Below, piece after piece: positions 1-60,109 of a stretch of 60,109 nt of DNA. Under the pieces are notes generated by a model, which ran no database searches, was not told the DNA's origin, and was given only the letters and a program-made list of their open reading frames with translations. The position numbers and the translations under genes are program-made. This stretch comes from Thermodesulfovibrionales bacterium (lineage in GTDB: Bacteria > Nitrospirota > Thermodesulfovibrionia > Thermodesulfovibrionales > Dissulfurispiraceae): contig JAOAGP010000009.1 of NCBI GenBank assembly GCA_026415695.1, positions 1 to 60,109 of the forward strand, written 5' to 3'. Every line of letters starts with the position of its first letter. Position 1 is the stretch's first letter.

Positions 1-374
1 ACATATTCACTCTCACTACATCTTACTTGTAACCTCTCTTGATTCTTCTTCAATAACTCTATTATCCATCTGTCTAACTCTTGTCTATTTTTGTGAATAC
101 CCTCTGCAAAACTTATGTGTATCACAGGATATTTCTTATCCCATTCCCATTTATCATAGATATATAAACCTTTGAATAACTCTCTATTACCTTCAAATGC
201 CTCTTTGAGTGTGTCAACAAAGAGTGTCTTTCCAAACCTGCGAGGACGGCTTAAAAAATAGTATGTCCCACTGTTTACTAACTCATAAACATACTTTGTC
301 TTATCCACATACACATTGCCCTCATTAATTATCTTGTATAATGTGCTTATCCCTATTGGCAGTTTCTTTTTCAT
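1..374 (-). CDS. AAA-ATPase-like protein (PF09820 type), C-terminus cut off by window edge
   Basis: Reading the minus strand from the ATG at 372-374 gives an open frame of about 124 codons running off the window start. The N-terminus begins MKKKLPIGISTLYKIINEG, followed by YVDKTKYVYELV and SRPRRFGKTLFVDTLKEAFE, the typical opening of the AAA-ATPase-like/DUF1703 family. In that family a P-loop-like RRFGKT motif is followed by an ELFKGLYIYDKW segment, which is also present here. These proteins occur in many copies in some anaerobes; a C-terminal nuclease-like domain is usual but lies outside the window. The physiological role is not established. No good Shine-Dalgarno is seen before the ATG. 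Family call is firm; whether the gene is intact cannot be told. Confidence 0.8.
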   Translation of the reverse strand, partial: MKKKLPIGISTLYKIINEGNVYVDKTKYVYELVNSGTYYFLSRPRRFGKTLFVDTLKEAFEGNRELFKGLYIYDKWEWDKKYPVIHISFAEGIHKNRQELDRWIIELLKKNQERLQVRCSESEY

Positions 375-885
375 AATGGTGTAGTTTTAACACACATTCT
401 TGTTTTATTGCAATTTCTTATGCGAGGTTATACTTTTATATCGCATCTTTATTTTTTTGATAAACTTTTTGTGTTTTAAACCCCAAATTGTCATTAGACT
501 TTTAACGGGTAACTGACTTGTAGAGAAAAAGAATCAGATTTACTCCATAACCCTTCTGTCACCATGTCATGTAAATTTTTTTACCCCCCTTTGTTTTTTG
601 TGTTGTGTTGACTTTGAATTATATGTTAATCCTTTCAATACCTTATATCCAGTTTTTCCTAATGGCAGTCATTAGACATTTTCCCTAATGACAATTCTGG
701 GATTATCCTGTATGAGCAGCCTTCTGATATTCAACAATCTTATCTCAGATTTCCCCCAAGACATCTTGATTTTAATATTGGAATATTACAGTCCTTAGCC
801 ATTCCTTAACTGATACACACATACCCTGCCTTATAAAACTCCTATATTATGCAACATCACATCATCACAAAATAGCCTGATTTGC
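375..885. other. Non-coding stretch of about 510 bases
   Basis: AT-rich and without a credible reading frame on either strand. It lies between the divergent-side start of the AAA-ATPase-like gene and the 3' end of the metallo-beta-lactamase gene. It contains an inverted repeat (listed separately) and several short homopolymer runs. No RNA gene was recognised. It may be decayed mobile-element DNA, but nothing in it proves that. Confidence 0.5.
486..696. repeat. Inverted repeat pair in the non-coding stretch
   Basis: AATTGTCATTAG at 486-497 is an exact reverse complement of CTAATGACAATT at 685-696. The right arm also forms a local hairpin with GTCATTAG at 668-675 (8 perfect pairs, 9-base loop), so the 8-base word occurs three times within about 210 bases. 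This could be remains of a small mobile element or a protein-binding array. No terminal duplication was noticed. Confidence 0.4.
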
Positions 886-1860
886 TTATAATATTCCCTT
901 AAAGGCATCTTCTGCCTCTTTGATAAGTAAATCTGGATTTGACTTGTATTTTTGTGAAAAATGCATAACCTTTAATGTCTTGACACCTGCCTCTCTTGCA
1001 ATCTGTCCTGCAATCCTTGCCGTTAGATGATTTCTATCTTTAGCCCTTTCTGATTCTTCATCACTAAAAAACGCCTCACAATACAAAACATCTGCACCTG
1101 AAACAAACTCTTTCAAGAGTCTTATGTTGTACTCTGTAGGTGAAACATCCATGACATAACAAATCTTTTGCCCGCGAGTGATTATGCAGATATCAATCAA
1201 GTCACCGAGGTAGCATTGTTTATCGTTTACATCTAACACAGTATCATTGGGTAATCCCTGTCTTATCATACTTTTAAGTGTATTTAGCCAAGGTCCTACT
1301 TCTAACCCCTTGTCAATGAGTTTTGCCTTGTTGATGTTTATGTGCATATCCTCTTCAAGACTGTAAGCAAGGACAGGTATCTGGTGAGACAACACAATGG
1401 TATTTATTTTAAAGGCATTTTCTTGAACTATTGGGTTTTTGAAGGTGATGTTCTGTCGTATTATTGGTATAAACGATTCTGATGCATAAAAACTGACATG
1501 TTTTATATTATACTCGCTAATCTCAAAGACCTCTAATTTAAATGGATAGTCTTTTATCAGATTCCATGTGTAACCTTTGAGCTTTCCCTCTACACAATTT
1601 ATAATCCCCTCAGGACCATACATCTGTAGTGGCAAGTCCCTTTTCAGTAAATATCTCAAAACTGTATCAAAGCCAATGAAATGGTCAATGTGCATGTGGG
1701 TGACAAAAATACTGCTAATTGTGTTAATCTTACCCGGTCCTAAGGCATCAATATTACCCAAATCAAATAAAAAAACGGTCTTTTGATACATTGCCCTTAC
1801 ATACAATACAGGGTCTTCAAAATGGTTGTTTACAATTTCTACATGAAAAGTTGGTTTCAT
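886..1860 (-). CDS. Metallo-beta-lactamase-fold hydrolase, RNase Z-like
   Basis: The protein has the metallo-beta-lactamase signature VTHMHIDHFIG, with zinc-binding HxHxDH, followed by a ribonuclease Z/ElaC-type layout (MYGPEGI segment, late LYCEAFFSDEE and a terminal KVMHFSQKY with the final His ligand). RNase Z trims tRNA 3' ends, but this version is unusually diverged, so another cytoplasmic hydrolase activity is possible. An upstream ATG at 1881 would add seven residues; I prefer 1860 because the sequence TATAAT (minus strand, 1875-1870) sits just before it and would overlap the longer start. No Shine-Dalgarno precedes either start, so the mRNA may be leaderless. The gene is divergent from galT. 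Confidence 0.65.
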   Translation of the reverse strand: MKPTFHVEIVNNHFEDPVLYVRAMYQKTVFLFDLGNIDALGPGKINTISSIFVTHMHIDHFIGFDTVLRYLLKRDLPLQMYGPEGIINCVEGKLKGYTWNLIKDYPFKLEVFEISEYNIKHVSFYASESFIPIIRQNITFKNPIVQENAFKINTIVLSHQIPVLAYSLEEDMHININKAKLIDKGLEVGPWLNTLKSMIRQGLPNDTVLDVNDKQCYLGDLIDICIITRGQKICYVMDVSPTEYNIRLLKEFVSGADVLYCEAFFSDEESERAKDRNHLTARIAGQIAREAGVKTLKVMHFSQKYKSNPDLLIKEAEDAFKGIL

Positions 1861-1910
1861 AGGTGTATAATTATATATCATTTAAAATAGACAAGGAGGT
1901 TTTTTTTATA

Positions 1911-2909
1911 ATGCCTGAGTTAAGAAAAGATCCGGTGTCTGGTAGATGGGTAATAATTTCAGTAGAGAGAGGTAAAAGACCTACAGACTTTGTATCACCA
2001 CTACAGAAAAGGAGGGCGGGAGGTTTTTGTCCTTTCTGTCCTGGCAATGAACACACCACACCAAATGAGATTTTATCATTTCGACAGCCAAATACTCCTG
2101 CAAATGGCCCTGGTTGGAGTCTTCGTGTTGTCCCAAATAAATTTCCTGCCTTACAGATACATGGAGACCTCAATAAAAGGGGGGTGGGTGTATTTGACAT
2201 GATAAACGGTATAGGAGCCCACGAGGTTATCATTGAAACACCAGAACATCTACACTCACTTTCCACCTTACCATTAAAGGCGGTAGAAGATGTGCTTTGG
2301 GCATATTACTTTAGACTTACTGATTTAAAAAAGGATGTTCGCCTAAAGTATGTGCTTATTTTTAAGAATGAGGGAGAGGTTGCAGGTGCATCCTTAGAGC
2401 ATACTCATAGTCAGTTGATTGCACTACCTATTGTTCCTCAAAGGGTAAGAGAGGAGATGGATAATTCAAAGAAATATTACGACAGCAAGGAAAGATGTCT
2501 CATTTGTGATGTCATAAATCAGGAATTAGACAGTAGTAAAAGGGTTGTCCTTGAAAATGCACATTATGTTGCCATTGCACCATTTGCTTCAAGGGATCCA
2601 TTTGAGACATGGGTTTTGCCTAAAAAACATGAGTCCAGCTTTGCACCAATTGATAAAAGTTTCTCATCTCTTGCAGATATACTTCAAAAGGTCTTAAAGC
2701 AACTTGACAAGGTTCTTGATACTCCTCCTTATAATTTTATGCTGCACACATCTCCTTTTAAAGAAGAACAAAACGAATATTACCACTGGCATATCGAAAT
2801 ACTACCAAGACTTACAAAAAGGGCAGGGTTTGAGTGGGGTTCTGGTTTTTATATAAATCCAACATTACCAGAAGAGGCAGCAAAGTTTATGAGAGAGGCA
2901 AAGATCTAA
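1911..2909 (+). CDS. galT: Galactose-1-phosphate uridylyltransferase family
   Basis: A 332-residue HIT-superfamily nucleotidyltransferase that would exchange UMP between UDP-glucose and galactose-1-phosphate (or act as a sugar-1-phosphate adenylyl/uridylyltransferase). Zinc ligands are visible at C40-x-x-C43, the active-site HTHSQ has H164 and H166, and VVPNKFPAL is a family signature. The start at 1911 follows AAGGAGG at a good distance; a longer reading from 1863 lacks a ribosome site and is not used. Nitrospirota-type genomes often carry this gene in glycogen metabolism, so an ADP-glucose phosphorylase-like role cannot be excluded. Confidence 0.85.
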   Translation: MPELRKDPVSGRWVIISVERGKRPTDFVSPLQKRRAGGFCPFCPGNEHTTPNEILSFRQPNTPANGPGWSLRVVPNKFPALQIHGDLNKRGVGVFDMINGIGAHEVIIETPEHLHSLSTLPLKAVEDVLWAYYFRLTDLKKDVRLKYVLIFKNEGEVAGASLEHTHSQLIALPIVPQRVREEMDNSKKYYDSKERCLICDVINQELDSSKRVVLENAHYVAIAPFASRDPFETWVLPKKHESSFAPIDKSFSSLADILQKVLKQLDKVLDTPPYNFMLHTSPFKEEQNEYYHWHIEILPRLTKRAGFEWGSGFYINPTLPEEAAKFMREAKI

Positions 2910-2928
2910 ATACTTTCTGATTGATAAA

Positions 2929-5526
2929 ATGAACCGCATAAATAAGATACTTGAACTGATTAGAGAGATCCTCTACATACAGGATTTAGACACCCTTCTT
3001 CACACAATAGCAGCGCAGATTTCACTACTTCTAAACACAAGGGGTAGTATTGTAAGGATACTTGAAGACAATAAACTTAAGGTAAAGGCAGCGGTAGGGG
3101 TTAATACGGAATTATTCGATCAATTGACCGTTCAGATTGGAGAAGGCATAGCAGGGAGGGTGTTTGTAGAACAGAAGGCTATAGTGGTAAATAATCCTGA
3201 TGAATTTGGTTTTATTTCCCCATTATTAGATATAAAAAATGCCCTTTGTGCTCCTATCAAAACAACCGACAAGCTTATTGGAACATTTGGGGTATTCAAT
3301 AAGATTGACGATCATGGGAATCTCACTCCTTATAACCATGAAGATGTGTATATCTTTGAAGAGTTTATAATGATATCATCCGTGTTGATAGAAAAACTCT
3401 ATCTTTATGAGCAAACCCTTAAGAAAGAACACGAGGTTTCCCAAGAAAAGCAAAAATCTATTGAGATTACAAACTTCTTGCAGTCCCTCATTGAAAACTC
3501 TGCAGATGCTATCATCACAACAGACCTCAATCGTATCGTCCTTTCATGGAATATCGGGGCTGAAAACATTTATGGTTATAGTAGAGAAGAGGTCTTACAC
3601 CAACCCTTTATGCTTACTCCTGATTTCATGTTTGATATTGAAAGGATATACACCGATAGGGTAAAAAACGGTGAGACACTCAAACACATTGAAACAGTCC
3701 ATATGACAAAAGAAAAGGCATTGATAGATGTGAGTATCACGATGTCACCAATAAAAGATGCGGATTCAAAGGTAATCGGCATATCTATTATATCAAGGGA
3801 TATTACAAACAAGAAAAAGACAGAGAGAGAGTTGATAAGAAAAAATGATATGCTCAACAGGCTTATATTCATAAGCTCTGCGATGAGGAGCACTCTCAAT
3901 TTAGAGAGGCTTACAAGGATGATACTCACCGCAGTAACAATGGGTGACGGATTTGGGTTTAACAGGGCTATGTTATTTTTAATTGATGAAGAGAAAAATA
4001 TACTCAAAGGTGCGATGGGTGTTGGGCCTTCTTGTCATGAAGAGGCATGGAGGATATGGTCAACATTATCAATTGAGAATAAAAACCTTTATGAACTAAT
4101 AGACGAGATAGAAAAAGGACCTTTGAAAAAGGATTCCTTCATGGATAAGATGTGCTGTAACATAGAGATATCGTTAGATGAAGAATCAATCCTCACAAGG
4201 GTTATCAAAAACAAGGTGGCTTACAATGTCAAGGATGTTTATCTAAACGACAGCTTTGATGATTATCTCGTGAAAAACTTAGGGACAAATAGTTATGCTG
4301 TCATACCTCTTATCTCTATGGACAAGGCAATCGGTGTATTATGGGTAGATAATCTGTTTTCAAGAAGGCAGATAACCGATGACGACATAGAATACCTAAA
4401 GGGTTTTACAAGTCAGATTGCCTCTGCTATTGAGAATGCAAGACTCTTTCAGAGGGTTTATGAGGCAGAAAAAGAATTAGAAAACATATTTGAATCTATT
4501 GACGACATGTTATATGTGACGGACAATAATCTAATCATTAAAAAGGCAAACAAATCTGTATTAAAGTATTTAGGATTGCAAGAAAAAGATATCATAGGTA
4601 AAAAGAGTATAGAGGTATTTAACGAGCATATTTCAAAGTGTGAAACTAAGTTTAGGACACTGCTAAAAAGCAGCACTCAGGCACTTATTGAAGAGATAGA
4701 GGATACAACCACAAACAATACTTATTTAGTCTCGTGCTCCCCAATATTAAACCCTGAAGGCGAGACTATCGGCACAGTGCATATATTAAGGGATATAACG
4801 GAGATAAAAAGGCTCCGTGAGAGGGTGGCAACAAATGAAAGGATGGCTGCACTTGGCGAGATAGCCGCTAAGGTTGCACACGAGATAAGGAATCCTCTAT
4901 TGAGTATAGGTGGGTTTGCACGAAGATTAGAAAGGAAATTAGACAATACCCTAAAGGATTACGCAAAGATTATAGTAGATGAGGTGCAACGGTTAGAGCA
5001 TATTTTAAATGACACGCTAAGTTTTGCAAAATCATCAAGGCTACAGAAAAGTAAGGTCAGATTATCTGAGATATTGGATGGTATCATAAGTCTCCTTGAA
5101 CCTGTCGTGCAAGAAAAGAACAATAAGATAGTCAAAGAGGTTTTTGACGATGTCTTTGTGTGCGTAAACCCTGATAGGTTTAGAGAGGCACTTTTAAACA
5201 TCATTACCAACGCAAATCATTTCACAGAATCGGGTATTATCAAGATTTATGTTGAAAAACGACAAAAGATAGTGGTTGATGAAAATTCTAACTCTACCAA
5301 TTATAATGAGGTCATAATATCGATATCTGACACTGGCTGTGGTATAAAGAAGGAGGACATCCACAGGGTATTTGACCCATTTTATACGACAAGAACCAAT
5401 GGCACAGGTCTTGGGCTGTCAATAACCAAAAGAATAATTGAAGAGCATGATGGCTATATTGAAGTAGAAAGCACACTTGGGGTTGGCACAACCTTTAAAA
5501 TATATATATCTTGTGAGGAGGTATAA
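2929..5526 (+). CDS. Cytoplasmic sensor histidine kinase, GAF-PAS-GAF-PAS-HisKA-HATPase
   Basis: An 865-residue kinase without membrane segments. Order: GAF (about 15-150), PAS (about 180-300), second GAF (about 310-505), second PAS (about 515-630), HisKA with phospho-acceptor H651 in KVAHEIRNPL, then HATPase with N box (NIITNANHF), G1 (DTGCGI) and G2 (GTGLGLSI). Four sensor domains suggest several intracellular ligands or a redox cue; no haem or flavin ligand can be assigned by eye. The response regulator gene begins three bases after its stop, so the two form a two-component pair. Confidence 0.9.
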   Translation: MNRINKILELIREILYIQDLDTLLHTIAAQISLLLNTRGSIVRILEDNKLKVKAAVGVNTELFDQLTVQIGEGIAGRVFVEQKAIVVNNPDEFGFISPLLDIKNALCAPIKTTDKLIGTFGVFNKIDDHGNLTPYNHEDVYIFEEFIMISSVLIEKLYLYEQTLKKEHEVSQEKQKSIEITNFLQSLIENSADAIITTDLNRIVLSWNIGAENIYGYSREEVLHQPFMLTPDFMFDIERIYTDRVKNGETLKHIETVHMTKEKALIDVSITMSPIKDADSKVIGISIISRDITNKKKTERELIRKNDMLNRLIFISSAMRSTLNLERLTRMILTAVTMGDGFGFNRAMLFLIDEEKNILKGAMGVGPSCHEEAWRIWSTLSIENKNLYELIDEIEKGPLKKDSFMDKMCCNIEISLDEESILTRVIKNKVAYNVKDVYLNDSFDDYLVKNLGTNSYAVIPLISMDKAIGVLWVDNLFSRRQITDDDIEYLKGFTSQIASAIENARLFQRVYEAEKELENIFESIDDMLYVTDNNLIIKKANKSVLKYLGLQEKDIIGKKSIEVFNEHISKCETKFRTLLKSSTQALIEEIEDTTTNNTYLVSCSPILNPEGETIGTVHILRDITEIKRLRERVATNERMAALGEIAAKVAHEIRNPLLSIGGFARRLERKLDNTLKDYAKIIVDEVQRLEHILNDTLSFAKSSRLQKSKVRLSEILDGIISLLEPVVQEKNNKIVKEVFDDVFVCVNPDRFREALLNIITNANHFTESGIIKIYVEKRQKIVVDENSNSTNYNEVIISISDTGCGIKKEDIHRVFDPFYTTRTNGTGLGLSITKRIIEEHDGYIEVESTLGVGTTFKIYISCEEV

Positions 5527-5528
5527 AG

Positions 5529-5888
5529 ATGAAGATTCTCGTAGTAGATGATGAAAAGAACATTCTTAAGCTTTACAAGGCGGAGTTAGAAGACGAGGGC
5601 TATGATGTTGTAACCGCAAATTCAGGCAAAGAGGCATTAGAGGTCTTTGAAAGAGAAAACCCAGATTTAGTAACCCTTGATATCTTGATGCCAGATATTG
5701 ATGGAATAAGGGTGCTTAGACAAATGAAGGAGATGAGACCTAATGTGCCTGTAGTAATGCTTACTGCATATGATTACAGGGATGATTTCTCCGTGTGGGT
5801 TTCTGATGCATATGTAGTGAAATCATCTGATTTGACTTCTCTTAAGTCAACAATCAAACAGATTCTTGAAAAGAACCAACAGAAATAA
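5529..5888 (+). CDS. Single-domain response regulator (CheY-like receiver)
   Basis: A 119-residue stand-alone receiver. The acidic pair D7/D8, phospho-acceptor D51 in LVTLDILMP, T79 and K98 are all present, so it should accept phosphate. There is no output domain, so it must act through a partner protein or as a phosphorelay intermediate. It is co-transcribed with the preceding histidine kinase (two bases apart). The next gene overlaps its 3' end by 23 bases. Confidence 0.9.
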   Translation: MKILVVDDEKNILKLYKAELEDEGYDVVTANSGKEALEVFERENPDLVTLDILMPDIDGIRVLRQMKEMRPNVPVVMLTAYDYRDDFSVWVSDAYVVKSSDLTSLKSTIKQILEKNQQK

Positions 5889-7128
5889 ACAAACATATGA
5901 ACTACTGATTCTACAACCCTTATATAGAGGATTTTCTCTAAGCCAGCCTCTTGGTAATCATACATTACAAGGCAAAAGGATCTTGGTAAAGGCTGGTATT
6001 GAAGGCGAGGTCGTAAGGGCAGAGATACTACAGGAAAGAAGTGATTATTATGTTGCAAAGGTTCTAAAAGTAATTACCCCTTCTAACCAAAGGGTATCCC
6101 CTCCGTGTCCACATTACAATGAATGTGGTGGTTGTCAATACCAACACATCCAATATGAAACACAAGTTAATATCAAGCAAAGGATACTGAAGGATTGCTT
6201 AAAAAGGATAGCCAAGGCTGATGTTGAATTAGACAAGCCTATTGTAGGCAATCAGTGGCAATATCGTTACAGGGGGAATTTTAAGGTCAAGGATGGGATT
6301 TTAGGTTTTTATAGGGAAGGGACAAGGGAGATAGTAGGCATACAAAGATGCCTGCTTATGAACGATAGGATTAATGAGGGATTAAGGGCAATTAAGGATT
6401 TGGTTAAAGATAGATTTGAAGGTGACATCACAATCATAGGCTCAAAGGAACTCCTGATAATGCTTAAGATGACAAAAACAAGAATTACAATCATGGATTA
6501 TAATTTAGAAACCCTTAAAAAAAAATTTAACGATAATGTGCATCTTTTTATTCACGATGACAACAAACCATTATATGACCAGAGGATTGATTTGGGGATT
6601 GATGGTATGAGGTATTATGTAAGCCCATATTCTTTCTTTCAGGCAAATTGGCAATTGAATAATGTGGTCTTAAGCACAATCAAAAAGGTTATTGATTTTA
6701 AAAACAAGACTGTATGTGATATTTATGCAGGTTGTGGTAACTTTTCATTGTCTGTCGCAGATATGGCAACTATTGTATATGCCTTTGAAGAAAACCCTTT
6801 TGCAATAAAAGACGCCTTGTACAACACCACCTCAAATCAGATACAAAACTGCAGATTTTTCTGTAGTAAGGCAGAGGATATTGATATCAAAGAGAGCATT
6901 GATATAGCGATAATAAATCCACCAAGACTCGGCATGAGTAGTAAGGCTTTAAGAAATGTCTTAAATCTTAAGCCAAAAACGATTATTTACTTGTCATGTG
7001 ATCCCTCAACACTTTCAAGGGACATACAAAGGATGAGTTTAGATTATAAGATTTGCTCTGCAAGACTTGTTGATTTCTTTCCAAATACACTTCACATTGA
7101 GACACTTGTAATACTTGAAAGACAATGA
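5866..7128 (+). CDS. TrmA/RlmD-family RNA (uracil-5-)-methyltransferase
   Basis: SAM-dependent m5U methyltransferase of 420 residues. A TRAM-like N-terminus is followed by C81, C87 and C90 (CPHYNECGGCQYQH), which with a later Cys in GIQRCLL bind a [4Fe-4S] cluster as in RlmD. The SAM site is DIYAGCGNFSL and the catalytic Cys lies in YLSCDPSTLSRDI near residue 380. The exact uridine (23S 747/1939 or tRNA 54) cannot be told from sequence. The only usable start is TTG at 5866, inside the response-regulator gene. It ends four bases before the convergent hisA. Confidence 0.85.
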   Translation: MKRTNRNKQTYELLILQPLYRGFSLSQPLGNHTLQGKRILVKAGIEGEVVRAEILQERSDYYVAKVLKVITPSNQRVSPPCPHYNECGGCQYQHIQYETQVNIKQRILKDCLKRIAKADVELDKPIVGNQWQYRYRGNFKVKDGILGFYREGTREIVGIQRCLLMNDRINEGLRAIKDLVKDRFEGDITIIGSKELLIMLKMTKTRITIMDYNLETLKKKFNDNVHLFIHDDNKPLYDQRIDLGIDGMRYYVSPYSFFQANWQLNNVVLSTIKKVIDFKNKTVCDIYAGCGNFSLSVADMATIVYAFEENPFAIKDALYNTTSNQIQNCRFFCSKAEDIDIKESIDIAIINPPRLGMSSKALRNVLNLKPKTIIYLSCDPSTLSRDIQRMSLDYKICSARLVDFFPNTLHIETLVILERQ

Positions 7129-7132
7129 TAAC

Positions 7133-7855
7133 TTATCTTGATGATGCTATTCTGATTGCATCTTCAAGGTTTATGGCTCCAGAATAAAGTGCCTTCCCTG
7201 TTATCACTCCCCAGAGGTTTTTAATAGTCATCAGTCTTTCAATATCTTTGATACTTGATACCCCTCCAGATGCAATAACTGGTATCTGAAGTGCATCAAC
7301 CATTTGCCTTGTAGTCTCAATATTTGGACCGGTCAACATACCATCCCTTGAGATGTCTGTATAGACTATTGCAGATACTCCAAAATCTTGGATTTTTCTT
7401 GCTAAATCCAATGCTCGTATTTTCGTAACCTCTACCCATCCTTTTATCGCCACAAAACCGTCTTTAGCATCTATCCCTACAACTATCCTATCAGGGAATA
7501 ATCGTGTAGCCTCCTTTATAATATCAGGGTTTTCAACGGCAACGGTCCCTAATATTACACGCCAAACCCCCAAAGACAAAAGGGACTCAATCCTCCCAAT
7601 ATCCCTAATGCCCCCTCCTACTTGAACTGGAATACTCACAGATGAAACGATTGTCTTTATTGCATTCAGGTTTTTTTGCTTGCCTGTGAATGCCCCGTCA
7701 AGATCAACCACATGAATGAGTGATGCGCCAAGACCTTCCCACTTTTTTGCAGTAAAGGATGGGTTGTCTGAATAGACAGTAGCATCGTCTTTTTTGCCCT
7801 GAACAAGCCTAACACACAGACCGTCTTTTAAATCTATTGCTGGGATTACAATCAT
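7133..7855 (-). CDS. hisA: ProFAR isomerase (HisA), histidine biosynthesis
   Basis: A 240-residue TIM barrel that isomerises ProFAR to PRFAR. The N-terminus IPAIDLKDG has catalytic D8, the second catalytic Asp is in [10 protein letters not shown], and phosphate-binding loops QVGGGI and ASGGV are present. It stands alone here; hisF is near the other end of the window, so the his genes are scattered. There is no Shine-Dalgarno before the ATG. It diverges from the PEP-synthase regulator gene. Confidence 0.95.
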
Positions 7856-7995
7856 AGTGGTTAATGATAAATCTTAAAGGAAAGATAAGTAAAGTTTTGG
7901 GCTTGATTGAAGTAAAAACCCTTCATTAAATTATTTGTTGTAAAGTAGTTTTAAATGTGGTATCCTTATATCAACCCACTCAAGAGGTCAGCAGA

Positions 7996-8832
7996 ATGAC
8001 TTCGTCAAAGAAGGACATTCATGTATTTGTCGTATCTGATGCGACAGGGATAACTGCCGAAAGGGTGATGAATGCTGTTTTATTGCAGTTTGATAACATC
8101 AATCCAATCTACAAAAAATTCCCCTATATAAAGACAAAAGAACAAGTCCTATCAATACTTCAGCAGGTAAAGGCAGTAGATGGTATCATTGCCTACTCCC
8201 TTGTCTCACCAGAATTAAGGGCATTGATAAAGAAACAGAAGCGTCAATTGAACATCTTTGCCATAGATTTGCTTGGTCCGCTGATGGACAAGATTAGCAA
8301 ACTCTGGAACCTTATACCAGTGCTTAGTCCGGGGTTACTTAAGGGAATAAGTGATGAATCAATCAGGCTGGCTGAGGCTATAGACTTTACATTAAAGCAT
8401 GACGATGGACAAAATTTAGAGACAATGGTTGATGCAGACATTATCATATTTGGGGTCTCAAGGACATCAAAAACACCAACGAGTCTTTACATATCTTGTA
8501 ATCACAGTCTAAAGGTTGCAAATATACCTTTGTATGAAGGGGTTGAAATCCCAAAATACATCCATAAGTCAAAGGCATACAAGGTTGGTTTTAAGATATC
8601 ACCTGATAAACTCGTCTTCATCAGGACACAAAGGCTTAGATACGCAGGAGAGATAGATTACACAGACATTGATTCAATAAGGAAAGAGCTTTCCCATAGT
8701 CTGAGAATCTTTAGCACGATAAAGGGAATAGAGGTCATAGATGTTACCAACCTTTCCATTGAAGAGGTTGCAGAAAAGATAATAGAGGGAAGGCAGGAAC
8801 ATCTAAAACAGGGCAAACCAAAAAAATCTTGA
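7996..8832 (+). CDS. ppsR: PEP synthase regulatory protein (DUF299), copy 1
   Basis: A 278-residue DUF299 protein, the family of bifunctional ADP-dependent kinase/Pi-dependent pyrophosphorylase that inactivates and reactivates PEP synthase or pyruvate phosphate dikinase. Seen: VVSDATGITAE near the N-terminus, the HDDG box, and P-loop GVSRTSKT at 153-160. The ATG at 7996 follows AAGAGGT; a GTG at 7957 would lengthen it without support. It is followed 18 bases later by ppsA, its expected target. A second, clearly different DUF299 gene lies on the other side of ppsA. Confidence 0.9.
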   Translation: MTSSKKDIHVFVVSDATGITAERVMNAVLLQFDNINPIYKKFPYIKTKEQVLSILQQVKAVDGIIAYSLVSPELRALIKKQKRQLNIFAIDLLGPLMDKISKLWNLIPVLSPGLLKGISDESIRLAEAIDFTLKHDDGQNLETMVDADIIIFGVSRTSKTPTSLYISCNHSLKVANIPLYEGVEIPKYIHKSKAYKVGFKISPDKLVFIRTQRLRYAGEIDYTDIDSIRKELSHSLRIFSTIKGIEVIDVTNLSIEEVAEKIIEGRQEHLKQGKPKKS

Positions 8833-8850
8833 TGCAAAGGAGGTTTGGAA

Positions 8851-11235
8851 ATGGGGAAAGATAAAGAGATTGTTTTATGGTTTAAGGATTTAAACAAGGA
8901 CGATATACCGATGGTTGGTGGTAAATGTGCAAATCTTGGTGAGTTGTATGGTCAGATAGGTGTGCCTGTGCCTTATGGTTTTGCAGTGACTGCCTATGCA
9001 TATAGGCTTTTTCTTGAAAAGACATCTGCCGTTGATAAGATTCAGGCTATGCTTTCTGGTATTGATATTGAGGACATAAAGGCACTTCAAGAGACATCAG
9101 AGAGTATTAGAAGATTTGTTGAACAACTACCTATGCCAAACGACATTGCAAAGACAATACTTAAGGCATATGATACCCTATGCTCAAAAAACAAAAAGAA
9201 GGAGATCCCTGTTGCAGTGAGGTCATCAGCTACTGCTGAAGACCTACCGGGAGCCAGTTTTGCAGGGCAGCAGGATACCTTTTTGAATATTCGCAGGGAT
9301 ATGCTGCTTAAAAAGGTTCAAGAGTGTTGGAGTTCACTCTTTACACCAAGGGCAATTGCATATAGAAAGGAAAAAGGGTTTGCACACGATGAGGTTCTAA
9401 TAAGCGTGGCAGTGCAAGAACTGATTGACTCCTATGTGTCAGGGGTGATGTTTACAATGGATCCGGTTGGTGGAGACAAAAACAAGATCGTAATCAATGC
9501 ATCGTGGGGATTAGGTGAGGCTATTGTAAGCGGAAGTGTAACACCCGATGAGTTTGTGGTTGACAAAAAAAGCAATAAGATTGTTGCAAAGGATGTTTTT
9601 AAAAAGGAAAAGCAGATTATATCAGACAAAAAAGGAAGCACAAAATGGGCAGATGTGCCGAAAAACCTACAGGAAAAACCTGCATTAACCGATAGTCAAA
9701 TACTACAACTTGTTGGTTATGGTTTAAAGATTGAGAGACACTACAATTTCCCACAGGATATTGAATGGGCTATGGATAATAAGGGTAATTTTTACATCCT
9801 CCAAGCAAGACCTGTAACAGTGGGGGTGACAGAAACAGAGGTAAAGGACAAACCAAAGGGTGAATTTATGGAAAAGGATGTCATAGTGCGTGGTCTTGGT
9901 GTAAGTCCCGGTATTGGTTCAGGCAAGGCAAAGATAATACTCAATGTAAAAGACATATCCCGTCTTGAAAAAGGTGAGGTGCTTGTAACGGAGATGACCA
10001 CACCTGATTGGGTGCCTGCTATGAAAAAGGCATCTGCAATCGTAACAAATTTAGGGGGGAAGACCTGTCATGCAGCCATAGTAAGTAGAGAATTGGGTGT
10101 GCCATGTATTGTTGGTTCAAAAAACGCCACAGAGGTCATCCCTGATGGTCAGATAGTAACAGTTGATGGTAAAAAAGGTATTGTGTTTAAGGGAGAGACT
10201 AAAGATGAAAGACCTGAAAAAACTGTAACCTCTACTGCCGATATCTCATCACAAATAGTAACAGCAACCAAGGTCTTTGTAAATCTGTCTATACCAGAGA
10301 TTGCAAAGAAGGTTGCAGAGGAGACCAATGCCGATGGTGTAGGACTTTTAAGGGCAGAACATCTTATGCTTTCTATTGGTAAACACCCAAGATTACTATT
10401 AGAAGAAGGTGGCGCCCAGAAGATGATTGATAATTTCTCAAATGGTATAGGTCAGGTTGCTGAGGCATTTTTCCCACGCCCTGTCGTTTACAGGTTTCTT
10501 GATTTTAAGCCCGATGAGTTTCTTGAGCTTGAAGGTGGTGAAAAATATGAAAGACCTCATGTTGGACCAAACCCCATGATTGGTTACAGAGGCGAGTTTA
10601 GATATATGAAAGAGGACGATATATTCAGACTTGAATTAAGGGCAATCAGACAGGTAAGGGAAAAGATGGGATTGACCAATACTTGGGTGATGATACCGTT
10701 TGTTAGGACATTAAATGTCTTTCGTAAGACTGTTCAAATAATGAGGGAAGAGGGACTTGACAATAGGATTGATAAGGACTTCAAACTCTGGATAATGGTT
10801 GAGGTGCCCAGTGCTTGTTTCATGATTGAGGAGTTTTGCATGGAAGGGATTGATGGAGTAAGTTTTGGCACAAATGATTTAACCATGCTCGTTTTAGGTG
10901 TAGATAGAAATGATGTTTCTGTGCAGGAACTCTACGATGAACGAAATTTAGGTGTTTTAAGGGCTATCGCATACACAATGGCGGTTTGTCGTAAACATGG
11001 CGTTACCACTTCAATATGTGGTCAGGCACCGAGTGTGTATCCCGACTATCTTGAATTTATGATAAGGAATGGTTGCACCTCCATATCTGTAAATCCTGAC
11101 ACGGTGGTCTTTTCAAGGAAGATGGTTGCAATGGTTGAAAGAAAGATACAGTTAGAGAATGCCTTGGGTATTGTCACAAAACCAAAGATTGCTGGTATCC
11201 CAATGGAGGAGATGTTTTTCTGGAAAAAGGTCTGA
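8851..11235 (+). CDS. ppsA: Phosphoenolpyruvate synthase
   Basis: A 794-residue protein that converts pyruvate and ATP to PEP, AMP and Pi. The N-terminal ATP-grasp part has the VRSSATAEDLPGASFAGQQ region, the phosphohistidine is H407 in GGKTCHAAIVSRELG, and the C-terminal PEP-binding barrel has SFGTNDLTML and CGQAPS. The start at ATG 8851 follows AAAGGAGG; an upstream TTG is unlikely. Flanked by two DUF299 regulators, it probably drives gluconeogenesis from acetyl-CoA-derived pyruvate, fitting the korAB genes at 38-41 kb. Confidence 0.95.
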   Translation: MGKDKEIVLWFKDLNKDDIPMVGGKCANLGELYGQIGVPVPYGFAVTAYAYRLFLEKTSAVDKIQAMLSGIDIEDIKALQETSESIRRFVEQLPMPNDIAKTILKAYDTLCSKNKKKEIPVAVRSSATAEDLPGASFAGQQDTFLNIRRDMLLKKVQECWSSLFTPRAIAYRKEKGFAHDEVLISVAVQELIDSYVSGVMFTMDPVGGDKNKIVINASWGLGEAIVSGSVTPDEFVVDKKSNKIVAKDVFKKEKQIISDKKGSTKWADVPKNLQEKPALTDSQILQLVGYGLKIERHYNFPQDIEWAMDNKGNFYILQARPVTVGVTETEVKDKPKGEFMEKDVIVRGLGVSPGIGSGKAKIILNVKDISRLEKGEVLVTEMTTPDWVPAMKKASAIVTNLGGKTCHAAIVSRELGVPCIVGSKNATEVIPDGQIVTVDGKKGIVFKGETKDERPEKTVTSTADISSQIVTATKVFVNLSIPEIAKKVAEETNADGVGLLRAEHLMLSIGKHPRLLLEEGGAQKMIDNFSNGIGQVAEAFFPRPVVYRFLDFKPDEFLELEGGEKYERPHVGPNPMIGYRGEFRYMKEDDIFRLELRAIRQVREKMGLTNTWVMIPFVRTLNVFRKTVQIMREEGLDNRIDKDFKLWIMVEVPSACFMIEEFCMEGIDGVSFGTNDLTMLVLGVDRNDVSVQELYDERNLGVLRAIAYTMAVCRKHGVTTSICGQAPSVYPDYLEFMIRNGCTSISVNPDTVVFSRKMVAMVERKIQLENALGIVTKPKIAGIPMEEMFFWKKV

Positions 11236-11237
11236 TA

Positions 11238-11627
11238 ATGGATTTAGCCCTAAAATATTGCGGATTGGTTGATTTTATCACAAGCAGATACAAAACTGTT
11301 GTAGAGATTGGTATTGGCAGATTCCCTCATATCTCATATCTGCTGATAAATAGAGGGGTTTCTCTGTTTGCAACAGACATTTATCCTATTAAGCACAAGG
11401 GGATTAGGGTAATAAGGGATGACATCATCAAACCAGATGTATCAGTTTATAAAGGGGTTCAGATGTTGTTTTCCTTTAGACCTCCCCCTGAATTAGTGCC
11501 GTATATGGTAAACCTTGCACAAAGGATTTCAGCCGATCTTATTGTAAAGCCCCTATCTACAGATCATTTAGATGGCAGGCTAACTTGTCACAAAAAAACG
11601 ACCTTCTTTTTATGGGAGCATGTATGA
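11238..11627 (+). CDS. UPF0146 family protein
   Basis: A 129-residue protein with VVEIGIGRFPHISYLL, a Rossmann-like glycine loop resembling SAM-dependent methyltransferases, then LFATDIYP and LFSFRPPPELVPYM, which mark UPF0146. Most members I know of are archaeal. Function is unknown; it may bind a nucleotide rather than methylate anything. It starts two bases after ppsA and its stop overlaps the next start (ATGA), so it belongs to the ppsA regulator operon. Confidence 0.75.
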   Translation: MDLALKYCGLVDFITSRYKTVVEIGIGRFPHISYLLINRGVSLFATDIYPIKHKGIRVIRDDIIKPDVSVYKGVQMLFSFRPPPELVPYMVNLAQRISADLIVKPLSTDHLDGRLTCHKKTTFFLWEHV

Positions 11628-12457
11628 AAAAGTCAAAAGGTAAAAAAAAGATTATATATCTCGTTGCTGAAAGCACAGGAGAGACTATTAACAGGATAGC
11701 AAGGGCATCTCTTGTGCAGTTTAATCCAGACAGTTTTGAGGTAAAGAAGTTTTTTATGGTTCAAGACAAAAAATTAATAAAGGACATAATGCACCGTGCT
11801 GCAGAAGAGGGTGCACTTGTAGCGTTTAGCATAGTAGAGCATGATTTAAGGGATGTTCTCATTCATGAAGCTGAACATAGTGGTATCAAGGCAATTGATG
11901 TTATAGGTGATTTCATCGTGCAACTCTCTATTTTTTTGAACCAGAAACCTGCATCTATCCCCGGTCGTCAGTATGTGCTTGATGAGGATTATTTTAAGAG
12001 GATTGAGGCCATAAACTTTGCAGTAAAACACGATGATGGAAAGATGCCACACGGACTCAAATTGGCCGATATTGTGCTTGTTGGGTTGTCAAGAACAGGC
12101 AAGACACCATTGTCAACATACCTTGCCCATCAAGGTTGGAAGGTGGCTAATGTTCCGGTGCATCCCGATATGGATCCCCCAAAAGAACTCTTTGAGATTG
12201 ACCCTAAAAAGGTATTTGGATTGGTTGTAAGTGTCGAAAGCCTCGTGAGATTGAGGGAAGGCAGGCTCAAACAATTAGGGCTTGCACCACGGGCTAAATA
12301 CGCAGACCCTGTTGAGATATCCCAAGAGATTGACTGGTGCAACGAGTTTTTCAGACAAAATCCAAAGTGGAGAATAGTGGATGTATCAAATAGGGCAATT
12401 GAGGAGGCGGCTGCAAGTATTGTAAGGGCATATCAAACAGGCAAGAAACCAGTTTAG
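11624..12457 (+). CDS. PEP synthase/PPDK regulatory protein (DUF299), copy 2
   Basis: A 277-residue DUF299 protein. It begins like the family (YLVAESTGETINRIARASL), keeps the KHDDG box and has P-loop GLSRTGKT at 154-161 in place of the GVSRTSKT of copy 1. The start overlaps the UPF0146 stop as ATGA. Because copy 1 lies directly before ppsA, copy 2 could be a second regulator of the same enzyme, a split of kinase and phosphorylase roles, or act on another phosphotransferase elsewhere. The two copies are clearly divergent, not a recent duplication. Confidence 0.85.
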   Translation: MKKSKGKKKIIYLVAESTGETINRIARASLVQFNPDSFEVKKFFMVQDKKLIKDIMHRAAEEGALVAFSIVEHDLRDVLIHEAEHSGIKAIDVIGDFIVQLSIFLNQKPASIPGRQYVLDEDYFKRIEAINFAVKHDDGKMPHGLKLADIVLVGLSRTGKTPLSTYLAHQGWKVANVPVHPDMDPPKELFEIDPKKVFGLVVSVESLVRLREGRLKQLGLAPRAKYADPVEISQEIDWCNEFFRQNPKWRIVDVSNRAIEEAAASIVRAYQTGKKPV

Positions 12458-12523
12458 GTGAAAGGTTATTTAAGTGATTTTATTGTAGGTATTGAGAAAT
12501 CATTTGATTAGTTTTTTGCAGTT

Positions 12524-12958
12524 TTAGATATTTGATTTTTCAGATATAATTGCCACGATATTTCGTAAGGAGTCTCTAATCTCTGCGTCTTTCAATCCCT
12601 CGAGCATTGGCTGTGCCCAAGAGGGCGTATTTTCGGGTGGATTATAGTGTTGAGTTTGTGATTTGGTGCTATCTGTCTGATGCTTTATGATCCCCATTTT
12701 AACCTTTATGTCCTTGATATAAAAACAGTTTAACTTTGTAAGTATCTCATTTTTATTAAGTCTAATCTCTTGAAGCCAAATAGGTGAGTCTACAGTAATG
12801 GTAAGCACTCCATTATTGAGAGATGATGGGTATGTGTGAAGATGAGTGTTTGAGTCAAAAAGATTATGCCACTTTTTTTGTAATTCATAAAGTAAAATCC
12901 CTGACTCAATACCCATCTCCTTTGCAATGCCTGTTATTATGGTCTTTACCTTGACCAA
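12524..12958 (-). CDS. DciA-like (DUF721) protein
   Basis: A 144-residue protein with the DUF721 core: an N-terminal helix, WHNLFDSNTHLHTYPSSLNNGVLTITVDSPIWLQEIRL, then LNKNEILTKLN. DciA-type members help load the replicative helicase. The C-terminal extension after residue 85 is polar and poorly structured. It starts two bases after the rpmB stop on the same strand, so the two are probably co-transcribed. Confidence 0.7.
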   Translation of the reverse strand: MVKVKTIITGIAKEMGIESGILLYELQKKWHNLFDSNTHLHTYPSSLNNGVLTITVDSPIWLQEIRLNKNEILTKLNCFYIKDIKVKMGIIKHQTDSTKSQTQHYNPPENTPSWAQPMLEGLKDAEIRDSLRNIVAIISEKSNI

Positions 12959-12959
12959 A

Positions 12960-13148
12960 TTAGACTGCCTTTTTTACTAATCCTGACCTTATGCATCTTG
13001 TGCAGACATTCATCCTCTTGTTGCCCTTGTCAGTGGCTACCCTAATGCTTTGAACATTAGGTTCAATAATCCTCTTTGTCTTGTTGTTTGCATGACTGAC
13101 ATTGTTACCTATTGTCTTCTTTTTCCCACAGATATCACAACTTGCCAT
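12960..13148 (-). CDS. rpmB: 50S ribosomal protein L28
   Basis: A 62-residue L28 with the family opening [20 protein letters not shown] and closing [11 protein letters not shown]. It keeps two Cys pairs (CDIC near the N-terminus and CTRC near residue 50), so it is the zinc-binding C+ form. It diverges from infB with about 130 bases between them and leads into the dciA-like gene. Confidence 0.95.
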
Positions 13149-13280
13149 TTAAAAAGTCCCTCCTGTATTTTTAAAAGGTGTTTGCATTAAAAAGGTTTTG
13201 TATGATAACATTTTACGGATTTGTATCGCAAGATTAATGGTTTATTTAATGCTTTATATTAACAAAGGGGTTGAAATTAT

Positions 13281-15635
13281 ATGTCTGCCAGTGAATTAAA
13301 CAGTCTCAAATTAGCCAAAGAGTTAGGGGTAAAGTCTTCCGTTATTGTCAAAGAAGTAGAGAGGTTAAGAGGGTGCGAATTTAAGAAAAATACGACCAAC
13401 ATAAAACTAACAATAGACGAGGCAAATACAATCAGGGCATTGTTAGTTTCAAAGGAACAACCAACAAAGGACAAAGAGACTGTTGATAAAGAGGCAATTT
13501 CAGAACAAAAGGTAATTATTGAAACAAAACCAAAAGAAGAACCCCCACCTTCCTATCCAGTAGAGCCAACCAAAGCAGAGCCGGTGATTTCAACAGAGGA
13601 TAAAGTGGAAACAACAACAAAAGAACTTGTCCAAGAGCAAATTCCCACTGAAACAACGCCAGTAATTGAGGACATAGAGGATATTCTCATACCAGATAGG
13701 TTTAAAAAGGACATAGACATACAGAAGGTAGAGAAGATAAAGCCGAGCATGCAAAAGGCTTTTCATACTATCAAGAAGATAGAACCTAAAAAATGGTTTG
13801 ACAACAAGGGATTCAAAAAGGCAAAAGATAAGTTTCATAAAAAACCTGATGTTCAAGTTCAGACACAGGTAACAGCACCAAGGAGGAAATCTATAAAATT
13901 AGCAGAGGGAACAACAGTTAAGGATTTTGCAGAATTGATTGGCGTAAAGATTAGTGAGGTAATCAAGAAGTTTATGGAATTAGGCTACATGGCTACAATC
14001 AATCAACCGATAGATTTGGATGCTGCAATACTTGTTGCAGACAGTTTTGGTATAAAGATTGAGACGGTTGCCGCTGAGAGTATAGATGTGATTGATGAGC
14101 AAGAGGACGATCCAGCATCACTTGTGCCAAGGCCTCCAGTAGTTACAATTATGGGACATGTAGATCATGGAAAGACCTCTTTGCTTGATGCAATAAGACA
14201 GACCAAGGTAACAGAGACCGAGGCTGGTGGTATTACCCAGCACATCGGTGCGTATAAGGTCTCGCTACAGGGCAAAGAGATAACATTTCTTGATACACCT
14301 GGCCATGAGGCATTTACTGCCTTAAGGGCAAGGGGTGCAAAGGTAACAGACATCGTCGTCCTTGTAGTAGCAGCAGATGATGGGGTTATGCCACAGACGA
14401 TTGAGGCTATAAACCATGCAAAGGCTGCAAATGTGCCGATAGTAGTTGCAATAAACAAGATAGACAAACCAGAGGCAAACCCTACAAAGGTAAAAAATGA
14501 GCTTGCAGAACATGGAGTAGTTTCTGAAGAATGGGGTGGGCAAACGATTTTTGTAGAGGTATCTGCAAAGAAGCGCATAGGAATAGAAAACCTCCTTGAG
14601 ATGATATTACTACAGGCAGAGATGATGGAACTCAAGGCAAATCCCAATTGTCTTGCTAAGGGCACCATAATTGAGGCAAGACTTGATAAGGGTAGAGGAC
14701 CTGTAGCCACAGTATTGATTGAAAAGGGGACGCTAAAGGTGGGGGATCCATTTGTGGCAGGTGTCTCATCTGGGAAGGTAAGATTCCTGATTGATGACAC
14801 TGGTAAGAGGATTTTAGAAGCCGGTCCATCAACACCAGTCGAGGTTATAGGATTTTCTGAGGTGCCTCACGCAGGGGATTCTTTTACATGCGTGGACGAT
14901 GAGAAGAAGGCAAGACAGATTGCCATAGCAAGATTACACAAACAAAGATTGGCTGAGATGGTCAAACACAAAAAACTTACATTAGATGAGTTATTTGCAA
15001 AGATAAAGGATGGTCAGATAAAGGATCTAAACATCATCATCAAAGGTGATGTGCAAGGGTCAGTTGAGGCAATGAAAGAGGCTCTTGAAAGGATTACTCA
15101 CGAGCAGGTAAAGGTAAAGGTTATCCATGCCTCTGTAGGTGGTATTAATGAAACAGATGTAAATTTAGCCTCTGCATCAAATGCGATACTTATAGGATTT
15201 AATGTGCGTCCAGAAACTAAAGCCTCACAGTTAGCTGAAAAAGAGGGTGTTGATATCAGATTGTATAATGTCATATACGATGCAGTGGAGGATGTCAAGA
15301 AGGCACTCGCTGGCATGCTTGAACCCACCTTCAAAGAAAAGATATTGGGTAAGGCAGAGGTCAGAAGGACATTCCACATATCAAGGATTGGAACCATTGC
15401 TGGTTGCTATGTGCTTGAGGGAAGCATCTTGAGGTCAAGCGAAGGCATTAGGGTTATAAGGGATAATATCGTTGTGTATCAAGGAAAGATTGCATCTCTT
15501 AAGGTTGTAAAAGAAGATGTCAGAGAGGTTGCCAAAGGACATGAATGCGGTATCCTCATAGAGAATTTCAACGATATAAAAGTAGGCGATATCTTAGAAA
15601 ACTTTAACATAGAAAAGATATCTGCAACATTATAA
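13281..15635 (+). CDS. infB: Translation initiation factor IF-2
   Basis: A 784-residue GTPase that brings initiator tRNA to the ribosome. A short N-terminal IF2_N motif (about 1-50) is followed by a long charged, low-complexity linker rich in Glu, Lys and Pro (about 50-200), a second IF2_N segment, then the G domain with GHVDHGKT at 292-299, DTPGHE and NKID, and the C-terminal domains. It leads infB-rbfA-nrnA, a common order. nusA is absent from the expected upstream position; the upstream genes run the other way. Confidence 0.97.
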
Positions 15636-15659
15636 AAACAGCAACACTTTAATCAGACC

Positions 15660-16004
15660 ATGCATCCATATAAGCGTTCAAGCCGTTTAGGTATTTTGAT
15701 AAAAGAGGAAGTCGCAGACATTATTATGAGAAAAGTCAAGGATCCTCGTTTAGGTTTTGTTACCGTTACAGATGTGGAGATGACACAAGATCTAAAGATG
15801 GCAAGGGTTTTTATCAGTGTAATGCAAGAAGAAACCACCGGTTTATCCCTTGAGATACTCAACTCTGCAAGAGGGATGATAAGGGCGGAGCTGAATAAAA
15901 GAATAAGGGTAAAATTCATACCCTCATTAGAATTTAGAATAGATGAAGCGATTGACAGAGGAAGCAGGATTGATCAACTTTTAAGAGAGATAAAAGAGGA
16001 TTGA
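15660..16004 (+). CDS. rbfA: Ribosome-binding factor A
   Basis: A 114-residue KH-fold 30S maturation factor. Seen: an N-terminal R-x-x-R-L-G-x-x-I-K-E segment, VKDPRLGFVTVTDVEMTQDL, ARVFISVM, and LNKRIRVKFIPSLEFRIDEAI, all standard for RbfA. It sits between infB and nrnA, as in many bacteria, and its stop overlaps the next start. Confidence 0.95.
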   Translation: MHPYKRSSRLGILIKEEVADIIMRKVKDPRLGFVTVTDVEMTQDLKMARVFISVMQEETTGLSLEILNSARGMIRAELNKRIRVKFIPSLEFRIDEAIDRGSRIDQLLREIKED

Positions 16005-16969
16005 TGTCTCTTCAAGCAATATCAGATTTCATTTACCACCAAAATAATTTTCTAATAGCCACACATTATAATCCAGACGCCGATACTATCGGCTCTGCAT
16101 TAGCCCTTTACCATGCCTTAAAATTGCTTGGTAAAAATCCTGTTGTGCTATGTAAAGACAAGACACCGAAGGATTGTCAATTCCTGCCTTCAATAGGGGA
16201 TTTCATAAATCTTGATACATTAAAAAGTCTTAATATATCTGACCATGTTCTCATAATCGTTGACTGTAATCATATTAATCGTGTGACTCGTGATGAAAAT
16301 GAGCAGTTTCTTTTTAATAACATGAAAAAGATCGTAATAGACCATCATGAGATTGTCAATCCTTATGGCGATATTGCGTGGATAGACCCCAGTGTCCCTT
16401 CTACGAGTATGATGATTTATGAACTAATAAAGACACTAAATGTTGAGGTAAATAAGGACATTGCAGTCTGCCTATATGCAGGTTTGTGTATTGATACTGG
16501 TAACTTCAGACATGACAATACCAATGCCCAATCATTAATAGTTGCATCTGAACTCATTAGCAAAGGTGTTAACCCCTCAAAGGTGTATAGATATCTTTTT
16601 GAGTCATGGTCAATACAAAAGTTTAGGCTATTCAAAGAGACAATCCAGACCCTTGAGGAAGAAAGTGGAATCGCCATTTTAACGGTTACAAAACAGATGT
16701 TAGAACGCAATGGATGTGATGATGAGGATTCTGGAAACTTCGTTGATTTCCCCAAAAAAAGTGTGTCTATCAAGGTCTCTGTGTTGTTAAAAGAGATTGA
16801 CAAAGACAAATATAGAGTTAGTATTAGGTCAAAAGAAGACATCAATGTTGCACAAATAGCCATGTCTTATGGGGGTGGTGGGCATAAAAATGCTGCAGGA
16901 TGCACTATTGAAGGCAAGATTGATTACATAAAAAAAGACCTCTTTAGAAAGATAAAAAACATTCTTTAA
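16004..16969 (+). CDS. nrnA: DHH-family oligoribonuclease/pAp phosphatase
   Basis: A DHH/DHHA1 phosphoesterase of about 321 residues that degrades nanoRNAs and can dephosphorylate pAp. Motif I is NPDADTIGSALAL, motif II includes IVDCNH, motif III is VIDHHEI, and the DHHA1 glycine motif is GGGGHKNAAG. The ATG at 16004 overlaps the rbfA stop; the TTG three bases earlier is less likely. It completes the infB operon. Confidence 0.92.
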   Translation: MSLQAISDFIYHQNNFLIATHYNPDADTIGSALALYHALKLLGKNPVVLCKDKTPKDCQFLPSIGDFINLDTLKSLNISDHVLIIVDCNHINRVTRDENEQFLFNNMKKIVIDHHEIVNPYGDIAWIDPSVPSTSMMIYELIKTLNVEVNKDIAVCLYAGLCIDTGNFRHDNTNAQSLIVASELISKGVNPSKVYRYLFESWSIQKFRLFKETIQTLEEESGIAILTVTKQMLERNGCDDEDSGNFVDFPKKSVSIKVSVLLKEIDKDKYRVSIRSKEDINVAQIAMSYGGGGHKNAAGCTIEGKIDYIKKDLFRKIKNIL

Positions 16970-16983
16970 ATCAGCCATTAAAC

Positions 16984-17799
16984 ATGTCAGGTATAAAGGT
17001 ATCTGTAGCCCAGTTTGATACAAAATTCGGAGATATTCAAACAAACCTTCAAAAGACAGAGTTATTCATTAAAGAAGCCTCTAAAGAATCTGTAAGTCTG
17101 ATTTGTTTTCCTGAGATGTGGTTATCAGGATTTGACTGGCAATTTATCACCGCAAACAAACATCACCACAACGAAGTTATAGACTTACTAATTGATTTAG
17201 CCCATCGTTACGGGATTTGGCTAAATGGCTCAATTCCTTATGTAGATAAAAACGGCAATGTATTTAATTCCTCTATCCTCATTAGTCCTGAAAAAAAGAT
17301 TGAAGGCATTTACAGTAAGATGCATCTATTTAAACTAATAGGTGAAGACAAACACCTATCTGCTGGAAACAGCATTGAGATAGTTGAAACACCTTGGGGA
17401 AGGACTGGTCTTGCTGTGTGTTATGACATAAGATTTCCTGAATTATTCAGATTGTATGCACTAAAAGGGGTAGAGACCATGATTATCTGCGCTGCATTTC
17501 CTGATACCAGAATAAACCACTGGAGAACGCTTGTATGTGCAAGGGCAATAGAAAACCAGATGTATGTGATTGCCGTTAACAGAGCAGGACAAGAGATTAA
17601 CAGTGATGGAGTATTGACCAAATTTGGTGGTCATTCTTTGATAGTTGACCCGTGGGGAGAGATAATAGCCCATGATGATTCACATCATGAATCAATCTTA
17701 TATGCAAAACTTGATACAAAAAAAATAAAGGAGATACGAAAAAGATTGCCCGTATTTTCAGATAGAAAACCTGATGTATATAAGGCATTAGATTTTTGA
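16984..17799 (+). CDS. Carbon-nitrogen hydrolase (nitrilase superfamily, omega-amidase-like)
   Basis: A 271-residue cytoplasmic amidase. The Glu-Lys-Cys triad is E44 (CFPEMWLSGF), K112 (YSKMHLF) and C146 (AVCYDIRFPELFR). The DIRFPELFR context resembles Nit2/omega-amidase and 2-oxoglutaramate amidases, so it may repair keto-acid amides, but the substrate is not fixed by sequence. It follows nrnA by 14 bases with no Shine-Dalgarno. Confidence 0.85.
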   Translation: MSGIKVSVAQFDTKFGDIQTNLQKTELFIKEASKESVSLICFPEMWLSGFDWQFITANKHHHNEVIDLLIDLAHRYGIWLNGSIPYVDKNGNVFNSSILISPEKKIEGIYSKMHLFKLIGEDKHLSAGNSIEIVETPWGRTGLAVCYDIRFPELFRLYALKGVETMIICAAFPDTRINHWRTLVCARAIENQMYVIAVNRAGQEINSDGVLTKFGGHSLIVDPWGEIIAHDDSHHESILYAKLDTKKIKEIRKRLPVFSDRKPDVYKALDF

Positions 17800-17820
17800 A
17801 TTGAACAGGTAATTAATTAC

Positions 17821-17849
17821 TTGACATTTATACTCTGTGGTGGTATATT
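17821..17849 (+). promoter_or_regulatory. Near-consensus sigma-70 promoter
   Basis: TTGACA at 17821-17826, a 17-base spacer, then TATATT at 17844-17849. This is the cleanest promoter in the window and serves the porin-like gene whose ATG lies 30 bases further on behind an AGGAGG site. It predicts strong housekeeping expression. Confidence 0.8.
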
Positions 17850-17878
17850 TTTACAACTAAAAAAATGAGGAGGTGGAT

Positions 17879-19591
17879 ATGTTTAAGGTTTTATTAGTTG
17901 TAGCGTTGGTGTTTTTACTGCCTCTTTCTGTTTATGCAAACGAACAGGCTGTTTTAATGCAGAAGATTGAGGCACTTTCAAAGGAACTTGAAAGACTAAA
18001 ACAGCAGATGCAAGACCTCCAAAAAAAGGAGGAAACAAAGGAGCAAAGGATAACTGCAGTTGAAAAAAAGGCAGAGTCCGCATCTGCAGACAATCTAAGC
18101 TCATGGCTTGAGATTGGTGGTGATTACAGGTTTAGGTTTGATTCATTAAGGGGTGAAATACCTGCTAATTGGATTTCTTATGGAGGCTCAACAAACTTTA
18201 CCATGCAACAACTCATGCAAATAGGACAGAAATATCCAAATCTTATGTCCATGTTGATGCCACTCATGCAGACATATCCTAATGGCTTTGGTGCATATAT
18301 CTCTCCTGTAACACAAGAAATCAAACCCAAAAACGAATCACTCATGCTCAACAGATTTGGACTAAATCTCAAGGCAAAGGCTACAGAGGACATTCAGGTA
18401 AAGGCAAGGCTCTTGATGTATAAGGTTTGGGGACATGATGATGTAGCACCTGTGGGAGGACCTTTTGGAAATGCCTTCTTTGCTGATAGGTTTGTTACAA
18501 TGGATGGCAATCTTGGGCACATACCTGATGGTGCAAGATTAAGGGTTGATCAAGCCTACGCTACATGGAGCAATGTATTTGGAGCACCTGCATGGTTTTC
18601 CGTAGGTAGAAGGCCTTCAACAGGTGGTATTCCTACAAACATAAGACAAAATACAGAAAAGATTGGCACTGCTGGGGTTCCCGGTTTGCTTGTTGATTAT
18701 GCATTTGATGGACTTACCATTGGAGTAGCCCCTGATATCCCTTCACTTCCGGGTGCATATGCAAAACTTTGTTATGGCAAAGGATTTGATAGCGGTTATA
18801 TGACCGATGCCAATGTTATGAAGGATGTTAATTTCTTAGGCATCAATGTCGTTCCATACGATACTGATAATCTCAGGGTTGAACTTCAATGGCAGAGAGG
18901 GTTTGATATCTTTGCATTTCCGGGCAATACGGATCCATTTGGGTTAGGGAATACAAACAAAAACATCGGTGATATTGACTGGTGGGGTGGAGTTGTAAAT
19001 GCAGTAATACCGAAGGTAGGTCCCGGCGATCTTAACCTCTTTTTATCAGGTGCTATTAGTGTAACTCACCCTAACGACAACACCTACAACGCCCCATTCA
19101 TTTATGGAATCAAGGCTAATGGCACAATTGATACAATTTACTCTGGCAGATATGGTCTATTGTATAACGACCCTGCATTTGGTGGTGAAAAGAAGAGCAG
19201 GACAGGTGGAGCGATTTATTTAGGTGCTCGTTATGATATTAAATCAACAGGTACAAAAATAGGGTTAGAATACAACTATGGTTCAAAATACTGGATGGCA
19301 TTTACCCCTGCTGCTGATGATATTTGGACAAGCAAGCTTGCCACAAGAGGAAATGTGTATGAGATATACATCATCCAGCAACTCAATAAAAAGCCCATTG
19401 CTAAAAGAGGTGATGCATTTGTGAGATTGGGTTATCAGTACTATGACTTTAAATACACTGGAAGTGGCTTCTGGCTTGGAGAACCGATGAAGATATCTGA
19501 TGTCAATCTATCTGACCCAGGCACAGTGCAGATGCTACCACCAGTCAAAAAGGCTCACGACATATACTTCACATTTGATGTAGTGTTCTAA
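17879..19591 (+). CDS. Outer-membrane beta-barrel protein, DUF3373-like porin
   Basis: A 570-residue exported protein. A signal peptide (MFKVLLVVALVFLLPLSVYANE) is followed by a coiled coil (about 25-65, heptads rich in Glu/Lys/Leu), then a long barrel region of alternating strands that ends in aromatic VVF, the usual sorting signal for outer-membrane barrels. The layout matches DUF3373 proteins of Thermodesulfovibrio-like bacteria. A GTG six bases upstream is not used, because the AGGAGG site fits ATG 17879. It stands alone between a strong promoter and a strong terminator, so it is probably a major envelope protein. Substrate unknown. Confidence 0.8.
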   Translation: MFKVLLVVALVFLLPLSVYANEQAVLMQKIEALSKELERLKQQMQDLQKKEETKEQRITAVEKKAESASADNLSSWLEIGGDYRFRFDSLRGEIPANWISYGGSTNFTMQQLMQIGQKYPNLMSMLMPLMQTYPNGFGAYISPVTQEIKPKNESLMLNRFGLNLKAKATEDIQVKARLLMYKVWGHDDVAPVGGPFGNAFFADRFVTMDGNLGHIPDGARLRVDQAYATWSNVFGAPAWFSVGRRPSTGGIPTNIRQNTEKIGTAGVPGLLVDYAFDGLTIGVAPDIPSLPGAYAKLCYGKGFDSGYMTDANVMKDVNFLGINVVPYDTDNLRVELQWQRGFDIFAFPGNTDPFGLGNTNKNIGDIDWWGGVVNAVIPKVGPGDLNLFLSGAISVTHPNDNTYNAPFIYGIKANGTIDTIYSGRYGLLYNDPAFGGEKKSRTGGAIYLGARYDIKSTGTKIGLEYNYGSKYWMAFTPAADDIWTSKLATRGNVYEIYIIQQLNKKPIAKRGDAFVRLGYQYYDFKYTGSGFWLGEPMKISDVNLSDPGTVQMLPPVKKAHDIYFTFDVVF

Positions 19592-19606
19592 TAAAAATAT
19601 TTCAGT

Positions 19607-19642
19607 AGCCACTCCTTAAGTTTCATAAGGAGTGGCTTTTTT
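19607..19642 (+). terminator. Intrinsic terminator after the porin-like gene
   Basis: AGCCACTCCTTA at 19607-19618 pairs perfectly with TAAGGAGTGGCT at 19626-19637 across a seven-base loop, followed by a T run to 19642. Twelve perfect pairs and a T tract make a strong rho-independent terminator. Confidence 0.93.
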
Positions 19643-19657
19643 GTTGTAAAATAACTT

Positions 19658-20146
19658 ATGAAGATATTAATCCTAACATTTCTAATACTTGCATTAAATC
19701 AGCCAGCCTATGCTAATGACAAAAAGGCATCCGACTTTTTTCTAAAGGATATATATGGTAAGACTATCAGATTATCGGATTATAAAGGAAAGGTGGTTCT
19801 TTTACATTTTTGGGCGATGTGGTGTGGAGATTGTGTAAAGGAAATACCATCATTAAACAACGCATATGTTCTTTTTAAAGATAAAGGATTGGAAGTGATT
19901 TCTATCTCTACCGATACATCTATATCAAAACTACAGGAGTTTTCAAATAAAAACAAGATTGAATTTTTGATTCTTCATGACCCTGATAAATCTGTCACGA
20001 TTAAATCTTATCAAGTTATAGGTTTGCCTGTAACCTTTATAATAGATAGGGATGGTAAGATTATTGAGAGAATCAATGGACCGAGGGATTGGAATTCACA
20101 GGCAATGAAGAAAAAGATTCAATCAATAGTTCAAAAAAAGCAATAA
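19658..20146 (+). CDS. Exported TlpA/ResA-type thioredoxin-like protein
   Basis: A 162-residue periplasmic thiol-disulfide oxidoreductase. A signal peptide (about 1-19, ending AYA) precedes a redoxin fold with active site WCGDC and the cis-Pro loop GLPVTFII. TlpA-type proteins reduce apocytochrome c or other exported cysteines; here it could serve the downstream hydrogenase or cytochromes, but nothing shows that directly. The ATG follows the terminator by only 15 bases and lacks a Shine-Dalgarno; TAAAAT at 19647-19652 may be a -10 for a leaderless message. Confidence 0.88.
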   Translation: MKILILTFLILALNQPAYANDKKASDFFLKDIYGKTIRLSDYKGKVVLLHFWAMWCGDCVKEIPSLNNAYVLFKDKGLEVISISTDTSISKLQEFSNKNKIEFLILHDPDKSVTIKSYQVIGLPVTFIIDRDGKIIERINGPRDWNSQAMKKKIQSIVQKKQ

Positions 20147-20296
20147 TCGTTTTCCTTCCGTTTTTTTGTTGTTGAATTTTATAAATCTATTTATTTTTTT
20201 TATTTTATTTGTGTATGCCTCATGAATTATTATGTTTTACTAATCATGTCTATTTGTTTGTATATATCAATCTAAACCAAGAAGGGGAGGAGAATT

Positions 20297-21379
20297 ATGA
20301 GTGAAGAGAGTATTTATGAGTCGTTATTAAGGAAGGGTGTCTCAAGAAGGGATTTCTTGAAGTTCTGCTCTACCTCAGCCATGATACTTGGACTGTCATC
20401 ATCTACTGTGCCCAAGATTGCTGAGGCATTAGAGAAGAAAGAAAGACCATCAGTAGTGTGGTTACATTTCTCTGAATGCACAGGTGATTCAGAATCGGTA
20501 TTAAGGGCAAGCAAACCCTCTATTGCTCAGGTTATTCTTGATATTGTCTCTCTTGAATATCATGAAACTATCATGGCACCGTCTGGTCATGCAGCAGAGA
20601 AATCTCTGAAGGATATCATCACGAAGAAAAAAGGCAAGTATATCGCTGTTTATGAAGGGGCAGTACCAACTGCCGACGGAGGTGTTTATTGCTTTATCGG
20701 TGGACATAAGGCGATTGACATCTGTAAAGAAGTTGGTTCTGGTGCAATGGCAAACATTGCTGTTGGTAATTGTGCATGTTTTGGTGGTATTCCAGCGGCA
20801 AATCCAAATCCTACCAAATGCGTTGGGATTAAAGACATACTTGGCGGCACCGTTGTAAATCTTGCAGGTTGTCCTATGAATGCAGAAAACTTTACCGCTG
20901 TAGTAGTTCATTTTGTAACATTCGGAACGCTTCCTGCACTTGACAAGCATGGACGTCCGTTATTTGCATATGGCAAGTGTATTCATAATAACTGTGAACG
21001 CCGTCCTCATTTTGATCAAGGACAATTTGTTCGTCAGTGGGGTGATATGGGACATAGGCTTGGATGGTGTCTTTATGAAATGGGTTGTAAAGGACCTATG
21101 GCTTATCAAAACTGCCCAACTATTCGTTGGAATGAAGGGACAAGCTGGCCTGTTCAGGCAGGGCATCCTTGCATAGCCTGTGCAAGTCCTAACAACTGGG
21201 ACGATGCATATCCTTTCTATAAGAGGATGGAAGGTGTTCCGGGTGTAGGTTGGCAGGCAAATGCAGACAAGGTAGGTCTTGGAATTGCTGCTGCAACAGC
21301 TGCTGCGGTTGCCGCACATGGCATAATCAGAGCCGCAACAAGAGGTAAGGGCCCTTCTGACAAAGAAGAAGGACATTAA
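20297..21379 (+). CDS. hyaA: Membrane-bound [NiFe] hydrogenase small subunit with Asp in the proximal-cluster motif
   Basis: A 360-residue iron-sulfur subunit. A Tat signal (SRRDFLKF at 16-23) exports it and a C-terminal helix (about 325-350) anchors it beside the cytochrome b. Distal-cluster ligands are H230, C233, C258, C264; medial ligands are C273, C292, C295. The proximal set is C61, C159 and C192, but the fourth ligand position (Cys20 in D. gigas) is D64, in the string ECTGDSES. An extra Cys sits at C161. A 3-Cys/1-Asp proximal cluster is known from the actinobacterial-type hydrogenase of Ralstonia eutropha. The gene follows a clear AAGGGGAGGAG site and leads the operon; it is 42 bases from the large subunit. 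Confidence 0.93.
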   Translation: MSEESIYESLLRKGVSRRDFLKFCSTSAMILGLSSSTVPKIAEALEKKERPSVVWLHFSECTGDSESVLRASKPSIAQVILDIVSLEYHETIMAPSGHAAEKSLKDIITKKKGKYIAVYEGAVPTADGGVYCFIGGHKAIDICKEVGSGAMANIAVGNCACFGGIPAANPNPTKCVGIKDILGGTVVNLAGCPMNAENFTAVVVHFVTFGTLPALDKHGRPLFAYGKCIHNNCERRPHFDQGQFVRQWGDMGHRLGWCLYEMGCKGPMAYQNCPTIRWNEGTSWPVQAGHPCIACASPNNWDDAYPFYKRMEGVPGVGWQANADKVGLGIAAATAAAVAAHGIIRAATRGKGPSDKEEGH

Positions 21380-21421
21380 TATACAAAGATATAAGAAAAA
21401 TATAAGGAGGTCAAAGTAAAA

Positions 21422-23140
21422 ATGGCAAAATTAGTAGTTGATCCAGTTACAAGGATAGAAGGTCATATGAGGGTTGAGGCTAAGGTTGAAGGTGGTAAGA
21501 TTGTAGATGCTTGGGTATCTGGTACAATGTGGCGTGGGATTGAAACCATTCTAAAAGGTCGTGACCCTCGTGATGCATGGCTTTTTGTCTCGCGTGTCTG
21601 TGGCGTCTGAACAACGGTTCATTCTACAAGCTCCGTGAGAGCTGTTGAACATGCACTTGGAATCATCATACCAGATAACGCAAGGATTTTAAGAAACATT
21701 ATTAATGCTATACAAATGGTTCATGACCATGTAATCCATTTCTATCATTTGCATGCACTTGATTGGGTTGATATCGTCAGTGCACTAAAAGCAGACCCAA
21801 AAAAGACTGCTGATTTGGCATCATCAATATCTGATTGGCCAAACAATGCATCAGCAAGTTACTTTAAGGCTGTGGCTGCAAAATTAAAGGCTTTTGTAGA
21901 TAGCGGTCAGCTTGGAATATTTTCAAATGGTTATTGGGGACACCCTGCTTATAAACTGCCACCAGAGGCAAATCTTATGGCAGTTGCACACTATCTTGAA
22001 GCACTTGACTGGCAGCGTGATTTCATCAAGGCAATGGCACTGATTGGTGCTAAAAACCCACATCCTCAAACCTACCTTGTTGGTGGTATGGCAACCCCAG
22101 TTGACCCGAATAGTCAAAATGCAATCAATGCAGGCACTATTGCCCAATTAAATGAATATGCACGCCGTGCAAAAGAATTTGTTGATAAGGTATATATCCC
22201 TGATTTGCTTGCGGTTGCATCTTTCTACAAAGACTGGGCTGCAATTGGTGGTGGTGTTGGAAACTACTTATCATACGGTGAGTTCCAAAAGGACAACAAT
22301 CCCAATACATCAAATGTATGGTTACCTGCTGGTTTCATTCGTGGTAAGAACCTCAGTAAGATTGAGCCAGTGGATCATAAGAAGGTTACTGAAGAGGTCT
22401 CTCGTGCATGGTATAAATACACCGGTGGTGACAGCAAACCACTTCACCCATGGGACGGAGAGACAACACCAAATTACACCGGTCCTAAAACATCCTACAA
22501 AGAACTGGATACAAGTGGTAACAACAAATACAGTTGGACAAAGGCTATAAGATATGATGGATTACCAGTAGAGGTTGGTCCACTTGCTCGTATGGTCATT
22601 GCCTATGCTGCAGGACACAAGGAGGTCAAGGACTTAGTAGGTTACGCACTTAATAAACTTGGAGTAGGACCAGAAGCCTTATTCTCAACATTAGGACGCA
22701 CTGCTGCTCGTGGTATTGAAACCAAGTTAATTGCTGACAAATTACCCGAATTTATTGGTGACCTTGCTAATAACATCAAAAAAGGAGATTACCGTATAGC
22801 AAATACAGAAAAGTGGGATCCTGCAACATGGCCAGCTGAGGCAAAAGGGTATGGTTACCATGAGGCACCAAGAGGTTCATTATGCCATTGGATTGTTATC
22901 AAGGATAAAAAGATTGCCAATTATCAAATGGTAGTTCCGGGTGGCATCAATGCCTCACCTCGTGATGCTAAGGGACAACTTGGTCCTGATGAACAAGCCT
23001 TGATAGGCACTCCTATTGCAAAGCCAGACCAACCAATTGAGATAATAAGAACAATACATTCGTTTGATCCATGTATGGCATGTGGTATTCATTTATTAGA
23101 TGCCGAAGGCAAAGAGATTGTTCAAGTTAAAGTCAGATAA
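21422..23140 (+). CDS. hyaB: [NiFe] hydrogenase large subunit with in-frame TGA, predicted selenocysteine at residue 63
   Basis: Read through one TGA at 21608-21610, this is a normal full-length catalytic subunit of 572 residues. N-terminus [13 protein letters not shown] is standard. The N-terminal nickel motif reads RVCGV-(TGA)[17 protein letters not shown], where relatives have RxCGxCxxxH, so TGA replaces the second Cys (position 63, after C60). The C-terminal motif DPCMACGIH keeps C551 and C554, and the protease site follows H557, leaving a 15-residue tail. No other stop or frame change occurs, so the break is one codon. Without readthrough the product is a 62-residue stub. Selenocysteine is the simplest reading; a pseudogene or base error is the alternative. 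ATG follows AAGGAGG. Confidence 0.9.
21608..21647 (+). promoter_or_regulatory. Putative bacterial SECIS hairpin after the hydrogenase TGA
   Basis: AGCTC at 21629-21633 pairs with GAGCT at 21639-21643 over the loop CGTGA (21634-21638). CAAC at 21612-21615 can add a lower stem with GTTG at 21644-21647. There are 23 bases between the TGA and the loop and a G at the second loop position; both fit the loose bacterial SECIS pattern. A competing eight-pair stem (21612-21619 with 21640-21647) exists. The bulged U of the E. coli fdhF element is not evident, and the region is also under coding constraint. Confidence 0.55.
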
Positions 23141-23151
23141 AGGAGGGTCAT

Positions 23152-23811
23152 ATGGCTACTACACATAGAGAATACATATGGGAGATACCAGTCCGAATCA
23201 CTCATTGGATAAATGCGATTAGCATTGTTGTCTTGTCTGTTACAGGATTTTATATAGGTTCTCCTTTTTGGGATTCCCCTAATAGCGATTCAGTGCTCCC
23301 TATGGCATTGATGAGGTTTATCCACTTTGTTGCAGCCTATGCCTTTACTGCAAGTGTCCTTTTCAGAATCTACTGGATGTTTGTTGGTAACAAGTATGCA
23401 CGGTGGAACCAGTTTATCCCCCTATCTACAGAACGAATCGTAAACTTCATTCAATGTGCGCTGTTTTATGGATTTATGCGTAAGGAAATTCCTCATTCAC
23501 CCGGACATACTGCTATAGCAGGGGTTTCGTATTCTATAATATTTCTAATTTTTCTTTATGAGATTGCATCTGGATTTGCATTGCTGTATGTGGCAAATGG
23601 TGGAGGAGCGATCTACAATATAGGTGGAGGATGGTTGTTAAGGATTATGGATCTTGGCACCATTAGGATGCTTCATCATGTATTCATGTGGGTAATTTGG
23701 ATATTTGTCATTATACATGTCTATATCTCATGGCATAATGACATCATTGAGAGAAACGGTCTTATGAGTTCTATCTTTAGTGGATATAAGTTTTTCGGGA
23801 AGCATCACTAA
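23152..23811 (+). CDS. hyaC: Hydrogenase b-type cytochrome
   Basis: A 219-residue integral membrane protein with four predicted helices (near 20-40, 58-80, 120-145 and 175-195). His residues in ITHWINA, RFIHFVAAY, MLHHVFMW and VIIHVYISWH are candidates for the two b haems. HupC/HyaC proteins take electrons from the small subunit's distal cluster and pass them to quinone, so the complex should oxidise periplasmic H2. It starts 11 bases after the large subunit behind AAAGGAGG. Confidence 0.93.
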   Translation: MATTHREYIWEIPVRITHWINAISIVVLSVTGFYIGSPFWDSPNSDSVLPMALMRFIHFVAAYAFTASVLFRIYWMFVGNKYARWNQFIPLSTERIVNFIQCALFYGFMRKEIPHSPGHTAIAGVSYSIIFLIFLYEIASGFALLYVANGGGAIYNIGGGWLLRIMDLGTIRMLHHVFMWVIWIFVIIHVYISWHNDIIERNGLMSSIFSGYKFFGKHH

Positions 23812-24306
23812 TTGTCTATTGCAGTTGTAGGCATTGGAAACATACTTTTACAGGATGAAGGGGTCGGGGTCCATGCTGTAAGATACATCCAAGAGCATTA
23901 CTCATTCTCTCCAGAGATTGAGATATTGGATGGGGGAACACTGGGTCTCGACCTCCTACCTTTTATAGAAAGGTTTGAAAAGATATTATTTGTAGATGCA
24001 GTAAATTTTGGTAAGGAACCGGGTTACATTGGGGTCCTTGAAGACGAGGAGATTCCTTCTTTAATCCATATGAAGTTATCTGCACATCACATTGGACTTG
24101 CAGATATACTCTCATTAGGTCGGTTAAAAGGGATATTGCCAAAGAAGGTATGCCTTGTAGGGATACAGCCACAGACAAACCCGTTTTTGTTTGGAACCGA
24201 ACTTTCTCCTGAAATAAAGAGTAAAATGCTACAATTTGTAGATGAAATAATAAAAAAATTAAGAGAGTGGAATGTAACATGTGTCTTGCAATCCCATCAA
24301 AGATAA
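23812..24306 (+). CDS. hyaD: Hydrogenase maturation endopeptidase
   Basis: A 164-residue HybD/HyaD-family protease that removes the C-terminal tail of the large subunit after nickel insertion. The Ni-sensing ligands line up exactly with E. coli HybD numbering: E16 (GIGNILLQDEGVGV), D62 (LFVDAVNFG) and H93 (SAHHIGLADIL). The only suitable start is TTG directly after the cytochrome stop, with a weak ribosome site, implying coupling. Its presence argues that the large subunit next door is really made and processed. Confidence 0.93.
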   Translation: MSIAVVGIGNILLQDEGVGVHAVRYIQEHYSFSPEIEILDGGTLGLDLLPFIERFEKILFVDAVNFGKEPGYIGVLEDEEIPSLIHMKLSAHHIGLADILSLGRLKGILPKKVCLVGIQPQTNPFLFGTELSPEIKSKMLQFVDEIIKKLREWNVTCVLQSHQR

Positions 24307-24527
24307 TCAGCATTGACAATCTCATGGCAACTGTAGATGTAATGGGTGCAAGGAGGGATGTTAGTTTAATCCTCCTACCTGAAGAGGCAGATGTTGGTGA
24401 CTATGTCCTTGTGCACGCAGGTTTTGCACTGCAAAAGATTGACGAGGAAACTGCTCAAGAATCTCTAAAACTGTGGAGGGAATACGCAGAATTTCTTGAA
24501 AAAGAAGCCATGTATGAAGACACCTGA
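24279..24527 (+). CDS. hypC: Hydrogenase assembly chaperone HypC
   Basis: An 82-residue chaperone that carries the Fe(CN)2CO unit and guards the large subunit during cofactor insertion. It must begin MCLAIP because Cys2 is essential, so the start is ATG 24279 rather than the GTG at 24267. VDVMGARRDVSLILL and VGDYVLVHAGFALQKI are standard. It overlaps hyaD by 28 bases. Other hyp genes are not in the window. Confidence 0.95.
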   Translation: MCLAIPSKIISIDNLMATVDVMGARRDVSLILLPEEADVGDYVLVHAGFALQKIDEETAQESLKLWREYAEFLEKEAMYEDT

Positions 24528-24546
24528 TTATCTGTAAAATCAGGTG
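24521..24546 (+). terminator. Hairpin at the end of the hydrogenase operon
   Basis: CACCTGATT at 24521-24529 pairs perfectly with AATCAGGTG at 24538-24546 over an eight-base loop. The left arm includes the hypC stop codon. No T tract follows, so it may be an mRNA-stabilising hairpin or a weak terminator between convergent hypC and rsmA. Confidence 0.45.
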
Positions 24547-24593
24547 GTAATCTTCACTACAAGCTTTTAACGGTTATAACCAACACAGTTTTT

Positions 24594-25382
24594 TTATGTA
24601 TTGTTTTGGATTCTGTGTTTTGTCAACTCAAGTGATATCCTTGAAAACTCCTCAATACTCAGGGTTTCTGCCCTTCTCATATGGTCTATCCCGATTGTTG
24701 ATAAGGTTTCTTTAATGTCTGGATAGAGAGTCTTTAGGCAATTATAAAGTGTTTTTCTTCTTTGTCCAAATCCTGCCCTTATGACCTTAAAGAAGATGTC
24801 CTTATCGCCTACATCTACTACTGGGTTAGGATGGATATCAATCTTTACTACTGCAGAATCAACCTTTGGAGATGGCCTAAATGCACCCTTTGGTATCAAA
24901 AATTTTATCTCCGCCTTACCATAATACCTAACAGCAACAGACAAAAGTCCGTAATCACCTCTTTTGTTGTCAGCTACAATCCTTTCTGCAACCTCTCTTT
25001 GCATAGTTATAGTCATGGATTTTATTTTAGAACCTACCTCAAAAAGTCTAAATAAAATAGGTGTAGTTATATAGTATGGTATGTTGGAGACCACCTTAAA
25101 ATCATCCTTGATAGTTTCATAAGGATACTTCAAGGCATCGCCGTGAATGATCTCAACATTGCCATTGTCTTTGTGTTTGTCCTTCAGTTTATCTACAAAA
25201 TATTCATCTATTTCAATTGCTATGACAGACCTTGCTTTTTGACTTATAAGTTCGGTCAGTCTGCCATGTCCTGGTCCAATCTCAAGGACAACATCAGAGT
25301 CATCAATACCTGATACCTCTATCATCCTTTTAAGTATTGAAGGGTCAAACAAAAAATTTTGTCCGAGGTGTTTTTTAGCCAT
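24594..25382 (-). CDS. rsmA: 16S rRNA dimethyladenosine transferase (KsgA)
   Basis: A 262-residue SAM-dependent enzyme that dimethylates two adjacent adenines in the 3' hairpin of 16S rRNA. Seen: AKKHLGQNFLFDPSIL, motif I LEIGPGHGRLTE, and catalytic NIPYYITTPILF. The C-terminal helical part ends LSIEEFSRISL. It follows the unknown secreted-protein gene by about 29 bases on the same strand. Confidence 0.95.
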   Translation of the reverse strand: MAKKHLGQNFLFDPSILKRMIEVSGIDDSDVVLEIGPGHGRLTELISQKARSVIAIEIDEYFVDKLKDKHKDNGNVEIIHGDALKYPYETIKDDFKVVSNIPYYITTPILFRLFEVGSKIKSMTITMQREVAERIVADNKRGDYGLLSVAVRYYGKAEIKFLIPKGAFRPSPKVDSAVVKIDIHPNPVVDVGDKDIFFKVIRAGFGQRRKTLYNCLKTLYPDIKETLSTIGIDHMRRAETLSIEEFSRISLELTKHRIQNNT

Positions 25383-25411
25383 TAATGTATCTTTAGATTA
25401 AGATAGGGTTG

Positions 25412-26887
25412 TCAAAATGAGTAGAAGTCATCCCGTCTTTGATTGGGGATTGATGAAGGGGATTTTACATTTACATAGTGTATTGCCTCACCTATCTTTT
25501 GCCATCTGTTTTCTCTTTGTATCAACTGCCAAAAGTCCAGCTTTATGGAATGATTACCAACGGTATCAAAACGCAATCTTATGGTATTTTCGTTACTACT
25601 GTGTCTTTTGTTGTCAACCGTCCAAGAATAACTGTATTTTACAAGTCCGCTTTGTAGTGAGCCTGTTTTTGCATATACTGAAAACAAACCCTCTTCATTT
25701 ATTAAGAGTTCGGAAGGACCGTTGATACCAATTGTTAAACGGTCTATAACGGTGATTGTCTGTTTGCCTTCAAGTATCAGTCTCCCCTTTTCATCCATAA
25801 TCTTAACTACGATATTGTGATTGCCAATATCATTACCTATAAATTCCACCTTATCCGAACTACTGCCAAGTGATTTGTTTTCTGTTGTCCAGTAAAACTT
25901 ATACTTGTTAATCTCCTTACAATCGCTGACTGCCTTTAACCAGAGCCTTTCTCCAGTCATAATGGTTTGTTTTTCAGATGTTACTAATACACCGAGAGGT
26001 TTTAGTTTTATAACAGGATGTTGTTCTTTGAGGGTGCTGATAAACTCCGAAAAACAATCAGCACTAATCTTGACCGAATATCTATCCTTTAGACTGATGT
26101 GTCTAAAAACGCACTTATCATCACATTTCAACTCTTTAGTTGGTATGCCATTGATAAATACTGAAACCTTGTTTAAAGAAAGATTAGTCGTTGTAGGTTT
26201 TATGACACCATTGATTACATATGCCTCCTTGTATCTTTCATGCCATGATTTTACCAATCTAAAAAATTCCCTATTGAAAATACAAAGGGCAACAAATTCG
26301 TCTTCCCTTACAGATTGATTGAGTTTAGGTAGATTAGGACTTAATATGTAATCACCGTTTTTTAGGTAACCTTCAAACTCCAAAACCTCTTTAATCCTGT
26401 TGTCCTTGAGAAACTTAAAATAGTTTTTTGAGGTTGTTATTGTCTCATTTAGATTTGAGATATCTTTCAATCTATAAAAGAATACCTCATGATTTACAGA
26501 CTCTTTGTAAAACCGATTGTTTTTCAAGATTGTGTAATATCTATACAGGGCATCAAACCCATCTTTATCTACCAAAAAACCTTGTCCTTCATACCATAAA
26601 AACATAAAATTTGAAGATCTGCCTTCCCATGCCTTTATAGGTTTTAGGTGTGGATATTTAAGTGGGATGTAAAAATAGGTCTGGCAATCCTCTGATGGGA
26701 AATTTATCTTGAAATAAAACTGTATATGCTTATCAACATTTGCATCTAAACATAGATATTTTTCTGATATCTCATCACCAACAAATGAATTACCAAATAA
26801 CACACTGTCTTGGGGTGTGTTGTAACACCATGCAAAAAGTGGATTTAAAATGGATATGAATAAGATTAAAAGAAATCCAATTATCAT
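25412..26887 (-). CDS. Secreted protein of unknown function with PKD-like repeats
   Basis: A 491-residue protein with a signal peptide (about 1-20, hydrophobic, ending near FAWC). The first half (about 30-260) matches nothing I know, with many aromatics and five Cys. The second half appears to contain two immunoglobulin/PKD-type segments: one near 300-385 (TGERLWLKAVSD, YKFYWTTENK, GNHNIVVKIMDEKG) and one near 395-475 (NEEGLFSVYAKTG, YSYSWTVDN, GNHSIKLDFWQL). Cys27-region context hints at a lipid or disulfide anchor but no clean lipobox is seen. It starts 14 bases after the CheW-CheZ gene, so the two may be co-transcribed. Function unknown. Confidence 0.6.
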   Translation of the reverse strand: MIIGFLLILFISILNPLFAWCYNTPQDSVLFGNSFVGDEISEKYLCLDANVDKHIQFYFKINFPSEDCQTYFYIPLKYPHLKPIKAWEGRSSNFMFLWYEGQGFLVDKDGFDALYRYYTILKNNRFYKESVNHEVFFYRLKDISNLNETITTSKNYFKFLKDNRIKEVLEFEGYLKNGDYILSPNLPKLNQSVREDEFVALCIFNREFFRLVKSWHERYKEAYVINGVIKPTTTNLSLNKVSVFINGIPTKELKCDDKCVFRHISLKDRYSVKISADCFSEFISTLKEQHPVIKLKPLGVLVTSEKQTIMTGERLWLKAVSDCKEINKYKFYWTTENKSLGSSSDKVEFIGNDIGNHNIVVKIMDEKGRLILEGKQTITVIDRLTIGINGPSELLINEEGLFSVYAKTGSLQSGLVKYSYSWTVDNKRHSSNENTIRLRFDTVGNHSIKLDFWQLIQRENRWQKIGEAIHYVNVKSPSSIPNQRRDDFYSF

Positions 26888-26901
26888 ATGATAATAACGG
26901 G

Positions 26902-28080
26902 TTAAAACCCTAAATCTTTAAGGATTGAGTCAACACCTTCCTGATCAACTGTTTCCTGTTTTTTTGTATCCTTTTCCTCTTTACTGACCTTGATACCTAC
27001 ATCCTTTAAAATATTGAGCATCTCTGTTTCTAATTCTGTAAGAAAGGTGATTACCTGCTTTAACATCCTTCCAGTAAGGTCTTGGAACTCCTGAGTTATA
27101 AGCAGTTCTGTCATGTCTTTTTCTAATTCCTTGAAAAAATCTTTCTTAAAGACTAATGATTCTTCACCTTCTTCAGAAACCTGTTTTTTATGCTCTCTGA
27201 TTAGATTAAGGTATTTTTCAACGATTTCAAGGGTTCTATTTGCAGCATTTTCGGTGCCTTGTATTACAAGTTGAAGATTGTCAACAGCAGATGGCATTTC
27301 ATCCACTGCATATGTCTTTAAACGAGGTGCATCTATCCCCTTTATGTTTTTAATGGTGTCATGTAGTTTTCTTGTAAGCCTTCCGAGTTCTTTGTAAAGT
27401 CCCTCTTGACCTTTATTTATAATCTTCTCAACACATTCATTTGTCTTCTCAAAATCATGGTTTAATAGGGCATCCATGAAACAAACGATGTCATCAAGCA
27501 CTGCTACCTTTGGGTGTGAGGAGGATAATCCTTTGTTTTTAAGAAACTCCTTCGTATCTATTATCTCTCTTACAAAGATATCGCCTCCAATACCCTCTAC
27601 CTTTTTTACTACCTCAACCTTATCTTCTCCTGTCTCTTTGTATTCAATGATCTCATCCTCAAACAAATGCATGTCCTCCAAAGGGATCATCCTTTTGGGG
27701 TCAAGCATTATAAGAAGCCTGTCGCTCAATTTTGCGACCCCTTCAATGTTTTGCACCCCATCGGCTATGAGATTCTCTGATGGCTCAATATTGTTTTTAT
27801 CAATAGTAATCACACCAGTAATGCCATCTACAAGTATCCCAAAGGTTACCTTCCCGCTTGAAAGAACGATTATCTTTGACGGTTTATCTTCACTATAAAA
27901 GCCCATCAAGGATTTTAGATTTACAACAGTAATTATCTTCCCCCTCATGTTCATGACCCCCTCTATGTAAGATGGGGCTTGCGGGAGTTTTGTTATAGGC
28001 GGGATGTTGATAATCTCCTGCACCTTTGTAATTGGCACAGTATATTCGTTATTGTTTATTATAAATCCAATGTATTGCAT
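26902..28080 (-). CDS. CheW-CheZ fusion protein
   Basis: A 392-residue cytoplasmic chemotaxis-type protein. Residues 1-135 form a CheW domain (FIINNNEYTVPITKVQEII, YIEGVMNMRGKIITVVNL, GILVDGITGVITI). Residues about 185-370 match CheZ (ELGRLTRKLHDTI, EMPSAVDNLQLVIQGTENAANRTLEIVE, TQEFQDLTGRMLKQV). In E. coli CheZ the catalytic pair is D143 and Q147 in DLTGQ; here the pair is D334 and R338 (DLTGR), so the water-positioning Gln is replaced by Arg. The C-terminal tail VDSILKDLGF resembles CheY-binding CheZ tails. Such a protein could tether CheY-P binding to a receptor array. ATG follows AGGAGATG. Confidence 0.8.
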   Translation of the reverse strand: MQYIGFIINNNEYTVPITKVQEIINIPPITKLPQAPSYIEGVMNMRGKIITVVNLKSLMGFYSEDKPSKIIVLSSGKVTFGILVDGITGVITIDKNNIEPSENLIADGVQNIEGVAKLSDRLLIMLDPKRMIPLEDMHLFEDEIIEYKETGEDKVEVVKKVEGIGGDIFVREIIDTKEFLKNKGLSSSHPKVAVLDDIVCFMDALLNHDFEKTNECVEKIINKGQEGLYKELGRLTRKLHDTIKNIKGIDAPRLKTYAVDEMPSAVDNLQLVIQGTENAANRTLEIVEKYLNLIREHKKQVSEEGEESLVFKKDFFKELEKDMTELLITQEFQDLTGRMLKQVITFLTELETEMLNILKDVGIKVSKEEKDTKKQETVDQEGVDSILKDLGF

Positions 28081-28318
28081 AGTCTCATCTCCTCATAGTT
28101 CATATGTAGATTTTAAAATTTATATTATATAAGGTGTCAAGCAAGGATAAAACTGACATTTTAAACAGATTTGTCTCAATCAAGATTTAAAGCCCCTAAA
28201 CTCAACGGCTGATAAAAAAAATTTATAAATGGGGGAAATTCTATAGAAAATAACTATTTGCTTAATGTATCAATGATATACAAAAATAAACACAATCTAA
28301 TAATACCTTGGAGGGTGT

Positions 28319-28906
28319 ATGGTTATTGATGCAAGAGGCTTTGCGTGTCCTAAACCTGTGCTGATGCTTGAGGATGAGTTAAACAAGATATCAGAAGGAA
28401 GCATTGAGATACTCGTTGATAATGAGGCATCTGTTAATAATATAAAAAGATTCTGTGCAAAAAGGGGCATGTTCGCTGAAGACAGCAAGATTGAAAACTA
28501 CTGGAAGGTCAAGGTGGTGAAGGGGTTTAACTGTCAATTACCTCAAGACAATGTCACAGATAAGACAAAAAAGGAACTCTTCATAATAATCGCAACTGAC
28601 ACTATGGGGAAGGACGAGACATTAGGAAGGATACTTATGAAGGCTTATTTAGAAACAATGATGGTATATAACGAATTACCAGATAGTATGTTTTTTATGA
28701 ACACAGGTGTTAAATTGACCACCACAGACGATGAGATTGTAACAATCATCAAACAGATATCTGAAAAAGGGGTTGAGATATTTACCTGTGGCACATGTCT
28801 TAAATACTTCAACCTTGAAGCAAACCTTAAGGTGGGATTGAGAGGCACAACAAATCATGTCGTTGAAGGGATAAAAGATTACAAAAAGACTGTTTGGATA
28901 GGGTAG
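28319..28906 (+). CDS. yedF: Selenium metabolism protein YedF family
   Basis: A 195-residue protein with an N-terminal TusA/SirA-like domain (DARGFACPKPVLML, Cys10) joined to a DsrE-like domain (about 75-195) carrying FTCGTCLKYFNL. This fused form is the selenium-associated YedF family, which usually occurs in genomes with selenocysteine or other selenium use. The exact reaction is unproven; a persulfide/perselenide carrier is plausible. ATG follows GGAGGG. It stands alone between a divergent chemotaxis gene and tRNA-Val, and supports a selenocysteine reading of the hydrogenase TGA. Confidence 0.88.
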   Translation: MVIDARGFACPKPVLMLEDELNKISEGSIEILVDNEASVNNIKRFCAKRGMFAEDSKIENYWKVKVVKGFNCQLPQDNVTDKTKKELFIIIATDTMGKDETLGRILMKAYLETMMVYNELPDSMFFMNTGVKLTTTDDEIVTIIKQISEKGVEIFTCGTCLKYFNLEANLKVGLRGTTNHVVEGIKDYKKTVWIG

Positions 28907-29007
28907 TCTTAAAACTTATAATCCCTTTTGATTTGTAAAGTATACCCTCTTTAATTTTGAATAATGTTGAATATTTCATCCGCATTTCTTTATAATTCAG
29001 TGTAATT

Positions 29008-29082
29008 GGGCGATTAGCTCAGTGGGAGAGCGCTCCCTTCACACGGGAGAGGTCGTAGGTTCAATCCCTACATCGCCTACCA
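29008..29082 (+). tRNA. tRNA-Val (anticodon CAC)
   Basis: A complete cloverleaf of 75 bases including an encoded CCA. Acceptor stem GGGCGAT/ATCGCCT (first pair G-T), anticodon stem CTCCC/GGGAG with loop TTCACAC giving anticodon CAC for GUG, and T arm GTAGG/CCTAC with TTCAATC. The D arm contains TAGCTCAGTGGGAGAGC. Confidence 0.95.
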
Positions 29083-29316
29083 TATAAATCAATAACTTAC
29101 CAGTCATACCAAATACCCTTAAAATCCAAATTGTGCTAATTGAATCAACATTCAATAAAGAAAAACTACATCAATTGTTTTACACTTACAAAACCAATAA
29201 AAATTTAAGAATAAATAAACAGTTTTATTTGCTTTAACTAATATGATAAAATGCTTACAAAAATAAATATTTAATGTGTCATATTAAACAATGATTACCA
29301 AGTCAAGGAGGTCTAT

Positions 29317-30759
29317 ATGTCTGATACATCTAAAAAGAGGCTATCAACGGGGATAAAAGGCTTGGATGAGATACTAATGGGAGGTTTTATTCCTCAAAGG
29401 GCGTATTTAGTGAGAGGAGGTCCGGGAACCGGAAAAACCACGCTTGGTTTGCATTTCCTGAAGGCAGGGGTCGCAAACAATGAAAGGGTGCTTTTTATCA
29501 GTTTAGAGGAAAATGAGCAGTCAATTAGGGCAAATGCGTCAAAGATTGGGATAGACATATCAGGTATTGAGTTTCTTGACATTAGTCCTACACCTGATTA
29601 TTTTACAAAGGTCCAATCTTACGACATATTTTCACCTGCCGAGGTGGAGCGTGAACCAATCACCAATGAAATAATCAAGACTATTGAGCGTATAAAACCT
29701 ACAAGGGTATTGATTGACCCGATAACACAATTTCGTTATCTTTCAAGTGATGTGTTTCACTTCAGAAAGCAAATCCTATCATTTCTCAATTTTCTAAAAA
29801 GTAATGGCTGCACGGTTGTTTTTACCTCTGAAAACTTTACAAACCTATCGGATAGTGATTTGCAATTTATTGCTGACGGCATAATTGAATTAGAATTTGG
29901 AGAATATGGTAGGAATATGATGATTACGAAGTTTAGGGGTTCAGAGTTTTTAGGTAAGAGCCATTCTATGAAGATAATTAGGCAACATGGTATCACGGTA
30001 TTTCCAAGATTAGTGCCAGAGGATTACAGTGTAGAATTTAAACATGATAAGGTTATATCTGGGGTCAAGGAGCTTGATAATATCCTTCATGGTGGTATTG
30101 AAAGGGGGACGGTTACCTTTATTTCAGGACCATCAGGAGTTGGTAAGACCACAGTTGGTTGTCATTTTATCAGAGAAGGTGCAAAGGCAGGGTTGAGGTC
30201 TGTCTTTTATTCCTTTGATGAGGAGATTGAGATAACAAAAAGGAGATGTGAGTCTATAGGAATATGGTCTAAAGATGTAATCAATCAAGACACACTACTT
30301 ATTGAAAAGATTGAACCTTTGAAATACACTGGCGATGAATTTGCCCAAAAGGTTAGACACGAGGTAGAAAACAAAGGCGCAAAGATTGTCATGATTGATA
30401 GCATTGCAGGGTATCGTCTAAGCATTGAGGGTAAGGACATTTCAAGTCATCTTCATGCACTTGTAAAGTATCTACAACGGATGGGTGTGGTTGTATTGTT
30501 GTCAGTAGAGACGCACAATCTTACAGGTGAGTTTAGGCTTACAGATTATGAGATTAGTTATCTTGCTGATAACATTATTTTTCTGAGATACATTGAGGTT
30601 GATGGCATGATGTCAAAGGCTATAGGGGTTTTGAAAAAGAGATTGTCAGATTTTGAAAAGGGACTTTATGAATTTCAGATCACTAACAAAGGCATAAGGA
30701 TAGGAAAACCCTTATCAAACCTAAAAGGCATCCTCACAGGGACACCATTATCACCCTAA
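29317..30759 (+). CDS. KaiC-like double-RecA ATPase
   Basis: A 480-residue protein with two KaiC domains. Walker A motifs are GGPGTGKT (34-41) and GPSGVGKT (271-278), and each domain has an EE pair after its second strand (SLEENE, SFDEEIE), as in KaiC. The KaiC phosphorylation pair Ser431-Thr432 falls at S414-Y415 (EISYLADN), so the Thr is Tyr here. No KaiA or KaiB is nearby. The next two genes are a degenerate receiver and a hybrid histidine kinase, so this is probably a non-circadian signalling ATPase. ATG follows AAGGAGG. Confidence 0.9.
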   Translation: MSDTSKKRLSTGIKGLDEILMGGFIPQRAYLVRGGPGTGKTTLGLHFLKAGVANNERVLFISLEENEQSIRANASKIGIDISGIEFLDISPTPDYFTKVQSYDIFSPAEVEREPITNEIIKTIERIKPTRVLIDPITQFRYLSSDVFHFRKQILSFLNFLKSNGCTVVFTSENFTNLSDSDLQFIADGIIELEFGEYGRNMMITKFRGSEFLGKSHSMKIIRQHGITVFPRLVPEDYSVEFKHDKVISGVKELDNILHGGIERGTVTFISGPSGVGKTTVGCHFIREGAKAGLRSVFYSFDEEIEITKRRCESIGIWSKDVINQDTLLIEKIEPLKYTGDEFAQKVRHEVENKGAKIVMIDSIAGYRLSIEGKDISSHLHALVKYLQRMGVVVLLSVETHNLTGEFRLTDYEISYLADNIIFLRYIEVDGMMSKAIGVLKKRLSDFEKGLYEFQITNKGIRIGKPLSNLKGILTGTPLSP

Positions 30760-30776
30760 ACGATTAAAGGTATGTT

Positions 30777-31151
30777 ATGGATGTTGAGAAAAGGTTACTA
30801 ATTATAGGTAGTAATCCCAACAATCAAGATATGCTTGATGCATTTATCAAAAAGATTGGATACAATACATTTAGGGTTGATAGTTTAGAAGCATTAATGG
30901 ATATCTTGATTGAGAAACAAGGAATAAAATTAGCATTATTTGATATTACTGGGTTTGATAGCAGGGTCTGGCAATGCTGTAGAGATATCAATAGATTAGG
31001 CATTCCTCTTTTTTTAATTACATCAAGGTTAAATGATGTCATAAAAAAGAGGTGTTTAAACTTTGGTATCAACACAATATTTCAAAAACCCCTGATAATG
31101 CGTGAATTAGCAAATACAATCCATGTTTTTATGAGATCTCAAAATGATTAA
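30777..31151 (+). CDS. Degenerate receiver-domain protein
   Basis: A 124-residue CheY-like fold. The phospho-acceptor position is kept (LALFDITGFD) and the C-terminal Lys (IFQKPLIMRELA), but the N-terminal acidic pair is replaced by SNPNNQ, so Mg-dependent phosphorylation is doubtful. It is 17 bases after the KaiC-like gene and overlaps the hybrid kinase by eight bases. Likely an adaptor or pseudo-receiver in that module. Confidence 0.75.
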   Translation: MDVEKRLLIIGSNPNNQDMLDAFIKKIGYNTFRVDSLEALMDILIEKQGIKLALFDITGFDSRVWQCCRDINRLGIPLFLITSRLNDVIKKRCLNFGINTIFQKPLIMRELANTIHVFMRSQND

Positions 31152-33444
31152 TCATAAAGAAACAATACTGCTTCTGATGAAAGAAGGTCGTAATCGTCAA
31201 CTCCTTGAAGAGTATCTCATGGATAATTATGATGTGAAGGTTTTTGATTATGAAGAGTTTGCAAAAACCGATTTTGATTTAGGTATTGTTGATGGACCCA
31301 CTCTTAAGGACCTTCAAGAAAAAATCAGCATCTCAAAGAGAAAAGAAGGTGATGTCTTTTTACCATTTGTGTTTTTAACCTCAAGAGAAGAAATAGGCAT
31401 GATTACAGCTGGATTATGGCAAGTGATAGATGAGTTAATCACCACCCCTATTCAAAAGGCAGAACTCCGTGTAAGGATTGAGGTATTACTACGGGCAAGA
31501 AGGCTTTCAAAGGAATTAAAACACCTCAAAGATAGACAAATAGAGCATATAAGCGGACTTCTATCGGAGACTGATGAACTTCGTAGAAAGATTTTTGATA
31601 ATACACCTGTTGCTACCTATTATTTAGACAAGGACATGAAGGTTTTGTTGTGGAATAAGGCTGCAGAAGACCTATTTGGTTGGACTGCAGATGAGATATT
31701 AGGGAAACCATACCCTGTAGTACCAGATGATAAGAAGGAAGAGTTTATCAATATTCGTAATCGTATTTTAGATGGTGAGACTATTAAAGGATTAGAGGTA
31801 GTAAGGCAAACAAAGGATGGAAGACTGATTGATTGCGTCTTATCTGCTACTGCTGTATATAACGACAAAGGGGAGATACAAGGTGCGATTGTGAGTATGG
31901 AAGACATCACAGAGCGTAATCTTATGATAAAAAAGATTTTAGAGAGTGAAGAGATATTTCGCAGTCTTTTCCAAAACAACCATGCTGTGATGCTCGTAAT
32001 AGACCCTTCTGATGGCAGCATTATAGATGCAAATCCAGCGGCGTGTAGATACTACGGTTGGTCAAGGGAACAACTCCTAACGATGAATATCGCAAATATA
32101 AACATATTATCTCCAGAGGAAATAAAACAAGAAATGCAAAAGGCAAAAACATTCAAAAAGAATTATTTTGAGTTCAAACACAGGCTTTCAAATGGCGATG
32201 TAAGAGATGTGGAGGTATATAGCGGACCAATAAGAATAAAAGAAAGGAATTTACTTTATTCAATCATTTTTGACATCACTGAACGAAAGAAACTACAAAA
32301 ACAACTCATCCAGGCTCAGAAGTTAGAATCCATTGGAAGACTTGCTGGCGGTGTTGCACATGATTATAACAACATGCTTAGTGTAATAATTGGATATGCA
32401 GAATTGGCTCTTCAGAAGATTAGACCAGATGACCCGCTTAAATCAGATTTACAACATATTCTTAATGCTGCAGAAAAATCTAAAGACATCACAAAGCAGC
32501 TACTTGCCTTTGCCAGAAAAGAGATGTCAAATCCTGTTATCGTTGATCTAAACAAGGAGATAGAAAACTCTTTAAAATTCTTTAAGAAGCTCATCGGTGA
32601 AAACATAAACCTTGTGTGGTTACCATCCAAAGAAAGTCTCATTACAAAGATTGACCCTGTTCAATTGGATCAGATATTGGCTAATCTATGTGTAAATGCA
32701 AGGGATGCAATATCTGTAGTGGGTAACATCACTATACAGACGGGTAAAGCAGAACTTGATAATCTTCTTATTAGCGAGGATACTGCCCCTTTGTCTGGAA
32801 GATATGTTTGGGTATCAATAAAGGATGATGGTTGTGGTATGGACAAAAACACACTTGAGAAGATATTTGAACCGTTTTTTACTACAAAGGAATTGGGCAA
32901 GGGCACTGGATTAGGACTTTCTACCGTGTATGGAATTGTAAAACAAAACAATGGCTTTATTGATGTAAAAAGTAAAGTTGGTCAGGGCACTACCTTTACT
33001 GTATATCTGCCAGAACATAAAGAAGAGACCGTTGTAGCAGCAAGGAAGACAACCTCTGACATAATCCCTAAAGGAAACGGTGAGACTGTATTGATTGTAG
33101 AGGATGAGGCTTCAATACTAAATCTCCTTGAGACAATGTTGACAGAGATTAATTATAAGGTCTTAAAGGCAACAAAGCCTTCAGAGGCTATAACTCTATC
33201 TGTTAAACATGAAAAAGACATAAGGCTTTTGATTACAGATGTAGTAATGCCCGAGATGAGTGGTAGGGAATTGATGGAGTGTATTAAGGTCAGATGCCCA
33301 ATTATCAAATGTCTTCTAATGACTGGCTATACCGATGATATGATGATAGACATGGGCATTAAGGATAAGAGCCTTCATATACTTAGCAAGCCTTTTACAA
33401 TGAAAGATTTGGCAAATAAGATAAGGAATGTTTTGGGTAATTGA
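31144..33444 (+). CDS. Hybrid histidine kinase, pseudo-REC-PAS-PAS-HisKA-HATPase-REC
   Basis: A 766-residue soluble kinase. The N-terminal 118 residues look like another degenerate receiver (ILLLMKEGRNRQLLEEYL, late TTPIQKAELRVRI). Two PAS domains (about 140-265 and 270-385) precede HisKA with H406 in GGVAHDYNNMLSVI, an HATPase with NLCVNARDAI, DDGCGM and GTGLGLS, and a C-terminal receiver (about 640-766) with VEDE, D in LLITDVVMPEMSG and LSKPF. GGVAHDYNN is typical of hybrid kinases. It is translationally coupled to the receiver gene and forms the output of the KaiC-like operon. Confidence 0.9.
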   Translation: MINHKETILLLMKEGRNRQLLEEYLMDNYDVKVFDYEEFAKTDFDLGIVDGPTLKDLQEKISISKRKEGDVFLPFVFLTSREEIGMITAGLWQVIDELITTPIQKAELRVRIEVLLRARRLSKELKHLKDRQIEHISGLLSETDELRRKIFDNTPVATYYLDKDMKVLLWNKAAEDLFGWTADEILGKPYPVVPDDKKEEFINIRNRILDGETIKGLEVVRQTKDGRLIDCVLSATAVYNDKGEIQGAIVSMEDITERNLMIKKILESEEIFRSLFQNNHAVMLVIDPSDGSIIDANPAACRYYGWSREQLLTMNIANINILSPEEIKQEMQKAKTFKKNYFEFKHRLSNGDVRDVEVYSGPIRIKERNLLYSIIFDITERKKLQKQLIQAQKLESIGRLAGGVAHDYNNMLSVIIGYAELALQKIRPDDPLKSDLQHILNAAEKSKDITKQLLAFARKEMSNPVIVDLNKEIENSLKFFKKLIGENINLVWLPSKESLITKIDPVQLDQILANLCVNARDAISVVGNITIQTGKAELDNLLISEDTAPLSGRYVWVSIKDDGCGMDKNTLEKIFEPFFTTKELGKGTGLGLSTVYGIVKQNNGFIDVKSKVGQGTTFTVYLPEHKEETVVAARKTTSDIIPKGNGETVLIVEDEASILNLLETMLTEINYKVLKATKPSEAITLSVKHEKDIRLLITDVVMPEMSGRELMECIKVRCPIIKCLLMTGYTDDMMIDMGIKDKSLHILSKPFTMKDLANKIRNVLGN

Positions 33445-33455
33445 TGTAGTATCCG

Positions 33456-35384
33456 TTACTGCTCCTTAAAATCAATGCAGAGGACGGTTATATCATCAGA
33501 TTGAGGTGCACCTTCTGTGAAGACCCTTACATCCCTCATCAGATTTTTTGTTATATCCTGAATAGACATATGAGAAGTAATCTTTAGACAATTAATCAGC
33601 CTTTTAGAATCATACAACTCATTCTTGTCGTTCATCGCCTCTGTAACACCATCGGTATAGAGGATGAGTTTGTCGCCCTTTTGAAGTCTTATCTTTGCAG
33701 TTTCATATTTGTAATCTCTAAACACACCTAATACCACACCATCAGGCATTTCAATAAAGGTTGGGGGTGTATCCTTCCGGACTAACACAGGCGGTAGATG
33801 ACCACCGTTTGCGAAGTATAATTCACCTGTTTTGTAATGAAGTATCCCACAAAAAACGGTTACAAACATGGCACTGTCATTATTTTCAGATAGTTCAGAG
33901 TTAACAGCATCAAGGAGGTGGTGAGGCATCTGGGCGTTATTGGCAAATACCTTAAAAAATGTCTTTGTGACTGACATAAAAAGTGCTGCAGGCACCCCCT
34001 TACCTGATACATCTGCTACCAAAAAACAAACTCTGTCTCCATCCAATAAATAAAAATCATAGAAATCGCCACCTACTTCCCTTGCAGGTTCTATCATCGC
34101 AAAGATGTCAAATTCTGCTTTATCAGGAAATGGTGGGAAGGTTTTAGGTAATATGTTCATCTGTATGTCATGGGCAATCCTCAATTCACTCTCAATCCTT
34201 TCCTTTGCAATCGTGGCATTTGTCAGTTGGGCAATGTAATCCTTAAGGGCAAAACGCATCTTTGACACTGAATCCGATAGCCTTGCCACTTCATCGTTTC
34301 CCTGTATCTCTGGCATCTCAATCTCAAGATTCCCTTTTCCTATCTGCTCTGTAATGTCTGAAAGGTTTGTTAGCGGTCTCGTAATTGTTTTAGCAACATA
34401 TAATGACATCAATGAAAGCATTGCTATACCTGTAATAGCCAGTGTGACAACTATGAGATTGAGTTTTTTTATGTCCTGTAGCATCTCTTCTGATGGAAAT
34501 AGTATTATCAACCTCCATTCATTTGATGGTATCTTTGAATAATAGACATGCGCCTTTGTATCAAAGATATCTGCATTGTCAAACTGTCCAGAATCCTTTC
34601 TTAACATCTGCCTGCCTATATCTCGCATCTTTAAGTCATTCTTTTCCTCTGCAATACTAAAGAAGGTCTCATTCATGATGAGTTTTCTATTTGGGTGTGT
34701 GACAATCGTTCCATTTTGAGAGATTAGCATCGCATAGCCAGTTTGAAAAACCTTTATAGACTGCACTATGTCTGAAAGCCATTCAAGAGATATATCAGCT
34801 ACGATGATACCGATTAGTTGTCTTTTGCTATCCACATTCCTATACAAAGGAACTGAATACGATGACATAATGGTTTGTTCTTCAAAATATGGCTCGCTCC
34901 ACTGCGGTGATTGCAGTTCTTTAGCGAGTTGATACCAGTCTTGGTAAAAGTATTTGTCAGAATCACTACCGTATTGCTCAAAGACTATCTCCTTTTTTTT
35001 CCTGAAGCAGTAAAAACCTGCATATACTCTGTCTTTTTTAAACTTGTTTGGTTCAAAGGCAATAGATAACCCAAATATCTCTGGATTTCTTTTTAGTGTT
35101 TCACAGAGTATGTCCTTGATCTCGTGTTCTTCAAACCTGTTTTTCTCAAAAAACATAGCCAAATTTTCTGGCACCTTTTCAACCGCATTAAGCACTGACT
35201 CAACCTTGTTAATTGCAGATGATACTGTAGCGTTGACCTCTTTATTTATCTGCTCCTCTGTCTTTTGCCTTGAATAGAGGTAATTTGTAAGGATTATGAG
35301 AGAAAACACCAATGCACCACAAACACTAAATACAAGGCAAAGCCTAAATGCAATACCTTTTGACTTTAGAAAATCTATTTGCAT
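33456..35384 (-). CDS. Membrane sensor with Cache-HAMP and PP2C (SpoIIE/RsbU) phosphatase
   Basis: A 642-residue protein. One membrane helix near the N-terminus (about 12-32), a periplasmic double-Cache sensor (about 35-300), a second helix (about 308-328), a HAMP linker (TITRPLTNLSDITEQIG), then a PP2C domain with REVGGDFYDFYLLDGD, VADVSGKGVPAALFM, NGGHLPP, LYTDGVTEAMN and QSDDITVL. RsbU-type phosphatases dephosphorylate anti-sigma antagonist proteins in partner-switching. Its start overlaps the preceding binding-protein gene by ten bases, so that protein may present the ligand. No anti-sigma partner is in the window. Confidence 0.9.
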   Translation of the reverse strand: MQIDFLKSKGIAFRLCLVFSVCGALVFSLIILTNYLYSRQKTEEQINKEVNATVSSAINKVESVLNAVEKVPENLAMFFEKNRFEEHEIKDILCETLKRNPEIFGLSIAFEPNKFKKDRVYAGFYCFRKKKEIVFEQYGSDSDKYFYQDWYQLAKELQSPQWSEPYFEEQTIMSSYSVPLYRNVDSKRQLIGIIVADISLEWLSDIVQSIKVFQTGYAMLISQNGTIVTHPNRKLIMNETFFSIAEEKNDLKMRDIGRQMLRKDSGQFDNADIFDTKAHVYYSKIPSNEWRLIILFPSEEMLQDIKKLNLIVVTLAITGIAMLSLMSLYVAKTITRPLTNLSDITEQIGKGNLEIEMPEIQGNDEVARLSDSVSKMRFALKDYIAQLTNATIAKERIESELRIAHDIQMNILPKTFPPFPDKAEFDIFAMIEPAREVGGDFYDFYLLDGDRVCFLVADVSGKGVPAALFMSVTKTFFKVFANNAQMPHHLLDAVNSELSENNDSAMFVTVFCGILHYKTGELYFANGGHLPPVLVRKDTPPTFIEMPDGVVLGVFRDYKYETAKIRLQKGDKLILYTDGVTEAMNDKNELYDSKRLINCLKITSHMSIQDITKNLMRDVRVFTEGAPQSDDITVLCIDFKEQ

Positions 35385-36343
35385 GGTCTGTAGAAGTCCT
35401 CGTAGGTAGTCATTCTCTTTATCAACTGAGCCTTAAACAACTCATTTATGACCATTTGATAACTATCTTTTGATAACAAACCTATGTTTGTATCATTATT
35501 CCCAATTATCACATCCTTAATCTTCATTATCATCCATCTCTGATGAGACCTATTTGCAGGTACACCAGCCTTTTTCATGTATTTAAGCACAATATCAACT
35601 GCCTCATCAGGATTTGCAAATGCCCTACTCCACCCCTCAATACTTGCCTTCACAAACGCACAGGCAAGGTCTCTGTGCTGTTTGATAAAACCTTCAGTAA
35701 CATATATACCATCCTCTGGAAAGCCTAAATTGTAATCATTGAATGAAAAGACAGTTAACTCGTCCTCGTTTATACCACTACTTAATATCGTGTGATATTC
35801 GTTATACCTCATAGCAGATGTGGCATCTACCGCACCTCTTAAAAAAAGGTTTACAGTGGCAGACTGTGGGATTAGTTGAGGGGTGATATTGAGTAATCTA
35901 AAAAGGGCTTTTGGTTGTATTGCAAAATCACCATCAAATATGCTTACCTTTTTATCATGGAGATCTTTAGGGGTTTTTATCCCACTTTTTTTCATTGTAA
36001 CGATTAGTAGAGATGACCTTTGAAACATCTGTGCGATGTTTACAATATTAAGCCCCTCTGCCCTCTTTTGAATCGCCGTTGAAAGCCACATCGTTGAAAT
36101 ATCTGCCTTACCTTCCTTTAGGTATTGGGCTGGGGAGATATCAGGTCCACCATTTATAATCTCCAAATCAATGCCATGTTTTCTATAGTAGCCCTTTTCA
36201 AATCCTACAAAATAACCTGCAAACTGCCCTTGTGGAAGCCATTGTAAGACAAACTTCATCTTTTTGAGTGTTACATCCTGTGAAGAAAAGGATATGGTCG
36301 GAAATGCAAAAATAATGACTAATATTATCAATAACCTGCTCAA
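35375..36343 (-). CDS. Exported substrate-binding protein, NMT1/THI5-TauA type
   Basis: A 322-residue periplasmic binding protein with a signal peptide (about 1-20, ending SFSSQ). FVLQWLPQGQFAGYFVGFEKGYYRKHGIDLEI is the classic NMT1/THI5-like opening; such proteins bind thiamine precursors, taurine, alkanesulfonates or similar molecules. No ABC permease or ATPase is adjacent. Instead it overlaps a Cache-PP2C phosphatase, so it may act as a signalling receptor subunit rather than in uptake. Ligand unknown. Confidence 0.85.
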   Translation of the reverse strand: MSRLLIILVIIFAFPTISFSSQDVTLKKMKFVLQWLPQGQFAGYFVGFEKGYYRKHGIDLEIINGGPDISPAQYLKEGKADISTMWLSTAIQKRAEGLNIVNIAQMFQRSSLLIVTMKKSGIKTPKDLHDKKVSIFDGDFAIQPKALFRLLNITPQLIPQSATVNLFLRGAVDATSAMRYNEYHTILSSGINEDELTVFSFNDYNLGFPEDGIYVTEGFIKQHRDLACAFVKASIEGWSRAFANPDEAVDIVLKYMKKAGVPANRSHQRWMIMKIKDVIIGNNDTNIGLLSKDSYQMVINELFKAQLIKRMTTYEDFYRPCK

Positions 36344-36432
36344 GACAGTTTTACCCCTTTTAGTAGATAATCTTCTATAATATGCGATAACAGTTTAAAA
36401 ATTAAATTACACAGACTTAAAGATTAGTAAAG

Positions 36433-37188
36433 ATGATAACACAAAACAATAGGACATTACTCTTTGGTGAGGGTCTGTTTGAGACTATCCACTGGCGTGG
36501 TGTTACAAAGAAACTGATACTACATTACGAAAGGCTCAAGACTTCAGCAGATTTTTTGTCTATGCCATGTCCGAGTTTTGATGAATTTTTAAATCATCTG
36601 ATGGAATCAACAAAAGACAATTTGGATAAGAATGTTAAATACTGCCTTTTCTCAAAGGGTGATGGCGTTTACTATAACAAACCATGTGATTATGAATATC
36701 AGATAATCATAAGGGACATGCCGCAAAAACCAACATCTGTATTGCTCACATATTCTCCGTTTAAAAAACATAGCAAAGACCCTGTTATATACCACAAGAC
36801 AATGAACTACACCTTCAACATATTAGTAAAAAGGGAGGCTATCAAAAGGGGTTTTTATGATGCAATAGTGTTAAACGAGTGTGATATGATTACAGAGTGT
36901 TCGTCTTCAAATATCATCGTCCTAAAGGACTCAAGATTATTTACTCCTTCAAGAGATAGTGGATTGTTGTTTGGCACTTGTTTACAGGTCTTTTTGAATC
37001 ATCAACTGGTCAATGTAAAAGGGCTACATCCAAGAGACCTTGAAGAATCTGATGGTGTATTTTTAGTAAACAGCATCATGGGGGTATTACCTGTAAGCAG
37101 ATTAAATGAAAACCTTTTGCCTGTTGAAGATAATGTCTGTCATTATCTCAATAAAATACTGATTGAGGAAAACACTCCAATTGGCTGA
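36433..37188 (+). CDS. pabC: Class IV aminotransferase-fold protein, probable aminodeoxychorismate lyase
   Basis: A 251-residue PLP enzyme. The Schiff-base Lys is K122 in YHKTMNYTFN, followed by the typical AIVLNECDMITECSSSNIIV and a C-terminal VFLVNSIMGVLPV. Next to a PabB homologue it should release 4-aminobenzoate from aminodeoxychorismate for folate synthesis. A D-amino-acid or branched-chain aminotransferase role is less likely given the neighbour. The 3' end overlaps pabB. Confidence 0.85.
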   Translation: MITQNNRTLLFGEGLFETIHWRGVTKKLILHYERLKTSADFLSMPCPSFDEFLNHLMESTKDNLDKNVKYCLFSKGDGVYYNKPCDYEYQIIIRDMPQKPTSVLLTYSPFKKHSKDPVIYHKTMNYTFNILVKREAIKRGFYDAIVLNECDMITECSSSNIIVLKDSRLFTPSRDSGLLFGTCLQVFLNHQLVNVKGLHPRDLEESDGVFLVNSIMGVLPVSRLNENLLPVEDNVCHYLNKILIEENTPIG

Positions 37189-38227
37189 TTTAGTATTATC
37201 TGGTAGATGGATTGGAAAGAAAGGACTTTTTAAAGCAAGTGTAGGGAGTATTAGATTCTTAAGTTCTCTTGATGAGATAGTGATTACTCAAAACCCAATC
37301 TTTTTGGTAGTATCCTATGACATTTCAAATCTCACAACAGGGATTCCTATTAAAACATCAGGTTACCCAAATATCGTATCCATTGAGATAAAAGACCTTG
37401 TGGGGTTGAGGCATTCACCAATGGGGTATAAGATTAATTATAAGGGTTCTGCTGTTTCAGACACTGGTTACAAAAAGGCAATTGATTTAATCAAGCAAAG
37501 GATATCGGATGGGGTCATCTATCAGGTAAACCTCACAAACAAGTTTGATTTTGAGGTTGATGGTGATGTGTTAGGGCTTGCAGTTGATTTTTATCAAAGG
37601 CAGCCTGTCCCGTATTTTTTTTATCTTAACCATGAGGGTTTTACATTGATATCTGGCTCAATGGAGTTGTTTTTAAGTAGATATGGCAATGTCATAAAGA
37701 GCATGCCAATAAAAGGGACATCAACAAACAGAAAAACCCTAAAGCAAAGCACAAAGGATATGGCTGAAAACCTCATGATTACTGACATGATGCGAAATGA
37801 TATTGGTAGGGTTTCAGAAATAAGCAGTGTTTCTGTGCCTGAGATATTTAAGATTACCAAATACAAGACACTTTATCAGATGCATTCTACAGTGGTTGGC
37901 ATCTGTGATAAGACTATCAATGAAATCTTACATTGCACATTCCCTCCAGCATCTGTAACTGGGGCACCAAAGATCAAGGCGGTTGAGATCATTGATAGCC
38001 TTGAACCTCATCCAAGGGGTTATTATTGTGGTTGTGCAGGCTTGGTGATGCCAAATGGTGATTTTACTTTATCTGTGCTTATTAGAACAGCATATGGTAA
38101 AGATAATAAAATATCCTATTTTGCAGGCTGTGGTATAGTTTGGGATTCTGATGAAGACATGGAATTAGACGAGATGTATTTAAAGGTAAGGGCATTTTAC
38201 CCATTGTATCCCTCTAAAAATAACTAA
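37163..38227 (+). CDS. pabB: Aminodeoxychorismate synthase component I
   Basis: A chorismate-binding enzyme of about 354 residues, short compared with TrpE because the N-terminal lobe is reduced. Seen: YQVNLTNKFDF, ITDMMRNDIGRVSE, and the chorismate site TGAPKIKAVEIIDSLEP with GYYCGCAGLV. The N-terminus is uncertain: TTG at 37163 overlaps pabC by 26 bases, and TTG at 37181 is an equally good start. No glutaminase (PabA) gene is adjacent. Confidence 0.88.
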   Translation: MRKTLQLADLVLSGRWIGKKGLFKASVGSIRFLSSLDEIVITQNPIFLVVSYDISNLTTGIPIKTSGYPNIVSIEIKDLVGLRHSPMGYKINYKGSAVSDTGYKKAIDLIKQRISDGVIYQVNLTNKFDFEVDGDVLGLAVDFYQRQPVPYFFYLNHEGFTLISGSMELFLSRYGNVIKSMPIKGTSTNRKTLKQSTKDMAENLMITDMMRNDIGRVSEISSVSVPEIFKITKYKTLYQMHSTVVGICDKTINEILHCTFPPASVTGAPKIKAVEIIDSLEPHPRGYYCGCAGLVMPNGDFTLSVLIRTAYGKDNKISYFAGCGIVWDSDEDMELDEMYLKVRAFYPLYPSKNN

Positions 38228-38265
38228 ACTGACCCGTTTAATTCTTCCCTTCCCTAATTTATTTC

Positions 38266-38294
38266 TTGATTATTATTTTAAATTTCATTATACT
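38266..38294 (+). promoter_or_regulatory. Sigma-70-type promoter for korA, nearly leaderless
   Basis: TTGATT at 38266-38271, a 17-base spacer, TATACT at 38289-38294. The korA ATG lies ten bases beyond the -10, so the transcript would have a leader of only about four bases. No Shine-Dalgarno is present. Confidence 0.6.
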
Positions 38295-38304
38295 TAAAAA
38301 CCGT

Positions 38305-40023
38305 ATGGATTACACAATAAAGATAGGCGGAGAGGCTGGTCAAGGCATACAGACAATAGGCGATACACTTGCTGTGGTGTTTGCCAAGTCAGGATATCAT
38401 GTATTTTCACATCAGGACTATGAATCTCGTATAAGAGGTGGGCATAATTTCTATCAGATTAGGTTATCAGATAGGGTCATATCATGCAGCAGAGATAAGG
38501 TAGATATTGTAGTTGCACTTGACAAGGAGAGTATTGCAAGGTATGAGCAATCATTAACCGAATACGGTCAGATAATATACGATTCACAGTCAATAAAGGA
38601 AAAACACGAGGGCAACAGATTCCTTGATGTCCCTTTTGTGGATTTGGCAATAAGGCATGGTGGAAATAAGATAATGGCTAATACCGTTGCAACAGGTGCG
38701 GTATTGGGCATGTTGGGTATGGATATTGAAGTGCTTTTAGACATACTTAAAGAGACATTCAAGAAAAAAGGTGATGCTGTTATAAAGGCAAATGTGGATT
38801 CAGCGATAGCTGGATACGACTTTGCAGTGAAGAATTGTTTAAGATGTAGCTTTGCCCCTGCTGAGGTATCAGGTTCTAAAATGCTCATTGCTGGAAATGA
38901 TGCAATTGGTTTTGGTGCGGTCGCCTCTGGTTTGAAGTTTTATTCTGCATACCCGATGACACCGGGAACAAGTATCATGCTCTATGTTGCAAGTAAGGCA
39001 AAGGAATACGGTATTGTTGTTGAGCAGGCAGAGGATGAGATAGCCGCTATTAACATGGCACTTGGTGCATCCTTTGCAGGTGTTAGGGCAATGACTGGGA
39101 CATCTGGTGGAGGATTTGCATTGATGGTAGAAGGGCTTTCACTTGCTGCAATCACTGAAACCCCTGTAGTCATTGCAATTGCTCAGAGACCGGGACCTGC
39201 CACTGGTTTGCCAACAAAAACCGCACAGGCAGATTTGCTCTTTGCACTTTATTCAGCACATGGAGAGTTTCCAAGGGTCATATTTGCACCGGGGAGTCCT
39301 GAAGAGTGCTTCTTTCTTACGAATAAGGCATTTGATTTAGCAGAAAAGTATCAGATACCTGCTATAATCCTTACTGACCAATATCTTGCCGATTCTCAAT
39401 GGACATACGATGGCTTTGATCTAAGCAGACTTGTTTACAAGGATTACAGGATTAGAGGAGAAGAGGCAAAGGATTTAAAGAATTACAAAAGACACCTTCT
39501 TACAGAAGATGGTGTATCCCCTTTTGCGGTTCCTGGAGATGGAAATTATGTGGTTGTTACAGATAGTGATGAGCACGACGAGGATGGACATATCACCGAA
39601 GATATAGGCTTATCAATAAAGATGGTTCAAAAGAGACTACATAAGAAGTTACCAAATATCATCAAAGAGATTAATCCACCAAAATTCTACGGTGATACTA
39701 ACCCTGAAATTGTATTAGTCGGATGGGGTTCTATGTATGGCTTACTTAAAGAATCAGTCGACATCCTCAAAGAAAATCACAAAATAGCGATGCTTCATTT
39801 CAGCGAGATATATCCCTTTGCTTCGCTTGAGAAGTTTGACTATCTAAGTGTTCTAAAAAACTCAAAAAAGGCTATTTGTATTGAGCAAAATGTGACAAGT
39901 CAATTAGCACGGCTAATAGCTTGTGAAATCGGCTTTAGGTTTGATTATAAGATAAACAAATACGATGGAAGACCATTCACACTTGAGACCTTATTAGGAG
40001 AGATAAATGCCATCATTAGATGA
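38305..40023 (+). CDS. korA: 2-oxoacid:ferredoxin oxidoreductase, gamma-alpha fused subunit
   Basis: A 572-residue subunit. Residues 1-190 are the gamma domain (IGGEAGQGIQTIGDTLA, YESRIRGGHNFYQIR) and residues 200-572 the alpha (pyrimidine-binding) domain (GFGAVASGLKFYSAYPMTPGTSIM, EDEIAAINMALGASFAG, TGTSGGGFALM). With korB it would interconvert 2-oxoglutarate or another 2-oxoacid with its acyl-CoA and CO2 using ferredoxin. Start is ATG 38305; an upstream ATA/TTG reading is not supported. No delta (ferredoxin) subunit gene is present. Confidence 0.92.
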   Translation: MDYTIKIGGEAGQGIQTIGDTLAVVFAKSGYHVFSHQDYESRIRGGHNFYQIRLSDRVISCSRDKVDIVVALDKESIARYEQSLTEYGQIIYDSQSIKEKHEGNRFLDVPFVDLAIRHGGNKIMANTVATGAVLGMLGMDIEVLLDILKETFKKKGDAVIKANVDSAIAGYDFAVKNCLRCSFAPAEVSGSKMLIAGNDAIGFGAVASGLKFYSAYPMTPGTSIMLYVASKAKEYGIVVEQAEDEIAAINMALGASFAGVRAMTGTSGGGFALMVEGLSLAAITETPVVIAIAQRPGPATGLPTKTAQADLLFALYSAHGEFPRVIFAPGSPEECFFLTNKAFDLAEKYQIPAIILTDQYLADSQWTYDGFDLSRLVYKDYRIRGEEAKDLKNYKRHLLTEDGVSPFAVPGDGNYVVVTDSDEHDEDGHITEDIGLSIKMVQKRLHKKLPNIIKEINPPKFYGDTNPEIVLVGWGSMYGLLKESVDILKENHKIAMLHFSEIYPFASLEKFDYLSVLKNSKKAICIEQNVTSQLARLIACEIGFRFDYKINKYDGRPFTLETLLGEINAIIR

Positions 40024-40861
40024 TTATAAAGGTAAAACACCTGCTTGGTGTCCTGGCTGTGGGAATTTCAGTATCCTCAAGGTATTCAAGGAGGCAATGG
40101 TTGAGTTGGGACTTGAGCCTCATCAGTTTTTGATAGTCTCAGGCATTGGTCAGGCAGGTAAGTTCCCGCATTATCTCAAGTGCCATACATTCAATGGTCT
40201 TCATGGAAGAAGCCTACCTGTTGCTACTGGTTTTAGGTTGGCTAATAATAAGATGCCTGTTATTGTGGTATCAGGTGATGGCGATTGCTATGGAGAGGGA
40301 GGCAATCACCTCCTTCATGGAATAAGGAGAAACCTCAACATCAAGTATTTCGTGCATGACAATCAGATATATGGACTTACAAAGGGTCAAGGCTCCCCTA
40401 CTACAATGGAAGGTATGCCCACTAAAAATCTACCATTTGGGGTAATCTCAAACCCCCTTAACCCTCTTGCCTTTGCGATTGCACTAAATTGTACCTTCGT
40501 GGCAAGGGGATTTGCAGGTGACCAAGAGCAATTGAGGTTTATTATCAAGGAGGCAATGAATCATAATGGATTTGCCCTTGTGGATATCCTTCAACCGTGT
40601 GTGTCATTCAATAAGGTTAATACATACGAATGGTATAAGGAGAGGGTTTATCATTTAGACAACACATATGATTGTCGCAATCGCGTTTTAGCCTTTGAGA
40701 AGGCTCTTGAGTGGGGAGATAGGATACCAACAGGCATTTTATTTAGGTGTAGTCGCCCTGTTTTTGAAGAAAAGATACCATTTATAAGTCAAACCCCTTT
40801 AAAAGATCAACCTTTTGAAATTGAGAAGGTCAACAAAACCCTTAAAGAGTTTTTTGTTTAG
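40007..40861 (+). CDS. korB: 2-oxoacid:ferredoxin oxidoreductase, beta subunit
   Basis: A 284-residue thiamine-diphosphate subunit. C15-P-G-C18 with later Cys residues can hold a [4Fe-4S] cluster, and the TPP site is VSGDGDCYGEGGNHLLHGIRRN with NQIYGLTKGQGSPT. The length matches KorB/OorB. It overlaps korA by 17 bases and is followed nine bases later by the acyl-CoA ligase gene, suggesting acyl-CoA made here is used or made there. Confidence 0.93.
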   Translation: MPSLDDYKGKTPAWCPGCGNFSILKVFKEAMVELGLEPHQFLIVSGIGQAGKFPHYLKCHTFNGLHGRSLPVATGFRLANNKMPVIVVSGDGDCYGEGGNHLLHGIRRNLNIKYFVHDNQIYGLTKGQGSPTTMEGMPTKNLPFGVISNPLNPLAFAIALNCTFVARGFAGDQEQLRFIIKEAMNHNGFALVDILQPCVSFNKVNTYEWYKERVYHLDNTYDCRNRVLAFEKALEWGDRIPTGILFRCSRPVFEEKIPFISQTPLKDQPFEIEKVNKTLKEFFV

Positions 40862-40869
40862 ATTAATCC

Positions 40870-43578
40870 ATGTCCATTAAGTATCTTGATGCCTTTTTCA
40901 ATCCAAAACGAATAGCAGTTATTGGTGCAAGCGAAGACAAAACCTCTTATGGTTACTTTGTCTTTAGGAATCTCATTGGCAGAGGATATAAAGGGATTGT
41001 ATATCCTGTAACGGATAAATATCAAGGGGTTCAAGGTGTAGAGGCTTATAAAAGTATTACTGCAATCCCTCACCCTATAGACCTTGCAGTCATTGCCAAT
41101 CCATATGATGACATTTACAGCACACTTGATGAATGCGGTGTAAAGGATGTAAAGGGAGTAATACTTCTATCACCTAATTTTGATGCCCGCTTTCATAATC
41201 ATAAAGAGATTGAGAATCAGATTAAGCATTTGTCCTCTATTTATGGTTTTAGGGTATTAGGACCTAATTCTCTTGGTTTTTTGAGACCTTCAAAGAATCT
41301 AAATGTAAGCATACTCCCACATAATGTGCAAAAGGGAAACATCGCCCTAATTTCGCAAGGTGGAATATTTTCAGCTGCCTTTCTTGAGAGGGCTGTTAGT
41401 AAAAATGTTGGATTCAGTTATTTTATCTCGCTTGGTGAGAAGATAGATATTGACTTTTCAGACTTAATAGATTATTTAGGCATTGACCCTGAAACCAAGG
41501 CAATCATCCTCTATGTGCAAAGCATAAAGGTTGGAAGAAAGTTCATGGCTGCGGTCAAAAGTTTTGCAAGTAGTAAACCCATAGTAGTTGTGAAATCTGG
41601 TAAATATGGTGCAATGTTTAAACATGTTACCACTCCTGTTAAGTCCTCTGTTACACGCTCTGGGTTACTTGCAGTTTCAGACAGGGTATATGATGCAGCA
41701 TTTAAGAGGGCTGGTGCAGTTAGGGTTGATGAGATATTAGACCTCTTTTACATGACTGAAACCCTTGCAAAACAAAAAAGACCAAGGGGTAAGAGATTGG
41801 CTATTGTTACAAATGCCATAGGTGCATCAGAACTTGCGGTAGACGCACTCCTTAAACTTGAAGGCGAACTTGCCGAACTTCAGCATGAAACGCTGTCAAA
41901 CATTGAGGCGTGTTTGACCATTAAAAGAAAGGTTTATAATCCTGTCTATCTTTTATCTGATTGCTCCCCGCAAGAATACGAGCATACTATTAAGCAATTC
42001 ATGAAAGATCAAAATGTAGATGGCATATTAATCTTATATGTGCCTTTCCCGGGACAAAATCCAAGATTATTTGCAGAAACTGTATTAAATGCCATAAAGA
42101 CAAACCCGAATATGCCTATATTTACAACATGGATTGGGGATGAGACTGTCAGTTCTGCCAGAGAACTACTCAATAGTCATGCAATACCAACATTTGTAAC
42201 ACCAGAACAGGCGGTCAGAAGTTTTATATACATGTATCGTTATGATTACAATCTCAAACTACTTCAAGAAACCCCAGAGCTTATACTGAAAGATTTTGTC
42301 CCTGACTCACAAAAGGCAAAAGAGATTGTAAAAAAGGCTATTGAAGATAAAAGGATGGTATTGCAACTTCATGAGGTCAAACAAATCCTTGAGATATATG
42401 GTATCCCCATTATTGATACCTATCTTGTAAAGTCCGAACAAGAGGCAATAGATATAGCTGAAAGGATTGGCTATCCAGTTGTATTAAAGATAGATTCACA
42501 AAAGGTATTTCACAAATTAGAAAAAGGTGGGGTCAAACTCAATCTCAACGACAATCAATCTATAAAAGAGGCATTCAAAGAGATAATAACTCTTGCAAGA
42601 TCCATTGATGACCCTCATGCAAATGTGGTGGTTCAACCCATGATTATAAAAAGGGGTTTTGAACTTGCAATCGGTGCGAAAAAGGACTCAAGCTTCGGCA
42701 CTGTTATACTATTTGGCACAGGAGGGGAGTTTCTTGAGGCAATAAAGGATTTTTCAATTGCCCTTCCACCTTTAAATCAGGTGCTCGCAAAGAGGATGAT
42801 GGAAGAAACCAAGATTTACAAATACTTGGCAGGAAGCCCTTCTTTTGCTGAAGTTTTAAGATATCTTGAGGAGATACTTGTTAAGTTTTCATGGTTGATA
42901 GTTGACTTCCCCCAATTTAAAGAGATTGATATCAATCCATTTTTGGTGTCAGAAAAGGGCGGTTATGCACTTGATGCCGGTATCTTACTTGATGAGGACT
43001 ACATTAAAGAAGGGGTTGAGCACAAAGACGAGTTGTTTCCACATCATCTGTGTATTAATCCTTATCCTTTTAAATACATAAGAAGGTTTAACACAATGGA
43101 TGGACAGGAGATAACCGTGAGACCTATAAGGGCAGAAGATGAACCCCTTATATACGAACTTTTTAAATCCCTTTCGGAAGAGACCATTCAGTTTAGATTC
43201 TGCCAAAAATTAGTTGATATACCACACGAAAAACTCGTTCGTTATTGTCAGATTGATTACGATAGAGAGCTTGCATTTGTTGCATCTGTGAAGGATGAAA
43301 ACGGTAAAGAGTCTGTGATTGCAGATATACGCTTAAGTAGGATGCCTGATTTAGAAAATGCAGAACTTGCAATACTTGTCTCAGATAAATGGCAAGGAAA
43401 AGGCATTGGAAATATCCTCATGCAATATTGTATCCAGATTGCCCATGAAATAGGGCTTAAATCTCTGTGGATGGAGATATTAAAAAATAACAGCAGGATG
43501 CTTAATCTGGGTATTAAAAATGGCTTTAAACAAGCCTACGACGATGAAGATATGGTGAGGGTTGTCTTGCAGTTGTAG
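40870..43578 (+). CDS. ADP-forming acyl-CoA ligase fused to GNAT acetyltransferase
   Basis: A 902-residue protein. Order: CoA-binding domain (about 8-135, AVIGASEDKTSYGY), two succinyl-CoA-ligase-like domains (about 145-450), ATP-grasp domain (about 495-720, HEVKQILEIYGIPIIDTYLV, GYPVVLKIDS), and C-terminal GNAT (about 740-902, VRPIRAEDEPLI, WQGKGIGNILMQYC). This is the AcdAB/PatZ-like architecture. It could make ATP from acetyl-CoA or another acyl-CoA, or act as a protein lysine acetyltransferase; the adjacency to korAB favours acyl-CoA metabolism. Catalytic competence of the ligase part was not verified residue by residue. Confidence 0.88.
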   Translation: MSIKYLDAFFNPKRIAVIGASEDKTSYGYFVFRNLIGRGYKGIVYPVTDKYQGVQGVEAYKSITAIPHPIDLAVIANPYDDIYSTLDECGVKDVKGVILLSPNFDARFHNHKEIENQIKHLSSIYGFRVLGPNSLGFLRPSKNLNVSILPHNVQKGNIALISQGGIFSAAFLERAVSKNVGFSYFISLGEKIDIDFSDLIDYLGIDPETKAIILYVQSIKVGRKFMAAVKSFASSKPIVVVKSGKYGAMFKHVTTPVKSSVTRSGLLAVSDRVYDAAFKRAGAVRVDEILDLFYMTETLAKQKRPRGKRLAIVTNAIGASELAVDALLKLEGELAELQHETLSNIEACLTIKRKVYNPVYLLSDCSPQEYEHTIKQFMKDQNVDGILILYVPFPGQNPRLFAETVLNAIKTNPNMPIFTTWIGDETVSSARELLNSHAIPTFVTPEQAVRSFIYMYRYDYNLKLLQETPELILKDFVPDSQKAKEIVKKAIEDKRMVLQLHEVKQILEIYGIPIIDTYLVKSEQEAIDIAERIGYPVVLKIDSQKVFHKLEKGGVKLNLNDNQSIKEAFKEIITLARSIDDPHANVVVQPMIIKRGFELAIGAKKDSSFGTVILFGTGGEFLEAIKDFSIALPPLNQVLAKRMMEETKIYKYLAGSPSFAEVLRYLEEILVKFSWLIVDFPQFKEIDINPFLVSEKGGYALDAGILLDEDYIKEGVEHKDELFPHHLCINPYPFKYIRRFNTMDGQEITVRPIRAEDEPLIYELFKSLSEETIQFRFCQKLVDIPHEKLVRYCQIDYDRELAFVASVKDENGKESVIADIRLSRMPDLENAELAILVSDKWQGKGIGNILMQYCIQIAHEIGLKSLWMEILKNNSRMLNLGIKNGFKQAYDDEDMVRVVLQL

Positions 43579-44330
43579 GACTGTTTTTTTTCTGTAAGAT
43601 ATTTCCAGTATCTTTGAGGCATGCACCTTTTCTGGAGTTTGGGATTTATTCTGCTTTCAATCTTTAAAGAATCAAAATAACACCTCCACAACGCTCTGAT
43701 ATCCTCATCATCTTCAACATCAACATTGTCATCAATGTTTACCTGATAGGTCTTTCTTGATGTTTGTTCATACAACACTGCTAATCCCCTTTTGACATCG
43801 TGTATTATCCATGTCTGGTCATTAAACCTACCTACAAAATGGGGGATTATTAGTGAAATGATATTATGGTCAGGTTCAAATGATGCGTAATATATGTCAT
43901 CTCTTGTCTTTTGAAATCTCATCAACCCATAAAATCTATGGCACTCCCTTTTAACCTTACTACACATGTTGTTTATATCAAAAACATACTCATCGGTTGT
44001 TTTTTTAAGGTAGTGCTGACCTAACTTGAGTCCTCTTATGATGTAATGAAGTGTTGTAATCTCAAAACCTTTAATCTCGGAAAGATACGCATAAAAAATT
44101 CTTTTAATCACATCAGGATGGATGCGGGTTTTTAGATACAACAAGAAAGAGTTTATATCAGTCTGATTACAATTCGTTACCTCAACTACTTCTTCAAATA
44201 TGGTTGGGATATGCATATCTTTAGAGACGATATCATTGGGTATAGTTTTAGACATCACCAGATATCTTATTGCAGATATAAAACCCTCAATGCTTGCATC
44301 ATAGATTACTGTTTGATTGGTATGAATCAT
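43536..44330 (-). CDS. DUF4130 (TIGR03915-type) probable DNA metabolism protein
   Basis: A 264-residue protein matching the DUF4130 pattern: an opening VIYDASIEGFISAIRY, then ECHRFYGLMRFQKTRDDIYYASFEPDHNIISLIIPHF, DQTWIIHDVKRGLAVLYE, and RINPKLQKRCMPQRYWKYLTEK. In other genomes it partners a radical-SAM protein or is fused to UdgX-type uracil-DNA glycosylase; neither is visible here. Its ATG overlaps the OGT-like gene stop by four bases, an unusual operon partner. Its last 43 bases overlap the convergent acyl-CoA ligase gene, both readings being well supported. Confidence 0.8.
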   Translation of the reverse strand: MIHTNQTVIYDASIEGFISAIRYLVMSKTIPNDIVSKDMHIPTIFEEVVEVTNCNQTDINSFLLYLKTRIHPDVIKRIFYAYLSEIKGFEITTLHYIIRGLKLGQHYLKKTTDEYVFDINNMCSKVKRECHRFYGLMRFQKTRDDIYYASFEPDHNIISLIIPHFVGRFNDQTWIIHDVKRGLAVLYEQTSRKTYQVNIDDNVDVEDDEDIRALWRCYFDSLKIESRINPKLQKRCMPQRYWKYLTEKKQSYNCKTTLTISSSS

Positions 44331-45970
44331 TTGTGATGATTGTATAGGTTTAACAAGACACCTTCAAATCTCTGTGTAAATGTTTTACCATCGGTCAATA
44401 TGCTACTTAAAAGTCTTTCTCTTAATCCCTTTTTATACCCTACTATCCTTGATGGATCAAGCGATAGGGTTTTGCAGATGGATACAAAATCATCATGATT
44501 ATTAGCAATGAGTTCATCACAACCGAGGTTTTTCAAAACACTGTAGCCCACCCTTGAGCGATGAGTATTGCCTACTAAAGTAACAACAGGTGTCCCCATA
44601 ATCAAAGACTCAAAGGTGGTTGTAGTGCCATTATATGGAAAAGTATCAAGTGAAATGTCTATCATATTATAAACCTCAAGATGGTTATAAAATCCCTTCA
44701 CATAACCTAAAAGTATTAGCCTCTTTTCATCAATACCCCTTTGCATAAACCTTGTCAATATCCTTGTTTTTACAGAGTCATCGTTTAGTGCCTTTGATTT
44801 TATCAAAAGCCTTGCCCCTTCAATATTCAGCAAGACATCTGCCCATAGGTCAATCGTAAAGTCATTTACCTTTGAGATGTTGTTTAAGGAGCCGAATGTT
44901 AAATAACCATTTTTTAAAAATGGAGGATCTAAACAAGGTGGTAAGTTTCCATCAGGACAAAAACACAAAAAACAATCCTTGAGTCTTATAAGTCTTTCTG
45001 TATTGAAGCCATCTGTTAGAACATCAGGGTCAGTAAAGTCATCTACGATTCTATAGTCCATACTTAAAAGCCCTGTCGTGTTTGGGTATCCCAAATATGT
45101 TATTTGTATAGGAGAGGGTCTCATAGCAAATACTGGAAGTCTGTTGTATTCAGTATGACCTGCAAGGTCAATGAGTATATCTACATCATCAAGTAGGATT
45201 TTTCGGTATAATTCCTCATGTGTCATGTGATGGACATCAATCCAAACATCAGATAACCGTTTAAAAACCTCTGTGTATGTATCCCCTTTAAACACATCAG
45301 AATAGCAATATATCTCAAAACAACTTCTATCGTGGCAATGAAGTATTGGCAGTAAAAAGTAAGATACAGAGTGTCTTCTGAAGTCCTGTGAGACATATCC
45401 AAGCCTAATCCTTCCTTTAGGCTTAATACTTCTTTTTTCCTTCTTTTCAAATATCTCGCCATATCTTTTGTGTGCCTCAAAGATTTCTGTATCTGAAACA
45501 GCATGACTGTAGTTCATTGAAAGCAAGAGATTACTAAAGACCTCTGGATTAAGTGGATTTACCATTAGGGCATCATGATAGAATTTCATTGCCTCGCCCA
45601 AGAAACCTTGTGCCAATGAGACATTACCTAAACCGTTTAGAGACTCAAACATCTGAGGATTTAATGACAAGGCAAGTTCGTAGTAATACCTCGCCTCTGA
45701 TAGCCTTCCTAATTCTTTTAAGACATTTGCAAGGTTGCAAAACACCTCTTGTGTTGATAAGCCATAATTAATTGCATTTTTGTAATGTTGTTCAGCAGGG
45801 ATGTATTTGCCTTGTCGGGCTAATATGTTTGCGATGTTGTAATATGGGACTGGATTACTTCTATCAACTATGAGTGCCTTGCGATAATGTCTTAATGCCT
45901 CGTCGTATTTAGACTCCAAAAAGAGATTATTTGCTATATCAAGGTGTCTTGTTATCTCGTTCAGACTCAT
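44327..45970 (-). CDS. TPR protein with O-GlcNAc-transferase-like glycosyltransferase domain
   Basis: A 547-residue protein. Four to five TPR repeats (about 5-150, e.g. NIANILARQGKYIPAEQHYKNAI) lead into an OGT/SPINDLY-type GT41 domain (about 190-547: RLGYVSQDFRRHSVSYFLLPIL, DILIDLAGHTEYNRLPVFAMRPSPIQITYLGYPNTTGL, DTFPYNGTTTTFESLIMGTPVVTLVG, RSRVGYSVLKNLG). Such enzymes transfer a sugar from a nucleotide donor to Ser/Thr of cytoplasmic or surface proteins such as flagellin. It overlaps the preceding glycosyltransferase by 32 bases. Confidence 0.9.
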   Translation of the reverse strand: MSLNEITRHLDIANNLFLESKYDEALRHYRKALIVDRSNPVPYYNIANILARQGKYIPAEQHYKNAINYGLSTQEVFCNLANVLKELGRLSEARYYYELALSLNPQMFESLNGLGNVSLAQGFLGEAMKFYHDALMVNPLNPEVFSNLLLSMNYSHAVSDTEIFEAHKRYGEIFEKKEKRSIKPKGRIRLGYVSQDFRRHSVSYFLLPILHCHDRSCFEIYCYSDVFKGDTYTEVFKRLSDVWIDVHHMTHEELYRKILLDDVDILIDLAGHTEYNRLPVFAMRPSPIQITYLGYPNTTGLLSMDYRIVDDFTDPDVLTDGFNTERLIRLKDCFLCFCPDGNLPPCLDPPFLKNGYLTFGSLNNISKVNDFTIDLWADVLLNIEGARLLIKSKALNDDSVKTRILTRFMQRGIDEKRLILLGYVKGFYNHLEVYNMIDISLDTFPYNGTTTTFESLIMGTPVVTLVGNTHRSRVGYSVLKNLGCDELIANNHDDFVSICKTLSLDPSRIVGYKKGLRERLLSSILTDGKTFTQRFEGVLLNLYNHHK

Positions 45971-48900
45971 AGATTAGTCTTTTCAGAATATCTAATGTCC
46001 TTTTTGCAGTGATATTTCCATCGTCTATCTTTAGTGCTTTGTCAACAAAGGATAGAGCATCCTCATATTGCCCTTTTATCATCTTGAGATTTGCAAGGTT
46101 GAGATAGCAATCAATATCATCTGTAAAACCTAATTCAATAAACCTTTGCCATAATTGTATCGCTTCATCAATCTTGCCTAAAGCCCCTGACACTATGGCA
46201 AGTTCCTTGATTGATTTCTTATCGTTCGGGTCTTGGTTTAACTTCTCCTTCCCTAACTCGTAGTATTTTTCACCCTTTTGTCTGTCCTTATAGACATCCA
46301 ACTTGCCGTAATGATGTATGAAAAATGGTGCAGTTTTTATCTCCATCCCTAACGCCTTTATACAATCATCCACCATCTCATGAACCCTTCCCTTAAACCT
46401 AATGCGTCTGTCATTTGGAAATAGTCTGACCTTCATTGTAGGGATCCAACCAAGCCCTCTTTCTTCTGGATATGAATCATCATTTTCAATGAATCCAAGA
46501 AGGGTGTCTTGGTTATTATAATTACGAGTTACTATCTGATATGCAACATGCCTTTCTTTTACTAATTCACGGATAATATCATAATCCTGTGACGATATCA
46601 CCTCATCTGCATCAATTATCAATATCCATTTACCATTTGCATGTTCAACTGATATGTTTCTTGCTTTGCTAAAATCCTCATCCCACTTGTGATGAAATAT
46701 CTTAGCACCAAATATCTTCGCTAAATCTATAGTTCTATCTGAGGAACCAGTGTCCACAACTATAATCTCATCTGCAATCGGAAGGACTGACAACAAACAA
46801 CTACATATATTTGTCTCTTCATCTTTTACGATCATACATACCGAAATGGAGTCTTCTTGACCTGTATTGTCTAAAAATCCTACCTTATCCCTTATCAATA
46901 AGGCATTGGAAATGTAACTGTCATCAAATCCAAAATTTACAAGATACCTGCAGATCTCCAATAGAGCATCCTTGTAATTACCCTGTTTTACCAAGACATC
47001 AATCAAAAAATTGGCAATCTTTCTACAGTGATTGTTTAATCTCAAGGCATCTCTGAATAGAGGCTCTGACCTATCATAGAGTTTATAGGTTGACACAAAC
47101 ATGTGATACAGGTCAGCAATGCGAGAAATACAGGGGTTTAGGATAAAAGCCCTTTCAATGTTTAAAAGTCCTTGTTCTCTGTTGTCTTCGCTGTATTGTA
47201 TCAAGCCCAAATCCCTGTAGGGCTCACCCCACGAAGGCATCTTTTTTATCACTGATTTAAGGAGGTCTGTTGCAATCGTTAAATTCCCCTTCTTGAAGTT
47301 CAAACACGCCAATACATATTCAAGTTTATAGTCTTTTAATTTGGCTAACTGAAACAAGGTTTCAGCCTCTTGTAGTCTGCTTGAGTGTATAAGTGATAGG
47401 ATTAGATAAAAGTCGTCTTCTTCATCCTTGTATTTAAGGGAATTGGCTATCTTGATGACATCATCATACATACTTGACAGATAAAGTATCCTCAACAATG
47501 CAGATTGAAGGCAGTGGTTTTCAGGAAACATCTTAATCCCTTGCAGGATAGTCTTTACAGCATTATCTAAATCACTCATCAATTGAAGTTTGTAGGCATC
47601 ATTTATGATTTTTAAAATCAATAATCTTGAGCCCAATTCACTATTAGCGTCAATCCCGCCCCATTTTGATTCAAATACCTTTTTGTCTGATTTGTAGCGA
47701 AGTGTTGTGTCTGCTATGTGAACATACACATCTCCAGCAATCTCTATCTTAAAGCCCGATAATGCAGTCCTAATGCAGATGTCATTTAGGCAGTCCTTTA
47801 GATTTCTAAACCTCTCATCAAAGATACCAATGCTTGAAAAGATATCTATCTTTAATGTGAGACAATCAAAACATACATTCTGTGTTCTTATTGAACGATA
47901 GAGGTTTGATTGTCTATAATCGTTTGCAAACCCCCTCAACCCTTGAAAGTCCTTATAAGGCAATGGCATTAGTTTTAACAAGACATTCGTGACAGGGGAT
48001 GTAAGCATGATATCATCCCGTAGATGTGTTACCAGATGGTTTAGGGTTTTGTCAGCAAAGAGTATGTTGTCAGTGATAATGGCAACATTCTGACCCTTTA
48101 TCCTTGCTATGCTGTTATTTAGCATAAATCCCAAACCCTCTTTGTGATTCATATCTATTGGGATTACCTCAAAATTGCCTTCAGTAAAGGATGTTATTAA
48201 ATCTATAAGCGGTTCTTTATTTTGGGGGTCTTTTAAGATTGCGATAATCGACAAGATGTCTTTGTCAAATTCCATGATAGGTTGAAACGAATGTTTTCTA
48301 ATAATCTTGCCTCTGTGAGATGCCTCTCTGTAGAGGGTTATAATCCTTAAGTTTTCAAAATCCCTTCTGTTTTTATTGCTATGTTCAATGCTTTCATCAT
48401 GTTTGAGGTAAAGTCCTAACGGTTCATTGATGTGATAAAAAGTCTCCTCTTGTGATATCCGCAACCAAAATTCAGCATCCCCAGAGACGACTAAAGACTC
48501 ATCAAAGTAACCCCACTTTTCATGTAAAGATCTTCTCCACATTGGTTGAGGACCAATAAAACAGCCGTGATACAAGAGCTTGTCTCTATCCCAGTCAAAC
48601 CATGTATACCTGTCTTTTTTAGCACTACTTTCAAAGGTCTCATTTGGTGTATTGGTCACATACACATCGGCATAGACAAGTGCAATATGTGGCGAGGATT
48701 CAAGTATTGATGCCATCTTCTTTAGTGCTTGAGGGTGATGTCTATCATCTGTGTTGGCGTTAGTAATATATTTGCCACCACATGCCTGAATACCTGTATT
48801 CCATGCACCATAGACGGTTTGTCTTTGTTCTGTGCGGATATACTTGATGTGTGGGTATCTTTCTTGAAATTCCTTTACGATATCAGCCTCGTTCTCATCA

Positions 48901-49046
48901 GATGCTGAATCAACCACAACTATCTCAAGATTGCCTTCTTTGTATAAGGTCTGTGTGATGAGGTCTTCAAGACATCCCCTGATGAACCTTGAAGATCTAT
49001 ATGTAGAGACTATTGCAGATACTAAAAACTCGGTATGATGTGGCAA
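45939..49046 (-). CDS. Large glycosyltransferase, GT2-TPR-GT2-TPR
   Basis: A 1035-residue protein. An N-terminal GT2 domain (about 8-235, SAIVSTYRSSRFIRGCLEDL, NANTDDRHHPQAL), a second GT2-like region without clear catalytic Asp (about 265-460, LSIIAILKDPQNKEP), a TPR stretch (about 490-740), a second clear GT2 domain (about 750-960, SVCMIVKDEETNICSCLLSVL, VVDTGSSDRTIDLAKIFG, IIDADEV), and C-terminal TPRs. The start is TTG 49046, three bases after the upstream TPR gene; no ATG is better placed. It probably extends a glycan on a protein or lipid carrier with the OGT-like gene. Confidence 0.88.
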   Translation of the reverse strand: MPHHTEFLVSAIVSTYRSSRFIRGCLEDLITQTLYKEGNLEIVVVDSASDENEADIVKEFQERYPHIKYIRTEQRQTVYGAWNTGIQACGGKYITNANTDDRHHPQALKKMASILESSPHIALVYADVYVTNTPNETFESSAKKDRYTWFDWDRDKLLYHGCFIGPQPMWRRSLHEKWGYFDESLVVSGDAEFWLRISQEETFYHINEPLGLYLKHDESIEHSNKNRRDFENLRIITLYREASHRGKIIRKHSFQPIMEFDKDILSIIAILKDPQNKEPLIDLITSFTEGNFEVIPIDMNHKEGLGFMLNNSIARIKGQNVAIITDNILFADKTLNHLVTHLRDDIMLTSPVTNVLLKLMPLPYKDFQGLRGFANDYRQSNLYRSIRTQNVCFDCLTLKIDIFSSIGIFDERFRNLKDCLNDICIRTALSGFKIEIAGDVYVHIADTTLRYKSDKKVFESKWGGIDANSELGSRLLILKIINDAYKLQLMSDLDNAVKTILQGIKMFPENHCLQSALLRILYLSSMYDDVIKIANSLKYKDEEDDFYLILSLIHSSRLQEAETLFQLAKLKDYKLEYVLACLNFKKGNLTIATDLLKSVIKKMPSWGEPYRDLGLIQYSEDNREQGLLNIERAFILNPCISRIADLYHMFVSTYKLYDRSEPLFRDALRLNNHCRKIANFLIDVLVKQGNYKDALLEICRYLVNFGFDDSYISNALLIRDKVGFLDNTGQEDSISVCMIVKDEETNICSCLLSVLPIADEIIVVDTGSSDRTIDLAKIFGAKIFHHKWDEDFSKARNISVEHANGKWILIIDADEVISSQDYDIIRELVKERHVAYQIVTRNYNNQDTLLGFIENDDSYPEERGLGWIPTMKVRLFPNDRRIRFKGRVHEMVDDCIKALGMEIKTAPFFIHHYGKLDVYKDRQKGEKYYELGKEKLNQDPNDKKSIKELAIVSGALGKIDEAIQLWQRFIELGFTDDIDCYLNLANLKMIKGQYEDALSFVDKALKIDDGNITAKRTLDILKRLIYESERDNKTP

Positions 49047-49051
49047 TGGCT

Positions 49052-49540
49052 TTAAGGCTTATTTTTTATTTCTTCAATCAAGTCAATATTGTCCATTGCT
49101 GTAATGTTCCACGGCTCTATCTCAAGCACCTTATCGTAGAAGAATTGCGCATCGTCATATCTCTTGATGTAGGCACAGATGTTTCCTAATGTAAGGTAAA
49201 CCTCAATGTTTTCATTGTCAATCTCAAGTATTCTTACATACAACCTTAAAGCATCCTCAAGTCTTCCGTATTGGACAAGATAAAAGTCTGCAAGATTTTT
49301 TAGGTAGTTTATATTATTACCATCAAGTTCTACAGCCCTTTCATAAAGTGTCAGAGCCTTTTCGTCATCACCTTTTTCTTGATATATAACAGCAAGATTG
49401 TTTATTGCAGGGTGGAATTGTGGATATTGCGTTATGAAATCTTCAAGTGCCTTTATTGTTTCTTCATCTTGAGGGTTGGATAAAACCCTTTCATAAATCT
49501 CAGTCATGTATTGTCTTTCAGCATCTTTAAAATCGGACAT
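49052..49540 (-). CDS. Small TPR-repeat protein
   Basis: A 162-residue soluble protein made almost only of TPR repeats (about four, e.g. NNLAVIYQEKGDDEKALTLYERAVELD, and LTLGNICAYIKRYDDAQFFYDKVLEIE). It starts after AAGGAGA and leads the four-gene glycosyltransferase operon. Likely an adaptor that holds the protein acceptor or the other enzymes. Confidence 0.85.
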   Translation of the reverse strand: MSDFKDAERQYMTEIYERVLSNPQDEETIKALEDFITQYPQFHPAINNLAVIYQEKGDDEKALTLYERAVELDGNNINYLKNLADFYLVQYGRLEDALRLYVRILEIDNENIEVYLTLGNICAYIKRYDDAQFFYDKVLEIEPWNITAMDNIDLIEEIKNKP

Positions 49541-49598
49541 TTTGTTTTTCTCCTTGTTAAAAGTTATATAAAAAATTATCGTCTTGCTTTTGGATAAC

Positions 49599-50318
49599 TT
49601 AATTTGATGACAAACGGATTAGCGACTTCATATCACTTACAGCCTTTTGCATCCCTACTAATACCGCCCTTGATACGATACTATGACCGATGTATAACCC
49701 CCTAATCTCTTTGATTGATGCAATCCTTGAGACATTAAAATAGTTTAACCCATGTCCTGCATTTGTAACTATGCCAATATCTTTTGCATATCTAACGGCA
49801 TTTAATACATTCTGAAATTGTGTGTCTTTTTCATCACCTCTTGCATTGGCATAAAAACCCGTGTGTATCTCTACCATATCAAATCCCAATTCTTTTGCAG
49901 TCAGGATGTCCTCATGATTAGGATTGACGAAAACGCTAATCTTAATACCCCTGTCCTTTATCCTTTTTACCTTTTGTCTCAAGTCCTCTTTGATGATGCT
50001 AAAATCTATTCCACCCTCAGTAGTAAGTTCTGCCCTCTTTTCTGGCACAATGGTTACTAAATCAGGCAGTGTCTGTAAGGCAATACCTACCATTTCATCG
50101 GTTGCAGCCATCTCAAGATTTAACTCACAGGTGACCACCTCTCGTAACAACTTTAAATCTCTGTCGTTTACATGCCTTCTGTCTTCCCTTAAATGCAGTG
50201 TTATCCCATCTGCACCACCGAGTATAGCAAGTGTTGCTGCCATAACTGGATCAGGCTCATTTGAAAGCCTTGCCTGCCTTAAGGTTGCGACATGGTCAAT
50301 ATTTACACTCAACAACAT
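49599..50318 (-). CDS. pdxJ: Pyridoxine 5'-phosphate synthase
   Basis: A 239-residue TIM barrel that makes pyridoxine phosphate from deoxyxylulose phosphate and aminoacetone phosphate. Seen: SVNIDHVATLRQAR, ITLHLREDRRHV, LEMAATDEMV, EIHTGFYA and NAGHGLNY. No Shine-Dalgarno before the ATG. It follows the acyl-CoA dehydrogenase by 14 bases on the same strand. Confidence 0.97.
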   Translation of the reverse strand: MLLSVNIDHVATLRQARLSNEPDPVMAATLAILGGADGITLHLREDRRHVNDRDLKLLREVVTCELNLEMAATDEMVGIALQTLPDLVTIVPEKRAELTTEGGIDFSIIKEDLRQKVKRIKDRGIKISVFVNPNHEDILTAKELGFDMVEIHTGFYANARGDEKDTQFQNVLNAVRYAKDIGIVTNAGHGLNYFNVSRIASIKEIRGLYIGHSIVSRAVLVGMQKAVSDMKSLIRLSSN

Positions 50319-50332
50319 ATCTTTATAGATGA

Positions 50333-51493
50333 TTACTCCTTCAATTTTGCATATTCTTTGATTATTGCTTGCCCTATTACATTTCTTTGGATTTGGTTTG
50401 TCCCTTCGTATATCTGAAGTATCTTTGCATCTCTCATCATCTTTTCCACAGGATACTCCTTCATGTATCCTGCACCACCCATTACCTGAACCGCATCCGT
50501 TGTAACCTTCATGGCAATGTCTGTAGCAAATGTCTTTGCCATTGCAGACTCCTTTGATATTTCCTTTGCCCCGCTGTCCACATATCTTGCTACTGAATAG
50601 GTAAGTGACCTTGCTGCCTCTATCTGTATAGCCATATCTGCAAGCATGTGCTGAATAGCTTGAAAACTTATTATTGGATGACCAAACTGCACCCTCTTGC
50701 GAGCAAACTTCACTGCCTCATCAAATGCGCCCTGTGCGAGCCCTACCCCTTGAGCAGCAACCCCTACCCTCGCCTGATCAAGTGTCTTCATGGCTACTAA
50801 GAAGCCAGCCCCTTCTCTTGCGATTAGATTTTCTTTTGGGATACGGCAATCACTGAAAATCAACTCCCTTGTGGCAGATGCCCTTATCCCCATCTTATTT
50901 TCCTTTTTGCCAAATGTGAAACCCTCTGCACCCTTTTCAACGATAAATGCTGATGCACCACGAGGACCTTTAGATTTATCCGTAACAGCAATTATTGTGT
51001 ATATATCAGCCTCTCCACCGTTTGTTATCCATTGTTTTGTTCCATTAATCACATATTCGTTGCCCACAAGTTTAGCGGATGTCTGTATCCCTCCTGCGTC
51101 ACTGCCTGCATTTGCCTCTGTGAGACCAAATGCGACAGTCTTTTCACCTTTTGCAATTAAAGGTAAGTATTTCTTCTTCTGCTCTTCTGTGCCAAAGAGC
51201 AATATTGGGAATGTGCCAAGAGCATTTGCTGCATATGTTGTTGCTACTCCTAAACATGCATATGAAAGTTCCTCAACAACAAGACACAACTCAAGACAGC
51301 CTTTCCCCAACCCACCATATTCTTCAGGGATAAATATTGCAAACATATCAGACTGTGCCAATGCCTTGATGATGTCTGCAGGATATTCGTTTTTCTCGTC
51401 AAGTTCTGCCCTTACTGGTACTACCTTTTCTAATGCTATCTGTCTTGCTAAGTCCCTTATCATCAACTGCTCTTCTGTTAAGAAATAATCCAT
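50333..51493 (-). CDS. Acyl-CoA dehydrogenase
   Basis: A 386-residue FAD enzyme of fatty-acid or branched-chain acyl-CoA oxidation. FAD-binding segments AFGLTEANAGSDAGG and TNGGEADIY, RVQFGHPIISFQAIQHMLADM, and the catalytic base E363 in QIYEGTNQIQRNVIG are standard for short-chain/butyryl-CoA dehydrogenases. ATG follows AAGGAGGAG. The electron-transfer flavoprotein genes are not in the window, so its exact substrate is open. Confidence 0.93.
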   Translation of the reverse strand: MDYFLTEEQLMIRDLARQIALEKVVPVRAELDEKNEYPADIIKALAQSDMFAIFIPEEYGGLGKGCLELCLVVEELSYACLGVATTYAANALGTFPILLFGTEEQKKKYLPLIAKGEKTVAFGLTEANAGSDAGGIQTSAKLVGNEYVINGTKQWITNGGEADIYTIIAVTDKSKGPRGASAFIVEKGAEGFTFGKKENKMGIRASATRELIFSDCRIPKENLIAREGAGFLVAMKTLDQARVGVAAQGVGLAQGAFDEAVKFARKRVQFGHPIISFQAIQHMLADMAIQIEAARSLTYSVARYVDSGAKEISKESAMAKTFATDIAMKVTTDAVQVMGGAGYMKEYPVEKMMRDAKILQIYEGTNQIQRNVIGQAIIKEYAKLKE

Positions 51494-51555
51494 CTCTCCT
51501 CCTTAAGATTTAAAATCCACCAAACCTTTATGGTAAAACCCCAATACTAACACTT

Positions 51556-52896
51556 CTATGCACATATATCTAAACTATCTATTAGAAGTGAAGGGCTTCC
51601 TATATTACCATAGAAATTTAAATCATCTCCAATTGCTACGATCCTCTTGAAAAAATCCAAAACATTGCCAGATAATGTGGCTTCTTTAAAAGGATGCGAA
51701 AACTCTCCGTTTTCAATACAAACACCTGATATACCAATTGAAAAGTCGCCTGATATCGGATTCGCAGTATGCATGCCAAGGATTTGATTTATATAAACCC
51801 CTTTGTCAATCTTCTGAAGCATTTCGTCAAACTTAACGGTATCTGTTTGTTGTGCAGGTTTTAGGATGAGGTTATTTATACCTACTGAAGGGGTAGAGGT
51901 AAACCCACCTCTTACGGCATTACCAGTTGAGATTGTGTTGTCTTTGTTGGCTGTATAAACATTGTGTAGATAACCCTGTAATACACCATTTTTTATTAGT
52001 ATGTTTTCTTGTGTTGGGATACCTTCGGCATCATACGGCTTGCTACCAATTAGACCATCTAAAAGTGCTGTATCAATTATATCAATAGATTGACTCATTA
52101 CCTTTTGTCCTAACTTATCCTTGAGCATTGAACGGTTTTTTTGCACTGATTCAGCACTAAATGATGATACAAGTAACCCAAGAAATTCTGTCACCATTGG
52201 CGTTTTAAGTAATACCATTCCTTTAAATGATGAAATCCGTTTCGCACCAAGCATAAGCGTTGCCCTTTGAGCAGCAGTCATGCCTATCTTTTTGTAATCC
52301 ATATTTTTTAGTATCCTGAAAGACTGGTAATCCCATCCTGTGTGGCTATCTCCATCCTTTTCAGCAACCAACAATATACTTGCACTTACATGTGTTGATT
52401 TATAGTTACATTCTAAACCTTTTGAATTTACTATAATTACCTCACTACTTCCAAATGACCCTGATGCCTTACGGGTCTTTTTAACAAGACTATTTTCATA
52501 GGCTGCATCCTCAATCTCCATGATGTTCTTTATAGCATCCCCTTCAGATATGTTGATGACTGCCTCGTCAAATATCACTGTATTTGGAGGTTGTTTTGTT
52601 GTATCAGGTGATGCAAAAGATAGATATTCATCCTGCTCGTTATATTGCAGAGATTGAAAGGCTCTTTCAATGATATCCCTGAAGTTATCAGACCTATTTG
52701 AAAATGCAAACCCCATCCTCTTATCCTTTATCAGTCTTACGCCAAACCCACTGTAATTATGTTTAGTTATTGAGTCAACCTGCCGATGTTTGACCTCAAC
52801 ATCAAACCCCTTTGAATGCCTTATATACACCTCTGCCTCATCAGCACCAATCCTTTGTGACTCCTTGATGATATCCATTGCCAATCCTAAATCCAT
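51556..52896 (-). CDS. TldD/PmbA-family metalloprotease, PmbA-like
   Basis: A 446-residue protein. The N-terminal half has GADEAEVYIRHSKGFDVEVK and the C-terminal half a GNAVRGGFTSTPSVGINNLILKPA segment and a ISGDFSIGISGVCIENGE segment, marking PmbA/TldE. PmbA is the non-catalytic partner of the TldD zinc protease; no HExxxH is seen, and no tldD is in the window. The start ATG 52896 has GAGGA nine bases ahead; ATG 52905, overlapping queD's stop, is too close to it. Confidence 0.88.
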   Translation of the reverse strand: MDLGLAMDIIKESQRIGADEAEVYIRHSKGFDVEVKHRQVDSITKHNYSGFGVRLIKDKRMGFAFSNRSDNFRDIIERAFQSLQYNEQDEYLSFASPDTTKQPPNTVIFDEAVINISEGDAIKNIMEIEDAAYENSLVKKTRKASGSFGSSEVIIVNSKGLECNYKSTHVSASILLVAEKDGDSHTGWDYQSFRILKNMDYKKIGMTAAQRATLMLGAKRISSFKGMVLLKTPMVTEFLGLLVSSFSAESVQKNRSMLKDKLGQKVMSQSIDIIDTALLDGLIGSKPYDAEGIPTQENILIKNGVLQGYLHNVYTANKDNTISTGNAVRGGFTSTPSVGINNLILKPAQQTDTVKFDEMLQKIDKGVYINQILGMHTANPISGDFSIGISGVCIENGEFSHPFKEATLSGNVLDFFKRIVAIGDDLNFYGNIGSPSLLIDSLDICA

Positions 52897-52901
52897 ACGA
52901 A

Positions 52902-53276
52902 TCATTCCTCTGTATAAGTTGCAGATGCAGTATCGGATTCCCACACAGTAACAGCAGAGATATTAACATTGTCATACATAGATAGTTTCTTCTTAATGCA
53001 ATCAAATATCCATTTTGCGATGTTTTCAGAGGATGGATTTATCTCAGTAAAGGGAAAAACCTTATTCAGTTCCTTGTGGTCTAACTGATTAATGACATCA
53101 TTTGTCATCCTCTTTAGTTCATGGAAATCTATGGCTAATCCAATCTCATTAAGCCGATTTGACACTACATACACCTGCACACGCCAGTTGTGACCATGTA
53201 TGTTTTCACATTTACCCTTGTATCCTCTTAACTGATGTGCAGACGAAAAGGTTGATTCAATCATCAACTCATACAT
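52902..53276 (-). CDS. queD: 6-carboxy-tetrahydropterin synthase
   Basis: A 124-residue enzyme of the queuosine/7-deazaguanine pathway that converts dihydroneopterin triphosphate to 6-carboxytetrahydropterin. Zinc ligands appear in SSAHQL and IHGHNWRVQVYV, with LDHKELN and the late Glu in VTVWESDTASATY. ATG follows GGAGG. No queC, queE or queF is adjacent. Confidence 0.93.
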   Translation of the reverse strand: MYELMIESTFSSAHQLRGYKGKCENIHGHNWRVQVYVVSNRLNEIGLAIDFHELKRMTNDVINQLDHKELNKVFPFTEINPSSENIAKWIFDCIKKKLSMYDNVNISAVTVWESDTASATYTEE

Positions 53277-53305
53277 TTCTTTACCTCCTGAAGTGCAAGA
53301 CTATA

Positions 53306-53827
53306 TCAGATTGCCCTTTTGAAAATCGCAATATAGGGCAGATTCCTGTAGTTGTTTTCATAATCTAAACCATAACCCACAACAAACTCATTGGGTATCT
53401 CAAAACCAACATAATCAACCGGGACATCCACAATACGACGCTCCTTTTTATCAAGGAGGACGCATGTTTTAAGGCTTGCAGGGTTTTTCATCAAGAGCCT
53501 CTCTCTTATGAGATTTAGCGAGATGCCAGTATCAATGATGTCATCAACCAGTAATACATGTCTATTTTCAATGTCTTCTCTTATATCACAGTGTATCTTG
53601 ACCTCACCACTTGTGGTGGTTTGCATGTAGCTTGATGCAATCATAAAATCAATAACAACAGGCACCCTTATCTGTCTTACCAGATCTGCCATGAATATAA
53701 AGCATCCTTTTAAAAGTCCTATTATGACTATCTCCTTGCCATCATAATCCTTGCTTATACTATCTGCTAAAGATGACACCTTTGATTGAATCTGCTCAAC
53801 GGTCAGTAATGGTTTACCTGTTATCAT
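53306..53827 (-). CDS. hpt: Hypoxanthine phosphoribosyltransferase
   Basis: A 173-residue purine-salvage enzyme. The PRPP loop is VLLVDDIIDTGISL, and GLLKGCFIFMADLVRQI, SSYMQTTTSG and the hood EFVVGYGLDYENNYRNLPYI are standard HPRT. The start ATG 53827 is eight bases after AGGAGG; the GTG six bases earlier is too close to it. Confidence 0.96.
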   Translation of the reverse strand: MITGKPLLTVEQIQSKVSSLADSISKDYDGKEIVIIGLLKGCFIFMADLVRQIRVPVVIDFMIASSYMQTTTSGEVKIHCDIREDIENRHVLLVDDIIDTGISLNLIRERLLMKNPASLKTCVLLDKKERRIVDVPVDYVGFEIPNEFVVGYGLDYENNYRNLPYIAIFKRAI

Positions 53828-53957
53828 CCTCACACCCTCCTTTTGTAAAAAAAATTGGTTTTTAATATAATATTTTTTTGAGATTTTTTACTAATCCCAA
53901 TCAATGTCCAACATAGATACTGCAAACTGAAGTAAAAGCAGAGGAGGTAAAAACAAG

Positions 53958-54851
53958 ATGCAGTTGTATGAGTATTGCAAGAAAATAATCTCAAGGGTTT
54001 TATGGCTTGTGGTTTTATCATCTCTCTTGATATCCTGCGTCCCAAAAGAGACTGTAAGGGATACCACAGATAGACCCAAAATAGCACTCGTGCTCGGAGC
54101 TGGTGCATCAAAGGGATTTGCCCATGTGGGAGTGATAAAGGTATTGGAAGCAAATGGCATCCCAATTGACATGGTAGTTGGAACTAGTGCTGGAAGTTTC
54201 GTAGGAAGTCTATATGCCTATGGATACTCTGGTTTTGACCTTCAAGGCATAGCACTATCAATCACAAGGGGCGACATAGTTGATATCGCTATACCTGACA
54301 AGGGTTTTATCAAGGGTGAAAAGTTGCAGGACTTCATCAATAGCAAGGTAAAAAATGCCCCTATTGAAAGGTTTAAGATACCTTTTTATGCAGTGGCAAC
54401 TGACATTACAACTGGTAAAGAGGTAGTCTTTGGAAATGGTAACGCAGGGATGGCTGTGAGGGCAAGTTGCGCAATACCCGGAGTATTTAGACCTGTCAAG
54501 ATTGGCAATGCCACATATGTTGATGGAGGTGTTGTAAGCCCGGTTTCAGTTGATGTTGCAAGGTTGTATGGTGCAGATGTTGTGATTGCTGTTGACATTT
54601 CAGGTGATACATCCACAAACACCCCAGATGGAATAATGGAAACGCTTATGAAGTCAATTGATATCATGTATTCAAGGATTGCAAAAAGCCAGCTGATAAA
54701 TGCACAGGTTGTCATCAGACCAAAGGTTTCACACATCGGTTCTGCAGATTTTGACAAAAGACACGAGGCTATACTTGAGGGGGAAAAAGCCGCCCAAGAG
54801 GCAATCCCAAGGATTAGAGAACTGATTTATAAGGCACGACCAAATTATTAG
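53958..54851 (+). CDS. Patatin-like phospholipase, lipoprotein
   Basis: A 297-residue RssA-type patatin. The N-terminus has a membrane segment ending in lipobox LLISC with Cys27, so it should be a membrane-anchored lipoprotein. The Ser-Asp dyad is S77 in GTSAGS and D189 in YVDGG, and the oxyanion loop is GAGASKGFAHVG. The substrate is probably a membrane phospholipid or lysophospholipid. An AGGAGG site lies 12 bases ahead of the ATG. Confidence 0.92.
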   Translation: MQLYEYCKKIISRVLWLVVLSSLLISCVPKETVRDTTDRPKIALVLGAGASKGFAHVGVIKVLEANGIPIDMVVGTSAGSFVGSLYAYGYSGFDLQGIALSITRGDIVDIAIPDKGFIKGEKLQDFINSKVKNAPIERFKIPFYAVATDITTGKEVVFGNGNAGMAVRASCAIPGVFRPVKIGNATYVDGGVVSPVSVDVARLYGADVVIAVDISGDTSTNTPDGIMETLMKSIDIMYSRIAKSQLINAQVVIRPKVSHIGSADFDKRHEAILEGEKAAQEAIPRIRELIYKARPNY

Positions 54852-54863
54852 GATAAAATTTAG

Positions 54864-54872
54864 TGATATAAT
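54864..54872 (+). promoter_or_regulatory. Extended -10 element abutting a start codon
   Basis: TGATATAAT (TGn plus TATAAT at 54867-54872) ends five bases before the ATG at 54878. No Shine-Dalgarno intervenes, so a leaderless transcript for the PAS-GAF-GAF gene is likely. Confidence 0.5.
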
Positions 54873-54877
54873 ATCTC

Positions 54878-56431
54878 ATGTTTGGAAATCTATACAAAGA
54901 TATAATAAATGCAATTGATGATGCTATTTACTGCATAAATCCCGATAAAAAGATTGTATTTTGGAATAAAGGGGCTGAAAGGCTCACTGGTTTGTCTTCA
55001 ACCGCTGTAGAAGGATTATCTGTCAATCAGTCACTACTGCTTTACTCTCAAGAAGACACACCATTAAGTTTAGAAGAATATCCATGTGTAGTTGCCTTAA
55101 AATCTGCAATCCCTGACAGAAATATCCTAAAACTATACTACAACAATGATAAATCAATCCAGATAGAAGAGACCGTATATCCAGTATTAAAAAACAGCAA
55201 GGTTCAAAGTGTAGTTGGTATCTTTAGAATTCTATCCAAGAAACCACAAGAATACCTTGAACAACAGTTGATAAACATATGCGCATGGTGTAAGAAGATA
55301 AAGACTCAAGGTGATAGGTGGATAACGGTTGAAGACTATTTAGCAGAGACCTCCTCAAGTGTCTTTACACATGGGATGTGTAGTGATTGTGCTGAAAAGA
55401 TATTTCAGAAGAAGGTTTATTTGGAGAATTACCAGATGATATGTAAGGCTATCAGTTCAAGTGTCTCTCTTAAAGAGGTGTTTGATCTCATAGTAAACAA
55501 CATTGTAAAGGTCTTAAATGTAAAGGCTTGCATGTTAAGACTAATAAATCATAAGACAAATACACTTGATATAGCCTCTCATTGTGGACTTTCTGAAAAT
55601 TACATAAAACGCGGCTCAATTCAGATTGACCAGAGCATAAGGGACATCTTAGAGGGTAAATCAGTATCTGTGTATGATACCTTAAATGATAAAGACGACA
55701 AACACAGGGCTCACATCGAGGCAGAAGGGATAAGAACTATACTTTCAGTGCCTGTTAAGACCAATAAAGAGATCATAGGGGTTGTAAGGATGTATAGTGC
55801 TGAGCAGGCAAACTACACGGATGAGGATTTTAGATTTGTTAGGGCACTTGCAGACCAAGCAGCAATCGCTATTACAAACGCAAAGATATTTGAATCAACA
55901 GTCTCCCGAGCAAGAGAGTATCTGAGGGTATTTAAAGAGGTTACACAAGCCGTTAATTCTACCTTACAATTACAGAAGGTGTTAGACTTAATCGTAAAAA
56001 AGTTGCCCGAGACCATGAGATTAAAAGGGGCAACCGTTAGGCTGTTTGACAGCGATGAAAAGATACTTAAATTGGTTGCATCATACGGGTTGAGCCAGAA
56101 ATACCTAAACAAAGGTCCTGTTGATTTAGAAGACAATGTCAAGATAGCCCTCAATAAGGGTGCAGTGGCTATCTATGATGTAAGTAGCGACCCAAGAGTT
56201 ATCTATAAAAAGGAGGCAGAAGAGGAAGGGATAAAGAGCATGTTGACCTTGCCCATAATCTTTAAAGGCAAGGTTATAGGTATCTTGAGGCTATTTACCT
56301 CTGAGCACAGAATGTTTACCGATGAGGACATAGATTTTACAACATCACTTGCAGAAGTTTGTGGTACTGCTATTGAGAATGCAAGGCTTTTTGAGGAATT
56401 AAGACAACAAAGGGGAACTGATGTTTACTGA
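54878..56431 (+). CDS. PAS-GAF-GAF sensor protein without output domain
   Basis: A 517-residue soluble protein. PAS (about 5-125), a short linker with ICAWCKKIK and GMCSDCAEKIF (two CxxC motifs about 40 residues apart, a zinc or iron-sulfur candidate), then two GAF domains (about 180-335 and 345-510). The two GAF domains are similar to each other (both end in FTDEDFRF/FTDEDIDF plus AIENARLF-like helices). No kinase, cyclase or DNA-binding part is present, so it must signal by contact. Its 3' end overlaps fdhD by 11 bases. Confidence 0.82.
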   Translation: MFGNLYKDIINAIDDAIYCINPDKKIVFWNKGAERLTGLSSTAVEGLSVNQSLLLYSQEDTPLSLEEYPCVVALKSAIPDRNILKLYYNNDKSIQIEETVYPVLKNSKVQSVVGIFRILSKKPQEYLEQQLINICAWCKKIKTQGDRWITVEDYLAETSSSVFTHGMCSDCAEKIFQKKVYLENYQMICKAISSSVSLKEVFDLIVNNIVKVLNVKACMLRLINHKTNTLDIASHCGLSENYIKRGSIQIDQSIRDILEGKSVSVYDTLNDKDDKHRAHIEAEGIRTILSVPVKTNKEIIGVVRMYSAEQANYTDEDFRFVRALADQAAIAITNAKIFESTVSRAREYLRVFKEVTQAVNSTLQLQKVLDLIVKKLPETMRLKGATVRLFDSDEKILKLVASYGLSQKYLNKGPVDLEDNVKIALNKGAVAIYDVSSDPRVIYKKEAEEEGIKSMLTLPIIFKGKVIGILRLFTSEHRMFTDEDIDFTTSLAEVCGTAIENARLFEELRQQRGTDVY

Positions 56432-57194
56432 CACCATTACAAAAGAGATTACAAAGATTGAGGGGAAAAACTCCCAGAGGATAAATGACATCATCGCTTT
56501 AGAAAAAAGGATACGCATTGCAGTAAATGGTAGTGAGGTTATGAGCCTATATTGCACGCCGATAATGGTCAAGGAACTCGTAGTGGGTATATTTATGACC
56601 GAAGGGATTATACAAGGTAGTTGGTGTGCAGACAGGATAAACATCAAATATGAGGAGGATGTGGTCGTTGATATACCTGCTGACGGTAAGGTAACCACCG
56701 ATGATGCAGTGATAACATCAGGTTGTATTGGAGGGATTACCTTCCCAAAGAGATTAAAAATACAGAGGGCAACAGACAACTACAGTATTGATGCCCAAAA
56801 ACTTTGTAATCTATTTAGGGTATTTCAGGATGCATCCACATTGTATAAATCTACTGGATGTGTGCATAGTGCAGCCATTAGCGATGGGGAGGAGATCCTC
56901 TGTCTTGCTGAGGACATCGGAAGACACAATGCAGTGGATAAAATCATTGGTTATGCACTACTTGAGGGTATATCATTTGATAACAAGATTATGCTTGCAA
57001 GTGGGAGACTTTCATCTGAGATAGTTGCAAAGTGTGCTAAATGGCAGATACCAATCGTAGCAAGTAGGACATCCCCTACAAGCCTCGCTGTTGAGATAGC
57101 AGAAAGTGCAAATGTTACAGTTGCTGGTTTTGTAAGGGGAAGGAGATTAAATGTTTACACTGCACCACAGAGAATAATCAATCCTCAAGATTAG
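56421..57194 (+). CDS. fdhD: Formate dehydrogenase accessory sulfurtransferase FdhD
   Basis: A 257-residue FdhD family protein, which passes sulfur to the molybdenum/tungsten bis-MGD cofactor of formate dehydrogenases. EDIGRHNAVDKIIGYAL, ASGRLSSEIVAKCA and ASRTSPTSLAVEIAE are diagnostic. The usual Cys loop is reduced to one Cys, C102 in TSGCIGG. The presence of FdhD implies at least one molybdo/tungsto-formate dehydrogenase or related enzyme in the genome, a family in which selenocysteine is common. ATG follows AGGGGAA. Confidence 0.93.
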   Translation: MFTDTITKEITKIEGKNSQRINDIIALEKRIRIAVNGSEVMSLYCTPIMVKELVVGIFMTEGIIQGSWCADRINIKYEEDVVVDIPADGKVTTDDAVITSGCIGGITFPKRLKIQRATDNYSIDAQKLCNLFRVFQDASTLYKSTGCVHSAAISDGEEILCLAEDIGRHNAVDKIIGYALLEGISFDNKIMLASGRLSSEIVAKCAKWQIPIVASRTSPTSLAVEIAESANVTVAGFVRGRRLNVYTAPQRIINPQD

Positions 57195-57195
57195 A

Positions 57196-58041
57196 CTACA
57201 ACCTTACATTCACACCACGATCTTTTAGATACTGTTTGGCCTCAAGAATCGTGTATTCCCTAAAGTGAAATATTGATGCTGCAAGCACTGCATCTGCTTT
57301 GCCATACACTATACCCTCATATAGATGCTCAAGATTTCCAACACCTCCAGAGGCGATAACAGGGATGCTGACATTATCGGCAATAGTCCTTGTAAGTTCA
57401 ATATCATAGCCATCTTTTGTGCCATCCCTATCCATACTTGTAAGTAGTATCTCTCCAGCCCCTAAAGACTCCATCTTTTTTGCCCATTTGACTGCATCTA
57501 TGAGCTTCATCCTTCTACCACCATGAGTAGATAGTGCCCAAGTTTTCATTGACTGGAAACCTTCTAAATCAAGTATCACATCACTAAAAGATGCATTATC
57601 AAACCACTCTTCCTTTGTTGCAGATTCCATTTTGTCCGTTACCATCTTTGCATCAATTGCAACCACTATGCATTGACTACCAAATCTTTCTGCTGCCCTA
57701 CTTACAAAATAGGGATCCTTGACAGCAGAGGTATTTATAGAGACCTTATCACATCCTGCATTAAGCAAATCACGGATGTCTTCAAGGGTTCTTATCCCTC
57801 CACCAACGGTCAAGGGCATAAAGACATCGTTTGCAGTCCTTTCAACCACATCAATTATTGTTTTCCTCTTTTCGTGTGAAGCGGTGATATCAAGAAATAC
57901 CAACTCATCAGCCCCTTGCTCGTCGTAGTAGATTGCATTTTCTACTGGGTCACCAGCATCCCTTATGTTTACAAAGTTTACACCCTTTACAACCCTTCCA
58001 TCTCTTACATCAAGACAAGGGATTATCCTTTTTGCAAGCAC
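57196..58041 (-). CDS. hisF: Imidazole glycerol phosphate synthase cyclase subunit, with an insertion
   Basis: A 281-residue TIM barrel, about 28 residues longer than usual. Catalytic D11 (PCLDVRDGR) and D130 (VVAIDAK) occupy the standard positions, and [25 protein letters not shown] and ASGGVGN are present. The extra residues are about 133-167, directly after D130 and before STHGGRR, near the top of the barrel where HisH would dock or substrate enters. It abuts convergent fdhD by one base. Confidence 0.95.
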
Positions 58042-58066
58042 TATTCATAACCTCCATCTATGGCAT

Positions 58067-59797
58067 TTAATCAATACCTTGTAGTTTGCCAGATATCTCA
58101 GTAAGTCTTTTTGACAAATCGTTAAGCGTTGATTTGGTCTGCATTATTTCTGCCTCACTACTGTTTTGTTTGCTAATACCCTTCTGTATTGCAGACATTA
58201 TCCCATCAATGGTTGATTCAATCCTCTGAAGCATCTCCCACCTAAAATCAAGTTTGCTTTTTTGTATCCTGTCCTCAAAGTCATTACCTGCCCTCCCAAG
58301 TTGTGTATCAACCGCACGGACAAGGTATTCTTGCATGTTTTTAAAGACTATCTTACTGCTAATGATCTTTGGTAATGCAAGAGTGATTGACGATGTGATT
58401 ATCTCAATTACACCGGGCTGCTCCTGAAACCTATAATAAAAATGAGACCTTGAAGACCACAATGCATCTGTCTTGATGGTCTCAAATGGTATCTCAAATA
58501 ACTCAGATGAAAATCTCATCAGAGAGTCAACCGTATCGTTTATCCTTACCACAAATCTCTTGCATATTGTCTCAAATGCCTTGGCAAGCTTGTCATCCTC
58601 TTTTGCCCTCCATATAGCAAATGCCTGCCTTACAAAATCTACTATTGCACTCTCAATGGTTGATTTCATCTCCTTCACAGACATTGAACTTGATTGTCTG
58701 TATAAATCTTCTACTAATGTCTTGCCTTGCTCAATGATTTCCCTCCTAAAATTAGTAAGGTCTTCGTCAAGCACATCCCTTGTTAGCCTCTTTATCTCTC
58801 CGTCAAGAAGGATATCAAAATCGCTCTTTTCTTGCATTATATCTTCTTTCTTTTGGTTAAAGACCTTTATCTTTTCTTGGAGTTCATCAAGAGGGGTCAG
58901 TAATGATTTGATCTGTAAATCAATCTTAAATCTTGTATGACTTATGACTCTAAGAAGGTTGTTTTTTACAGATTGTATAAGCGTGTTGCCTTTTTCATTC
59001 ATGAAAAAATGGTTGAGTGTTTGTGAAAATTCGTTAATCCTACTTTTATTGAGTGAATCAATGTCATTTTCTAAATGCCCTTTAAGTGCAAGTTTAGCAG
59101 ACAAGGGGATAATCCTTACATCAGATGCCATTACCTCTTTAAGTGTATCCTTTGTAAAATCCATTGCCTCTTTTAACTCGGATTCAGTAAGGTAGTCTGC
59201 CTTGTTGAGAAGAAAAAATATCTTTTGAGAGTATTCCTTCACATCCTTTAGGAAGTCAATCTCTGCCTTGCTAATTGGCTGATCAACAGACAACACAAAC
59301 ACAGCCGCATCAGATTTAGGGATATATTCATATGCAACATCAGTGTTGTGTTGGTAAACAGAGCCAACGCCAGGTGTATCAATCAATCTGACCCCATCTT
59401 TTAGATAATCAGAAGGATAGGTGACTACTACCTCTCTGACATCCTTGATGTTTTTGGGATTACCCTTTTCGGTGATGTAATCGTATAGTTCATCCTTAGT
59501 TATCTCTTTTGTATTTGCATTGTTAAAATAGACCTTTATTATGATATCTCTACCATATGTAATAATTGTTACAATTGATGTAAGAGGAATAACAGCCATA
59601 GGAAGAATATCAGCGCCTAACATTGCATTGATGAGGCTTGTTTTTCCCCTTTTAAACTGACCCAATACTACAAGATTAAATACATTGTCTGAAAGTTTTT
59701 GCCTTATCTCTTGACAAAGTTCCTTATTGACATAATCCATTGATAATAATTCATCAATACATTGCAACAACTTATTCTTTTTATCCGCAAATGACAT
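58067..59797 (-). CDS. Bacterial dynamin-like GTPase
   Basis: A 576-residue dynamin-superfamily protein. G1 is GQFKRGKTS (K52), switch Thr is in PLTSIVT, G3 is DTPGVGSV and G4 is NKAD. The rest is mainly long helices, typical of the stalk. Family members bend or fuse membranes or repair envelope damage; here the partner is unknown and the protein may be the single-gene type. It follows the Usp gene by about 90 bases on the same strand with GGAG before the ATG. Confidence 0.88.
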   Translation of the reverse strand: MSFADKKNKLLQCIDELLSMDYVNKELCQEIRQKLSDNVFNLVVLGQFKRGKTSLINAMLGADILPMAVIPLTSIVTIITYGRDIIIKVYFNNANTKEITKDELYDYITEKGNPKNIKDVREVVVTYPSDYLKDGVRLIDTPGVGSVYQHNTDVAYEYIPKSDAAVFVLSVDQPISKAEIDFLKDVKEYSQKIFFLLNKADYLTESELKEAMDFTKDTLKEVMASDVRIIPLSAKLALKGHLENDIDSLNKSRINEFSQTLNHFFMNEKGNTLIQSVKNNLLRVISHTRFKIDLQIKSLLTPLDELQEKIKVFNQKKEDIMQEKSDFDILLDGEIKRLTRDVLDEDLTNFRREIIEQGKTLVEDLYRQSSSMSVKEMKSTIESAIVDFVRQAFAIWRAKEDDKLAKAFETICKRFVVRINDTVDSLMRFSSELFEIPFETIKTDALWSSRSHFYYRFQEQPGVIEIITSSITLALPKIISSKIVFKNMQEYLVRAVDTQLGRAGNDFEDRIQKSKLDFRWEMLQRIESTIDGIMSAIQKGISKQNSSEAEIMQTKSTLNDLSKRLTEISGKLQGID

Positions 59798-59886
59798 AAT
59801 TCACTCCAAATATCCTTTTTCAGTTAAGTAACCATTTTTTTCATTGCACCACATGAGTAAAAGACCCATTGGGACTTAACAACTTT

Positions 59887-60109
59887 TTATTTAACTATTG
59901 TAACAGTGCAGGATGCATATGTTGCAACCCTTCTTGATACTGAACCCATCAACCACTTCTCAATCCTAGACCTGCCCTTTTGCCCCATAACAATGATATC
60001 AAAATTATTTTCTGATGCGTAACGAATGATCTGGTCTGCTGGATGACCAACTGCAATAACCGTTTTAATCTCAATGTTTTTCTCTTTTGCCTTTTGTCTT
60101 AAATCATTA
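59887..60109 (-). CDS. Universal stress protein, N-terminus cut off by window edge
   Basis: The minus-strand frame runs from the window end to TAA at 59887-59889, giving the last 73 residues or so. It contains VIAVGHPADQIIRYASENNFD, IVMGQKGRSRIEKWLMGSVS (the G-2x-G-9x-G-S ATP-binding motif of UspA) and ends SCTVTIVK. So this is an ATP-binding-type Usp. Confidence 0.92.
   Translation of the reverse strand, partial: NDLRQKAKEKNIEIKTVIAVGHPADQIIRYASENNFDIIVMGQKGRSRIEKWLMGSVSRRVATYASCTVTIVK

Follow-up and report, generated by a model that had tools for sequence, protein, structure and literature searches.

The hydrogenase operon and its cluster ligands

A hydrogenase operon lies on the forward strand of the window, the whole 60,109-nucleotide stretch of DNA analyzed here. 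Its first gene (20297..21379) is predicted from the ORF translation, PDB alignment and profile matching to encode a Tat-exported [NiFe]-hydrogenase small subunit of 360 aa. It is followed by genes for the [NiFe]-hydrogenase large subunit (21422..23140; translation and profile match; 572 aa with an in-frame TGA read as selenocysteine, Sec), a Ni/Fe-hydrogenase b-type cytochrome subunit (23152..23811; TIGR02125, 160.6 bits), a HyaD/HybD-family maturation endopeptidase of the HupD protease type (23812..24306; TIGR00140, 154.3 bits), and a HypC/HupF chaperone with an uncertain start codon (24267..24527; TIGR00074). Immediately upstream of the operon, an exported TlpA/ResA-like thiol-disulfide oxidoreductase is encoded at window positions 19658-20146.

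The small subunit scored 431.7 bits with the NCBIfam hydA profile (TIGR00391), above the curated cut-off of 179.5 that group 1 uptake hydrogenases exceed. Both the Tat signal and the cytochrome b partner that mark this group were present, the former as the motif SRRDFLK at residues 16-22 (20342..20362; TIGR01409, 19.6 bits), which bears out the description of a Tat-exported, cytochrome-b-coupled enzyme given in an earlier note on this DNA.

The proximal-cluster ligands C61 (20477..20479, ligand 1), C159 (20771..20773, ligand 3), and C192 (20870..20872, ligand 4) were identified in the sequence and in alignments to PDB entries, for the latter two also to HofK. At ligand position 2, the codon GAT (20486..20488) encodes D64, and in the alignment ECTGD64SES places this residue opposite the cysteine of ECTGCSES in the Desulfovibrio vulgaris Miyazaki periplasmic [NiFe] hydrogenase (1h2a). 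The aspartate that the earlier note had read at the second proximal position is therefore confirmed directly by the codon and by the alignment. The four-Cys proximal cluster, usual but not universal in group 1, is absent here, since D64 replaces the second cysteine. All distal (H230, C233, C258, and C264) and medial (C273, C292, and C295) ligands of the small subunit were kept. The same note was right that every other canonical ligand is in place and miscounted them as eleven; they number ten, the canonical total being eleven when the medial cluster is [3Fe-4S]. The additional Cys161 that it had pointed out near the cluster is also present (20777..20779), two residues from the ligand C159, and in the alignment of pairs it is not conserved together with D64.

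The best PDB match was 1h2a, which has the same other cluster ligands and differs in its four-Cys proximal cluster. The cysteines that define the six-Cys [4Fe-3S] cluster of group 1d membrane-bound hydrogenases (CTCC and SWGC) were not found, the window having CTGD and FGG at these places. The CxxD proximal motif of the actinobacterial-type enzymes (group 1h, formerly group 5) was present, and in HofK of Cupriavidus necator (Ralstonia eutropha) HofKG (PDB 5AA5) the aspartate of GCDGDS falls in the D64 column. The proximal cluster of this C. necator enzyme is a 3Cys1Asp [4Fe-4S] cluster, and we know of no TGA or Sec in HofKG. The proposed likeness to the R. eutropha enzyme accordingly holds for the position of the aspartate. 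It does not extend to close kinship, as HofK is only about 27% identical overall to the window's small subunit and 5aa5 ranked last among 43 PDB sequences; the window's enzyme, Tat-exported with a cytochrome b, is nearer to ordinary group 1 (331 versus 90.5 bits). No usable text on 3Cys1Asp clusters was found in the searchable literature, which held few subscription papers.

Asparagine occupies the equivalent place in HucS (ACSGNT) of the group 2a hydrogenase Huc (PDB 7uur/7utd), in which all three clusters are [3Fe-4S] (PMC10017518), and a Huc-like locus in our set, L178, carries aspartate there. Huc differs from the window's enzyme in being aerobic, in coupling otherwise than through Tat export and cytochrome b, and in its distant sequence. 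Through HofK and HucS, both Asp and Asn at this position thus have structurally characterized precedents, each in a distant enzyme.

Residue 64 among relatives

The distribution of residue 64 was followed in 156 distinct, alignable pairs of small and large subunits, drawn from loci of the window's phylum, from 80 named loci, mostly of Nitrospirota, and from loci of the phylum of 'Deltaproteobacteria' relatives, a second phylum for which the name Desulfobacterota is inferred. The 156 pairs are neither a random nor a complete sample, being best matches and hand-picked places, mostly from metagenome-assembled genomes, and two of the phylum searches overlapped almost entirely in the genomes they covered.

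Aspartate or asparagine at position 64 with C61 kept was found in 97 of the 156 pairs (Asp in 69, Asn in 28), and the four-Cys proximal type in 51. Asp64 was retained in the closest relatives, with 85, 84 and 73% identity. A sequencing error or a one-off substitution was rejected as the source of D64 because Asp or Asn recurs in so many pairs. The tree requires 12 or more switches between the two residues, so the position tolerates oxygen- and nitrogen-bearing side chains, yet it is not free to vary. Judged by its place on the tree, Asp/Asn64 is an old trait of the window's clade. Eight further pairs of the 156 carry Asp at the first proximal cysteine instead (DTGC or DSGC); they form a separate clade (L151-L153, L155, L159, L165, L172, and L207), whose large subunits have an ordinary CGVC and a PTSH motif.

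Most likely, Asp64 either acts as an oxygen ligand to a [4Fe-4S] cluster, in the manner of the actinobacterial-type enzyme, or leaves a [3Fe-4S] proximal cluster, as in Huc with its asparagine. Asparagine in 28 of the 97 members indicates that a carboxylate ligand is dispensable, and D64 need not ligate. In ferredoxins, Asp ligation moderately raises the potential and makes one Fe labile. Either cluster type would shift the potential of the proximal cluster and, with it, the driving force with which electrons leaving the Ni-Fe site reach the quinone pool.

A four-thiolate cluster would still be formed if Asp64 were no ligand and another thiolate took its place, either Cys161, only two residues from C159, or Cys62, which adjoins C61 in some relatives. 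Cys161 was rejected as a compensating fourth ligand, because it occurs in just 9 of the 97 Asp/Asn64 members, compared to 3 of the 59 others. Cys62 was confined to members with Asn64 (10/28, versus 0/69 with Asp64), and its distribution on the tree calls for six or more changes; this association, with an independent-pairs P of about 0.1 to 0.25, is not significant and is a lead rather than a result. The window, like all the Asp members, has no Cys62, and replacement by another thiolate is considered improbable. The motif CCGN itself was seen in L102, L108, L114, L126, L136, L139, L140, L145, L148, and L232.

Predicted selenocysteine codons in the large subunit

The L1 motif of the window's large subunit reads RVCGV-TGA-TTVH and its L2 motif DPCMAC. 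The first L1 ligand of Ni is C60, encoded by TGT (21599..21601), a codon that is TGA in most relatives. The second, codon 63, is TGA (21608..21610) and is predicted from the sequence and its relatives to encode Sec. By homology, we take the second L1 cysteine to bridge Ni and Fe and the first to be terminal. In L2 (CMAC, 23072..23083), both C551 and C554 are cysteine according to the translation and alignment. Classical [NiFeSe] hydrogenases (HysAB, Vhu, and Fru) share Sec as a Ni ligand with the enzyme predicted here but carry it in the C-terminal L2 (UxxC; DPUxxC) rather than in L1. The window's DPCMAC lacks it, and with NF045518 the score was 384 bits, short of the cut-off of 780.

Among the 30 best-matching loci, most large subunits read RI-TGA-GV-TGA-TTVH, with TGA at both L1 cysteines (UGxU). 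In the 156-pair set, UGxU was found 71 times and CGxU 25 times, and an L1 TGA with an intact frame downstream was present in 96 distinct loci; the TGA63 named in the earlier note is real and recurrent. A selenoprotein inventory of 2026 contains hydrogenase large subunits with the UxxC motif only (PMC13188914). No earlier report of hydrogenases with Sec in L1 was found in the searchable literature, which included few subscription papers, and the position appears to be new. Escherichia coli Hyd-2 has been engineered to the variants C61U, C64U, C546U, and C549U, of which C61 and C64 correspond to the L1 positions with TGA here, and all four variants were active (PMC11212049). These variants are artificial and single-site, whereas the predicted Sec residues described here are natural and often double.

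The genome encodes SelA, SelB, SelD, and a tRNA-Sec with the anticodon tca, that is, a bacterial machinery for selenoproteins. In the phylum genomes with an L1 call, SelA was found in 62 of 63 with the Sec type and 25 of 31 with the Cys type (Fisher P = 0.005, uncorrected for kinship). Two other genes of the same genome also contain in-frame TGA codons. The SelD gene (L254, G000:C56) has one at its usual Sec site (SAGUAGKLG), and a second, group-3-like large subunit (L259, G000:C69, about 2031-3510) reads CGV-TGA-RGVH, where the TGA at 2232 would place Sec at the same L1 position and is followed by a hairpin.

Downstream of TGA63, a candidate bacterial SECIS hairpin, AGCTC-CGTGA-GAGCT (21629..21643), was recognized by folding and by the codon signature of relatives. 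Taken alone, it was not significantly stable (z = -0.36; P = 0.10), and a scan of the region near the TGA at Rfam gathering thresholds returned no RNA family. Against a null of synonymous codons drawn at whole-gene usage, Sec loci folded more stably than expected in clade A (mean -9.3 versus -6.2 kcal/mol) and in clade B (-10.4 versus -6.0 kcal/mol), while the Cys loci of clade A showed no excess stability (-5.4 versus -5.5 kcal/mol). With a null pooled from codons at the same sites, the clade A signal vanished because the pool itself held the hairpin codons. The codon at the Val/Ile position of the hairpin was GTG in 95 of 96 Sec loci, compared to 5 of 42 Cys loci of the same clades, a count uncorrected for kinship. 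From the machinery and the clade-wide signals of folding and codon use, we infer that Sec is incorporated at TGA63. One Cys locus, L211/L220 (G424), has cysteine (TGT) in L1, yet the Sec-type hairpin AGCTCCGTGAGAGCT is intact, probably as a relic SECIS after reversion of Sec to Cys.

The poor stability of the window's own hairpin would also suit a decayed operon, in which translation of the large subunit would end at the TGA and Asp64 would have drifted under relaxed selection. Such a pseudogene was rejected by the conservation across relatives, and it is scarcely credible given the intact frames downstream of the L1 TGA in 96 distinct loci, the Sec machinery of the genome, and the conserved cluster ligands of the small subunit. 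Annotation would render the majority of large subunits with Sec in L1 as truncated or split genes, which makes the trait easy to overlook.

Asp64 and predicted selenocysteine as probably separable traits

The earlier note had proposed that Asp64 and TGA63 co-evolved, possibly for oxygen or sulfide tolerance, and that their co-occurrence be examined on a tree of small subunits. All 75 Sec members of the window's clade do have Asp or Asn at position 64, as a functional pair would require, but exceptions were found both ways, which is the outcome that the note had itself named as refuting its proposal. Asp/Asn64 was combined with an ordinary CGxC in 22 pairs. Two clades other than the window's supplied 21 pairs in which L1 Sec accompanies an intact four-Cys cluster (CTGC). 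One of these belongs to Nitrospirota and has genes between those for the small and large subunits (L188-L206); the other belongs to the second phylum (L240-L244) and shows CGVUTYTH and a UCGGUGA loop. Strict coupling of Asp and Sec, contradicted in both directions among the 156 pairs, was rejected.

On a tree of the concatenated subunits, built quickly from columns other than those of the traits and by a method without a mixture model, at least two changes were needed for Asp/Asn64 and at least six for Sec. Within the window's clade, the lineages that branch off at the base carry Asp or Asn with CGxC, so the loss of the cysteine preceded Sec there. Thermodesulfovibrio, with Cys64 and a CGxC L1 motif, may have reverted in both traits and be nested in the Sec clade, a placement that would favor co-evolution and whose supporting branches are weak. 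Independent-pairs tests showed no association of Asp64 with Sec, with too few pairs to give much power. The host genome contains dsrA, and no haem-copper oxidase was found in it, which fits an anaerobe with a dissimilatory sulfite reductase and leaves a role of the enzyme in O2 tolerance unsupported. Co-evolution of Asp64 and TGA63 as a functional pair is thus regarded as unlikely. By their distribution across the aligned pairs, Asp/Asn64 is evolutionarily separable from L1 Sec, which arose more than once.

The enzyme is best read as an uptake hydrogenase of group 1, exported by the Tat route and coupled to cytochrome b, with a proximal cluster of three cysteines and Asp64, either an oxygen-ligated [4Fe-4S] or a [3Fe-4S] cluster, that would have a shifted potential, the trait being old and separable from L1 Sec; we put the probability of this reading at roughly two in three. 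With good confidence, we also propose a new class of natural [NiFeSe] hydrogenases in which Sec occupies L1, at the bridging position alone, as in the window, or at both ligands, as in most relatives (UGxU). In the window's clade, this would be paired with a proximal cluster short of one cysteine, so that a selenolate-bridged Ni-Fe site would feed a relay of shifted potential.

With Asp, Asn, Asn accompanied by Cys62, and possibly a restored Cys at position 64 within one clade, nature has set up an experiment on the way in which the first relay cluster tunes a hydrogenase. Every one of the four combinations of Asp and Sec is represented, and the contribution of each could therefore be measured by comparing natural enzymes. 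Specialists would be surprised by Sec in L1, at one ligand or at both, a trait distinct from Asp64. If confirmed, it would be the natural counterpart to the Cys-to-Sec variants that chemists have made in E. coli and would add a further ligand position to those at which [NiFeSe] hydrogenases carry Sec.
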